64,000 nt of DNA from Saururus chinensis. Its lineage: Eukaryota; Streptophyta; Magnoliopsida; Piperales; Saururaceae. The notes below the pieces were generated by a model, which had not been told where the DNA came from, made no database searches, and saw only the letters and a list, made by a program, of their open reading frames with translations. Made by a program: the position numbers and the translations under genes. How positions within the stretch are numbered: position 1 is the first letter of the stretch; each line of letters starts with the position of its first letter. The stretch lies in the NCBI GenBank assembly GCA_035235625.1, contig CP141145.1, forward strand, positions 42,884,668-42,948,667, in the 5' to 3' direction. Below, piece by piece: positions 1-64,000 of this stretch.

Positions 1-2155
1 GCAATCTCTATATAAGGTCATATGCATTTGTAGTAGGGCTTTGTTGAAGTATGTTGATAACCATGAAAAGAATGTACTTGAGATATGATAGCTATATACA
101 TCATCCCTTGTGGGTGATATAAGAATAAATATAAAATTTTGTGGGTTTTATAGATATATGTAAAAACTCAAGGGTCAAATAGAAAAAATTCTCTCATCAA
201 ATACGCGTTGTTAGAGAGAAAGCGACCCTTAAATTTTATCAAGTCAATTAGAGGGGTGTTAACGAGCAGAGTATTATTGAGCTTTAGAGTGCTCAATCTT
301 GAGCTTGCAACTATAATTTCGAGCTCAAGTCGTGCTCAAATTGAGTTCGAGTTGAGTTCGAACCGAGTAGAGTTGCTAGGCCTTGTGATCATTGCTTAGT
401 TTTATAATTAGTAACCCAATGGTATTTAGAGAAAAATCACTAAAACGGACATAGTTAGTAAGTGGTCAATGTGTTATATTAGAAAATCAAATGAACTAGT
501 CTTCATTGATTTTAATTTTCTAAGGAGGGAGTAAAATTTTATAAAAAAATGGTTCTATATCTCGTGAGATGTATTATATAATTCTTCAGCAAAAAGCCTC
601 GTGTAATTATATATGAAAAAAGTAAAAATGATATATTTTATGAAAAAAGGTAAAACTTGGAGACTTAAAATTTATATATAATGTGTAATATATGCACGTG
701 TCTATTTAAAAAAAATAATGCACTTGATATGATTTTATGCTTTTATCGAGCTTTGAGTTGAGCTGAACACAAGGATGTTTGAATTTGGCTTGACTAACTT
801 TAAGTTTGAGCTCGAATGTGTGTAGAGCTTTCAAGCTTAATTTAACGACTCTATGAGCTAAGTCACTAGAAATGAATTCTAGACCAATGTTTATCACCTT
901 AAAAGTAAACACCTGTGGGCGCTTTAAAAGTAAGAAGCAAACACCAGATTTGAAGTAAAGAGTATTGGGTTATAAAATAAACAAAATAAGATTTTCATTT
1001 TCTAACTGCTAAAGCCTTTGAGAAACACAATCATTTCGTTGGAGGCAGTTGTACACCAATTTTGTTTAGTTGGTTCTAAGTGTCGCACTTGGTGGACACT
1101 TATACTTAAGGAGGGGTTTTGAAATATAAAATAAGTGAATAAAATTTTTATCTCCCAATGGCTCCACATTTTGGGAAACACTCTTATCTAACCTAAAAAG
1201 TATGCCCACGCACTTGTCCTCATTCAACCATTCTTCATAAGAAACCAGGAATTTTTGTGAGAGAGGAAAGTGGTTTGTGATTAATGAGAACAGTCTCATG
1301 GCTTGCAGTTGCCGGGAGACGGTGTAAAGGTACAATGTGCATGCATAGCAAATTAGTCGGCAATTCGGTTCCATGAAAAAAAGATAGAAACGGTCATGTC
1401 TAATGTTTAACCTTCTTTCGAGAGAGCTGGGCCCCTAAGGCCTAAAGTTTCTTACAAAAAGATAAAACATATACATACCTCTTTCAGAATTTCAGGGCTG
1501 AAGTACTTCGTGATCTATGGTAGATAGATTTGCTATCCTGGCTGAGTTCGTCAATGGAAGAGCATGACTCAGTTCTAGATACAGTTCGTCTCTATATCTA
1601 GAATCACCGACAGTCTCTGTGCAAATGAAACACTAATATGCACTTATCTGTCAAACGAAAAACACTTAGAAGCTTTAATAATAGTGGCAGTTATATTGAG
1701 AAGAATATTAAAATGAACAATGCACCAATACCCTCCCTCCGAGCTTGTGTTTAATTAAACTAATTAACAAATTTGCGTTGTTGCATTCCTAAGATTTTGA
1801 TTCTCAAGTGGAGAGATGTATTCCCAATATACTGAAATTTACATTCATTGGCTAGCCATTAGTGCTGGCCCTTGAATCAGAACTGCACCCAAGAATTGAC
1901 GGTCTTCTTTGTGCAGTAGTGGAGTGGTTCTATTGAAAAAACAATAGCAAGTGGAAAGGGGTCACCCACAACACCAGTGCTCCCTGTCATAGTTTCATTG
2001 TAACTCCTACCCAATCGCTATATTCCAAATCTGTTCCACCCAATTGCCAATTGTACTTGCTTTGTTTATTCCCCATCAGCTTGATCACAGATTGAATACC
2101 ATCTTGTGAGATCTTTCAACCTCGAAATGAAGTTAAAATGTGAGCGCATGACCCA

Positions 2156-2656
2156 CTAGTTTAGTACTACCCAAGTGGGCATTGAAGGAAGAACCTTCCC
2201 ACATGTTTCTCCTTCCAAAATTTTACTAGTGGAAACATGTCTCATGACTACGGTATCATAAAACTGTGTGTGCGTGTGTTCATGAATGCGTGCACACGCA
2301 TACCAGAGCAAACCCAACCGTAATTCTGACCTGTGCACTTGAGCAAAGAATCTTTCCATCAATGGAAAGTCAGGGTCCACCAGCCAACCTGTCACGTCTT
2401 TTCCAACGACATGAGCTTGCCCTTTCAAGGAGGTGAAGGGAACAGTACATTACACGAAGCTAATTCCAAGCACCTGCAAAGTCACATTGGATTCGGTAGT
2501 GGTCAATTTTATGTTGTCCGGTAAAACCCACTTTCCTATTCCATCAAAGGTAAGGCCTATTGTACAGAGAAAATAAGTAAGAAAACCGTTCTCCATCTTG
2601 TAACTACTAAATGGCTCTAGTTCTCTGCTAAGCTTGAAGCCCTGAATACAATACAT
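2156..2656 (-). pseudogene. Unidentified coding-like relic
   Basis: One minus-strand frame stays open for about 500 bases, interrupted only by a stop near 2450-2452. The translation looks protein-like, with segments such as LTFDGIGKWVLPDN and TGWLVDPDFPLMERFFAQ, rather than low complexity. I do not recognise the family. Minus-strand sequence further downstream (about 1860-2110) also has short protein-like stretches. It could be a decayed gene, exons of an unrecognised gene, or chance. No start codon context, splice sites or promoter convinced me. Confidence 0.2.
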
Positions 2657-3703
2657 AATTGAACATTTCGCTTCAACTTCTTGTTTTTGGTTTTGTGCTT
2701 TTAATCACACGTTTAACTCTTCAACTTATCTCTATTTAAAAAAAACACGTTTACTGATATGCACATTATCAATGTGCCACACGTTTAGTCTAATCATAAC
2801 TGATACACCATATTTGAAGTAGAAATCATCATACAAATATCAAACCTCGTTTCTAGAGAGTAGATATACTACCGGCAAACAAAGACCAACCTATTATTTG
2901 ATCAATATTTTTGAATTATGTGCATTTACTCTATTAGTAAGTGGACCGAATCCTGCGTCTCTTGAATTAAGAATTTGATGCATAGGAAAAGATTAATCTA
3001 GATCAATGTACAAAGAGTGTGGAGACAAAGAGCACCAACCTCCCAGGCCGGCCTTTTGCTTAAAAAATACTTCTGATGCAGTTAGAACTAAAACTATTAA
3101 CGCCAAAGTCCCGAGAAGAATACGCTGACAGATCTGAAAGGAATTTAGTAATTTGTCTCCTCGGCCATAGCCTTAATATGCCTTATTACTACCTTCTACA
3201 TGTTAAGTACAAACATAACCTTCTTTCCTAAAACAGCCACCAAACTCACTGGGGCCTCTAATTATATTTTAATTATGTACTTTTAGTTTTAAACGAAATC
3301 ACTAATCATGGCTAGCCTTTTGGGTACTTGCACGGCGATCGTGCCTTGGAAAAGAAGTACCTCAATGACAGATAAACATGTATCCACCCAATGGTATCTC
3401 CTTGATTAAATATGCTCTCCAATAATTTCCTTTGTTTACAACCGTGCGACTTGCAATGCACATAATATTAATCTATTTACTTACTGTCAAATTCTAAGAA
3501 AAATGTTGATTAAATGATTACGTCTTCCAACATAATGGGGTTGTACGTAGGGCCGGCCCATTGCAGCCACCAACTTAGTCCTGATCAAAAGTGATAGAAA
3601 GGAAGTATCACTCCCCTAGTCCCTTGGTCATGTGTTGAAGGGGAGAGTTTGCTCCCCTCTAACAATGAACCCAACATAAGAAATGTATGTCAGCCTTTAA
3701 TAT

Positions 3704-4045
3704 TTGAGATCAATAGTGTATACATTGGCATATGTTAGCACCATTATCACTAGTGCTAACATGTGCTAGTGTGTGTGTGTGCTATTAATCTCATGGATGA
3801 ATGACTTTTATGTGTTTTTTATGTTAGGCTCATTATCAAGGTGGAGCATTAAAAATGCTTTTGTTGATTTGAACGCTTGGTTGAACCGGGTGGTAACTTA
3901 TGTAAAAATGGTGAAGTTTTTTCATATAATGACATGATAGCTTAGGGTAGATACTAATGTTAATATGCACTATTATATGTGCCATTGATCTTAAATATCA
4001 ATGGTTCCTATGCATAACGTACACTAGGCTCATTTGAAGAGGAGT
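3704..4045. repeat. Two copies of a dispersed palindromic repeat family
   Basis: Two neighbouring copies (3704-3845 and 3955-4045) share a framework. It runs from a 'gatcaatag' or 'cattgatcttaaatatcaatgg' type start, through GCTAACATGTGCTAGT-like palindromic words, to a conserved tail resembling TATGTGTTTTTTATGTTAGG followed by CTCAT. Related copies occur at 15955-16085, 16765-16895 and 50008-50140. Copy number and the short palindromes suggest a miniature element, but I could not define terminal inverted repeats or target duplications. Confidence 0.5.
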
Positions 4046-4399
4046 ATAAAAAACTCTTCTAGTAGTAGTGGTAGTAGTAGTAGTGGTAGTAAGGAAAAAG
4101 GAGAGGTGAATATATCGCAGTGGTGCAACTTGTAAAGGAGCTCTAGACGTGCCATCTTCCAATGCAAAAAGTGGGAAAGAAGAAGAGTTGAAACGTGGAC
4201 AAATAGTCAAGAACAACAGAAGTTAGTCACATTTCATAGGGTCCACTTGGTGTGATTGCTTAATGCATTGTACAACATTTGGTGACAGAGACCAAAGGAT
4301 GGCGAAATGGCAAGTAGTCTTTAGCATTTCCAAGTTCCAACTTGCAAAGTCTTTGCCCTAAGCATAAGTAGGTATGATATTTTACTTGTATTTGCCTAA

Positions 4400-6680
4400 G
4401 TCATTAATAATTTATATGTAGTTTTTGTTAATTTTGTATATTAGTAATTGTTGCAATGAAGTAAACTTACAAAAATTTTAAAACTTAAAATTCAAATTAA
4501 GGTGGTGATGTAGCAGCAATGTAAATTCATAAGTAGGTATCTTGTTGAAAATATAATTTACCGAAAGCATAGCTTTTTTTACACATGTTTTGGCGTAATT
4601 CATTACTTATTAACATGATATTTATCATTTATTTTAAAGTTCTATTTTTTCTGTTCAATAACTCTATTTTACTTAGGTGAATAAGGTAATCTAGTTTGGT
4701 GTATAATACCATGTTGTGAACAGAATTCACTAAAATGTAATTCATATTCCTCATTTCTATCACTTCTTAGAACTTTTATCTTCTTGCCAAGTAAATTATG
4801 AGCCTTTGTTTTGTATAATATAAGCATGTCTATAACTTCATCTTTACTTCTCAACAAGTACATATAACAATATCCAGTGCAATTGTTAATAAATGTACTA
4901 AAATATTGTTTACCTCTTCTTATTTGAACAAGTTTTATGTAACAAACATTGGTGTGAATTAAATAAAGAAGTTTAGTACTTCTTTTAATGCTTTAGAATG
5001 ATTTCCTTATCAATTTTGATTCCACATAAGTCATATTTATAATTAGAGTCAATATTAAATTTATGCAGATATTTCATATTAATCAATCTTCATATAACGT
5101 CATAATTAACATATCCTAATCTACCATACCACATATCACATGACTCAATTATAAAAGAAGAAGCATTAGCATTCTTAATATTAGCAATAGGTATGTCAAT
5201 ATATTGAGCTTGAAAAGCTCTTCATTGAGATACCTTTTTTCCACATACATCTCACTCTTAATACAAACTTGTTTGATTTAAACACCAAATTGAACTTATT
5301 CTTCATCAGCAATATCTTGACACTAAATTCTTTCAAATTTCTAACACATACAACACATTGTTGAGTGAGTTTCTTGCCCAAAGTCATCTTGAGCACTACC
5401 TTTCTAGTAGCTTCTACCTCGGCAGTAGAAGAATTATCCGTAAAAAGTTTGCCATTTTTTACCAGTAGATAAGAAAAGAATATTTTTCTATTTGAGAACA
5501 CATTACGTGTGACCCCAATGTCCACCCACTGTTCCCTTGCATTAGTGACCATGTTCACTTCAAAAATCATAGCAAAAAGGCTAATGTCATTCATGTTGTT
5601 AGAAAGAATATACACTTCAGTCACGTTGGCTTATGTATTTTTCTTCTTGAAATCCTCTTGCTTCTTCTGCTTGTGACAATCCTTAGCCTTGTGGCCTTGT
5701 TTGTCGCACACATAGCACTTACCCTTAAATTTGGCTTTTTTAAAGTCATTGTTTGACTATCCTCCATGATTTTTCCTCTTCCTGTTATTGAAGTTCTTGT
5801 TTTTCTACTCTTATTCCACAAACTTTGGGTTCTCACCCATGATCCACAATTTTTTTTCATAAGCATGATTGTCCTCTTCAATCATCAACCTTACAATTAA
5901 GTCTTCGATGTTCATCTCCTTGTGTTTATGCTTCAAGTAATTCTTAAAGTCGTTCCAAGATTGTGGTAATTTTTCAATTATAGCAGCCACCTAAAAGGAT
6001 TCACTCAAAGTCATACATTCTGCATGCATATTACATAGGATCACTTAGAGTTCTTGGACTTGATTAATTATAGTCTTAGAATCCATCATTTTGAAGTCTA
6101 GGAATTTGCCTACAATAAATTTCTTTGTGCCAGCATCTTCCATTTTGTACTTCTTATCTAAGGATTCTCATAGTGCTTTCACACTCTTCATTTGACTATA
6201 CACATTGTAGTGTGTGTTGTCCAGCCATTGAGAATATAATTTCAGCATACAAAGTCTACATGTTTCTATGCATCAATTACCACAGTAACTTGTTTGTCAT
6301 CATTTTTCTCCTCAGTTAGAACAAGAACATCCTCTTGTATGAATTAAACCAAATTCAATGTGGTAATATAGAATAGCATCTTTTGTTGTTATCTCTTAAA
6401 ATTGGCACCACTAAACTTTTTTGGCTTCTCCCCTTTCACTTGAATAAGAACATGAGTAGTCATAGTAGTGAGATTTATGACCGGAGTCATATTGGTACCC
6501 TCTTGAGCCATTTCTATTTTAATAAATAGAAGATAATCTCAGTTTCGAAATGTTAAAATTACAACAATAAAGTACAAAAAAATATATAATTTTGTCTTAA
6601 GATTGTTAATTCTGTACCTTAGTAATTGTTGCGATGAAGTAAACTTACAGAAAGTCAAGAACTTGAAGATCGAATTAAGC
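4400..6680 (-). mobile_element. Truncated Ty1/Copia retrotransposon (gag to integrase, no RT)
   Basis: Read on the minus strand, a gag start (MAQEGTNMTP) lies at about 6512. It is followed by a gag region broken by stops and then a zinc knuckle near 5660-5730 (C-x2-C-x4-H-x4-C pattern within CYVCDKQGHKAKDC). Next comes protease or linker sequence at 5196-5624. An integrase core fragment at 4669-4863 contains the LRSDRNEEY motif around a catalytic Asp. Reverse transcriptase and RNase H are missing, and coding stops at about 4669. A direct repeat around 4424-4500 and 6605-6680 (shared core TTAGTAATTGTTGC, then ATGAAGTAAACTTAC) flanks the interior and probably marks LTR remains. Stops and frameshifts show the copy is dead. 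Confidence 0.8.
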
Positions 6681-6799
6681 ATTGAACTTTCTGTCCTTAA
6701 GACATAATTACATCCTCCCTAATGATTCTTAGGATTACTTGGGTGTTTGTCTCCCAAGATAAGATGATCCACCAAACATTGTAGAAGCACCTTCACACA

Positions 6800-8800
6800 A
6801 CATACATGCAATGTCCATGATTTTTTGTGACATTTTTGCTATTTTTAGCTCATTTTCCAATGGGGAAATTTGATGGTTTGGCATATTATTTTATTTTTTA
6901 TTTTCCTCGATACTCATGTCATAGAGCAACGTGTCAGCCTTACTTATGGCTCGTAGGCTCATTGCGCCATAGAAGAATTGGCGTGAAAAAGGAAGAAAAA
7001 GAAAAGAGAGAAAATGAGAAAGAGAAGAGAGAATAAAAAAAAGAGATGAAGGATCGGGTTAGGCAAACCCAAGATCAATCCAAAACAAAGACCTCCCCCT
7101 CGGTTCCTCTCTGGGTGAGCCTGGAGGCATGGCTGCGAACCTCTGTTCGGCTTGCCATGGTCTGGCGAAAACAGAGCTATAGCCCTAAGACAAGGGTCGG
7201 CCTACTATTGTGGGCTCCTCCCTAGCCCAGTGATGGCAGTGGGCCAACCCTCCTTGCTGAATCTACCTTCCTCTCCTCTCCTCCCTTTCTCCCGTCTGCT
7301 CTCTAGTTTTTTGCCCCCTTCTCGTGAGCCACTGGCTACAATTGGTTGCAAACTTGCAGTTGAATAGTCCCGCTGAACTTAGTTCAGCCTGCCGCAGCCT
7401 GGCAAAGATGGAGGTGATGTCCTTCACAGCTTATTCGGCTACTTCAACCCTCCTCAGGAAATGTACAATCACCCCTCTTCCTCTGTTTCCCATTTTTAGA
7501 GCCGCCATGGCGAGACAAGGGTAGGCCGGATTTAGCATGGCTCTACCTTGGATCGGCGATGATGGTAGGGCCACTCCTGCCTAGCCTTGTCGGCCTTGTC
7601 CCCCCCACTAGCTTGGTTTCGCCTGGTCAATACTTATACCCACTATTTTTGGTTCCGAGATGACTTTTGCTGGCCAATCATGGCCAGTCGGCCTCTGGCC
7701 ATTTCGTCGTGGCATGGCAACTATGAGTGGTCGTTGCCCTCAAACTGGTTTGATCTCCTTCATCTCCTACACCTATGCCTTCTATCAGAGCTACAACCCC
7801 CTCGCTTCTGAGTGTGTCTCTAGCTACCACTGACGATCAGATGTTGAACCTTCATTCGTCGTGGGCTCTACCTAGACCTAGCGATGGCGATGGACCACCG
7901 TAGTTGGTCCAGACTCCTCCCCTTCTATGAGCTCCGATCAACACTATTTTTATTCTTGTGCAGCCAGTAGTCAGCCTCCATATGACCTTTGATCGATAAG
8001 CCTTTATACGGCGACACCTCACAATGCTCACCTCGCTTCAAGCTTTCAGTCCAGGCTTCACCTCCTCTGCCCATCACAAACCGGACCCGCTACTTTCCTT
8101 GATCCTTTTGTGTTCAAGCGAGTTCTACCCTTTTGATTTTTCTCTTGGGCATTGAACAGAACTGCCATCAGCCTTTATCGGCCACCACCTGCCATGGTTC
8201 ATAGGCCCTCTAGGACTTTGGGCCATTTCCGTTCAGTCGGCTCCCCTTCTATTTACACTATTGACAGCATGTGTAGGTTGTTGCATGTATGATTCAAGGT
8301 TTAGGCACTGATTTTATGTTGCTTGACCGTTAGATGGCTCTACCACTGACTATATTTGACCCTCATAGACCTCATCCACCTCTCCTAGTCATCTTGATCC
8401 TACCCACACCCTTTGCCCCTTATGTGGGCCATAGTTAATGCAAAATCACTGCCATTGGGTGTTTTCTATGGCCAATTTTGACGTCTTGCGGCCGACCAAG
8501 TACTTCACAACCACTAGCCAACCTTCAATTAGTTCATCTCGACTTCAGGTCATACTTTCTATTTCTTTTGGCACAACCCTTACTCCTAGCCACCTTTAGT
8601 GTGCCACCATGGATTGCAAATTTTGTAGCACAGACTTTGGTTACCCCATATTGTCATAATTACTTCCGGTTATTCCTAAATCTCAGAACAACATCTCTCT
8701 CAACAAGGCGATGTTTTTGGCCACCAACTCCACCATCAATGCTACCACCGTTGTGTCTTCGCCATCAAACTTCATAGATTACAAGATAGGGGACTTTGAA
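6800..8800. other. C/T-rich block of unclear origin
   Basis: Between about 7050 and 8800 the base composition changes sharply from the AT-rich surroundings to C- and T-rich sequence. Words such as GGCCA, CTCCTCC and AGCGATGGCGATGGACC recur (compare about 7220-7240 with 7880-7900). Several short plus-strand open frames exist, but none reads as a known protein and none shows consistent splice signals. It may be the non-coding interior or LTR of a large retroelement, or captured 5' UTR-like sequence. Confidence 0.35.
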
Positions 8801-9017
8801 CTCAGAATTTTATGATAGTATGCTTTGAATGTATTGAAACATATTGGGATTATATGATTCAACGTTTAGGGTGTAGGGTTATAAAACTTATTATTATAAT
8901 TAATTTGGATCTAGCGAATGTTGCCTTGTTGTTGGTTGCCTATATACGTATTAGATATTATTCCAATACGATCGGATCCGAATATAGTTCTGCCTAACGG
9001 CTACTACGTACATCAGG

Positions 9018-10754
9018 TATCACAAATCATATACATTAAAATACATATATATTAATATCCCATCAAAATCATACTGAAATTTGTAATCTATTGGAGTTAA
9101 GCGAAACTTAATAAATCAATGAAATAGTATATCTCGCTCTACCACAAAGCAGGATCGAGCACATACACATGTCTTTCTCTATCACTAAGTTGAGATCGAA
9201 CAACACACACCACATGTCTCGCTCTACCCTAGAGCGAGACAAAACATAACAAGTCACATCAAAGCATAGCAGATTAGAACACAAAAGATCAAAGTATGTC
9301 ATGACACTTCAGATCATATCAAATAAAGCATAGCAAAGCAATTCAAATCAGAACATATTATATCCTAACAATTCATACATCTTAATTAGTACATTATTAT
9401 CACTAATTAAGATGTATAGGCGTATAAATAATTTAACATCCTAAGTTAACTACTTAAGATGTAAATGTATTCTCATATAAAAGATCAGGTTTACTTACCT
9501 ATAGAAGACATCGGAAGCGACAGTGTTTTGAGCTATTCAATTCTTCAGAGCGACCTCCTTTCTAATACAGATATGGCGAGGAGAATCTCCTTCAAAGTAG
9601 GCAGACATAGCATCCCTTAACTTGGGGATGTTCCTTACTTCCCGTACTTAGAGCTGATGGATAGGATATCCTCTTTTCGGAGACATCTTTCTCCTTTCGT
9701 GCTTGTGAACTATAGGCAAAGTCTCCCTTTAGCTCAGGGATGCCTCTCTTATTGGGTGGTGGAGGACAGGGCCTCCCCGATTTGGATTGATTCTCTCGTT
9801 GTGACCCGGCAATTGCGGACAAAACTTCGTCTTATTTGTGGCCCATTTTTTTCTTCGGTGCTCGAGGATGATAGGTAGGGCATCTCCTTATATCAGGGCA
9901 TGTCCTCCTCATATAGTCTTCAACTTGAAGAAATGACCCCTCCATTGCATAGAGCATACTTGATTTAGTTAAGAACGACTCTTGAATGGACTAAATCGGA
10001 GCTAAAATGCTCAGAAATAGAGAAAAAGAAGTTTGTCGGTGCTCAGGGACAACAGGCAAGACCTCTCCTCCTCTTGGGGTGTTTCCTCCTTATACAGTCT
10101 CTAACTCGAAGAAATGACCACTCCATTGCGTAGAGCATACTTGATTTACTCAACAACGCCTCTTGAATGGCCTTAATCGGACTCAGAATGCTAAAAAATA
10201 AGGGAGAAGAAGATCTAACTGAAAAGAACCGAAATGGGGTAATTATAGCCCCCCCGAGCTGCCGATTTAAAACCACGGTGTCGCGATACCGCTACTATGC
10301 CACATCGAACTACGGAGCAGTCAGAAATAGCAGTGCCTATTGTTTCACGCACCTACACGTAACATGCACGGTGACAAGCATCGCGGTTGTACATGATGCG
10401 TGCGTCTATTGTGCGCACGTTATGTTTCTTTTTTCTTTTTCTTTATTTTTTTTATTTATATATATCCAAATCTTCAAACTCGTGTAACTTCCTACCCTGG
10501 ATTTTGATTCGTGCGTCCTTGGTATCATTGGACTTGTATCGATGAGCCATTTGATATACCCACTTAAAGAAGTATATTGTGCTCTTTTCAAGTGGATACC
10601 GCCTATTTTTCATGTTTCTCAAGGTCATAAATTTCGGTCTAGACCTTCGTTTCTCCCGATTTGTTACGCTCATTTCTTTGAGCTCTACTCATATACGAAG
10701 GTTTAAACCTTTGAAACCCATGGCTAAACGTACTTAAAAAAGCGGGGTGTTACA
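9018..10754 (-). mobile_element. Gypsy-like LTR sequence, minus orientation
   Basis: At 10744-10754 the plus strand reads GGGGTGTTACA, the complement of TGTAACACCCC, a common 5' LTR start in plant Gypsy elements. Sequence below it on the minus strand has the long, low-coding character of such LTRs. It includes a tandemly repeated ~180 bp unit (9856-10214) and a ~48 bp imperfect repeat near 9130-9240. A possible other end is the TATCAC at 9018. I found no clean target-site duplication, so the lower boundary is tentative. Confidence 0.4.
9856..10214. repeat. Tandem duplication, about 180 bp unit, two copies
   Basis: Copy 1 (about 9856-10036) and copy 2 (about 10037-10214) both begin GGTGCTC. 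Both contain GAAGAAATGACC, then CCTCCATTGC (or CTCCATTGCG), TAGAGCATACTTGATTTA, CTCTTGAATGG and a closing AAAATGCTC- or AGAATGCTA-like segment. Divergence is moderate. The repeat lies inside Gypsy-like LTR sequence. Confidence 0.7.
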
Positions 10755-12000
10755 GTAAGAGTGCAACATAATTGCATAAGTATAACGTACATAATAAAAG
10801 GCAAAAAGTAACAACAATAAGTAAGGTAGTAGTAAAGAAGTTCATAACGGAAATGAGATTTGAGGGGCTTAGTTTGAGGATTTTTTGAGTAAGATTATTT
10901 ATCCATAAAGTGGATGGTGAGGAATGTATGAATATGTAATATGTTTATGGTGAGCTATGATTATAAGATGGATGTGTTAAGTAAAGTTTGTTGCCCTAAC
11001 GAACAAGGGTTTCAGAATGAGTCAGCTTCGGATTGATCAGTGGAAGACTATAAGATTGAAAATTTTTATGGCATAATTATACCACATATATTATTTAATT
11101 TAAACTTGAATTATAAGCAAAGTTAATATGAAGCTAGCATTCTAAGTATGAGACCTGAGGATTTTAATGAATTAAGTTTTGTGTTTGAGCTAGCTGATGA
11201 GTCAGTTGAGCTTTTCTCATGTCTTGTCATGATGTTTATCCTGCAAGATGTTTTTTATTTGTTGTATTTAAGCACAAATGTCTAATGTTTTGTTGAGAGC
11301 AATATATGTTTTTAATTTTTTTCTTAGTAATGTATTAAGCTTAGATATTTGATGTTTAATTAAGAGCACAACAAGTTCATAAAATTATGAACAAGACTGT
11401 AAATGTAAAATTCTAAGTAAATATTTAAGAGTAAGACTGGAAATATATGTTTCTGAGCATGACTTTAACAATAAGAATTTGAGTAAAATGGTACGAGTAA
11501 GGCTTTAAGAATGTTTCGAGCGACTGTAAGTGTAAGCATCGTATGAGTAAGGCATAAGTGTAAGAGAGGTAAGATGGTATGTGTTTGTGCATCTCTGATG
11601 TGTTTGTATATTTTTATGCTTCGTGTTTGAGTTGCATGAACACATCTATGTATGGACTTACGAAGTTCACTCTTTAGAACTCCCCTACTGAGTATTTTCT
11701 ACTAAGTATAAAAATACTTATTTTACCTTTCTTCTTAGTCCAATGTTTAGGAGGCTTTTGCAAGTTTGTGACAGAGAGCTCCTAGAGATAGATGCTTATT
11801 TTTGTAGGTGGATCGGTTGTTGTTGGCTCATTTTGAGCCTTTATTATTATTTATATCACGATCTCATGTATTGGGTGACAGGAAAATAAAGATGTTTATA
11901 TTTTTTGGACTTGTAATTTGAATCAGACTATGGACAATTTATAAGACTGTACTCAGGGATGCCTGGGATAGATTTGTTTTTAAGCCTATGATCATGACAA
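10755..12000. other. Non-coding sequence, possibly another Gypsy LTR
   Basis: No gene is visible. The part around 11670-12000 resembles the 3' portion of large Gypsy LTRs: an ACTGAG(T)-type motif near 11690, a purine-rich stretch, and a segment ending GATCATGACA at about 11999, similar in form to the LTR end at 60783. I could not define the left end or a target duplication. Confidence 0.3.
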
Positions 12001-12780
12001 TTTATTTAATACGTTTATTTTTTAGTAGCACCTTAAAATATTTGGTTTTATCGTACGATGTTTGATTAAAAAAAATATATGAGAAAATTTGATGTGTGAT
12101 CTTTTAAATTATAAAAGTGTTTTTACATGTTTCATATTTCGTTATTTTTCCTTGTTTATAGTCATTATATTGCAAAAAAATTCTATAAAGTTTTAAGAAA
12201 ATATTTATAAAAATCTCATATGTTACAATATGCATCGAACCACGCTTATGCAATCACTCTCACATAAAGACGATAGGAAAATTCAAGTTTTTATAATGCA
12301 AAAAAAGAAATTTCATTGTTTTAAATAACACAAAAAATTCTCGTTGAAGACAACTTGTCCCGTTGAAACAGATGTGTCTACCCATTAATGAACACATTTA
12401 AGTTAAGAGAAAATTGGACCTATTTCGGATTAAGATAAAGGAAAATAAATTAATCCCAAAAATAATTATCTCGTTGACCCAACCCGGCCTGGCTAGCTGC
12501 GCATGCTAGCCAACGCGGTTAGACGATGACGACAACGCGTGTGAGTTTGCCACCCATGTGCATAGGTTCAATTATGTATCTCCCCCATAAAAGTGGGGTG
12601 GCCTAAGGGCCAAACTTATGCCTTATATACCAACACCATCTCCATCTTCTAGGCAATGTGAGACTATTCATAACCTTTAACCAATTTACATTTGTGTTCT
12701 CATTCACATGAAAATGGGTAACCCACTTTCCAACAATTTCAACATAATTGTACATGTGATGACATTTGAGAAACATAGGA

Positions 12781-12946
12781 CTCCCTCCATTTTATATTAA
12801 TAACTTCATTTAGGAAAAAAGTTTGTTCCATATTAATAGCTCTATTTTATTAAATTTAAGTGGTTGGGTTCTTAAAAAAGAGTATCATAAACTTATTTGT
12901 CTTTTTCTTAAATGTAGGTTATCATTCAATAAAAACCATCATTTTT

Positions 12947-12994
<48 letters not shown>

Positions 12995-12999
12995 GGGAG
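12781..12999. mobile_element. Stowaway-type MITE with an expanded AT run
   Basis: It begins CTCCCTCC and ends GGAGGGAG-like (AGAGGGAGTA). It shares with the other copies in this window an interior containing TTCCATATTAATAGCTC, GAGTATCATAA and an AATAAAAACCAT-like stretch. An alternating AT tract of about 45 bases (about 12948-12990) sits just inside the right end and seems to have replaced or expanded the right terminal part. Confidence 0.7.
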
Positions 13000-14112
13000 T
13001 ACCAACAAGCTATGCCTCACCCAAAATTTCTCAATGTGCGTACATACATAGCATTATGCAATGTTTAAAAACTCAAGAGTTAGACAAGACTCCTAAGGCC
13101 TTGGAGCCGAATTGACTTGGAGTCCATCACAATGGAGTCATGAAGGATACAATTTGTACATTTGTGCTAATCAAAATTTGGCAAATATCATAGGATATAT
13201 TTGATCTAAAGTATAAAAAACTTTCAAAATTATCAAATGGTTGGCTTTAATAATAAAAAGACCTTCCCATTAAGACAAAAAAAGATGTTGAGTAGATAAA
13301 TGACAATACAATCAATTTTCTAAACATAAGGATGTAGTTAAACAAAATTTTATTTTCCATAGTCACAAAATCAAGCATTTAGATGTAAAATATCATCAAG
13401 AAAGTAATTCATAGACTAAATATAACTAGAGATTGTTCACTATAGTTTATTTCTCCTAATGTAAGTATTTGGAGTACAACAATATCTACTTATAAATCTT
13501 AATTTTATGGTATAAGTTTTATTTGAATGTTTTCATTTATTATGCAACTGTGATAAAATGAAGTAGGGTGTTGACACTAATTGTTTATTGAAATATCACT
13601 TAAAAAAAATAAATGACATATACAAGGATTCCTTTTATCATCACTAGTAAGCTATTGATAAATAAATAAATAAAACACATTAATTATAACATTGGTTTCA
13701 ATAAAGCAGTAATAATTATCATAAATTCAGGATTAATTCTATTTATGAGGTATAAATAAAATAACTTACTAAAAGATAATTTTATGTAAAATAAATAGTT
13801 TGGCCAAGGTAGAAGAAACTCGGTGAGCTGAAGTTAATTGCATTAACAAGAAAGTCATATTTATTGAAATCAACAATGGAATCAAGTTTGACTCAGTTTG
13901 TGAAAGAGTCAAACTGACTTGAAAAGTTTTTGAAGTAAAAAAATGAGCATTATAACTTTGGCCTTATGATTAACATTTAACGAGACCTACCTCTAATGAT
14001 GGGTCCGGTCATGTTTCCGAGCTCCTTTCACTCTAAGTGCCCCTCCAAATAAGAACCATTTATGCATGCTATTACGCTTTATTGTAAAATTGAATGTGGT
14101 CTACTTAATGTA

Positions 14113-14308
14113 CTCCCTCCGTCCTATATGAATAGTTTTATTTAGTAAAAAAATTTCTTCTATATTAATGGCTTCATTTTATTGAATTTAAATGGTTGGG
14201 TACTTAAAAATTTTATAAGTTTATTTTTGATTTTCTCACATATAGGTATTACCATTTAATAAAAATATTATTTTTTTAAATATGATTATTAATATAAACA
14301 AAGAGAGT
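14113..14308. mobile_element. Stowaway-type MITE
   Basis: The left end is CTCCCTCCGTCC and the right end AAAGAGAG, bounded on both sides by TA (14111-14112 and 14309-14310), the target preference of Tc1/mariner Stowaway elements. The interior shares AATAGTTTTATTTAG, TATTAATGGCTTCATTTTAT and the AATAAAAATATTATTTTT stretch with the other copies in the window. Confidence 0.75.
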
Positions 14309-15420
14309 ATAAGCAAACGGCCATACCTCCCCACTAATTTATACTCTAGGTCAGGAGCTCGACCTTTTTATGATCAAGCCAAATGCTATGGGTATTGAGA
14401 GGTAGTAATGCATATCAATGTTTTCATATTAGCAATATTTAACTTTGTGTTTCTTGCTGATAATTTAGTATCTGAAATACCAAGATAATGTGGTTAGTCA
14501 AGCATTAGATATATTATGACAAGGAGATAAGAGTCAGAGTCTTATTAGATTCTCCTGGGATGAGTTCAGGTGTTCCGACTCTTTACGGTTTTGATTAGAC
14601 AATATAAACGAATTCTTTTTCTTCTGACTTAGAGTCTAAACCCTGTTATGTTTCCATGTTTGGTGCGGACAAGGTGACTGCTCACTGGTGTGCTTACAAT
14701 AATTAAAGCGAGAAAGAGAACAACACCGCAGTTAAATGATAAAGATGAGCTACATCTCTGATCGACACTGAGAACGACCGACTCCTATTATATACTGATG
14801 ATTATTTGGCATTAACTTTGTTAGTTTATAAAAAGCACCATTAAACTAATGAATTCGTCTTGTTTTTGGATTTGTTTTATTGAATTGACCAACCCGAGGC
14901 TTTCAGTGGGCTTTGTTTTGGTGTCAGATTCATCAATCCTGACCGTCCATGTGATGAGATAAGTAGGATTTTAATTCTTAATCATGGTTTTTGGAGAATG
15001 GGGACCATGCTAATTCCTAGCTTAGCGTCTTAGCATAATATAGTTTGGGCCCCCCCTGCAATTCTACTCTCCCACCGTCCGGTTTCTGAGCTGGACAGCT
15101 GTACTGTATTATACTATTATTGATATACTGTTTTTTAAGCACTTAGTATTTTCTTTTATTTTGGGTCAAGCTCTGCGTGCATTAGGTTACATGGTTCCAC
15201 AAGAGACGGCCCCACACAATTTTGTTATGTTTTGCTATAAATGGACCACATTAAAAACGTACATTGAGCGACATCTACCTGTAAGCCGGCGAAAGGGTGA
15301 AAAATAAAATATGGAATTAAGAGTGCATTCAGCATTACATTATTTAATTGAATTCAGAGAAGAGACTTCGTGATAGATGGTTGATAAGCCTATATACTCT
15401 TTTTCAAGTACTAAGTCATT

Positions 15421-15499
15421 TATATTGAACAAAATGAGGCTATTAATATATAACACATTTTTTTATTAAATAGAGCTATTAATTTAAGACGGATGGAGT
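15421..15499. mobile_element. Half of a Stowaway-type MITE
   Basis: Only one terminal half is recognisable: AGGCTATTAATATATAACAC, a TTAAATAGAGCTATTAATTT segment, then GACGGATGGAGTA at the end. The opposite half is missing or too diverged to see. Confidence 0.6.
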
Positions 15500-15954
15500 A
15501 TTTTATAACCCGTTTTTTAATAGTTTATCTATCAAAAAATAATTATTATTTAATTTGCTATTTGAGCCAAACTTTCGAGTTTAAGTTATCAAATATATAT
15601 ATATAGTTAATTAAGAAGGCGTGAATGGGACGGATTTTTGGGCATAGAATTCTTAAATTACTCTTAATATGCTTAAAATATTATTTATAAATCGGGTAAA
15701 TTTGCTAAACTTAAAGTTCACTAAGTAATAAGACTCTAAATATCTTAAAACAGCACATGCACTTCTACTAGTTTAACAAAAATAAGATGCACTACAAAGA
15801 AAACTAAACTCTTCATGAGATAAAAGCACAATTAATGAAACCAACAAACAAAAAAGTAGGAAGCCAATTCACCTATGGCATGCGAAGGAGGTAAGAGTTT
15901 TTCATATTGCTTACCCACGATGAGCCTAGCATAAAGAACGCATGGAATATTTTT

Positions 15955-16895
15955 AAGATCAATAGCACACATATTAGCACACGTTAGCATCATTATTGAC
16001 TTTAACATGCACTAACATGTGCATTATCAATCTCATGAACAGATGACCTTTATGTGTTTCTTACGCTGGGCTTATGATGAGTGAGGAGCATTAAAAATTC
16101 TTATGCAAAGGAGAAATTTCAAGAGATTAGCCAAACACCTTTGGAGGAAGGGGCAATGGAGTTGTAGATGTGTACGAAAAAAAAAACATTGACAAAGATT
16201 TGAACAAAGTAAGAAGAACCGGGTTATAGCCAACAGACAGTAAATACCTCTCATCATTGAAAATATGGGCCCTGCTAATCAACGGTTGTGCAAAACCCAT
16301 GGAGGTAGGTCAGGGGACGCCACTCACGTGTTCAAATACTATTGGGTTAGGGGATTGATGGGACCCACTCATCAATTAAGTCCAATCTTGTTTAGTGTTG
16401 TATCATCTCCCATAACCAAGATACTTAATAGCAATTACCCTACCTTAATAACTTTTTATTTGAACTACCATCTTAACAAATGTTTATCTACATAGAATGA
16501 CAAAAAAGGTAATTCTTGATCCTTGGGTACTTAAGCCGGTCTAAACTATGTCTAGTACAAAGTCCTAAGCCACTTCAAAAGTTGAAAAAAAATTAGGTGA
16601 GTTGCTTGTTAGTGGTGTACATCACCACTCAATAAACGACGTATCAGATAGTATAGTATCTTTGGTAGTGTAGTATCTTTAGTATTTTATACACGATAAA
16701 TATTTTTAATGTTCCACTCTAATAATAAACCCATAATAAAAAATATATAAAAATTATTTATATATATGAGATTGATGGCACATATGTTAACATATATTAG
16801 TACTAATAATATTGGCACTAATATATACTGATGTGTACATTATCAATTTTAAATATTAAGGACTTTATATAATCTTTATATCAGGCTCGTATGCA
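15955..16895. repeat. Two further copies of the dispersed palindromic repeat
   Basis: 15955-16085 and 16765-16895 contain the same ordered words as the copies at 3704-4045: GATCAATAGCACACAT or GATTGATGGCACATAT, a TAGCA..ATTA..ACATG palindromic centre, CATTATCAAT, then a tail like GACCTTTATGTGTTTCTTA with a GGGCT or AGGCTC. They are too short and non-coding to be genes. Confidence 0.5.
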
Positions 16896-17039
16896 TGAAA
16901 ATTTTTCCCCTTATATATTATACTAATATGTAACATTTTAAGTAAATAAATATAAGAGTTTAATATCCGGCAACGCCGTATACTGTGCACACCTATTTTT
17001 TTTTTTCTTTTGAGTTAAAACTTCGCTACATTTTGTTTG

Positions 17040-18100
17040 TTATAAAAGCCTTTCGCCCCCCTCTAATGGATTCCATTAAGCCATAGACGCGTGTAGTTAC
17101 TTCAATAATCTCTAATTGGCTGTTAGCGTGGGTTAATCAGTGGCAGCCCGGCCTCCGAGGAATGCGGATCACCAATCCGAATGACTCGTGGGGGTGCTGC
17201 CACGGCTGAGCCGCATTGGAGACTAGATTTTTTTTTTTTCTCTCTGGGGGAGATTTTTACTTGAGACCACAGGAGCAGGCATTTTTAAAAGTGGGAGAAA
17301 AGGGAAACTTTTTCGCAGCCTCTGCTCCTAGTGACCACAAAAGCTTCTCCATCCCCCAATCACGACCCACCACCTTTTAACGCCTCTCTCTCTCTCTCTT
17401 GCTCTCTTAGATCCCCAGAGCAAAGCCGGAGTGGAGAAGTGTTCGTGTAAATTTAGATTCATTGCTTCTTCACCCCTTCCTTGAGACCCTCTCCAACTTC
17501 TTCTGCTTCTTCTTCTGCAACAGCTTCACTAGGCCTTGTTCGCGCCTTTTTTTTCTGCATTTACTTGAAGATTTCTCTTCGATTCTTCATCTGGGTGTTG
17601 TCGTTTTTTGGCTGCCGAGCTTTGCTTTGGTGTCCTGTTTCAGTTGGTGACCATTTTACTGGGTACAGTCTTGCAGAGTGAGGTTCTGTACACTTCTGGA
17701 AGGTTTGATTTTTCTCTAAAATTCTCCATCTTTCTGTCGTTTATTGCTTACAATTGGTTTTGCCCACGCTCTAATCAAACCTTCTTCTAAAGGTTTGTAT
17801 TGTTAGATCTGGTCTCTTGTCACTGGGTTCATCTTTGAAATCTCATATTTCCCTCCCCTTCTCTAGTTTTTCCCCCCCTTATTCTCTGCAGTTTCTCTAG
17901 TAGTGGGGAGTTTTATATTCTGTTTGGTTGTTTAATTTGTACCTGATTTTTAAAAAAAATTCCCCATCATCCTGATATTTTTAGTCCATATATACCGGCT
18001 TCTCCACTTCGTCGAAATTCTCAAGTCCATTTTTCAGGCTGATTCTGAGGACAAATCAGTCTCCATGGTGTCAGTTATCTTCTTCTACGGTTTCTGATAG
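17040..18100 (+). promoter_or_regulatory. Promoter and 5' leader of the MYB gene
   Basis: The stretch immediately upstream of the MYB gene becomes C/T-rich (a CT run near 17383-17402), as in many plant leaders. A possible leader intron ends at TTTTTCAG, close to 18038. A short upstream reading frame of 10 codons starts at 18065 and stops at 18095-18097, three bases before the ATG at 18101, so it could reduce translation of the main frame. The transcription start and the leader intron are inferred. Short open frames at 17462-17790 have no protein-like character. Confidence 0.45.
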
Positions 18101-19336
18101 ATGAAGTGGGGGATGGAAATAATATCGCCTATGGCTTATCTATCAAACTCGAATTGGTTCCTTGAAGGCCAGAAAGACGTGAACTGGACCCGCGAAGAGA
18201 ACAAGCGGTTTGAGGATGCTCTTGCGCTCTACGATAAGGATACCTTCGATAGGTGGCACCGGGTGGCGGCTTTGATTCCCGGCAAAACGGTGCCAGATGT
18301 GATTAAACATTACGAGGATTTGGTGTATGATCTGAGCCATATTGAAGCCGGATCGATCCCCATACCTAGATACAGGACTTCTTTCACATTGGAATGGGTC
18401 AACAATCGCAGTGGGATTGATTGTTTGAAATCGTCATGTGGACCTGGACCTGGACCTGGTGGGAAGAGGTCGGCAGCTAGGCCCGAGCAGGAGAGGAAGA
18501 AAGGGGTTCCCTGGACCGAAGAGGAGCACAGGTGAATGTTTTTCTTTTCTCTTTTTTTTTTTGCATGTTATATCTTATTCACAGAGCTCGGACACAACTG
18601 TTTATCACCCTCAAGGTGCCACTTTGTTGAGATAAAAGCTAATTTTTTCTCAAATTTGACCTGTACTTTATATTTTGGTTATCGTTGTATCTGAAACTTC
18701 TTGTTATCTTTAATTAATAGTTTAACTCGTTATGAATTCTGTTTTTGGGCCCTGAGGAGAGGGACATCTGGGTTTTACTTAAATGTTGTTTAAGTTTTCA
18801 TGATTTGATGGTTATCTGCACTCTGCAGGCTATTTTTGATGGGTCTCAAAAAGTACGGCAAAGGAGACTGGAGGAACATTTCCCGCAATTTTGTTGTCAC
18901 GAGGACTCCGACTCAAGTAGCCAGCCATGCACAAAAATATTTCATCAGGCAAGGTTCAGGAGGCAAAGACAAGAGAAGATCCAGCATACACGATATTACT
19001 ACCATCAATCTAACAGACAATGGAGACCCCCCTTCCCCTACCAACTCTCCTGCTCTCTCACTTCAGCCGGGTCTAGCCCCTGCACCCAAAACGCAAGACC
19101 AGTTCTCCCTGCTATTTCAACCGGATCGACCCCCTGAACGGGCCGCTCTTTTCGGCCAGTCATTGCCTCAGACGCGTGGGAACTTGTTCATGCCGCCTCA
19201 TTATGGGATCAATTCCGATGGTTTGAAATCTCAACCGCAAAATCTCCAGAGAGGAAACCTTAATGGATCGCAATTCGGACCCTACAATGCTGTATTTCAG
19301 ATGCACTCAGCACAACACCACCACTCCCATGGATGA
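18101..19336 (+). CDS. DIVARICATA-type MYB (SHAQKYF) transcription factor
   Basis: There are two exons: 18101-18531 and 18829-19336 (intron GTGAAT...CTGCAG, 297 bases). The joined frame gives 312 residues. An N-terminal MYB/SANT repeat occupies about residues 26-78 ([18 protein letters not shown]...). A basic linker follows, then a second MYB repeat at about 132-182 ([24 protein letters not shown]) ending in the diagnostic SHAQKYF at 176-182, followed by [14 protein letters not shown]. This order, the length and the C-terminal tail match the DIVARICATA subfamily, nuclear DNA-binding regulators first known from snapdragon flower asymmetry. Homologues begin MEI, so the start at 18113 (308 residues) may be the real one; an in-frame ATG lies 12 bases before it at 18101. 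The role in this plant is not shown by the sequence. Confidence 0.93.
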
Positions 19337-22300
19337 GGATGAGGATGAGGCTTTAAGAATCCTCGTATCAGTGCAGTGCCCAATATTTGTTCACGTTTTT
19401 CGGTTCTTGCTTTTGGTGCTGGTTTTGATATGAATATATGTTGATTTGGAAAGGGGAGGCAGATTGTGTTCTTTGGAACTTTCAGTGGTATGCTCCAAAC
19501 TGCACTTCCAAATCCAAAGTAGGAAAAGACATATGTTAAGACCAAAATTTGCCGGTGAGCTTGATGTCCAATTTTATGGAATGAATGTCATTGGGTATGG
19601 TGGATCATTCTGAACTGCATTGTTCTATATACGAGGGATTTTTAAATGGAACCGCTGCATTATGTTCTCACCAATTTCTCTGCCAAAAATTGAGTTTTGT
19701 GGTTGAGACGTAAAATTTTGATATCCATGCCCAGCCATCATCCGAATTAAAAAAAAAGAAGATATATGTGCATTATACTCTCGTTCATGTCCGGAACTGT
19801 TGTCAATAATATTTTAGGTTTTGATGTGACTTCTGAACTTGACACTTTTTGTCCGAGTCCTCTCTATTTCATCGTGATCTACCAACTAGGGTAGTGTCAA
19901 AGAACAATCTAAACTACTAGGGTAGTGGAAAGTGTAAAAATGAAACAATAATTAAAAAGTCCTAGGTTGGCAATTGCATGTTGTTTAGGCCACTAAAACT
20001 AAGCTCAAATCAAAGCGATCTTTATTGCTGTCTTTGTTGAAATTTCAGCCTACAGTACGTTTGCACCGGATGTCACACAGCACAGACAATAGCGCGAGTA
20101 ATGATTTACTAATCAGTTTACGCTGATCAGTACTGCTGTCCACGAATCAGGCAAGTGTTAGGTCCAGTCACAGAGTCAGCTCTGCACTTCTCCCAGGGAC
20201 CAAAATGTATCCACAAGCAGGACGAGATGGATTAGAGGAAGATGTTATATATTAACGCCCAAATTGGCTGACTCACATTGCATTCTTAACTTGACTGCAG
20301 CTCTGGCTTTCTGATGTCGATCTTTTCCCATCAGCACTTTCCTGTGTTTCTTGGCTAACACCTCGAACATCGCATAGTTGACTGAGATAGGCCACCAAAC
20401 TTATTCGTGGCTGAGTCTGCTTTCCACTTTCCTTCCATTTCATGGTCGAACCTTCCTCTTTTTCACTGCAACTTTCTCCTTACTGGGCGTGCTTAGAGCA
20501 GGCTATATTTTGCTGATGAGGGTATAACTGACAAGACAAGTAACAACAGACCAAGGTTTCAGCTGATGAATAAGAAAGGTAAACAAAACAATGCAAACAA
20601 GAAGGAAATGGACTTTACTTAAACTGCCTAATAGTAATTCACGTTTCTTGGCTTCCTCTCTTTGTCAATTTAGCTAAACTTAAAACTCTTGTGTTTTATT
20701 CCCCTAAAGTTTGCACGCTGATCATGATCAACTAGGAGTCCTTTAGTCTCCAAGAATCAGACCATAGGCATCATCATCCTGCTGATTCTGGTATACCCAT
20801 TACCAAGCATCTTGAGCCTCATTATTTCAGATTCGCATTTTCAATCTTTTTGGGATGGCAATTGGGAAGGGATCTTAGCTTTTCATAGAAGTGACCCTGG
20901 CCTTGACCACTTTCTTATACCGCATTAATTTCTTAAAGAATCTAGTAACGGTTAGTAGTAAGCATAAAAACAACCCTAATTTCAACCCTTATCTCAAGAG
21001 GAATTTGAAAAATTCTTAGTACGGAACTTTGCTAAATTCAACGGGCTGAACTTCTATTGTTCAAGTTTTCACTTCGAGCAGTAAGCAGCCTGATAAACTG
21101 AATCCACTAACAAACCGCTTTATTCCGGCTTCTACAACTTGAAGTTACCAGAATTCCAAAAGCATTGAATGCTATATTGCTGTGTACCTCGACAATCATC
21201 TCCTCAAAAGGTTTCTCGATTCTGTTCAGAAAAAGAATTGACCTTTTCCTATTGCTTTGTCTGGCTTTGCTCAACTATCACTAATGTCACTACCAAAAAG
21301 AGAAGTTTTTTTATTTAAAAAAAAATGTCTTCCTTGCTGTCTCACCTTTCTCTCCCAACATCTCCATTAATTGATTCGCGTGTGGTCCTGGAATGGTGGT
21401 GGATGGGAGACATGAACTTGGGTATACAAACTTGTAACCTAATCCTTCACTACTTCTGCTAGAATTAATCCAGAAATGACAAACAAAGAAAAAACCAAAA
21501 CTATATAACATAGTGAATTTTTATAATTGTGGTTAGCACTTCAATTTGTTTTTTAAAGAAAAAAAAAGAAAAAGAAATAAAAAAAGAATGCATAGTTGTT
21601 TCGGTGGGAAGCATTTTTAATGCTTTCACTGGTAGAGAATGTATAGGATGTCGAGATTGACAGCGTACACTAACGTAGCGTTTGAGTTTCACTGTAGTCG
21701 AAAGTTTGTCCATGAAACTGATAGCTGAAGTTTTTTGCCGACTCCACCATGTTTATATTTGGACACTACAAAGTAAAAGAATCTTCAGGCAACGTGAGCA
21801 AATTGATCCTTCTTCCTAACTTATCCAAGGTGAATGACAAAACTAACCAACTTTATTTCGTTAAAGAAGGTGCCTTTTCTGACAAGTTGCACCGCCAAAG
21901 CACTTTGCCCACTTTATTCTTAATTTGATCTACCCTTTTCAAGTAGATTAAGGCCACATACACGGTTCCAAGCCCTTTTTTAATCCTCCCTCCCCTTTTC
22001 GAATTTCGTTTTGGTTTACTTCATTTTTTAAACATATTCTGATTCCTTCTCCTCCTTCCCATTTCTTTCAGTGACCCCACGCATGAGGCATTTGTATAGC
22101 AAAATCCATAGTGGGTCTGGATTCTATGATTCGAAGGGCCTCTTGATTGGGGAATGGCTCTATGAACAAATTCCCTTTTCGGGGCTCTCTTCCTCATCTA
22201 GCTTAATGGAACAAATTAAGTCATTTGCCCAATCTTTCTGCTACATCATTTATCATTAATCAGGATATATTCCTTCAGATTAGTACTTCATATAGCAACT

Positions 22301-24460
22301 ACTACACTAATTACCTGAATTTCTCATACCAAACAATAGGCCATAACACCATTCTTCAAATTTTCTCACCGACAGGAGTTAACACAGGAACAGAAGCCTA
22401 GAGATATGCCCCTTCCAGACAGTATTTTGGTCGACAATATTTGTTCATTTTGCCGGTATGGAGCTTAAAAAATACAAAAATATTTTTTCGATAATAGTTA
22501 TGTTTAAAAAAATAGTAATTTTTATTAAATAGTGTAACCCACATTTTAGAGAAAAAAAAATAAGTTTACGATACTCTTTTTTAAGTATCAACCACTTAAA
22601 TTTAATAAAATTAAGTTATTAATATAGACTAAACTTTTTTATCAAATGAAACTATTAATTTAGGATAAATAGAGTATATACAAAAGAGAAAGAAGCGAAG
22701 AAATTGTGAGTAGAGCTACCAACGATACTCGTTCTACTGTTCTATTATTTGTATTGTACTACTAAAAAGTTAAATTTATTTGACAAGTAAATAAGAGGAT
22801 AATTTCATCAAACTATTATCTAAATGAAAGGTAATAGACAAAGTTCTTTCATACCCATATATTAGTTACCCATTCGTCAAATTTAAAAATTATAAATATA
22901 TTATACCCATTAGTCTTAAGCTGAATAATTTCAAACAGATTGACATATAGTCTTTTACAATAATTTTCATGTCATAATTCACTAGTGTGATATACTCTAA
23001 TGGAAGATGTCATTCAAATTTCAAATATTTATTTAATTAATTGAACTACTTATAACCGTTTATTATAGTTATTACAAACTGTTACTTGAAAAATGATTAA
23101 TCTTTCTAGCATTTCATATCTATATGTAATTTTTTGATAAAAAAATATCTATTTACAATTTATAATGTATATTATCTTGAACTTACTTTACTTCGATGTT
23201 TCACATTTTGTTAGTTTGTTTAATTTTTATGATTTCATTAAGTCACGGTTAATCTTTAATCATATGTATTAGAATCTTAACTAACTACATAGACACTTTG
23301 TGTAAACTATTTCTGTAACTCTTAGGTTAGTTTATATTTTATTCTAATATCTCAAACCCATGAGTTTTTTTTTGTAATAATTAAACTCATGTAATGTTTG
23401 TTTATGCAAGGAAATCAGTAGTGGGTTTGGAGTAGGATTGTTGAGTTCGCTATGTTTTCTACTCAAGGCTAAACTCAAGTTAACTTAAATCAAATTTAGA
23501 ACTTTGGCTAATAAATTTGAACTCTTATTTGGCTCATCTCAAATTGGCTTAATTTGAGTATTAGTTGACTTTACTTTAAATGAGTAGTATAAATGGTTTA
23601 TTTTGATATTTGATACATGTTGATTGAAATCATGATTATATTACGAATCATGTTTATATACATTTGATTGCAAAATTTAGAATAATGATTTACTTATTGA
23701 AATAAGTTGGATTGAACAAGTTTTAAATAGTCAAACAGGTTTAAGTGAAATTTTGAACATGTTTGTATTGGTTTAAGTGAACTTTTTTCTTAAATGTGAG
23801 AGATATTTTTTTTAGTTGATGATATCATCATCCGAGTTAACCCAACCTAGCCATTAATTCGGGTCAAGTTTTAAAAATATTGCTTCAAATAGACACTAAT
23901 GAGTAATGTGCATTAGTACACATCGTCTCATTGTTGCCTCTAAAATGCATACGAAGACAACTAGCTGTGAGAAGAAAATTATCATTTTTATTACAATTGT
24001 GATTTTTATGAGATAGGTAGTGAACGGATATTTTGGAGTTAGACTTATATATGAAAAAAAAAATATTAGAAAATAAAGAGTTTAATTATGTATATATATA
24101 TATTTCATAATTGATCCTTATAATTTATTTACAACAATTATGAATACTAAGTACTAATGATGTATTTTTTAGCTCAATAATATTTGATTTAATAAAAAAT
24201 AAATATTTATTTGAACTTTTTTTAATATATTTAAAAAATATAATAGATACTAATTATATGATTAATTGGTTGATTATTAGTGGATGAAGTAGTTATAAAA
24301 ATACTTACACCATTTACTTAATAAAATGGTTATAAATAAATATTTAAGAAATACTTATAATAATAAAATAAATGATATCATAACCGTATATAGCCCTAAT
24401 TGTAAGCCTATAGTCCCCAAACAATGCCAATCACGCTCGTAAGTCACAACCCCACCAAAA
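19337..24460. other. Intergenic region downstream of the MYB gene
   Basis: The first few hundred bases are probably MYB 3' UTR. The rest shows no supported gene. Parts of 20030-22260 are less AT-rich and have a few short frames, but no recognisable motif or consistent splicing. From about 22450 the sequence is AT-rich, with a degenerate MITE at 22500-22677. Confidence 0.45.
22500..22677. mobile_element. Degenerate Stowaway-type MITE
   Basis: The segment shares the family interior: AATAGTAATTTTTATTAAAT, ACCCACATTTTAGAGAA, ATACTCTTTTTTAAGTA, then CCACTTAAATTTAATAAA. It ends in TAGGATAAATAGAGTA, a weakened form of the GGACGGAGGGAGTA terminus. The left terminus is lost. Confidence 0.6.
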
Positions 24461-24469
24461 TCAGTCAAT

Positions 24470-24840
24470 TGAGATGGGCCTACTGTCAGGAGTGAAAACA
24501 GGTCGTCTAGCACAGCCCAATGCGCTCCTCCTTACCCCCAATAGGTAGTGGAGACTTTAGAATAAGTGGCCCATGACTGAGACAAGTGGGCTTCATTATT
24601 TGATATGGGCCGGCCAGGGGTACTTTCGGACATGGAAATCATGATTAATTGATTGCCACGAAAACCCTAAAAAATTCGCGCTTATATAATACCTAAGCGC
24701 CTTTGCACCTCTCTCGGAGCAGTGGAGATTTGGAACCCTAAATGCTAGCTATCTTAGAAACGGCCGGCTTCCTCTCTCACATCGCCTCTTTGAAAGGGCT
24801 ATCTGAGCAGTTATTGGTTTGATTTTTTTTTTCTATAATG
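24470..24840 (+). promoter_or_regulatory. Orphan promoter-like block: site II motifs, telo-box, TATA
   Basis: Several TGGGCC/GGCCCA or TGGGCT words lie close together (about 24474, 24571, 24586 and 24606). They are followed by a telo-box AAACCCTAA at about 24662-24670 and a TATATAATA at about 24683. A second ACCCTAAA lies near 24735. In plants this combination is typical of promoters of ribosomal-protein, snoRNA and other growth-related genes. No convincing gene body follows, so it may drive a non-coding RNA or be the remains of a lost or displaced gene. The direction is inferred from the TATA order. Confidence 0.4.
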
Positions 24841-27000
24841 CTTTTGCGTTCTATTCGTTTAGCATTTTCAGGCCATTAAGATACCTGCTACTTTAAATCA
24901 GTCAATGGCAAATTGGTTATCATTTCTAGTATATTTTCAACTCTAGTTTGAAAGTCTTACTTTACCTGATAAACGTAGCAAGGTCATTTGCAATGAGTTT
25001 CTACTTCATACGATTTGAAGTTAGGACGATTTGTACAGCAAAAAGACCAATGCTTTCAAGTTCATGGCTCTATATTGAATCCTTTCGATCAGATAACCTT
25101 GCAAATGGTGAACACTAGCGTGTGTTTTTCGAGTCGTGTCTGTTCCTTTTGTTGATTTCTCTTTTGAGCATATATTATTACAGTTATATATATTTTTGGA
25201 TTAGTCTTGTATCCGCTACTGTAAAGATGGGGGTTTAAATTCATCAACATGAAAGATGGGGATTGAATGAGAAAGGTAAAACAGAGAAAAAAAGCAGGGA
25301 TTGTGTGTATCGGTGTTGTGCAGCTTTTGCAATGCACAGCTTGCCGAAAGAGTTCCCTGCGAAATCAATTGGTTTATTGGAGAAGGTGGGCAGTTGAGTT
25401 TCATTTCTCGTTGAAATATCAACAATCATCTTCCCTACAATTTGTGTAAACTGTGAACCCATGTGTGCTGGTTTTTCTCTTTCTGTTTCATTAATGTTAA
25501 TTGGTAAAAACCACCCCGAGCAATTTCTTGTCAAAAAAATTAGGAAGCTCTTTTTAGTCAGCTCTCTGGCTCAATTAATTGATAGTAAAAAACAAAAAAT
25601 AATAGTTGTATGATGAGGCGGCTTCTAGCGGCGTAGACTGTGCCTGGTTGGTAGTCATGGATCGCATGGAACATACTGCGCCTTGGTGACAACCTCAAAC
25701 CATAATTCATATTCTCGAACGATTAATCATAGGATACTAGTTCAACAAATGCGTTGTGCTTTTGATGTATTTAAACTTCTTGTGAGGAATTATGTGTGTG
25801 TGACAGTAAATCTATTTTTAGAAGCTTTTGGTGCTGAATACAATAAAAACTTGTAGATTTAATGGTAAGATATTTAACTTATTGCATGTAAGATGTAACT
25901 GAAAATAGTTCAGACGAAATTTGATTTTAAAACATGTATGATTAGTGTATACGCTTCTGATTGGGAGTACCTTCTTGTCATTTTGCACCCAAAATATACT
26001 CCCACTTTATGGTTGAAGATCGATGACTCCTGGGATTAAATCTCATGTGGTACTCCTAGTATACCTAATAACTTCGCATTTGGACCATGTCACTATTGAA
26101 TGTTTTAGATAGAGGTTCGGAAACCAAATTCATCATGTTCTATTCGGGGAGTAATTTAATTGTTTGTTAAACTGTGTTACGCAGTGAGTCAGTTCTACTT
26201 AAGATATTTTTCCTCAAATTAACCCCTATGGTCCACTTGGCTTCAATCTTAAGATTCCATACGACTCTCTCATCTCGACTATAACCCAAGGAGTCCGTCA
26301 TGACTCAAATGCATGGATTTGTATCTCCAGTAAAAACAAATGAGGTCCAATCGATTCTATACTAAAATATGCTGTTAAATCGTTGGAGGCTTCTGGAACA
26401 GAAGAAATTGACGATAAAAAGGAAAGGCGCATGCATGAAGTACAAGTTGATTCATCCTTGCCAAAAAAACAGGTGGATTCATTGTTTAAATTCAATGGCC
26501 CCCATCATAAACAAGTTTAAAGCACTGTTTTTTACACAAGTTTTAGTGTACAGCAATAGTATACGTTGTTATTTTTCTTGTGAAAAAGATAAAAAGCTCA
26601 TTGTACAGAAAATTGCAAACTAGTAAAAATAGAAAAAAAAATGTGTTAGCGACTAGATGGGCTCATCCTTAACAAGTTTTTTCATTAAAAGGTCCATCAA
26701 AGTTGAAAAAAATGTTACTTGCGATTTGTCGAGCAAAGTTGTCCCAAACGTAATAATTTTTAACTTTATTCTAGATGTTGAGTTGTTATTTCACTTAAAT
26801 ATAATAAGGAAATATATGTAAAAATCATTATTATTTTTATCGTAACTACAATTAAATATTAATTTAGAGTAACAATACAATGACATAAATATATACCTCA
26901 AATTAAAGAAAAATTATTAATTAAAAATAAAATATTATCAATTAATATGAAATTGTAAAATGTCTCTTTATTTATTTTTTTATTAATTATTCTTTAGTAA
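24841..27000. other. Stretch without a recognisable gene
   Basis: Several short overlapping frames on both strands near 25089-25534 and 26298-26623 do not resemble known proteins. I saw no chain of exons. From about 26700 the sequence becomes very AT-rich. Confidence 0.4.
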
Positions 27001-27017
27001 ATTATAGCTTTTTAATT

Positions 27018-29200
27018 ATTAGTTTGTATAAGTTGTCAGGAGTACCTACGTGATATTGTCAAAAAGGATTCCCAAAAATAAAAATAATAAATATAAACTT
27101 AGTAAGGTTTTAAAAATATTTATATTAATACTCTAACATATAAATCTTTCAAAAATAAAGTCTTTATAAAAAAATATGTGTAGATAAATCTCAGCATTTC
27201 CATCGCAAAAGTCTTACACTAGCATTAATAATTAGTATAAATAAATATCAAAAGTCATCACAATATAAAAAAAATGCCGCAACAAATCAAAATTTGTTGC
27301 ATATTGTATGTTGTCTAATATCTATCACTTGGCATCTCTCACTTGGCATTTCAAATATTAAAAAAATAATAAAAATCCCTATTCATATTAGTGCACAACA
27401 ACCATTAACTATCCTGAAGTAAACTTCAAAAGTTTCAATAAATAAATAGTTTTAATTATCTTAGCGTGGGGGAGATATAACTCATCTTTTGGAATATAAA
27501 ACTCCATTTATTTGACGTAAAACCCACCTTTGCAGATATAATATTAATTCGATAAACCTCCAATATGACCAATCCAGCAACCATATACTTTAACTAACTA
27601 CGATTAATTTATAATTTATAAATTTATTTTATAATATAATAAACTATAAACATAATCACATGTGCAACCCAAAATAATCATATTATCCTATGTAAAACAT
27701 AATTTAATAGGTAAGATCATATATACTAAGAGATGCATGAAATATGGATTTACTAAATTAACCTTAGATATATGCATACATATCCATAATAAAGTTAAAC
27801 ATGCTAAAAGTACAAAAATAATACAATCAACAATACAATATCTCATTTATTCATATACTACATTAAGTAGATATTTTAACTAATCAAAGTATTTAACTTA
27901 ATACATTTTAAAAATAATAGCAAATAAACTCCAATCAAGTAAAAATTTGTAGAAACTTACATCGTAATCTTCATTGTAATACAAATAATATTATATAAAA
28001 ATAAGTACAAAAAATATTTTTTATTAATTAATTAATAAGATTATACAATTTTGCTAAAATTGTTGACCTGCAAATTTAAGACTATGTCATTGACTTATCG
28101 TGCTTCAAATTACTTGAAATTTTTACAACATGCTCATAATACATATATCTACCCATTAGAAAAATGACCCAAAAATCATATATTTTCATCCCTAAACACG
28201 CTTCTAAACACATAAATATAGAGTTGTTTTATTATATAATATGTATTTTAAAAAAATATAATAAATATATATTATTTTTAAAAAATATAGAATATGATCT
28301 ATAGATTCTATACATGATAATCTACTCCGAGAAACAATTTGAGAGCAAAACTCAAAGTAGAAGTATGTAAAATATAGTCGTGAGTCCAAAACAAAGAATA
28401 AAAACTATTCAAATTATATCCATGATTTAAGACATGATTTCACCCATAAACATGGTATTGTAATCCCCTAGTTAGTTGCTCCTTAATTATCATTCTACTA
28501 ATAAAACAAGTTGTCTTGAGCACCTGTATGACATTATCAAACAGGGGATCCAGAATAATTTCCCAAAACAAGAAAAAGGTGAGTATAAACTAAGGCTTTA
28601 AAAACACTTATATTTATACCTTAACACATTAGTTCATTCAAAGCACATTCTTTAGACAAAAATATGTGCAAATAAGTCTCAACATTTTGAATGTAAAACC
28701 TTGTTCATTAGACGTAAAACCTATTTAATAAATCTCCAATATGACTAATCCAATAACTATAAAAACATCGACTAACCACAATTAATATATATTTTACAAA
28801 TCATTTTCATGATGCAATGAATTATAAACATTACATGTGCAACCGTAAGTAATCATACTATCTTATATAATATATAATTTAGTAGGTAAGATTATATACA
28901 CTAAGGCATGTATAAAACATAAATTTACTAAATTAACCTTAGATATATGCATGCATATCCTTAACAAAGTTAAACATATTGAAAGTACAAAAGTAACACA
29001 ATCAACAATACAATGTCTAATTTATTCTCATACTACCTTAAGTAGATATTTTAGCCTAATAACAACATATAACTTATACATTTTAGGAAAAATAGAAAAT
29101 AAACTCTAATCAACGTAAAAATTTACAAATATCTACATCATTGTCTTATTACAATATAAATAAATACCATATGGAAATAAATACAAAAAATAATTTCATA
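27018..29200. repeat. Two diverged copies of a ~0.7-1.0 kb AT-rich unit
   Basis: The segment at about 27018-28010 is repeated at about 28500-29200. Matching landmarks include TGTGCAACC followed by TAATCATA (27661 and 28836), TAGATATATGCAT followed by CATATCC, and AATACAATCAACAATACAAT/AACACAATCAACAATACAAT. The closing TACAAAAAATA words lie near 28000 and 29180. The offset is about 1175 bases in the right half and about 1477 in the left half, so copy 1 carries roughly 300 extra bases (about 27190-27480). The repeat has no coding capacity. It may be paired LTRs of a very short element or a tandem segmental duplication. Confidence 0.65.
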
Positions 29201-29539
29201 GGGTTGAATCATATTCTATGGGCAAGGCAAGGCATGTTTTTAAAATTACTATGCACGTTTATTCTCACGTGTACTCCTTAGATTTAAAGTCTTATTACCA
29301 TATTTTAAATTAAACTTCAAGTTTAATTTATTTACTAAATCTATAAATAATAATATAAATAAAATTTACTTAGAGTTATTGCTCGATCCCCCTCCTCTCT
29401 TTTTTTAAAGTAGGGTTACTAACGAGATTTTGGATTAAAACCAACCACAAGCCAGTTGGGAATTTTTGGTAAAATCCTATAAACACATAAATTTCCCCTA
29501 TGTTAATGAGTCGTATATGATGAATTCACTTTACTTGTA

Positions 29540-30190
<651 letters not shown>

Positions 30191-30436
30191 TTTTTTTAAA
30201 TAATTTCAAGTACAACTTTCCGCCATAGTATACAAAACCCACTCTTCTTATCTCTTGAGTTCTGACATCCGCCGGTCCCATCCCAATATCCCCTCCTCCG
30301 TAACCCCATCCCCATCCCCACCCCCTCCATCGTCGCCAATATTTGTTCTGTACTGTTTCTTCTGAACTTCGCCGTAGTTGATTCTCCCGGCTTTCTTCTT
30401 AACACACACACTCTCTGTCTCGCTGTTACGCAAAGA

Positions 30437-33400
30437 ATGTCGATAATTGAATCCCCGAATTGGGTCGCTCCCCGTAATCCTTCTGGGTGCACTAGTTGCA
30501 GTCGTAACAAACTAACCAGATCAAATATTGGCTATCCTCGATCGAGGTCTGTTCGTGTCAAAGTTTCGAATTTCGTATATAATTCTACGTTGTCCTTCCC
30601 TCTTACAGTGTTCGACCGAGCCAATCTTGCCCAGAAATCGAATTTCGACGTATGGGGCAGAGGTGTCCTCAGAATTCAGAGCCAGGGCGGGGGCAGAGTC
30701 CAGGCCAATAGCTCTTGCGAGCAGGATTCGGACTCGAGCGACAAGAGCGAAGCGAAGCCCCCCAGTGACACGAAGGGCGTCAGCAAGCCCTCTGCCAATC
30801 CTCCGAATCGCCGGAAGGGCTGGTCGTGGAAGAAAGTGAGATTCCAATGGCAGCCCCTGATCCAAGCGCAGGAGATCGGAGTCCTGCTTTTGCAGCTGGG
30901 GCTCGTGATGACCGCCATGCGATTCCTCCGCCCCGGGATCCCCCTCCCGGGGTCCGACCCCCGCCCCGCGACGACGTACGTGAGCGTTCCTTACAGTGAC
31001 TTCTTGAGCAAAATCAACAATAATCAGGTCCAGAGAGCTGAGGTGGATGGCGTCCATATTATGTTCCGGTTGCGGTCCGAGGCAGTAGCGGCGGCTGCGG
31101 GGAGTGTGGACAGTGAATTCAGCGGTGGCGGTAGTAAGTTGCAGGAGGCGGAGAGCTTGATAAGGAGCGTCGCTCCCACCAAGAGGATTGTGTATACGAC
31201 GACTCGCCCGAGTGATATAAAGACTCCTTATGAGAAGATGATGGAGAATCAGGTGGAGTTTGGCTCCCCTGACAAGCGTTCTGGTGGATTTCTTAACTCC
31301 GGACTTGTAAGTTTTTGTTACGAGGGACATCTATATTCTATTGCTGAATACTTTCTCTTCCATTATCAATACCGCATAATTATGTATGTGGTGCCTTCAT
31401 TCTTGGTATGCTACGTTGTAACAAGCTTCTCTCTTAAGTATCCTACCATTTGGCCTTCTTCGTCCGCTGATCCCACTTTGGGAAAGGGAGAGTGGGAGAC
31501 ATATGGCACCTTCGTGTATTTGGCTAATTGTCCGAGTTAACTTCACTTCAATTAGTCTATTGAAATGATTGATAAGATTTCATTTATCGTGCATCTGATC
31601 ATGCCTAACATGATTGATTTGGTTTCGACCATCCACAACTGATCATGCCTAATCCATATTGTTTGTTATGATATCATCTTACCATTTTCCATCATTGTCT
31701 ACTGATCCCATTTGAGAATTAATATGATATTGCGTGCTTATATTCATCTGATGAAGTGATCGGTTATGCCTCTTTTGCATTTACTATGCGAAGCCAAAAT
31801 GGTTACTTATTATCATATGATTACCTTTATAGATTCTATGCTGACTTAAAAAATGAAAAATATGATATGTTTATATATACATTTAATAAGGAGCAACTAT
31901 GAGAGACTTTGATAGAAACATCAGAGAGACCCTAGATGATTTGGAAATTTTGAGTTTTTTGCTTTATTAGAAAACCAGTTTGTTTCATTATCTTTGTTTA
32001 AGTAGGTTTTTTTAGTTGTGAATTTATGTTTAGTAGGAGTCTTAGAGCAAGGTATATTTTTTTTAGTTACTCCCTCCATTCCATATTAATAGCTACATTT
32101 GAAAAAATAGTAGTTTCTATTGAATGGTGAAACCCACATATAAGAGAAGGGAAAATAAGCTTATGATACTCTTTTTTTAAGTACCCAACCACTTAAATTA
32201 AACAAAATGGAGTTATTAATATGGAACAAACTTTTTTGCCAAATGGAGCTTTTAATTTAGGACGGAGGGAGTATTTCCTAGGTTAAGACGATTCCGGCTT
32301 ATTTTCTTGTTAAAGACTTGTGTAAGCCTGAATACGGGCCTAAGTTTTATCAATGAAATATAAATGAATATTGAATTTGAGAATTGGAGTTTCCTGCTGA
32401 AAGGAGTACCCCTTGTTCGGTGCTGATTCCAAAAAACATATCTGGTGTAGAAGCCAGAGGTTCCACCTCCGGTGCAGGTTCCAGAGGCTGCTATTTATTT
32501 ATTTGGCTTTGTGATCTATTATAAAGTGGCACTGTGATTCCCAAGTAAATTGCATGCTGTTATTTATTTGGCTTTGTGATAGATTATTTTCTTGCCCAGT
32601 CATACTGATATAGTATTTGCTTCTGCCAAGTTTTTTCTTTTTTCCTTTTGTTTAATGGTGAACTTTTTCTCCACAGATTGCTATTTTCTATATTGCTGTA
32701 CTTGCAGGCCTCCTCCACCGTTTCCCTGTAAATTTCTCCCAGGTACATAACAGCCAGTGCCTGTTTTTTCTTTGGTGTTCTGGTGATGTTGATAATTGGC
32801 TCCAGTTCTGACCTTCCTCGAGGAAAACATATTCTTCCAGCAGACTACTGGACAATTGAGGAGCAGGAAAACAGGGGCCTCTGGAGGAGCAAAAGTTTCT
32901 GATCATAGTGAATTGGTGACATTTGCTGATGTTGCTGGAGTTGACGAAGCAAAGGAGGAATTAGAGGAAATTGTGGTATGTAAAAGCACTGTTTTTTTTG
33001 CATTCTGTGTTGAGATTAGGAGTTCTATTTAGGATAAGCCTGAATTGGATAAAAATCTTGTTTACTATATAATCTTATACTTGATTCATAATCCCAGGAA
33101 TTTTTAAGGAACCCAGACAAATATGTTCGCCTTGGTGCTAGGCCACCTCGTGGGGTTCTCCTGGTGAGTATAGCAACTTGTTATTTGAAGCTTACCATAC
33201 ACCATTTTCAAATTGTAGACTGGGCACTTACAACTAATAGAGTGGAATTTCAGGTGGGTCTACCTGGGACAGGTAAAACCTTGCTGGCAAAAGCTGTGGC
33301 TGGTGAGGCTGAAGTTCCGTTTATAAGTTGTTCAGCAAGTGAATTTGTTGAGCTATATGTTGGCATGGGAGCTTCTCGGGTAAGGGATCTTTTTGCAAGG

Positions 33401-36400
33401 GCAAAGAAGGAGGCACCCTCAATAATTTTCATTGACGAGGTAAAAGCCATTTGAGATTTTATTTTATCTTAGCTCTTAATAATTTAACTTCTATGAATAT
33501 TAACTATGCATCAGCAATTATTCTTGTTAAATTTCTAAATATTATAGCTATAGTTTATTTTGCAATATTTCTTGGTAAGTAGGCTCGTCACAGGACCTGT
33601 AAATCCAAGTGCGTGTTCAAGTTTGAGAGAAAATATGTAAATTTGTCAGTTGATCAAAGCCAGATCAGCAGTTGGACTTGAATTTCATATTGTTGGACTA
33701 ATTTCTGACTCAAATTGGGCGTTGCACTGTAACTTTGGTTGTAGGTTTCAGTAGAAACATCTCAGTAGGAATTGAAATCTCAACCTCTTGCTAGAGCATT
33801 CATGGCGTTAACTAAGTTGCCATCCAGTGATATACTCTTCAAGTTATTAATATTTATCTTTTTATGTTTCTTTCTGATGGGCAAACTCAGAGAAACAACT
33901 ATGGTTTGATGTTTTAACACAAATTTAGAGTTTGAGTTGGACTTGTTTTAAGTATAAAAGTGGGACTTGGGATTCTGTCAAGTCCAAGTGTGTACCGGAT
34001 CCAGCCTTTAGTGTGCTGGTTGGAGCTCTTGGTTGCGGGAGTGGTCGCAGAGTTGAATCTCATTGGTGTGTAGTGTGAAGGAGCGTGAGTCTTACCTTGC
34101 CAAAAAAGAAAAGTGTGCTTGGGTTTTCCCAGACCTAGAAAGTGACGCTTTGTTTGGTGTGTGGCTAGATTCTTGCTTTTCCCCATATGCTTTTGAGTTC
34201 AAGTACTTGTTATCCCTGTCTGTGCATTTTCTGCTGGACGTAGTTTGACAAACATTTGAATGTTGCATCAAGTAGCTATCTGACAATCAATATTATCAAT
34301 TCCTGTGAATACCATATTATCAAGTCCTTATGTTTTATTTATGGTTCAAGTACCTTTAATCTTATAATCTAAAGTCTTCTTCTTTGTTCTTTTATCCCAC
34401 AGATAGATGCAGTAGCTAAAAGCCGTGATGGTCGATTTCGCATTGTTAGTAATGATGAAAGAGAGCAGACACTGAACCAGCTTCTCACGGTTAGATACCT
34501 TATAAAGCATCTGATTTTGTTTTATGATACTGTTGCTACATGCTTATTCATGTGTTTTGCAACTTAAAATTTTTTGTTTTAGGAGATGGACGGTTTTGAC
34601 AGCAGTTCAGCTGTGATCGTTCTTGGGGCAACTAATCGTTCTGATGTCTTGGACCCAGCTCTGCGCCGTCCTGGAAGATTTGATCGTGTTGTCACGGTCT
34701 GGATCTTTTTGAATTGATATGATGATACTTATGTAGATAGTTTTTTTGATTTTCTTCTTTTATTTAGGAAATTGACTTCTTATATGCTTGGTGTGTTATG
34801 AAGGTCGAGACACCTGACAGGCTCGGAAGAGAAGCCATTTTGAAAGTTCATGTGTCCAAGAAGGAACTTCCTTTGGGAGGTGACGTGGACCTCAGTGATA
34901 TTGCGTCAATGACCACTGGTTTCACAGGGTATGGAGCCATTTTTTTTATATACGTATTGTCTACCTAAATTTCTGTTTACTTTCATGACTGAGGTGCAGA
35001 GTTGGACTTTGCACAGGGCAGACCTGGCAAATTTGGTAAATGAAGCTGCACTGTTGGCTGGTCGGTTGAACAAAACTATTGTGGAGAAGATTGATTTCAT
35101 TCATGCTGTAGAACGCTCAATAGCTGTATGGTCTCATATCCGTTGTTTTGGCTTATTAATTGGGTGTATTGCAGTTTCCTTTAATGTGCATAACATAAAC
35201 CAGCAGTTTTGACTTTCAGGGTATAGAGAAAAAGCATGCAAAGTTGCAAGGGAGTGAGAAGGCTGTGGTTGCGCGGCATGAAGCTGGTCATGCAGTGGTA
35301 GGAACTGCAGTTGCAAATTTGCTTACTGGACAGCCACGTGTAGAAGTAAGTGACGTAGCATCCTCAGTTTGATCTCATAAAATTTATTTTCTGAAAGAGG
35401 ATAGTCTAGTAACTTCAGATCTATATTCATTTCCCCAGAAGTTAAGCATATTGCCCAGGTCTGGAGGGGCTTTAGGTTTTACATACACTCCTCCAACTTC
35501 CGAGGACAGATATTTGCTCTTCATTGATGAATTGCGGGGCCGCTTAGTCACCCTTCTTGGTGGACGTGCAGCTGAAGAATTAATTTATTCAGGGCGTGTA
35601 TCAACTGGTGCACTTGATGATATAAAGCGCGCAACAGATATGGCTTTTAAAGCGGTGTCCGAGTACGGCCTTAATGAGACTATAGGCCCGATTTCCTTGA
35701 CAACCTTATCTGGTGGTGGGCTTGATGATTCTGGGGGAGCTATGCCTTGGGGGAGGGACCATGTAAGTTTTTAATAGATCACTGTTCTTCCTAACCTTTT
35801 GTACTTATCTAAGATACAAAATCTTAATTAAAGATTGAATGTGTCAGGGACATTTGGTGGATCTTGTACAAAAAGAGGTGAAAGGTCTACTCCAGTCAGC
35901 CCTTGATGTGGCACTTTCTGTTGTGCGTGCTAATCCTAGTGTCTTGGAAGGACTTGGTGCACATTTGGAAGGTAATTGCCTTTTTATTTACTGCACGAAA
36001 GGTTTTCTTTTTCCAGATTAGTTCTCCATACATTTATTTCTTAGAGCTCTTGCTTCTTTTTGTTTAATCTGATGCTTTTACATACTCATTTGATGAGATT
36101 TTTGTCTTGAGTGGGTGCTGTAAATTGTGTTGCACTATAGCTGACTCCAGGGATGAAGGGTCCCCCGGCCCACAAAATTTTAATTTGGTGGGGCCATATG
36201 GGCACCTGATTTGACCTTTCAGGTGGGACCAAATGGCCCCCCTGATACTTTTACAATTACAGTGGCCTCCCAAGACCTATTTTCCTGGCTCTATCCCTGT
36301 CTGACTCATAATTGGCGAATGGATGTGTGTGATGCTTCTATATGCAATTTACATTTTTAATTCCAGATGACATGCAAAACATGTCTCTTCAATCTTTAAG

Positions 36401-36650
36401 ATACTAGACCTGTTTTTAATTTCCTGCTATTTTGGTATGCGTGCATACTATACTGTATTTGGTTTCCAGTTGCAGATATGGATAGTTGTTCCCTTATTTT
36501 TTGCTGATATTTAATTTTCTTGCAGAGAGAGAGAAGGTAGAGGGTGAGGAGTTACAAGAATGGCTGAAGTTGGTTGTTGCTCCAGCGGAGCTTACACTTT
36601 TTATAAGAGGAGAGCATGAAAATCTTTTTCAATTGAGGACAAACGCTTGA
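30437..36650 (+). CDS. FTSH9: Chloroplast ATP-dependent zinc protease FtsH (FTSH7/9 type)
   Basis: Thirteen exons join in frame to 818 residues: 30437-31306, 32677-32742, 32841-32975, 33098-33163, 33254-33439, 34403-34489, 34583-34696, 34804-34928, 35017-35125, 35220-35345, 35439-35762, 35848-35971, 36526-36650. The N-terminus is a Ser/Arg-rich, plastid-targeting-like sequence. Membrane segments lie at about 147-165 and 288-306. The AAA+ module has Walker A GLPGTGKT (381-388), Walker B IIFIDE (436-441) and a second region of homology with the RRPGRFDR arginine finger (485-505). The M41 metalloprotease site is HEAGH (606-610), with the likely third zinc ligand Asp at about 689. All catalytic residues are intact, unlike the inactive FtsHi proteins. 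FtsH complexes degrade damaged or misfolded membrane proteins in chloroplasts. FTSH7 and FTSH9 are paralogues in Arabidopsis, and the assignment between them is uncertain. Confidence 0.95.
32070..32271. mobile_element. Stowaway-type MITE in FtsH intron 1
   Basis: This is the best-preserved copy in the window. It begins CTCCCTCCATTCCATATTAA, ends GGACGGAGGGAG, and is flanked by TA on both sides (32068-32069 and 32272-32273). The terminal inverted repeats match for well over ten bases. It lies wholly inside FtsH intron 1 (31307-32676), away from the splice sites. Confidence 0.9.
33440..34402 (+). other. FtsH intron 5, long intron with no nested gene
   Basis: The 963-base intron separates the Walker B exon from the next AAA+ exon. 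It is bounded by GTAAAA and CCACAG. Short frames inside (for example 33914-34286 on either strand) show no protein-like features. Confidence 0.8.
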
Positions 36651-39599
36651 CTCACTGATTGATATCATTGACACAAGAAGCAGTTCATGACAGGTCGACA
36701 TATCTGTCTTCCGCTAGCTGTAAGAAATTTGTATTGTGTGTGGGTGTTGCCTATGCTCATTAGGCTTTATAACGTCATTTGGAATTCGTGCTTATTGCGG
36801 CATCTTTAAAAGACAGACTGGGCGTGGTCTTATCCCTTCTAGCCCTCTTCTGCTTGGATTCTTGTTTTGAGGAATAGAAGCTTGGTCCTAGGGACAGATG
36901 AAAGCTTATATTCTGCTGGGATCGGGGAGTTGTATGCCAAGAATCCGGTGTACATTAGCCTTCATTTGGGAGCTGTGCAATATATATTGTAAATTTGGTA
37001 GATTGTGTAAAGCATGCACTTTTCCTTGTGTTCTATGAAAGCAATTTATACACGAGCTTATAACAACAGTTGACAGATTTTTCAGTGTCTCAATGCGCAG
37101 TTTTTTTTTCTTCTTTTTGTTAGAAAAAAAATAGATTTGTAGTCAGTGACGACTATTTAATTTTCTATTTTTTCAAGTAGTTTGCCAATTTTATGAGAAT
37201 TAACTGCTTATTATAAATTCATTTGCAAAATTGTGGCAAATTTGGCCATTTTGTTGGTGAAATTTTGCCAATTTATTTGTGAACATATTGGTGAATTCCC
37301 AAATTGACATTTAATTTGTTTATGTTTGAGCTTGCTAAATTATTTTTTCCAAGTGATGCGTAATGATGTCAAAATTGAAACTGACCTAAAAGGTCTAATG
37401 TCTAATATATTCTTAACCTGTATAATGTTTTTGCGCAAACGCTATGAAACCTAAGAGAAAGAAGTGAAGGTCGAAACGTTGAAAATATGAAGCAACAACT
37501 ACCACGTTTAGAGCCAATCCTGTCACTAACGTGCTGGATAGGACCTTCCCTGTGGCACCTATGGAGGCCAGCCTACCCAATCTATATGTTGTCAGTAAAT
37601 ATCTACCGTTTAAATATACTATACACATATGGTAAATATGACCAGATGTATTAAGGGGGTAGGTTGGCTAAAAGAGGGGGTGACAGATTCCACTTTTTTC
37701 TTTTTTTTTTCTGCTATAAATTTATAATTGAAAGAGAGAGTGTGAGAGCGGGAGGCGATTTGAAGGCAATTCGGGAGTACTGTGCAGAAGCTTATGGCCC
37801 TTATGGTTTTGGGTCCCTGCCGGCGAGCTTGGACTGGCCGTTGGTTACCTAGTCAGGCTGGCCAGCGTCTCCCTTGTATCTGATCCTTGACCTTCCATTC
37901 ACCTCTCCTCCATCAGAGATCTACCTTCCTCTTCCTTGTTCACCCGGAATTTTTTTAATCAATCTAATTGATTAAAAATTGGCTTTTAATTTAAATTTGT
38001 GATTAATATGAGAGTTATGTAAGCGATTATAGATAGAACATTCACATCAATACAACATACACACTTCACTGAGATTAAAGGTTGCTCAGAGTTGACGAGC
38101 GTGAGATTCAAGGAGTTGAAGTGCTCATGGTGATAACAAGAATGCCTACAAAGGACTCTGAGAGGAGGTTGAAGAGCGACAAAAGAGTTGAAACAGTGAG
38201 GAGTCGGCCAAGGACAAGTGCTCGGGGGTTTGAGTTTTGTATTGTAACTTTTATACTCTCAAGTTCTAATGCATTTGGTTTGACCAAGGGGATTTGGTGA
38301 TTTTTCACCTGATTCTCATTTTCCACATTATAAAAATTCTCACATCTCCTTTGTTTGGGATGCTTGACTGGTTTGTTTGTGCTTAACTGTTAAATCTGCG
38401 TCTAGTTAAGTAGACTCCCGCATACTCCTATTTAGTTCATTAATATACTTCTTAAACTAAATTTTTTAGGCTCATACTATAATTAAGAAAAACACACATT
38501 TGGTGGCTCGGGTGGGTCATTGTATCGTTGGGCTACCAAATCCGAGCAGTATGCATCTTTGGGTAGTGGTGCTGCTTGTGCAATATAGACATTGCATATG
38601 TTTTAATTGTGTTAATAGCTCCATTTTGTTAAAATTAAGTAGTTGGGTACTTAGGAAAGAGTATCATAAGCTGATTTTTCCATCACTTAAATTAAATGCG
38701 AGTTTTACCATTAAATAAAAATTACTATTTTTTAAAAAATAGCTAATAACATGGGATGAATGGAGTATTATAGATTAGAGATTGTCCCTATTTTAACAAC
38801 ACTATGTCTCTCATTTTTTGTTGTTCAAAAGAAGATAGTTTGTCACATGTGTAGTGTGCACGTGTTTTCTTACAAGTGACCTTAAAAAAGTTCTAGAGCT
38901 TCATATCTTAAGACATGCGAAAGCTTAGTACAAATTCAATTCCTGCACTATGAATTTGAAATTTTCCTAATTTTTTTATACAAAGCAATAATGTAATCCT
39001 TGTATATTGGGCAAAGGATCACTACACTGAAGAAAACATTGGTCCCTACGTTTGCTCTAGCCTAGAAATCATAACCAGGTGAGATAGACCCTAAGGTACT
39101 TGAATAAGTGAAAATTGTCACCTTCAACTTAGTAATAACTGTTTAGGGGTTGTGCAGATGTTCAAATAGAGAGAAGAGAATAGATCCATGGTAGAGAACC
39201 TGGTGCATTCTGCGTATGAAGTGTTGATGGGATGAAATGGCTCTATGAGTCTATGCCTTTGTGGTCTTAGCTCTCAAACACGATGCGTTTCATGGATGGG
39301 TTGAGAGTTAGCTTGCTTATGGGGTTATATTTCATAAAAAAATTCCCCATTTTCTGTCTAAAAAGTAGATTTCTCCAACTAGCTAATCTAGTCTTAACGG
39401 ATGATAATAATATTCTTACACCACTTTTTTTATATTTATAAGCCTTATATTATTTATAATAAATAAAAATAAATATTATATTATTAAATGAGACTTACTT
39501 TTCTTATTTAATTAAAAATAGTGTTAGGCTCGTAGCTTAAAGAAATGAGAACCGCTTTCCTTATTTAATCAGCTATTCATTTTCCGGGCCGTTGTACGC

Positions 39600-39600
<1 letters not shown>
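36651..39600. other. FtsH 3' UTR and intergenic region
   Basis: The first roughly 400 bases are probably FtsH 3' UTR. The rest is AT-rich and without a supported gene. A degenerate Stowaway-type MITE lies at 38611-38768 (TTAATAGCTCCATTTTGTTA at one end, GGGATGAATGGAGTA at the other). Short frames at 37664-38326 are not protein-like. Confidence 0.5.
38611..38768. mobile_element. Degenerate Stowaway-type MITE
   Basis: Shared family words are TTAATAGCTCCATTTTGTTA, GTAGTTGGGTACTTA, AGAGTATCATAAGCT and ACCATTAAATAAAAATTACT, with a right terminus GGATGAATGGAGTATTA. The left terminal bases are no longer recognisable. Confidence 0.65.
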
Positions 39601-43645
<4,045 letters not shown>

Positions 43646-44598
43646 AGGTGAATATTCTTTCTCTCCTTTTTTCTTTCTGTTCAATTTAAATTTCACCAAG
43701 TGGTGTTATCCTGTACGTTAGAAAAGAAATTTTCTTAATTTTTCCTTACAATGGTGGATGTTACTGTACATAAAATACCTGTTATATTACATAATCAATG
43801 ATGGCTAGGAAAATAAATAAATGCAGGTACTGCATCTAAACCTGAGAAGAGGCTTAATTTAAATTTGGGTGCGAATATCATCACTACTAAAATGTTATTT
43901 GTTTTAACAATTGAAAATGATAATTTATGAGTTAAACTCATACAGTATCATTTTATTACATTGTTTACCTTCATCTTTAATCTGATGGAAGCTTTAATAT
44001 ATGTGAGAATGACTAATCTGCAACAGTCGGCCTCGAAAACATCTTGCAGATAGTGGTTATTCATCTTTAATCTGATGGAAGCTTTAATATATGTGAGAAT
44101 GACTAATCTGCAACAGTCAGCCTCAAAAACATCTTGCAGATAGTGACTATTACGGCTTGTCATTCTCACATCTATTAAAAGCTGCCATCAAACTTCTATA
44201 CTGGTTCAAAAACATCCTCAGAAATTAAAGATGAATGGCATGACAAGGGGGCAAAGATAAATCGGAAGAAGAGGGGAGGGAAAAGGAAAGAGATATCTTT
44301 AATGGGGGGGGGGAGGGAAAATCTTTCTGCAGGACTTTGAACTTTTAATTTCTTGTCTGCAAGATACTTTTCTGCGTGGCATAAGCATAGGATCAGAAAG
44401 AATGGTAGCTTCTATGAGTGTCTTGTGTATTTTAGGGAAGTCAGTAATGTAGTCTGTCATAAGTTCTGAGGTATTTTTTTCTACTGATTGTTCACAACAG
44501 GATGTTTACATAGCTGACACTTCCAGTTCCAGCACAAGTGTGTTAGGTCCGGATCATTGGTGCCAATGACTTTGGATTATCAGTGCTAATGGCTTTAG
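43646..44598 (+). other. THIC 3' UTR, upstream part with constitutive intron
   Basis: A good 5' splice site (AAG/GTGAAT, 43650/43651) sits just behind the stop codon, as in other plant THIC genes. Two acceptors fit: AAATGCAG at 43826, or GTTCACAACAG at 44501. The second gives a 97-base exon (44502-44598) that ends precisely at the strong GTAAGT donor at 44599. With the second acceptor, the duplicated and inverted repeats at 43971-44240 fall within the intron. Transcript data are needed to choose. Confidence 0.55.
43971..44240. repeat. Tandem 90 bp duplication with a following inverted copy
   Basis: 43971-44060 and 44061-44150 are nearly identical direct repeats, differing at about four positions. 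Then 44161-44190 and about 44226-44238 carry reverse-complement copies of the repeat's TGATGGAAGCTTTAATATAT/GTGAGAATG and TTCATCTTTAA parts. A transcript across this part of the THIC 3' region could fold into a hairpin. The duplication looks recent. Confidence 0.85.
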
Positions 44599-44632
44599 GT
44601 AAGTAATAAGTCTGTCTGTTTGAATAAATCGG
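44590..44632 (+). promoter_or_regulatory. Candidate regulated 5' splice site and poly(A) signal of THIC
   Basis: CTTTAG/GTAAGTAAT at 44598/44599 is a near-ideal donor. AATAAA follows at 44623-44628, inside the intron that this donor would define. In characterised plant THIC genes, splicing from a 3' UTR donor removes a poly(A) site, giving long, unstable transcripts when TPP is high; without splicing, the short stable transcript forms. The arrangement here fits that model. Candidate acceptors are CTTGGACAG at 44889 (behind aptamer 1) and GTCTGGCAG at 45679 (behind aptamer 2). Confidence 0.65.
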
Positions 44633-44736
44633 CCTGGTGTCAACTCAATCAAGAGATTCTCATAGTAAGAACTTTTATTTAAATAATCTACATTCGTTTC
44701 CTTTTCTTTTTATATGTACTTGTATATTGAAAAATC

Positions 44737-44858
44737 ATTGCACCGGGGGTGCCTCTTTCTGCTTCAGACCTTTGCTGCTGGCCAGGGTCTGGGCAGTTCT
44801 GGCTGAGAAAGTCCCTTAGAACCTGATCAGGATCATGCCTGCGTAGGGAGTGTGCAAT
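44737..44858 (+). promoter_or_regulatory. TPP riboswitch aptamer 1 (proximal, canonical)
   Basis: P1 is a perfect 7-bp stem (ATTGCAC at 44737-44743 with GTGCAAT at 44852-44858). The conserved GGGGGTGCC strand, an extended plant-type P3, the pyrimidine-binding CTGAGAAAGTCCC strand and TTAGAACCTGAT follow. P5 is CAGG (44828-44831) with CCTG (44838-44841), and the pyrophosphate-side strand is GCGTAGGGA. Every conserved element of the class is present, so it should bind thiamin pyrophosphate. It lies about 140 bases downstream of the regulated donor and 1.1 kb behind the THIC stop codon, the usual plant location. Its ACCTGA (44821-44826) can pair with the donor over 6 positions including one wobble. 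Confidence 0.95.
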
Positions 44859-45520
44859 TTTCCTTTGTTCTTTTTGTGTGCTTGGACAGGGCTTCTGAAA
44901 CCATCGCACAATTTTGTGGGACTGGAACCAAATTGGCATATCCGTCGTGCACTGGGAAGTACTCCAAACTTCTTTTGGTGTTTTTAATTGAAATAAGAAA
45001 GACTGGTAGACTGGTGCCTGCTACTTTACAGACAATGGTGAAAATAGAATATAGAAATTCTCCAGGTGGGAATCTGCGTCATGTTCACACAAGTTGGAGG
45101 GATCATATGCAACGATTCAACAAGGTCACATTCCTTCTGTCTGTATTTTCCCCGCAAGAGAAAATTCAGTCAAACCCGGATGGGGGCACCATAAAAAATC
45201 CCTGAACTAGGAGCCTATAATGTGATGCTATTTTTTTGGAAGCGCTCCAATCATATTTTATCTTGGTATTGATGCATGGAGCTTCTCTATCTATCAACTC
45301 TTAATTACATGTTATCTTTAGCTAAAACTTTTGAGGCAGAGACAAGGATTGAGCTGAAATTTTTGGGGCGTTGGCACACCTCATTTTGGTGCCCACTAAC
45401 ATATAATGGGATATGACGTAGTTATCATATAATGCTTGCAGTCTCGTCTATTTTGAGTGAAGTAGAAAAGCTCATTGATTCAAGCAAATTTGTTTTTCTT
45501 GCATAGAACTGATTCGCAAT

Positions 45521-45650
45521 CAGCACCAGGGGTGCCTGACCCTTGTCTCTCTGGTACTAATGCGTGCTTGCTCAAAGGGAGGGGCAGGTGGCGGGCTGAG
45601 AAAGTCCCTTTGAACCTTACCTGGGCAATGCCTGTGTAGCGAGTGTGCTG
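45521..45650 (+). promoter_or_regulatory. Second TPP riboswitch aptamer (distal, partly altered)
   Basis: This is a second copy of the same fold. P1 is a perfect 6-bp stem (CAGCAC at 45521-45526 with GTGCTG at 45645-45650). CCAGGGGTGCC, an extended P3 and CTGAGAAAGTCCCTTTGAACC are conserved. The pyrophosphate half is changed: the GAT of CCTGAT is TAC (45618-45620), P5 is CTGG/CCTG with a T-T mismatch (45622 and 45633), CGT is TGT (45635-45637), and AGG of AGGGA is AGC (45638-45640), which leaves a C-C mismatch in P4. TPP affinity is therefore probably reduced or lost. The altered strand CTTACCTGGG (45616-45625) can pair with 10 bases at the THIC donor (44594-44603). P3 and flanks differ strongly from aptamer 1, so the duplication is not very recent. 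Confidence 0.88.
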
Positions 45651-45679
45651 TTTGCCGATACTTCTGTGTTGTCTGGCAG

Positions 45680-46780
45680 CAGGATATTAGGCTGGTGCAC
45701 TCGCAATCTCTTGTTTGGGGCACCCATGTCCGTACCTGCCTTGTATGTGAATTAATGTTGAGTGCATCAAATATCTGGAATAAGGATGTGATTAACAAAG
45801 CCTCGCGTCCGAAGTCGGTAATTTGGTATGGCATATTTTTAGTTGACGTCTTACAATTCTGGAACTAGGAGTATGTAGTGTGTTAGAATGCCTTCTGGTT
45901 TTAGGTGTGCATTTTTTGTTAAGAACAAAAATCGTGGGTGGGATAGAGTTTTTAAGATTTTAACAGTAGACTAGCTCTAGATGACCAAGCTAATAAAATT
46001 TTAGCGACAGAACCTAACATACCCTTATTCTATTGCAAGATGAATCAACACAGTTCAGTGAACTATAAGGGCAAGAAAATCATGTAAAAGTTGTCTGCTG
46101 TCATTTCTTGATTTTTGTGAGCATTTTTGGTGGCCATTGCATAAATACCATGAGTTATTAAAAAATGAGCTATTAAAAAAGGAAAAATTATGTGTTAGAT
46201 CATAAAAGAAATATTTTTTTAATAGCTCGAGCTTTTAGGAAATTTGGTTATTTTATATGGTATGGGAGCTCTAACTCCATGTTAGAGGTCTTAGTTTAAG
46301 TCTTGTTGGAGGTGGTTATACCCTATTTATATTTTATGTGTCGTGTTTGATGGATGTTTGCATGTGAGGGGTGTTAGATTATAAAAAAAAATTAAAAAAA
46401 TTTATTATTTTTTTAATAGTTTGAGCTTTTGGGAAATATAATTATCTTACAATATGTGATTGAGTGCGTATTTTAGATATGTGTGAGCAACATTAATAGC
46501 TGATGGCATTCTTAGGGGGGTTAGAGATAACCTACCCACCCCCTGAATAACGAATACTGCATAGTCAAGATTGTGTGGCTGGTGCATGCTAATGGGCCCT
46601 TTGCAAAAATAGACAACCCTCGTTGTGAAACTTGTGTATAAGTAATAAATCAACCCCCGGTACTTGACATTCCGCCAAACGAATTAGTATATTTATATAA
46701 ATGTTAGCATATTAAGAGTTAGCATAAAGGAGTTAGAGTGGGGGCGCAAGATCTTACTAGGCGATTATTATAACTTGAGA
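45680..46780. other. Region downstream of THIC
   Basis: The first part is probably the long-form THIC 3' UTR. From about 45900 the sequence is AT-rich intergenic DNA with no supported gene. A loosely duplicated motif (ATTAAAAAA..TTTTTTTAATAG..GAGCTTT) occurs near 46190-46240 and 46380-46430. Confidence 0.45.
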
Positions 46781-46782
46781 GT

Positions 46783-47668
46783 TAGGGGTGTTCACAGACA
46801 GAAATGGACACGGACATAGGGTTGTCCGTGTTCGTTCGTTATTTGAATAACTTTTCTCCGTGTCTGCCTTAGTCTATAATATATTTTGTCCACGTTCATC
46901 CGTTACAGACACGGACAGACATGGACAAATATTTTGATACCGAAATTTTTATCTCAATCTAATTTTTTTAGAATTTCTATAACATGTAAAAGTTATTTTA
47001 ACATGTTACATAGGTACTAAAACTATGTTTTTAAGTTATATAATACTCATGTAGTATATTAATATGTTATATAAGTTTTAGATTTATATTTTCAAACTGT
47101 CCAGCACCTATGTAGTATATTAGGACTGTTCTAACATAGTACATAAGTATTAGATTCATGTTTTCAAATTGTTTGCAGCATGTTAAGACTATTCGAACAT
47201 GAAACATAAATATTTGATTTATGTTTTTAAATTGTCAAAATACCTATGTAGCATGTTAGGACTGTTCTAACACGGTACATAAGTACTGAATTCATATTTT
47301 CAAATTGTCAAGTGCCCATGTAGCATGTTAGAACTATTCTAATATGCTACATAAGTACTAGATTCATGTTTTCAAGTTATCAAATGTCTATGTAGCATAT
47401 TAGGACTGGCCTAAGATGCTACATAGGAACTAAATTTTATTTTTTTTCTAATAGTTAGTAATAATTACTACTATATTTAAGAAAATCTTAAGTAAGTGGC
47501 GGACGCGGACGTCCGCGAACACGGACAAGGGTATGTCCGTGTCCGTAGCTACCTAAAACTTTGTTCATGTCTGTTTCCGGCACGAACAAAAAATAATGTT
47601 CATTCTATATAAAAATGGACATAGACATGGACGGACATACGGACAACAGACGTCCATAAACATCCCTA
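46783..47668. mobile_element. Non-autonomous hAT-like DNA transposon
   Basis: The ends are TAGGGGTGTTCA (from 46783) and TAAACATCCCTA (to 47668), which fit the hAT terminal pattern. The flanking 8-base words TTGAGAGT (46775-46782) and TTGGGAGC (47669-47676) match at 6 of 8 positions, both differences being transitions, as expected for an aged hAT target duplication. Subterminal regions are rich in GGACA/TGTCC words in both orientations. The interior is a tandem hairpin array (46975-47440) with no transposase. Confidence 0.8.
46975..47440. repeat. Tandem array of ~72 bp hairpin-forming units
   Basis: About six diverged units follow the pattern ACATAAGTACTAGATTCATG, then TTTTCAAATTGTCAA, then a self-complementary part. 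The clearest example (about 47389-47425) is ATGTAGCATATTAGG, a five-base loop, then CCTAAGATGCTACAT. Each unit can fold on itself, and changes on one arm are often matched on the other. Confidence 0.8.
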
Positions 47669-47676
47669 TTGGGAGC

Positions 47677-49600
47677 ATGGTGGGAGGGTAGTAATAAGTG
47701 GTGGTGGCACCTTTGGATGATGTTGGTGCTGGTGGCGCTAAAGCTGTCCAAGGCCGGGGTTGAAGGCACAACTTTATTTGCCTTGAGGAGTTTTTCATCC
47801 TTTGCCGTCACATGAGTATGGATCTATATTATATCAAAATATACTCCCTCTGTTAGTTATATTTAATTTTTTAAAATAAACTAAAATTAATTATTTTTTT
47901 AGTTTATTTTAAAAAGTTAAATGTAACAATTAATTCGAGACAAATAAAATATGAATTTACCAATATATTGAGTTTCATTTAAGAACTCACTGAAAAAGTG
48001 AGTTGAAATTCTTGCATCCGCCTACAATGGTCCACATAAGCATTTGAGCATGCATGTTTGAATCATTTGGATTTAGATGAGGAACAACCAAGGGTTACAA
48101 GTGATGGCAGGGTCAAGTCATTTTGCATTCAACGTGAGTGCATTGCTCCTTTGGCCTTACTAATCATGGGAAGGTGCTAGAATTGAAGGGTTGTGCGAGA
48201 AATTGTTTTCTTCATTACGTCTGGCTTTTGATGTAGGCAAGAAAGGTACTATCGACATGAATGACAATATTGATGACCACGAATATGGGTATGTGTTGAT
48301 TGAAACAGACTTAAATTTTTTGATAGATAAAAAAATATTATAATTAATAATATATTATTATAATATTTTTTAGAGCATAATAAGATAATAAAAGGTTGTA
48401 TTTGTTGATATGAGTACTTTAAAATTAGTTTAATTTGAAATTATATACTATTACTTCCTCTGTCCTATATAAATTTTTACTCTCTTCATCTCATATTAAG
48501 TGTTCTGAAATTAGTTTATTTTGAAATTAAATAAGATGCGTAATATGAGTTACAAAAATATTATAGAGAAACTCCTACAGTAGATGTTTAAGTAAATGTA
48601 TAATTGTGGAGCATTATATTTAAAAATAATAATTATATAAATTGTATGGGCCCACCCGTATTGATTTCATATAGTTTTATTGTCATCTTTAAACATTTGA
48701 AGAGGTTGGGTTTGAATCGTGTTTTTGTTTTTAAGAAAAAATTAATTTTTTTAAAATAATAAAATAATTATCAATACATATTAGATGAATTTATAAGATA
48801 CGGCTAGTACAGCTGAAAGGTATCGAAGATTCTTTTGGGGATATACCACTGTTGTATAGTATTAGTCTCGACTAATATGGGTACATATTGATCGATATGT
48901 ACTTGTATCAACTGATACAACCTACTATAGATGTAAGTCACATTAGTGCCTGATGTTAGTGCTACAACTGGTGGTAGCAACATTGTATGTAGTGCATGCT
49001 TGATTGTCTTGCATGATAAGTGGGGGAGGGGGTAGTGGATAAATTATCAACGTGTTGGACCTCTAATAAATGAGTATGGTAAGGTAGATGGAAGGGGATA
49101 ACCAAAAGAAATAGAATTAATAATGTGTACATTTTTTATCTTAGATGTAACACTTAGGAGATAAACTTATGGAGTATATTTTGTTAATATTAGCATGTTC
49201 AAGGTCAGAGTGGATTCAAGTGGAGGCCAAATGTCATGCCCCCAAATTCACACATTTAGATATATTTTAAAAAAGTATGTAGTAAATATGAAATATTATG
49301 CAATAGTACCAAAAAAGAGTCCTCTACTCTTCTTTGGACTCTTTTTGATACTCCTAATCACTCAAAATACGTAATTCTTTCTCTTTATAAAGGTGCAACT
49401 GTCTCCCATGATTATAATTGCATAGCCACTCATGTTTTGCATCATAACTATGTCTAATAGTTTTATTGGTGCGCTTTTCGACATGTCAAACTTATTAAAA
49501 GTTATTCTTGTTTTCACTGATGCATTTATCGACATGTCAATGATTTATTTATCGTAAAAATAATATTAAAATAAATTTTATATTTTTAAAATAAATATAG
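47677..49600. other. AT-rich intergenic region with a small foldback element
   Basis: No gene is visible. A MITE-like foldback lies at 47844-47937: it starts CTCCCTCTGTTAG, and its AATTTTTTAAAATAAACT and AGTTTATTTTAAAAAGTT arms pair. At about 48451-48560, two partial left termini of similar elements (TTCCTCTGTCC and CTCTTCATCTCATATTAA) lie side by side. Confidence 0.5.
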
Positions 49601-49611
49601 AGTGTTACACC

Positions 49612-49765
49612 AAAAAGGGTAGAGGGAAACGTAAGATGACGTGGATGAAGTTAATAAAGAAAGATGTAATTATGTTATCTCTTTGAAGGAAGTTAGCACA
49701 AAATAGACTAGAATAAAGGCATAAGCTTCATGTTGTTGACCTCAAATTGTTATAAGAAGCCGCTT
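49612..49765 (+). mobile_element. 3' relic of a LINE (non-LTR) reverse-transcriptase ORF
   Basis: One plus-strand frame reads KKGRGKRKMTWMKLIKKDV, then after stops RKLAQNRLE and HKLHVVDLK. This is the worn form of the C-terminal end of plant LINE polyproteins, typically with an RGRPKKTW-like stretch, a KKD helix, a DR(N/A)xW motif and a closing IHVADP-like motif. Two in-frame stops and the short length show it is a dead fragment. Confidence 0.6.
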
Positions 49766-50007
49766 CTTAATTTTGATCACAATCAATAAAAGTGGTTATA
49801 AAATTATATTTGAAGTTTTTAACTTCTAATTTCACGCACTTACAAGGTCTTTTTGATAAAAAAAAAAATAAACTATCTATCTATTAATCAAAACTATTAC
49901 ATTGGATGTTGGCTACAAGATGGATTGTGGTGAACACTAGAACATACACATATGATAGGACCACCCTACGTCAAAGGGAAGAGTTTTTCTTGCTCATTGA
50001 CATCTAC

Positions 50008-50140
50008 GATACTGAAGCTAATGTGTGTATGTTATTGATCTTAAATATCAATAGATACTGAAGCTAATGTGTGTATGTTATTGATCTTAAATATCAATGG
50101 TTTCTCATGTACATTTTACATTGGGCTCATTGTCTTAAAG
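50008..50140. repeat. Dispersed palindromic repeat with internal 46 bp tandem copy
   Basis: The 46-base unit GATACTGAAGCTAATGTGTG...AATATCAATA is repeated directly (50008-50053 and 50054-50099). It is followed by the family tail (TTCTCATGTACATTTTACAT, then TGGGCTC). The internal duplication is nearly perfect and thus young. Confidence 0.75.
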
Positions 50141-51039
50141 GAGCATGACATACTGTATTAGACGTGTGCGTATTCTGTTTCCAGTTGGGAAACGGGCAGA
50201 CATGGGGGACCAGAATCCGTCCCCGTTCGATTCCTAGACGTTAGACCGGAAATAGTTTGGATTTGGACTTTAAAGACCTGACTAAACAAAATCTTGCAAA
50301 CCACTGATGACCTAACCCCTGCAGGAATTGGAGCAGGTTGTCACGTTTATCGGGGCACCTTCGCCGTGTTGTCCTGTTCTAATAAAGCTTTGTTCAATCA
50401 TCCGCTCCTGCACTCCACAAGCTGATTTGGTCTCTTCTGAACTGGTGGATAGCTTCTTCCAGTTGACGGTACGAGGCTCGATTTACTTGCTCGTCACCTT
50501 TTCCAATGCCATCTGAAAAGATCAAGGCTGCTGCATCATTAGTATTGCCATGGCTTCTCCATGTTCGCCGTTCCTAAAGCTCTCAGCATTTGTTTTCCAA
50601 AGTTCCCTCGAATGTTTTGTAATTTGTAGACATCTTGTTATCGCTTCGGATTACTTGACAGTAACATCAAGTAATGTAGTACGTATAACTTCGATAGGCT
50701 CATGATGTTTCCGTGTTTTAAATTTTAATTAGTCCACATAATTGCCATCCATTGTCTTGAAAAAGAAAAAAGAACCCGGCCTCGAACTTTTTAGTAGAAA
50801 CAGACGTGGAAACGGTCGACGTAACCCAGACGTGGTGAAATAAGACATCACGCCTAAATGAAATGGGCATAGGACACTGACGGAAATTATCCAAATAATC
50901 GATATTCTTCGCCATTTTACCGTTCTAAGTTAGTTCAGCTGCCTATGAAAAACCAACCTCCAAGCTGTTGTATGTTTTATCAAAGAACAAATTCGGCACT
51001 TTTAAACAGGTGTAATCCGTCAAAATGTTCTGTATTCTG
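50141..51039. other. Intergenic region and probable 3' UTR of the SPCS2 gene
   Basis: The part next to 51039 is probably 3' UTR of the minus-strand gene. The rest has no supported gene; the short frame at 50328-50516 has no recognisable motif. Confidence 0.4.
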
Positions 51040-52942
51040 TCATTTGTTCTTTCGAGCCTCACCAGCGTACTCATCAATTAACTTGTCAACATCTTTCCAG
51101 AATAAGCCTTCCACGAGAACTCCATCCCGAGTGAACCTGAAAATTGAACAAAATTTTTTAAGTTCATTGCTTTTGTAATCCCTTATTTGGCACTGTACTG
51201 CTAAGCTGCAGACACGTTATGTATCAACTAGGAAAAAACAATCATTAATGAGATCTGGTACAAACCATTTGGTGACACTCTTTGTGAGCTCGGCAGGCTT
51301 GTTGGCAGAAATGGATTTAGGATCTGAACTGGCAACAGTGAGAGTATACATATCGGAGAATCTTGGAAACTTAGAGGAAACCACCAGTCCTGTTCTGTTG
51401 AATGATCCCTGGGAAATAAAAACATCACATGTAACTTAGAAGGAAAAGAACCCAGATAGAAGAAGATCAACGCATTCATCAAAATAAGTCCCAAGAATTC
51501 TTGCATATACACACTCTGCCATTCAAAAACCATTTCCTCTCGCCTTTTCTTCCCACCGTTCAAAAACCTCCGCTAAACAAATTTAAAATAAATAAATTCA
51601 CCAAACCAAGTTACTCTATGTAGAAATCAAACCTGCCTCACCAAGAAGCAATTTTATACAATTTTTATTGACTACATATTACTTAAACCTTGCTTCAGCA
51701 GCCAGACTACCTAACAAACACAATAACCTTGTTCCTTTTTTACTTTGGTATCTAGTTCTGTGTGTTAAATGTCCAAAATGCATCCAACAACCTTAGAACA
51801 ATAATAGCGGGAAAAAGGCATAACAGTAGAAAATAAAGATGATGACTGAACTATTCCGTACTAGAGATGCAAGAATTTTGTTGGAGAAATAAAAATTTCG
51901 ATTAAATACAGCCCATCCCTGAATACACAATAGAGTCACAATTAGCTGGTATCTGAAAGGAAAAAGAAGAAAACAAAACCTGTTCAGGTTTCAATAACAT
52001 AACTATTTTAATCTAATGATAAGGAGAAAAGACCTAAATGTAACACTTCTATATCATGTGACCTGAATGATTGGGTAAAATACAATTAATAGACTTGGAC
52101 CTCTTATGTCATGTCAATAACACAGACAACTTTAACTCCGAAGGACATCAAATCAATACAGTCGGTAAACAGTTTGATTAAAATGCCCGCGGAAGAGTTA
52201 CACATGTAAGCTGTCTCAAGTGTGTTTTCAATTGATTCAAACATTATTAATTTCCGATCTCAACTTCACAATTTAATTTCACCTTCTACTCTCAAAGGGC
52301 CAACTCAAGGATGAAATGACGTTCAGACTACAAATGTATATATCTAAAACAACAAACACAGGATTTAACCTTCCCAAACCCATCATAGACACAGCTAACA
52401 CACCTCTGGAGGATAAGTGAAGAGAATGGCATTCTTCTCCTTAGTGTAGACTAACAACTGCAGCAACCCGTTGCATAGCACGTATGTGTTTCTAGAGTCA
52501 AGTATCAACAAAAACACCAATACCTGATCATTGTTCAAGGAGAAATAAGAGTTATAGTCATAAATTTCATTAGGCTTGAAGAGGATATAATATGATGCAT
52601 CCAATAAGAAAATTCTTGTTCTCTGGGAATTTCTTTGGGTAGAACTGCGCAACAAGTGCAATTGCAATTATGATTGTTCCCATAAAGAGCCGGATATTGC
52701 TCATTCTCACATTTTCCTTGTACCCTCGACTGGTAACAATCTGCAATTAACATGTGAAAAAATGTAAACAGAATATCCTTTAAACATATATCAAGAAACT
52801 CTCTAGGAAAGTAATAAATATCCGAATCTCTTATTTCAACCTCGGTCACATATTCATCAAGAAGGTGTTTGATGGAGTGCGGATCCATCAGATTTGCCTT
52901 CTTGGGGGTGCTTTTCGTGGAGTTGTCATTACCGCTGGCCAT
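51040..52942 (-). CDS. Signal peptidase complex subunit 2 (SPC25 / SPCS2)
   Basis: Five exons on the minus strand join in frame to 191 residues: 52942-52841, 52740-52589, 52485-52404, 51408-51266 and 51136-51040. The protein starts MASGNDNSTKSTPKKANLMD and continues HSIKHLLDE and IVTSRGYKENVRMSN. Two membrane segments follow (LFMGTIIIAIALVAQFY and a stretch from FLIGCIILYVLCNG), then YTKEKNAILFTYPPE, a lumen-side GLVVSSKFPRFSDMYTLTV segment and the DGVLVEGLFWKDV end. Length and order match Arabidopsis SPC25 (about 192 residues). This non-catalytic subunit helps the ER signal peptidase process secretory proteins. Intron 2 is an AT-AC intron of the minor class (listed separately). An intron-containing 5' UTR is likely upstream. 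Confidence 0.95.
52486..52588 (-). other. U12-type AT-AC intron in the SPCS2 gene
   Basis: On the minus strand the intron begins ATATCCTC and ends AAACAC. ACTTGAC, close to the U12 branch motif (CCTTRAC), places the branch A 12 bases from the 3' end. No GT donor exists nearby, and reading on meets a stop codon. Removing exactly these 103 bases restores the frame (CIILY/VLCNGLLQL) at the length expected for the family. Confidence 0.88.
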
Positions 52943-53900
52943 TATTTTTGCACTCTTCCAGGCTTTGGACCCTAGGGAAACTAGAAATCCATATGAGAAG
53001 CAGCAACTTCATTAGAGATGATAGATGTTAACTGATAACAAAATCATCAAAATGACGGACATGAAATTCGCTGTGTGTCATTATAAAAGTTGCATACTGA
53101 GTTATAAATCTTAGTAGAAACTGCCCAAACTGAAACACGACAGCATCTCCAAATACTGTTGTATAAAACTAAGATAATAGAGCTATGTCTGAAATGAGAA
53201 TCTTAGACTTCCTGCCAACTGAAGTACACCAATGTCAACAGTCAAAATTATACTTGACACAAACGTTTTCTGCAACCCACCCAGTGGGGGTATAAAAATT
53301 TGCAAATAATAATCAGCTATATAGAATGACCAGATAAGAAATTTTGAAGTCAAAAGTCCCCACTTTAGCTTCCTAAAACGAAAAATAAAACCCCACGAAA
53401 GAATCAAGGGAATAAAAAACAGATATTGAAACTGAGAGTGAATAACCGAGCCTTAAAGGTGTAGCTAGGTAAGAGAGATTAGTGGAAATGCCAAATTCAC
53501 ACCCATTCATATGCAGATAAACACAAACTCATCATTGATACAACATAGATTAAATAATCATAATTTATTATTCAATGGAAGATGAACATCATATATATTA
53601 TATTACAGAAAAGAACATGGCTAACAAATTGGCTAGTAACTCAGGCATCTATTAAAAATAGTATTATGAGTCGGAAATGGGAAGCGAAGAGGAATCAATC
53701 TAGGGCCAATTCTGAGGGATGACAAAGACAAGGGAGAGAATGCCAGACTAGAAGGGGCGAATTTGCCTAGCAAGTGAGACAAAAAAAAGTGAGAAAAGGG
53801 ACAAGCAAGAGAGCATAACATAGAGATGAGGGTACCTGTAGCTGGATCCAGATGAGGTGATCTACACCCGCTAGGGCCCGAGGGTGTAATGAGCTGCAGT
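52943..53900 (-). promoter_or_regulatory. SPCS2 5' UTR with probable leader intron
   Basis: On the minus strand an acceptor TTCCCTAG ends at 52972, leaving a 29-base leader exon before the ATG. A donor CTACAG/GTACCC at 53836/53835 could open an intron of about 864 bases. The first leader exon would lie just above 53836. This is inferred from splice signals only; no reading frame in the interval looks real. Confidence 0.5.
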
Positions 53901-56124
53901 GTGACGAAAAAGGGGTAATGAACTACTTAGTTCACATAAAATCCATTTTAGTTTATTAAATGGTAAAATGGATATGATTCGAGTTTATTAAATAGTAAAA
54001 TGGTCGGTTTCAGGTTTAGATCTTGAACCGAACAATTCGGGTCAGGTCGGATTTGGGCTTTGCTTGACCCGACCCGTGTAAAAACCCTAAATCTAATACC
54101 CGCTGCAACTCCTCTCCGGACTGGCGGTCTCCCAGACGACTGCGGCTGCCGTCCCTCTTCACCCCTCCCTCTTGAATCCCCTCCTCCATCTTGCCGGGGC
54201 CGACAGATTTGATTCCCGCGCGCTCAAGCCCTCTCTTGTGCCAGAGATTTAATTTCAGGAATTTTTTGGACAGATAATGGCTTCTTATCTTCACCCTTGT
54301 TAGGTTAGTTCTGATTTAGAGGGTTTAATTTGAATGAATACACATGGATCAAATTAAAACTGTTCCTTATGTTTAATGGGCTCCATAAGTCTGATGGATA
54401 TTAGCTTGCATGCAATCTATGAAAGTTTGTTTCTAGGAGATTTTGTGGTACTAATAATCTCAATTTATTCATATCATTTTTGTCCATTTTGCTGCTGGAT
54501 GCTTTTGGAATTTTGTTAGAAACATAGGAGCTTGATTTGGATGATTTTAGAATATTTTTATAAACATTATACATCTCAGGACTTGGGGGCATGTGTTTAC
54601 ACTAAATGTGTATGTTGGATCACTTTGTATGAATTGCTTGTTGCCATATCTATTTAACCTTTGTTGCTTTTAGAAAATGTTACTTTATACTCATGTTTCT
54701 CTTATGGCATTTTGCACTTATTGCTGAAGTTGATGCAGAGTTATTGAACAAAGAACCAGAAGATGTGATTCTTCCAACTGTATCAATGGATGAAGCTTAT
54801 CGCATGCCAAAAATTTAGGCAAAGAAATTTTTGATGCAATGTGAAATGATTGAACTTCAAATTGTATTTAGTTATAATATGATTGATATGTATGATGAAT
54901 ATTCACTAAATATGTATGATGTATGATGATGAGTTCATGAATGTAGCAATATTTTTTTGTTTTAATATGTTTGGAAGACTTGATTTTTTAGTTAGTTATG
55001 ATTTTAGTTGCTAATATATGGACATGTAATATAGGATGCTTTGGAAGTAGGTTTTATTTCGATGATTCTATATTTTGAATACAATATTTTTATTTGATAG
55101 GTTTTGATTATAAATTAATTGAAATTTTTGATGAATTTATTGTAATTATATATAGTTTTATAATTTCTTCTAATATCCGTCGTATTGAACCAAACATAGA
55201 ATTGTCCTTTCTCATTCTCTTTCTGTGTGCATCCAAACAGTGGAAAGTTTTTCGAGAATCCCCTCATTTCCCTATCTCCTAGATTCTCCCTTTCTCTTTC
55301 CTTTTCTCCCACTTCCCCCCAATCCAAATAGAGCCTAAGCAAAATGCGAGTAACGTGGGGCTCAAGCTAGAACAAAAATGAGGAAACACAAGCAGAGCTG
55401 CAGAGGAATCTCCAAAACCAACCAGCGGAAGCAAAAGAGCAGTAGAAAATGCCAAAACACCCAAACAAACGATAACACACCTCGACAAAAAATCTTATCG
55501 TGCCTCAGCCGCGACTACTATTGAAGGCAAACACAATCCACCAAAAGAACAACACAAAATAGTTGAGTGTCGAAAAATTCACCAAAAAAAAAACCTCCTT
55601 TAACCGAAACACAGTTGCAGCGCTTCAAATCTACAAAAAAAAAATACCTCCTTTAACCGAAACACAGTTGCAGCGCTTTAAATCCACCAATAAAAAAAAT
55701 TACCAAATGATATCTTGAGAAAATCAGAGAACGGAGAACTCACAGCGCTTTTGGAATACAGGTGCCGAAGAGGAGATGCCGGCGAGATGGAGAAGAGGAG
55801 TCTGAAAAATGGAGAAGGCGTCTCGACGACGGACGACCTCTGGAGGCGGCGACGGTCGACTGTGAAGTGAAACAGGAAGATTGGCCGATTGGATCGCCGG
55901 ATCGGGGGAAGATTTTGGGCGATGCGGCGGACTGTGTGAAGCGTAAGTTTGAAACGGGAAAAAATTAGGGCAGTCGAGTCATGAAACGTGGATACCGGGT
56001 CGGGTGTTGCAAAACCCGAATCTGACCCAAACCGGACAATATTTCCCGAACCCGGTTCATTTTACATATCTAAACCAAACTTGACCCATTAGGGTTATCA
56101 ACCCGACCCGAGTGGCATCCCTAG
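53900..56124. other. Composite intergenic region with gene-fragment-like pieces
   Basis: Two GC-rich pieces (54080-54300, leader-like on the plus strand; 55745-55960, leader-like on the minus strand) stand out. Both are bordered by ACCCGACCCG-rich sequence (near 54030-54080 and 55985-56115). Between them a short plus-strand frame (about 54726-54818, containing KEPEDVILPTVSMDEAYRMP) ends in a stop; I do not recognise it. The right edge AGTGGCATCCCTA (to 56123) looks like a hAT terminus, but I could not find a matching left end with target duplication. Confidence 0.35.
55594..55692. repeat. 53 bp tandem duplication
   Basis: Two copies (55594-55646 and 55647-55692) share CCTCCTTTAACCGAAACACA, then GTTGCAGCGCTT and AAATC, each followed by a run of A. 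They differ at a couple of bases, so the duplication is young. Confidence 0.85.
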
Positions 56125-56299
56125 CTCTATTTGTCTTCCTTCCCTACTTAGCACTCCTGCCACAACGATGTGGAAGGCACTAGAGAGATTTCCAGCCGGC
56201 CACAATGGACAAAGGGGAGGATTCATTGCAGCCCAATGGCCCGAATCACCGGAGCCACATCTTGTATGAGAGCTCGAATTTAAAAAGGATCAAAGGGGC

Positions 56300-56521
56300 T
56301 AGGGCACAATGAAGGGGAAAGAAATTATATACTCATCGACGCGAACAACTGCAGACATGGACAGGTGTTGTCTGCAATCATGTCCTTAAAATAACCGGAC
56401 TAAAACAATCGTTCGTAGCTGCATTTGTGTCCGCACGAAAAAGCCAATACCATCCATTTTTATTGCGGACAGACACGCCTACAGACAGACAACAGACAAA
56501 GGTTATCCAATTACACCCCTA
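56300..56521. mobile_element. Possible short hAT-like element
   Basis: The right end reads TTACACCCCTA, the complement of TAGGGGTGTAA, and the interior is rich in GGACA/GACAGACA words, as in the element at 46783-47668. A weak left end TAGGGCACAAT occurs near 56300. I see no target duplication, so this is tentative. It abuts the end of the Copia pol. Confidence 0.35.
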
Positions 56522-57677
56522 GTGAGGATGTCGGCCACTTGCTAAGTGAAGGGAGTGTGCGGATTTCTATTTTGTAGGCTAAAACTTGCTCTCTAACATA
56601 GTGATGATCAAGCTTGATGTGCTTCGTCCTAGCGTGGAACACGGGTTGGCCGAGAGAGAAATTATTGACTTGTTATCGCACCATATAATGGGAGTGGAGG
56701 GGATGGACACTCTGAGGAAGGTAAGGACCATGCGGGCCCAAGTAATCTTAGTGGTCGTGTTGTAGAGAGCCCAGTATTCTGCTTCAGTAGAGGAGTGGAT
56801 CACCATGTCCAGTTCCTTAGACTTCCAGAGGATGGGGTTGAGACCCAAGTAGAGGCAATAGTCAGAGATGGATCAACAATCGATGGGGTCACTAGCCCAA
56901 TCGAAGTCAGAGAATGCACATAGGGTGAAGTCACTGAGTTGGAGGAGGATCCCATGAATGAAGGTACCTTTGAGGTAGCGGATGATTTTTTTTACGGCCA
57001 TGTAGTGAGAAGTGGAAGCGTTGTGCATATGTTGGCATACATAGTTGATGACATGGGTAAGGTCGGGATGGGTGAAGGTGAGGTATGCCAACAATGCTTT
57101 TGTAGTAGGAGGGGTCGGGAAGGGGTGGGTCATGAGGATTGGGGGGAGGTCATTTGTAGGTGGTGGGGGTAAAGGATTCTTGCATGGGACAAGGAGGCAT
57201 GAGAAAGGATATCAAGGGCATATTGGGGTTGGGAGAGAAAGAGGCATTTGGAGGTGCGAGTGATTTTAATGTCAAGTAAGTGGTGGAGATCGTTGAGGTC
57301 TTTAATGACAAAGGTGGAGCTTAGAAGGGAGATGACATTGTGGATGCGAGGGGATAGTTGTCGGTAATAAGGATGTCATCGACATAGAGGACAAGGATGG
57401 TAATGTGTGAGCCTTGGGTATGAAAGAAGAGGGAGGTGTCGGCATGACAAGAAGTGAAGCCATGGGAGAGAAGATAAGTGGAAAGGCGAAGGTACCAAGA
57501 TCGAGAGGCTTGCTTGATATTATAGAGGGCTTTATGGAGGCGACAAACATGGTTGGACTGGGTAACGTCCATATAACCTGGAGGTTGCTTCATGTAAAGT
57601 GCTTTGGTAACGATGTCGTGAAGGAAGGCATTGGAGACATCTAATTACTTGATGGGCAGGGAGTGGGAGAAGACGAG
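56521..57677 (-). mobile_element. Copia pol relic, 3' part (RT to RNase H)
   Basis: On the minus strand it reads MKQPPGYMD, HKALYNIKQASRSWY and LVLYVDDILIT (the YVDD catalytic motif of Copia reverse transcriptase). These are followed by IRYLKGT, then the RNase H part with STEAEYWAL and IWCDNKS, and near 56530 a QVADILT-like end. Frameshifts and stops break the frame. The missing 5' part continues at 60784-61998, beyond the inserted LTR. Confidence 0.88.
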
Positions 57678-60600
57678 TGTAAGAACTCTAAACTTGAACG
57701 AGTTTATTTTATTCTATTTAATTGCTTTTGTTTGGCTTAATGTCAATTCTCATCAATTTTTACTATTTTTTAAATTTAGGTGGTTAAAAAAGGTTTTGAC
57801 AAAAAAATTCTTCACATTTGTGGTTTTTAAATTATTTTAAGTCATTTAAAATTTTTCTAGAATTTTTTAAATTTTTAATATATTTTCAATTAGCAGGACC
57901 CACTGTGGGCCCCATGACAAAAATCAGAATTTGTAATCCAAAATGTCCCTCACGCTAAACTAAGACCTTAGAAAATTATTTTAGAATTTTTCATATCTTA
58001 ATTTGGGTTTAAATAGCTAAATTATCAACTTTTAGTTATGAATTCTATTTGTATCCTTATATTTGATTAGGTCTAACCTCTTCCTTACTATATAAGGAAA
58101 GAGGTTACTTCTTTCCCATTTGGGAAAGGCTGAGCATGGGATCAAGAGGCCTAATCCCCTATTTGCTATAAAAGGAAATAAATTAAAGTTTGATTTTCTT
58201 AATTTTTCTTAATCCATTAGAGTTTTGCCTAAATATTTCAAATATCTTCCTTTGCTTTGAATCAATCTTGGTTTTCACTAAAAAATTACTAATTTGGGTT
58301 TCCATTTTCAAACCTAATGTTGAATTTTCGTTTTTGGGTTTCTAGAACCCTAGATTTACTTATTCTTAAAGGTTTTTAGTGTTCCAAAATCGGATTTGAG
58401 AAGTATTAATGAAAATCATATTTCTAGGTAGGTTTTAGAGGAGATTAAAGAGCTCTTCCGATCCAAAGAGTGGTGAAAGGTAATGGGTTTAAGCCTCAAT
58501 CTTGTTGTGTTTCCAAATCTTTGTTTTTTATGTGTTTTCTTTAATGGATTCCATGTTTAGTGTTATAATGGTAGATTAGTAAAAACCTAATATTTTGTAT
58601 TAATTTCTTAGGGCTTTGATTGAAATGAGTAAATTTAGCATTCTGGAAGTTTTAATTAGATTTTTATGAAGTTTAGTACTTTGATTGGAGGTTTTAACTT
58701 CGATTGATGAAGTCTCGGTTTGGTTTTCAAAATGGAGAAGACAAACTAGATATGCCATTATGGCGACCGATCGCCCTTATAGGCCGATCGGCTGAATGGA
58801 AATACATGTCAATTGTAAGGCTAGCCGATCGAATGGCCTTGCATGCCGATCGATCGGTAGCACAACAAATTTTGGACATTTTAATTCCTTTGCTTATTTT
58901 AATATTTCTACTCCCAAATATTATTTCTCATGTTCATGTGGGTTGATTTCAGTTAGAATAAGCTACTGGAAGGGTATGCTAGTGGTATTGGGGGGTATGA
59001 AGCATAATTGGTTATCATGCGGAATTGCATGATGTTGGTTAAACATGTTAGATTTATTAACTTAAATCCATGATTTGAATGATGGTTTCTATTCATGTTT
59101 TTAGAGTTTGGATCCATGATTAGATTATTGTATTTTAAACACACACATGCGGGGGAAATTAATTATGAAATCATGGTTGTTTGTGACTCGAATATGATAC
59201 ATGTGGGGACTGTTGGGAGCACATTCTATGTGTTGAAATTCACATAGAGAATGCTCACGTATGTATCATGTTGCATTCATCATGAAATAGATTTCATGAA
59301 TGAGACTTTATCGATGTTTAGCAGTGGTTGATCGATTGAATGCAATGATGTGAGATTGCATGCTGGATTAGTCGATCGTTAGCTTAATCGGAACTTGGAT
59401 GGCCCGAAAAGACATAATTCCGATTTGAGTTCCTGTGTGGAACATAGATATTCTCCAGGTTGAGTCAATTTGAATTGAGTTGAGATGAATGAGGACAAGT
59501 TGTGTACTTGTCTTGCGGTTGAGATTTCTTGAGATAGTTATCTAGACCCTGAGAATCCAAAGTAGTATGACTTTGTGCACCAGCTACCACGTGTTTTAGG
59601 TTTCTTATGTGGAATTCAGACTCTTCCCATTGCAGAAGATGTTTCAAAGTAAACACACATGCTCTAGGTTCTCTGTGTAAGATTCGGACATTCCTTAGAC
59701 AAGATTGTCCAGGGCAAGTAGACTTAGGGGTTGACTACCCCAAACACTTTATGTTTCCTATATAGAAATCAGACTTTGTGTCCAGCCTATGTGGCTTAAT
59801 TGTGTTTCTCTCCACGATGGAGACATTCACATGTATGTGTAATGAGATAATGTTATGCCTAGGATTACACAGGGTGTGTAGGGATAATTGTGATTATGTG
59901 ATACATGTGCTTATGAGTTATTATGCATGATTTAGTATCGTGTGATTGATATTATTCTCGTGCAGGGTGAATGATCTATGGATGAATAATATGAATATGC
60001 ATTATGTGAGTATGTGTTGTATACACATGTTATGCAGGTTGAATGTTATGAAGGAGAATGACTTGATATGCATGATTGTGTGAGAATCACTTATTATGAA
60101 GGATGAGTTACGCCATAATGTAGTTATGTATATTATGATTTGTATGAACGAGATGCTCATATGCAGGATGATTATTTATGAAATTAGGGGTATGGTAAGG
60201 AGATTAATCAGAAATTGGGATAATATGTGAAATGTTGATCTGAATTACCATGTTGAAATGCCGTAGTGGTTTTCTAATTAATGTTACTGTATTTTAAACC
60301 TTACTGAGTTTCATACTCACCCTTCTTTCTATGATTTATTTTGGGGCAGACGAGCAGGACTCCCTATATGAGGGACAACTTGGGTTCGCGTGGGATTAGC
60401 CTTTGTTGTATCCAAATGATATTTTATTTTTTGATTTTCTCATGGTTGACATTAGAGAATATTATATGGTGGATTATGTATCATGCATGTGTTTACCCGT
60501 TTTTCTTAGACTCGTCTAAACCTTTTTTATTTCGAGCTATGTGTAGGCTCTCGAGACTATTATGTGGGTTGGTGTGAGGACTATGACAGTTTTATTATCC

Positions 60601-60783
60601 TCTTTGTTATCCTTATTTCTCTTGCTCAAAGGATATTAGGTGCACTACTCCATTATGTGAATCGCCCATTTGGGGGGCTAAGACTTTCACAATACGTTAA
60701 TCAGTTAATTTCTATCGCCCCCACACGCTTGACAGGACCTTGGACCGGGTTCGGCTAGGGTCGAGCAGTGTTGGGGCATGACA
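57678..60783 (+). mobile_element. Solo Gypsy LTR inserted into the Copia relic
   Basis: A 3106-base insert begins TGTAAGAACTC and ends GGGGCATGACA (TG...CA), flanked by ACGAG (57673-57677) and ATGAG (60784-60788), a 5-base target duplication with one change. It has no coding region and no second LTR, so it is a solo LTR left after recombination. Possible TATA motifs lie near 58092 (TATATAAGG) and 58157 (TATAAAAGG). A cluster of CGATCG words lies at 58767-58857. Its last ~50 bases match, in inverted orientation, the sequence at 63838-63890. The terminus type is common in large plant Gypsy (Tekay-like) LTRs. Confidence 0.8.
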
Positions 60784-61998
60784 ATGAGGTTAAGAACAAT
60801 CTAAATCGTGTGAGGCTTGAACACGAAACTAAAGGTCTCATTGTAGTCAATGCCTTCTTCTTAATGAAACCCTTTGGCAACTAGGCATACATTGTACCAA
60901 GAGATGGTCCCATTGGCATTGCATTTGACTTTGTAAGTCCAAGTGCCTTAGGTTTGGAGGGTATTGATCTCCTCATCCATAGCGGCACACCATTTAGGAA
61001 TAGAGGAAGCAATTTTGAAGGAAGGGGGTTCGATATGAGGAGGGGAGAGAGTGATAAGAGAGAATGGAATGCAAGGGCATACTATCCCGGCTTTGCTACA
61101 AGTGATCATCAGGTGAGAATGTAGAGGGGGGAGAAGGTGTGTGAGAGGATTGGGTCCGGGAGAGAAATGAGAGAGGGAGGGGAGAGAGGGGGTAAGGGTA
61201 TAGGGTGATGGTGTGAGGGAGTTGGGGGTATGGGTGGAGGAAGATGGTGGAGGGATGGACATAGGAAGAGAGATGGGGGGTGTAGAGGTTGTAGGGGTTG
61301 GGTGGTCTTGGTAGGAGAATTCATCCTCTCGAAAGCGGACGTGGCAGGAAGTGTAGATGCAATAGGAGAGTGGGTCAAGGCAACGGTATCCTTTGGTGGT
61401 AGGGCAATAACCGAGAAAAATGCATGAGATGGCATGTGGAGAGAGTTTATGGGGGAGTGGGACGGGTCAAAGGGAAGCAATGACAACCAAAGGTTTTAAG
61501 GTGGGAATAGTCGTGCAGTGTTTGAAAGAGGAGTTGGTAGGGGATAGGTTTTGTAGGGAAGGAGAGGGAAGGCGATTGATAAGGTAGGTTACGGTGCAAG
61601 TAGCATCCACCCAATAGGAGAACGACATTTTGGCATGGGAGAGGAGGGCGATGGTAGTTTTTATGATGTGTCAGTGTTTTTGTTCATAACTCCATTTTTT
61701 TCGGGGGTGTGGGAGCAAAAGGTTTGGTGGGAGATGTTGTGGGAGGAGAGGTTGGAAGAGAGGTGGTGGTTGAGGTATTCACCACCATTGTCGGTGAGGA
61801 TGGTGGTAAGGGTGTGTTTGAGGGTCTGTTTGGCCATAACATGGAAGAGGTGGAAATATTTAGTGACATCGGATTTAAGTTTGAGGGGGTAAAGCCAAAT
61901 GTAATAGGAGAAGTCATTTATAAAGAATATGTAGCAGTGAAAGCTGAGAAAGGATAAGACCGGAGAGGGACCCTAAACGTCCAAGTGGACAAGTTCTA
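60784..61998 (-). mobile_element. Copia pol relic, 5' part (integrase and linker)
   Basis: On the minus strand the frame reads an integrase core: SYYIWLYPLKLKSDVTKYF, TILTDNGGEY (catalytic Asp), then HTPEKNGV at the position of the usual PQQNGV. A Pro/Ser/Thr-rich linker follows, then the RT start region (PKWCAAMDEEINTLQT). It is continuous with 56521-57677 once the LTR is left out. The element is broken again at about 61999, so the gag and protease parts are not seen. Confidence 0.85.
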
Positions 61999-64000
61999 TC
62001 ACGACCTGGATTTTTCAAATCCTTTGTAATTAAAGGACAAGCAATAAATCACGATAATTTGTTTCTTGTTTAAATCAAATCAATCGATTAAAATATCCAA
62101 GTTGTGATAACTGGGGTTCATAAATATGAATATCAAAACATATGATATTATTACATGTGTCAAATTTTGATAAATAGCAAGTTAACCCTCTAAGTACAAG
62201 TTTGTCACCTGTCTAAAAATAAACAACCAAGTAAAATTGATTCTCACGCAAATAATTATATTTACTTACAAGATTGCAAAAGCAAGAAACTAGATCCAAC
62301 TAGTGCAATGTCATCCTCAAACGCCCACCAATGTCCTGATCTCACAATGCCGCCCTCTAAAGAACCTGCAAGCAAATAAGACCAAACAGGAAACAAAACA
62401 TCTTCTCCCTCTGGAGAAGTGTTTCAAAGAACGAAAGTAAAATTTAATGTTTTTCGGATCAGGCAAACAACACCCGATGTTCGTTGCCACATACTTATTA
62501 GACAACATCGCTAATGTTTCCAACAAGACCGGATCCAGATGTAATTTTGCCTAAAAACAATACTATTTTAAGTAACATAGCACTACACATGCAATGCTTA
62601 AGTATTTTCAAGCAACCTACATTTTATGCAAGTCCTTTAATCGTTCCACTTGTTCTAATTAAACAAGCAATATCAAACAATGTTATTAATTATCTCTCAA
62701 ACAATTATTCAATAATTAATATCCTCGTCTAATCCTAATGACAGACAAATTCATTAGATGTCAACCTTAGTCACAAATGATAAACTCACCATAGACTACC
62801 CTCAAAGGTAAATCAATGATGAAACACCCTAGAATCCACCGGTCCCCTGCAATCCACCATGAAGTACCATCACCCCTTCCTAGCCCATAAAGGACTTCAC
62901 CGGAGTGGAAGGGCATGACCCATAACTGCACATGAATAGAAGTGGTGACAAAAGCCAACCAAGCAGAATGTTAGCTAATCAAAATACGTGTACACTAAAA
63001 GATTCTCAATAAATCGAAAGTGAGCCCAGCTCACGCAGAGCTCCCTCCAATTGGGAGGCGCAACTACACGGTCAGATCAGCGACTCCTTAATAAAGCTAA
63101 AACTTAGGAAACCATTTTGAACCCTATCTTGCTCATCTATAAGCCAGGATTCCGTATGACTATTCCAAACCCTATTAGTCCCTTCTAAACTAGGGTTTAA
63201 AACTTGAAACTGCCATTGGTTCATTAACCAAGGCAATTCGTCAGGTCAAAGGTTTTGTTCACTCTATGAACTAGTCTCATACCCCTCTGAAGTATTTTAG
63301 TCTTTCTCTTTATTAGGTTTCCTCGCCAAATCCAAAGCTATCCACCCCATCAATTAATCTTTCAATAATCTTAAGCTAGTGATAAGTTACCAACGCAACA
63401 TCAATAGCAAATATTGAAACAATAAACAACATAAACAATAAAACCACACAAGCCCAAGTAGATCATAATATTAATAACTAAATTAAATAATAATATTAGA
63501 TTGTTTGAACTCTCATGCCCTAACCCTCCTTGGGTTAACTTATTGAATCTTTTTAAAAACTGATCATAATGCACCAAAGGGCATTAAGGTAATTATTTTA
63601 CATGGGACAAGTCCCTCTCTGTTCTCATGAAAATTTTTAATTACTCAAGAGATTTTTGTATCATATTGGCCTGTTAATTTCATTCACACGAATGCGGGTT
63701 GGTTAACTTATAAGGGTATTTCTATCTTTTTGTTCAGGGCTTCCCTAAACCTTGATGAGTCCAAAACTAATCCCAATAGTACATCTTGACGTTATGAACC
63801 AGAGGTAATTTTCTTGTTGTTTAACGGGGTCGTAAACTATCACGCCCCGGCACTGCCCGACCTGAGCCGAACCCAGTCCAAGGGTCGGTCTAACGCACGG
63901 GGTCGATGGTTTGAAAATGGTTAAAGAAATAGCAGAAGACTTATGTCCTAATCACGAGCGATCTAATTTACGGAGTTTACGCACTACTTTGAGAAAGAGT
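61999..64000. mobile_element. Further LTR sequence, nested and unresolved
   Basis: Copia sequence stops abruptly at about 61998, and TATCACGACCTGGATTT begins. The interval to 63837 is non-coding and LTR-like, but I could not define both ends. From 63838 (TATCACGCCCCGGCAC) the reverse complement matches the 3' end of the solo LTR at 60732-60783, so a related Gypsy LTR in minus orientation starts here and continues past the window. Confidence 0.5.

Follow-up and report, generated by a model that had tools for sequence, protein, structure and literature searches.

TPP-aptamer-like elements in tandem behind THIC of Saururus chinensis: a complete pocket in one copy, acceptor AGs in the other

Does the THIC gene of Saururus chinensis carry two working TPP sensors in its 3' region, or one sensor and a duplicate that has followed another course? 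The question arises from a first-pass annotation, which described two separate sequences with the full TPP aptamer layout, lying 662 bases apart on the same strand behind THIC, and proposed that they could give a steeper or two-step response to TPP or that one of them may be retired. We have analysed the window, i.e. the whole 64,000-nucleotide stretch of DNA from contig CP141145.1, with regard to the gene, the two elements and the splicing signals around them. The TPP-aptamer-like elements standing in tandem behind THIC are homologous, but they are not two equal sensors.

THIC and the two elements behind it

The THIC coding region spans 40486..43645 on the + strand and comprises 647 codons in four exons (40486-40790, 40924-41051, 41545-42371 and 42962-43645), as defined by a splice model with open translation and by angiosperm protein matches. 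The top full-length proteins, among the matches listed in the protein search, are angiosperm THIC (Magnolia, 86%; Tasmannia, 86%). In a protein tree built from the window sequence and 35 of at least 120 matching proteins, the window sequence adjoins Spirodela with a support of 94/86, on a branch that is not starred, a placement that, taken by itself, would point to a probable early monocot. The stop codon occupies 43643-43645, and both aptamer-like elements are found downstream of it on the + strand. In other respects, a 90-nt tandem duplication (96% identical), accompanied by a third, inverted arm, is present at 43970-44190, within what is probably the first intron of the THIC 3' UTR, and resembles a small mobile element.

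When the whole 64 kb were searched with Rfam at curated thresholds, a single TPP aptamer was reported. This element, copy 1 (44735..44867, + strand), scores 64.7 bits with RF00059, above the gathering score of 54.3 bits. At a relaxed threshold, the search of 43600-46500 (2901 bases) added a second element, copy 2 (45518..45660, + strand), with 41.2 bits and an E value of 5.5e-6, below the gathering score. A score above threshold for the first copy alone, the outcome that the annotation had named as refuting its claim, is thus what the search gives. The local alignment of the two copies nevertheless scores 98, whereas shuffled sequences average 22.0 (sd 3.8) and none of 300 dinucleotide shuffles reaches 98. 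Over the 63 nt starting at CTGAGA, the copies share 81% identity. Their flanks, examined in three tests, show no alignment above that of shuffles (113, 278 and 253 of 300 shuffles reach the respective scores). Since a match below the Rfam cut-off is joined to an alignment far above shuffles, with flanks that do not align, copy 2 is a true but diverged duplicate of copy 1.

Several elements of the annotation are confirmed by these data, namely, the presence of two related elements on the same strand behind THIC and their perfect P1 stems. That of copy 1 has 7 bp (44737-44743 with 44852-44858), and that of copy 2, which is intact, has 6 bp (45521-45526 with 45645-45650). The spacing that it gave is close to the 650 nt that separate the two Rfam matches (44867 to 45518).

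Other origins of the second element were considered. An assembly duplication is ruled out by the differences between the copies in P3 length and at eight P4-P5 positions out of 23, and a remnant of a second THIC gene by a tblastn search of THIC against the window, which gave four matches at E values up to 10, all of them known exons. A long tandem unit including the flanks is not supported, given the flank scores reported above. Neither is a transposon carrying copy 2 alone, as the inverted pairs around copy 2 (I1, I6, I10 and I15; 72-87% complementary range, arms 2.0-2.6 kb apart) enclose copy 1 as well. Homology of the AGs located behind the copies (44889 versus 45679-45682) is weak, its score being reached by 93 of 2000 shuffles and by 236 of 9103 40-mers of the window.

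Pocket, acceptors and folding of the two copies

As a yardstick for the TPP pocket, we used 28 bacterial aptamers, obtained from 127 relatives, of which 80 ThiC loci were kept and 40 scanned with Rfam (28 with a TPP match, 12 with none). In the 3' half of these aptamers, 12 positions are invariant in 28/28. A pattern scan of viral contigs yielded six loci (including L002), none of which was used. Copy 1 possesses 12/12 invariant residues, both binding motifs (CUGAGA and GCG) and four of the four P4 pairs, one G-U counted. Copy 2 possesses 9/12, and the three losses (45618, 45635 and 45640) all fall in P4 or in the P4-P5 internal loop; the altered arm spans 45618..45640 on the + strand. In the same arm, two of the four P4 pairs are replaced by mismatches (C-C and U-U), one of the four P5 pairs is broken (U-U), and the sequence reads GUG in place of GCG, its C being lost. 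The GCG triplet has been named the pyrophosphate motif (PMC9544697), and residue 45635 falls in it. In a register counted from the L5 residues A57 and A58 (PMC6414600), 45635 would be equivalent to C65 of Arabidopsis, which has been reported to contact the beta-phosphate of TPP directly (PMC6414600). Because 3/12 invariant residues, including the C of GCG, and 2/4 P4 pairs are lost, copy 2 probably does not bind TPP. The full aptamer layout attributed to both elements is therefore not confirmed for copy 2, with its 41.2 bits, its P4/P5 mismatches and its three missing invariant residues.

The splice acceptors are distributed in the opposite way. For plants and green algae, the AG at which the regulated intron ends has been described within the AGGG of P2 (PMC9544697). 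Splicing in Arabidopsis removes the first seven nucleotides of the aptamer (PMC9264592, PMC5853225) or, in a newer variant, the first nucleotide alone (PMC9264592), and the oil palm aptamer carries CAGC in P1 and AGGGG in P2 (PMC7390266). At its 5' end, copy 2 harbours CAGCACCAG (45521..45529, + strand), with both aptamer-borne AGs kept (45522-45523 and 45528-45529); their role as acceptors would follow by analogy with Arabidopsis (PMC9264592, PMC9544697), and the lengths removed by splicing suggest that they are the counterparts of the two Arabidopsis acceptors. The corresponding segment of copy 1, TTGCACCGG (44738..44746, + strand), has neither: where copy 2 reads CAGCACCAGGGG, containing both AGs, copy 1 reads TTGCACCGGGGG. 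Hence, the plant-type AG at the 5' end and in P2 (AGGG) is missing from the copy with the intact sensor and present in the other. Although both sides of P1 have changed in copy 1, this stem is still paired, because the opposite strand differs too. The base preceding GGGG, inspected by eye, is G in two of the 28 bacterial aptamers (L041 and L066), the remaining 26 having A or C; it thus seems free as far as TPP binding is concerned, and for this reason the sensor of copy 1 should work, though its conserved acceptor is gone. At the level of sequence, the losses of the two copies are thus complementary: copy 1 has kept the pocket without the acceptor AGs, copy 2 these AGs without the pocket.

Further candidate acceptors on the + strand surround these elements. 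Two of them may replace the lost AGs of copy 1, one in its P3 (44766..44767, preceded by 65% pyrimidines) and one behind it (44888..44889, 76%), while a third possible acceptor directly precedes copy 2 (45505..45506). The latter has 71% pyrimidines upstream, versus less than 60% for the two AGs within copy 2. On the minus strand, a consensus-like 5' splice site, CCCAG/GTAAGG, was noticed inside copy 2 (45611-45625, with GT at 45620).

With regard to folding, copy 2 keeps CUGAGA, P1, P2 and P3. Its canonical fold, with P1, P2 and the formable P4/P5 pairs enforced, lies 7.4 kcal/mol above the minimum, compared with 1.1 kcal/mol for copy 1, and its minimum-energy fold differs from the aptamer fold. 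Considered as whole aptamers, with z values of -0.60 and -0.83, neither copy folds better than its own shuffles. In copy 2, the P3 stem (45534..45596, + strand) is diverged in sequence and strongly folded (z -2.61, with one of 200 shuffles as good), as is P3 of copy 1 (z -3.03, 0/200); between the copies, 29 of 45 aligned P3 positions are identical and the lengths are 47 versus 57 nt. The differences in the core concentrate in P4-P5, with 8/23 positions compared with 2/46 in the rest (Fisher p 0.0016), a spread that is not one of even decay as judged from the aligned copies. This conservation pattern could, however, also have arisen by gene conversion of the conserved stretches or by a duplication limited to the aptamer itself. 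Finally, the P4-P5 arm of copy 2 can form an alternative hairpin of nine pairs (-6.2 kcal/mol).

A possible division of sensing and splicing, and its rivals

When TPP is scarce, the aptamer of the known plant switch covers a 5' splice site, and a short, stable transcript is made (PMC9264592). Candidate sites for such regulation are present upstream of copy 1. The first, S1 (GAG/GTATTT, 44471..44472, + strand), can pair with copy 1 over 9 bp and lies within the best upstream pairing of this copy (-18.1 kcal/mol); the length of this helix is not unusual, as 29 of the 65 control regions taken from the window equal it. The second, S2 (TTTAG/GTAAGTA, 44599..44600, + strand), finds its complement in the P4-P5 strand of copy 2. 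An AATAAA located by its pattern at 44623..44628 (+ strand), between S1/S2 and copy 1, may serve the short transcript as poly(A) signal; the next downstream AATAAA motifs are at 45992 and 46644.

The reading that we prefer, tentatively and with somewhat less than even confidence, is that the THIC 3' region underwent an old duplication and that the two resulting aptamer copies then suffered complementary losses, leaving copy 1 as the sole TPP sensor, while the sensor-dead copy 2 may supply the acceptor of a long unstable transcript. Copy 1 alone would sense TPP; copy 2, with its dead pocket, would have retained the structured P1-P2-P3 part and both aptamer-borne acceptors. At high TPP, copy 1 would fold around the ligand and free the 5' splice site; splicing from there to an acceptor within copy 2 or close to it would cut out both copy 1 and the poly(A) site, giving rise to the long unstable transcript. 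Copy 2 would thus supply, or would once have supplied, the acceptor. Long THIC transcripts of Arabidopsis have been reported to extend up to about 1 kb further (PMC10226581), a distance that would suffice to reach copy 2. The stricter form of this proposal, in which sensing resides in copy 1 and the acceptor in copy 2, so that one regulatory decision would depend on a pair of aptamer-derived modules separated by about 790 nt, appears doubtful, though still a serious candidate. If it were true, the split copies would show how evolution can take apart a eukaryotic riboswitch, and the need for an acceptor inside the sensing aptamer would become testable.

The residue counts (12/12 versus 9/12), the distribution of the AGs, the pairing of P1, the P3 stem of copy 2 and the uneven divergence argue for this division. 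Against it stand the replacement acceptors near copy 1 (44767 and 44889), the pyrimidine content of under 60% before the internal AGs of copy 2, the S1 helix, which is no better than those of the 29 control regions, the seventh rank of S2 among the partners of copy 2, and whole-aptamer folds similar to those of shuffles.

Almost as likely is a plainer history: copy 1 would work as a complete riboswitch by itself, with 44889 or 44767 as its replacement acceptor, and copy 2 would be a retired duplicate devoid of function. Such a riboswitch could use the AGs that lie within copy 1 and behind it, whose pyrimidine tracts are fair, and copy 2 has the features of a relic, with a score under the RF00059 cut-off, a broken pocket and P4, and a minimum fold that is not that of the aptamer. 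However, a relic would not readily account for changes that are so uneven between P4-P5 and the rest of the core, for a P3 that is still strongly folded or for the retention of both AGs. The suggestion of the first-pass annotation that one copy may be retired comes close to these findings for the sensing part of copy 2; the loss of both aptamer-borne acceptors from copy 1 and their retention in copy 2 had not been remarked on there.

The complementarity between S2 and copy 2 raises another scenario, in which the changed P4-P5 strand of copy 2 constitutively masks this strong 5' splice site. When the 13-nt site is compared with 1860 downstream windows, this strand, which matches it over seven Watson-Crick pairs, gives the strongest complement (-13.7 versus -10.1 kcal/mol for the next), and one as good was reached in 95 of 20000 random-decay trials, or 113 of 20000 when the changes were held to the same positions. 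Yet, S2 was chosen after inspection of the sequence, and a 27-nt query reduces the margin to a near tie (-14.7 versus -14.1). Moreover, seen from copy 2, S2 ranks seventh among the upstream partners (-13.7 versus -16.4 kcal/mol for the best), six other stretches pairing with copy 2 as strongly or more strongly. We consider such masking improbable.

Binding of TPP by both copies, with the steeper or two-step response put forward in the annotation, is still less probable. The P1, P2, CUGAGA and P3 elements are common to both copies, and tandem TPP riboswitches are known, with 213 representatives (PMC9481103), but a complete TPP pocket is found in copy 1 only, copy 2 lacking the GCG motif with its C, two further invariant residues and a formed P4, and scoring below the RF00059 cut-off. 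Least probable of all is a copy 2 of changed specificity, sensing thiamin, TMP or the pyrimidine part alone, an idea that stems from the restriction of its changes to the pyrophosphate arm, with CUGAGA, P2 and P3 retained, from the other nine-pair hairpin open to this arm and from TPP-class RNAs, some of which favour thiamin or TMP (PMC9481103), but which has no comparative support and meets a canonical fold disfavoured by 7.4 kcal/mol.

Relation to known TPP riboswitches

The division of sensing and acceptor that we tentatively prefer can be set against the THIC 3'-UTR riboswitches of Arabidopsis (AT2G29630), oil palm and cassava (PMC9264592, PMC5853225, PMC7390266). As in these plants, a TPP aptamer follows THIC on the + strand, candidate 5' splice sites and an AATAAA lie upstream of copy 1, and AG acceptors occur at the 5' end of an aptamer, here in copy 2. 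Unlike the known plant switch, the Saururus gene has two copies, of which the first alone has the complete sensor and the second alone the acceptor AGs, whereas in the plant literature examined, sensor and splice acceptor are combined in one aptamer. The THIC 3'-UTR aptamers of diatoms resemble copy 1 in the absence of an AG acceptor from P2, but they have been described with one copy, while here a second one bears the AG (PMC9544697). In this group without the P2 AG, the Phaeodactylum aptamer (P. tricornutum) has been reported not to regulate THIC (PMC9544697).

Tandem TPP riboswitches likewise place two TPP-class elements with one gene (PMC9481103), but the Saururus pair differs from those described there by its position in a plant 3' region and by its one degraded pocket; the terms 'plant' and 'eukaryot' have no occurrence in the main text of that review. 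NMT1 of Saprolegnia, another gene from a eukaryote, also carries a pair of related TPP aptamers, located in introns of its 5' UTR; it differs by its oomycete host, its 5'-UTR location, the gene concerned and the high similarity of its copies (PMC5882874). In plants, a 2020 paper presents the TPP riboswitch as the sole riboswitch reported (PMC7200797), and what has been called a second TPP riboswitch belongs to another gene, THI1 (PMC10226581). In the open-access literature covered (titles, beginnings of abstracts and passages, with the founding plant papers outside this scope), no description of two TPP aptamers in one plant gene was found among the papers listed, which is weak evidence of absence.

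Elsewhere in the window, an H/ACA snoRNA, snoR135, was identified by Rfam on the + strand (25291-25442, 116 bits). Reading frames at 18101-19336 encode Myb-like DNA-binding domains, and one at 30266-31540 matches the FtsH_ext domain (E 9.5e-07). Downstream of copy 2, 46980-47420 contains A+T-rich units, loosely repeated when judged by eye, which are variants of 'gtagcatgttaggact', and a fragment of a retroviral-polymerase SH3-like domain on the minus strand (60948-61466) is the remnant of a retroelement.
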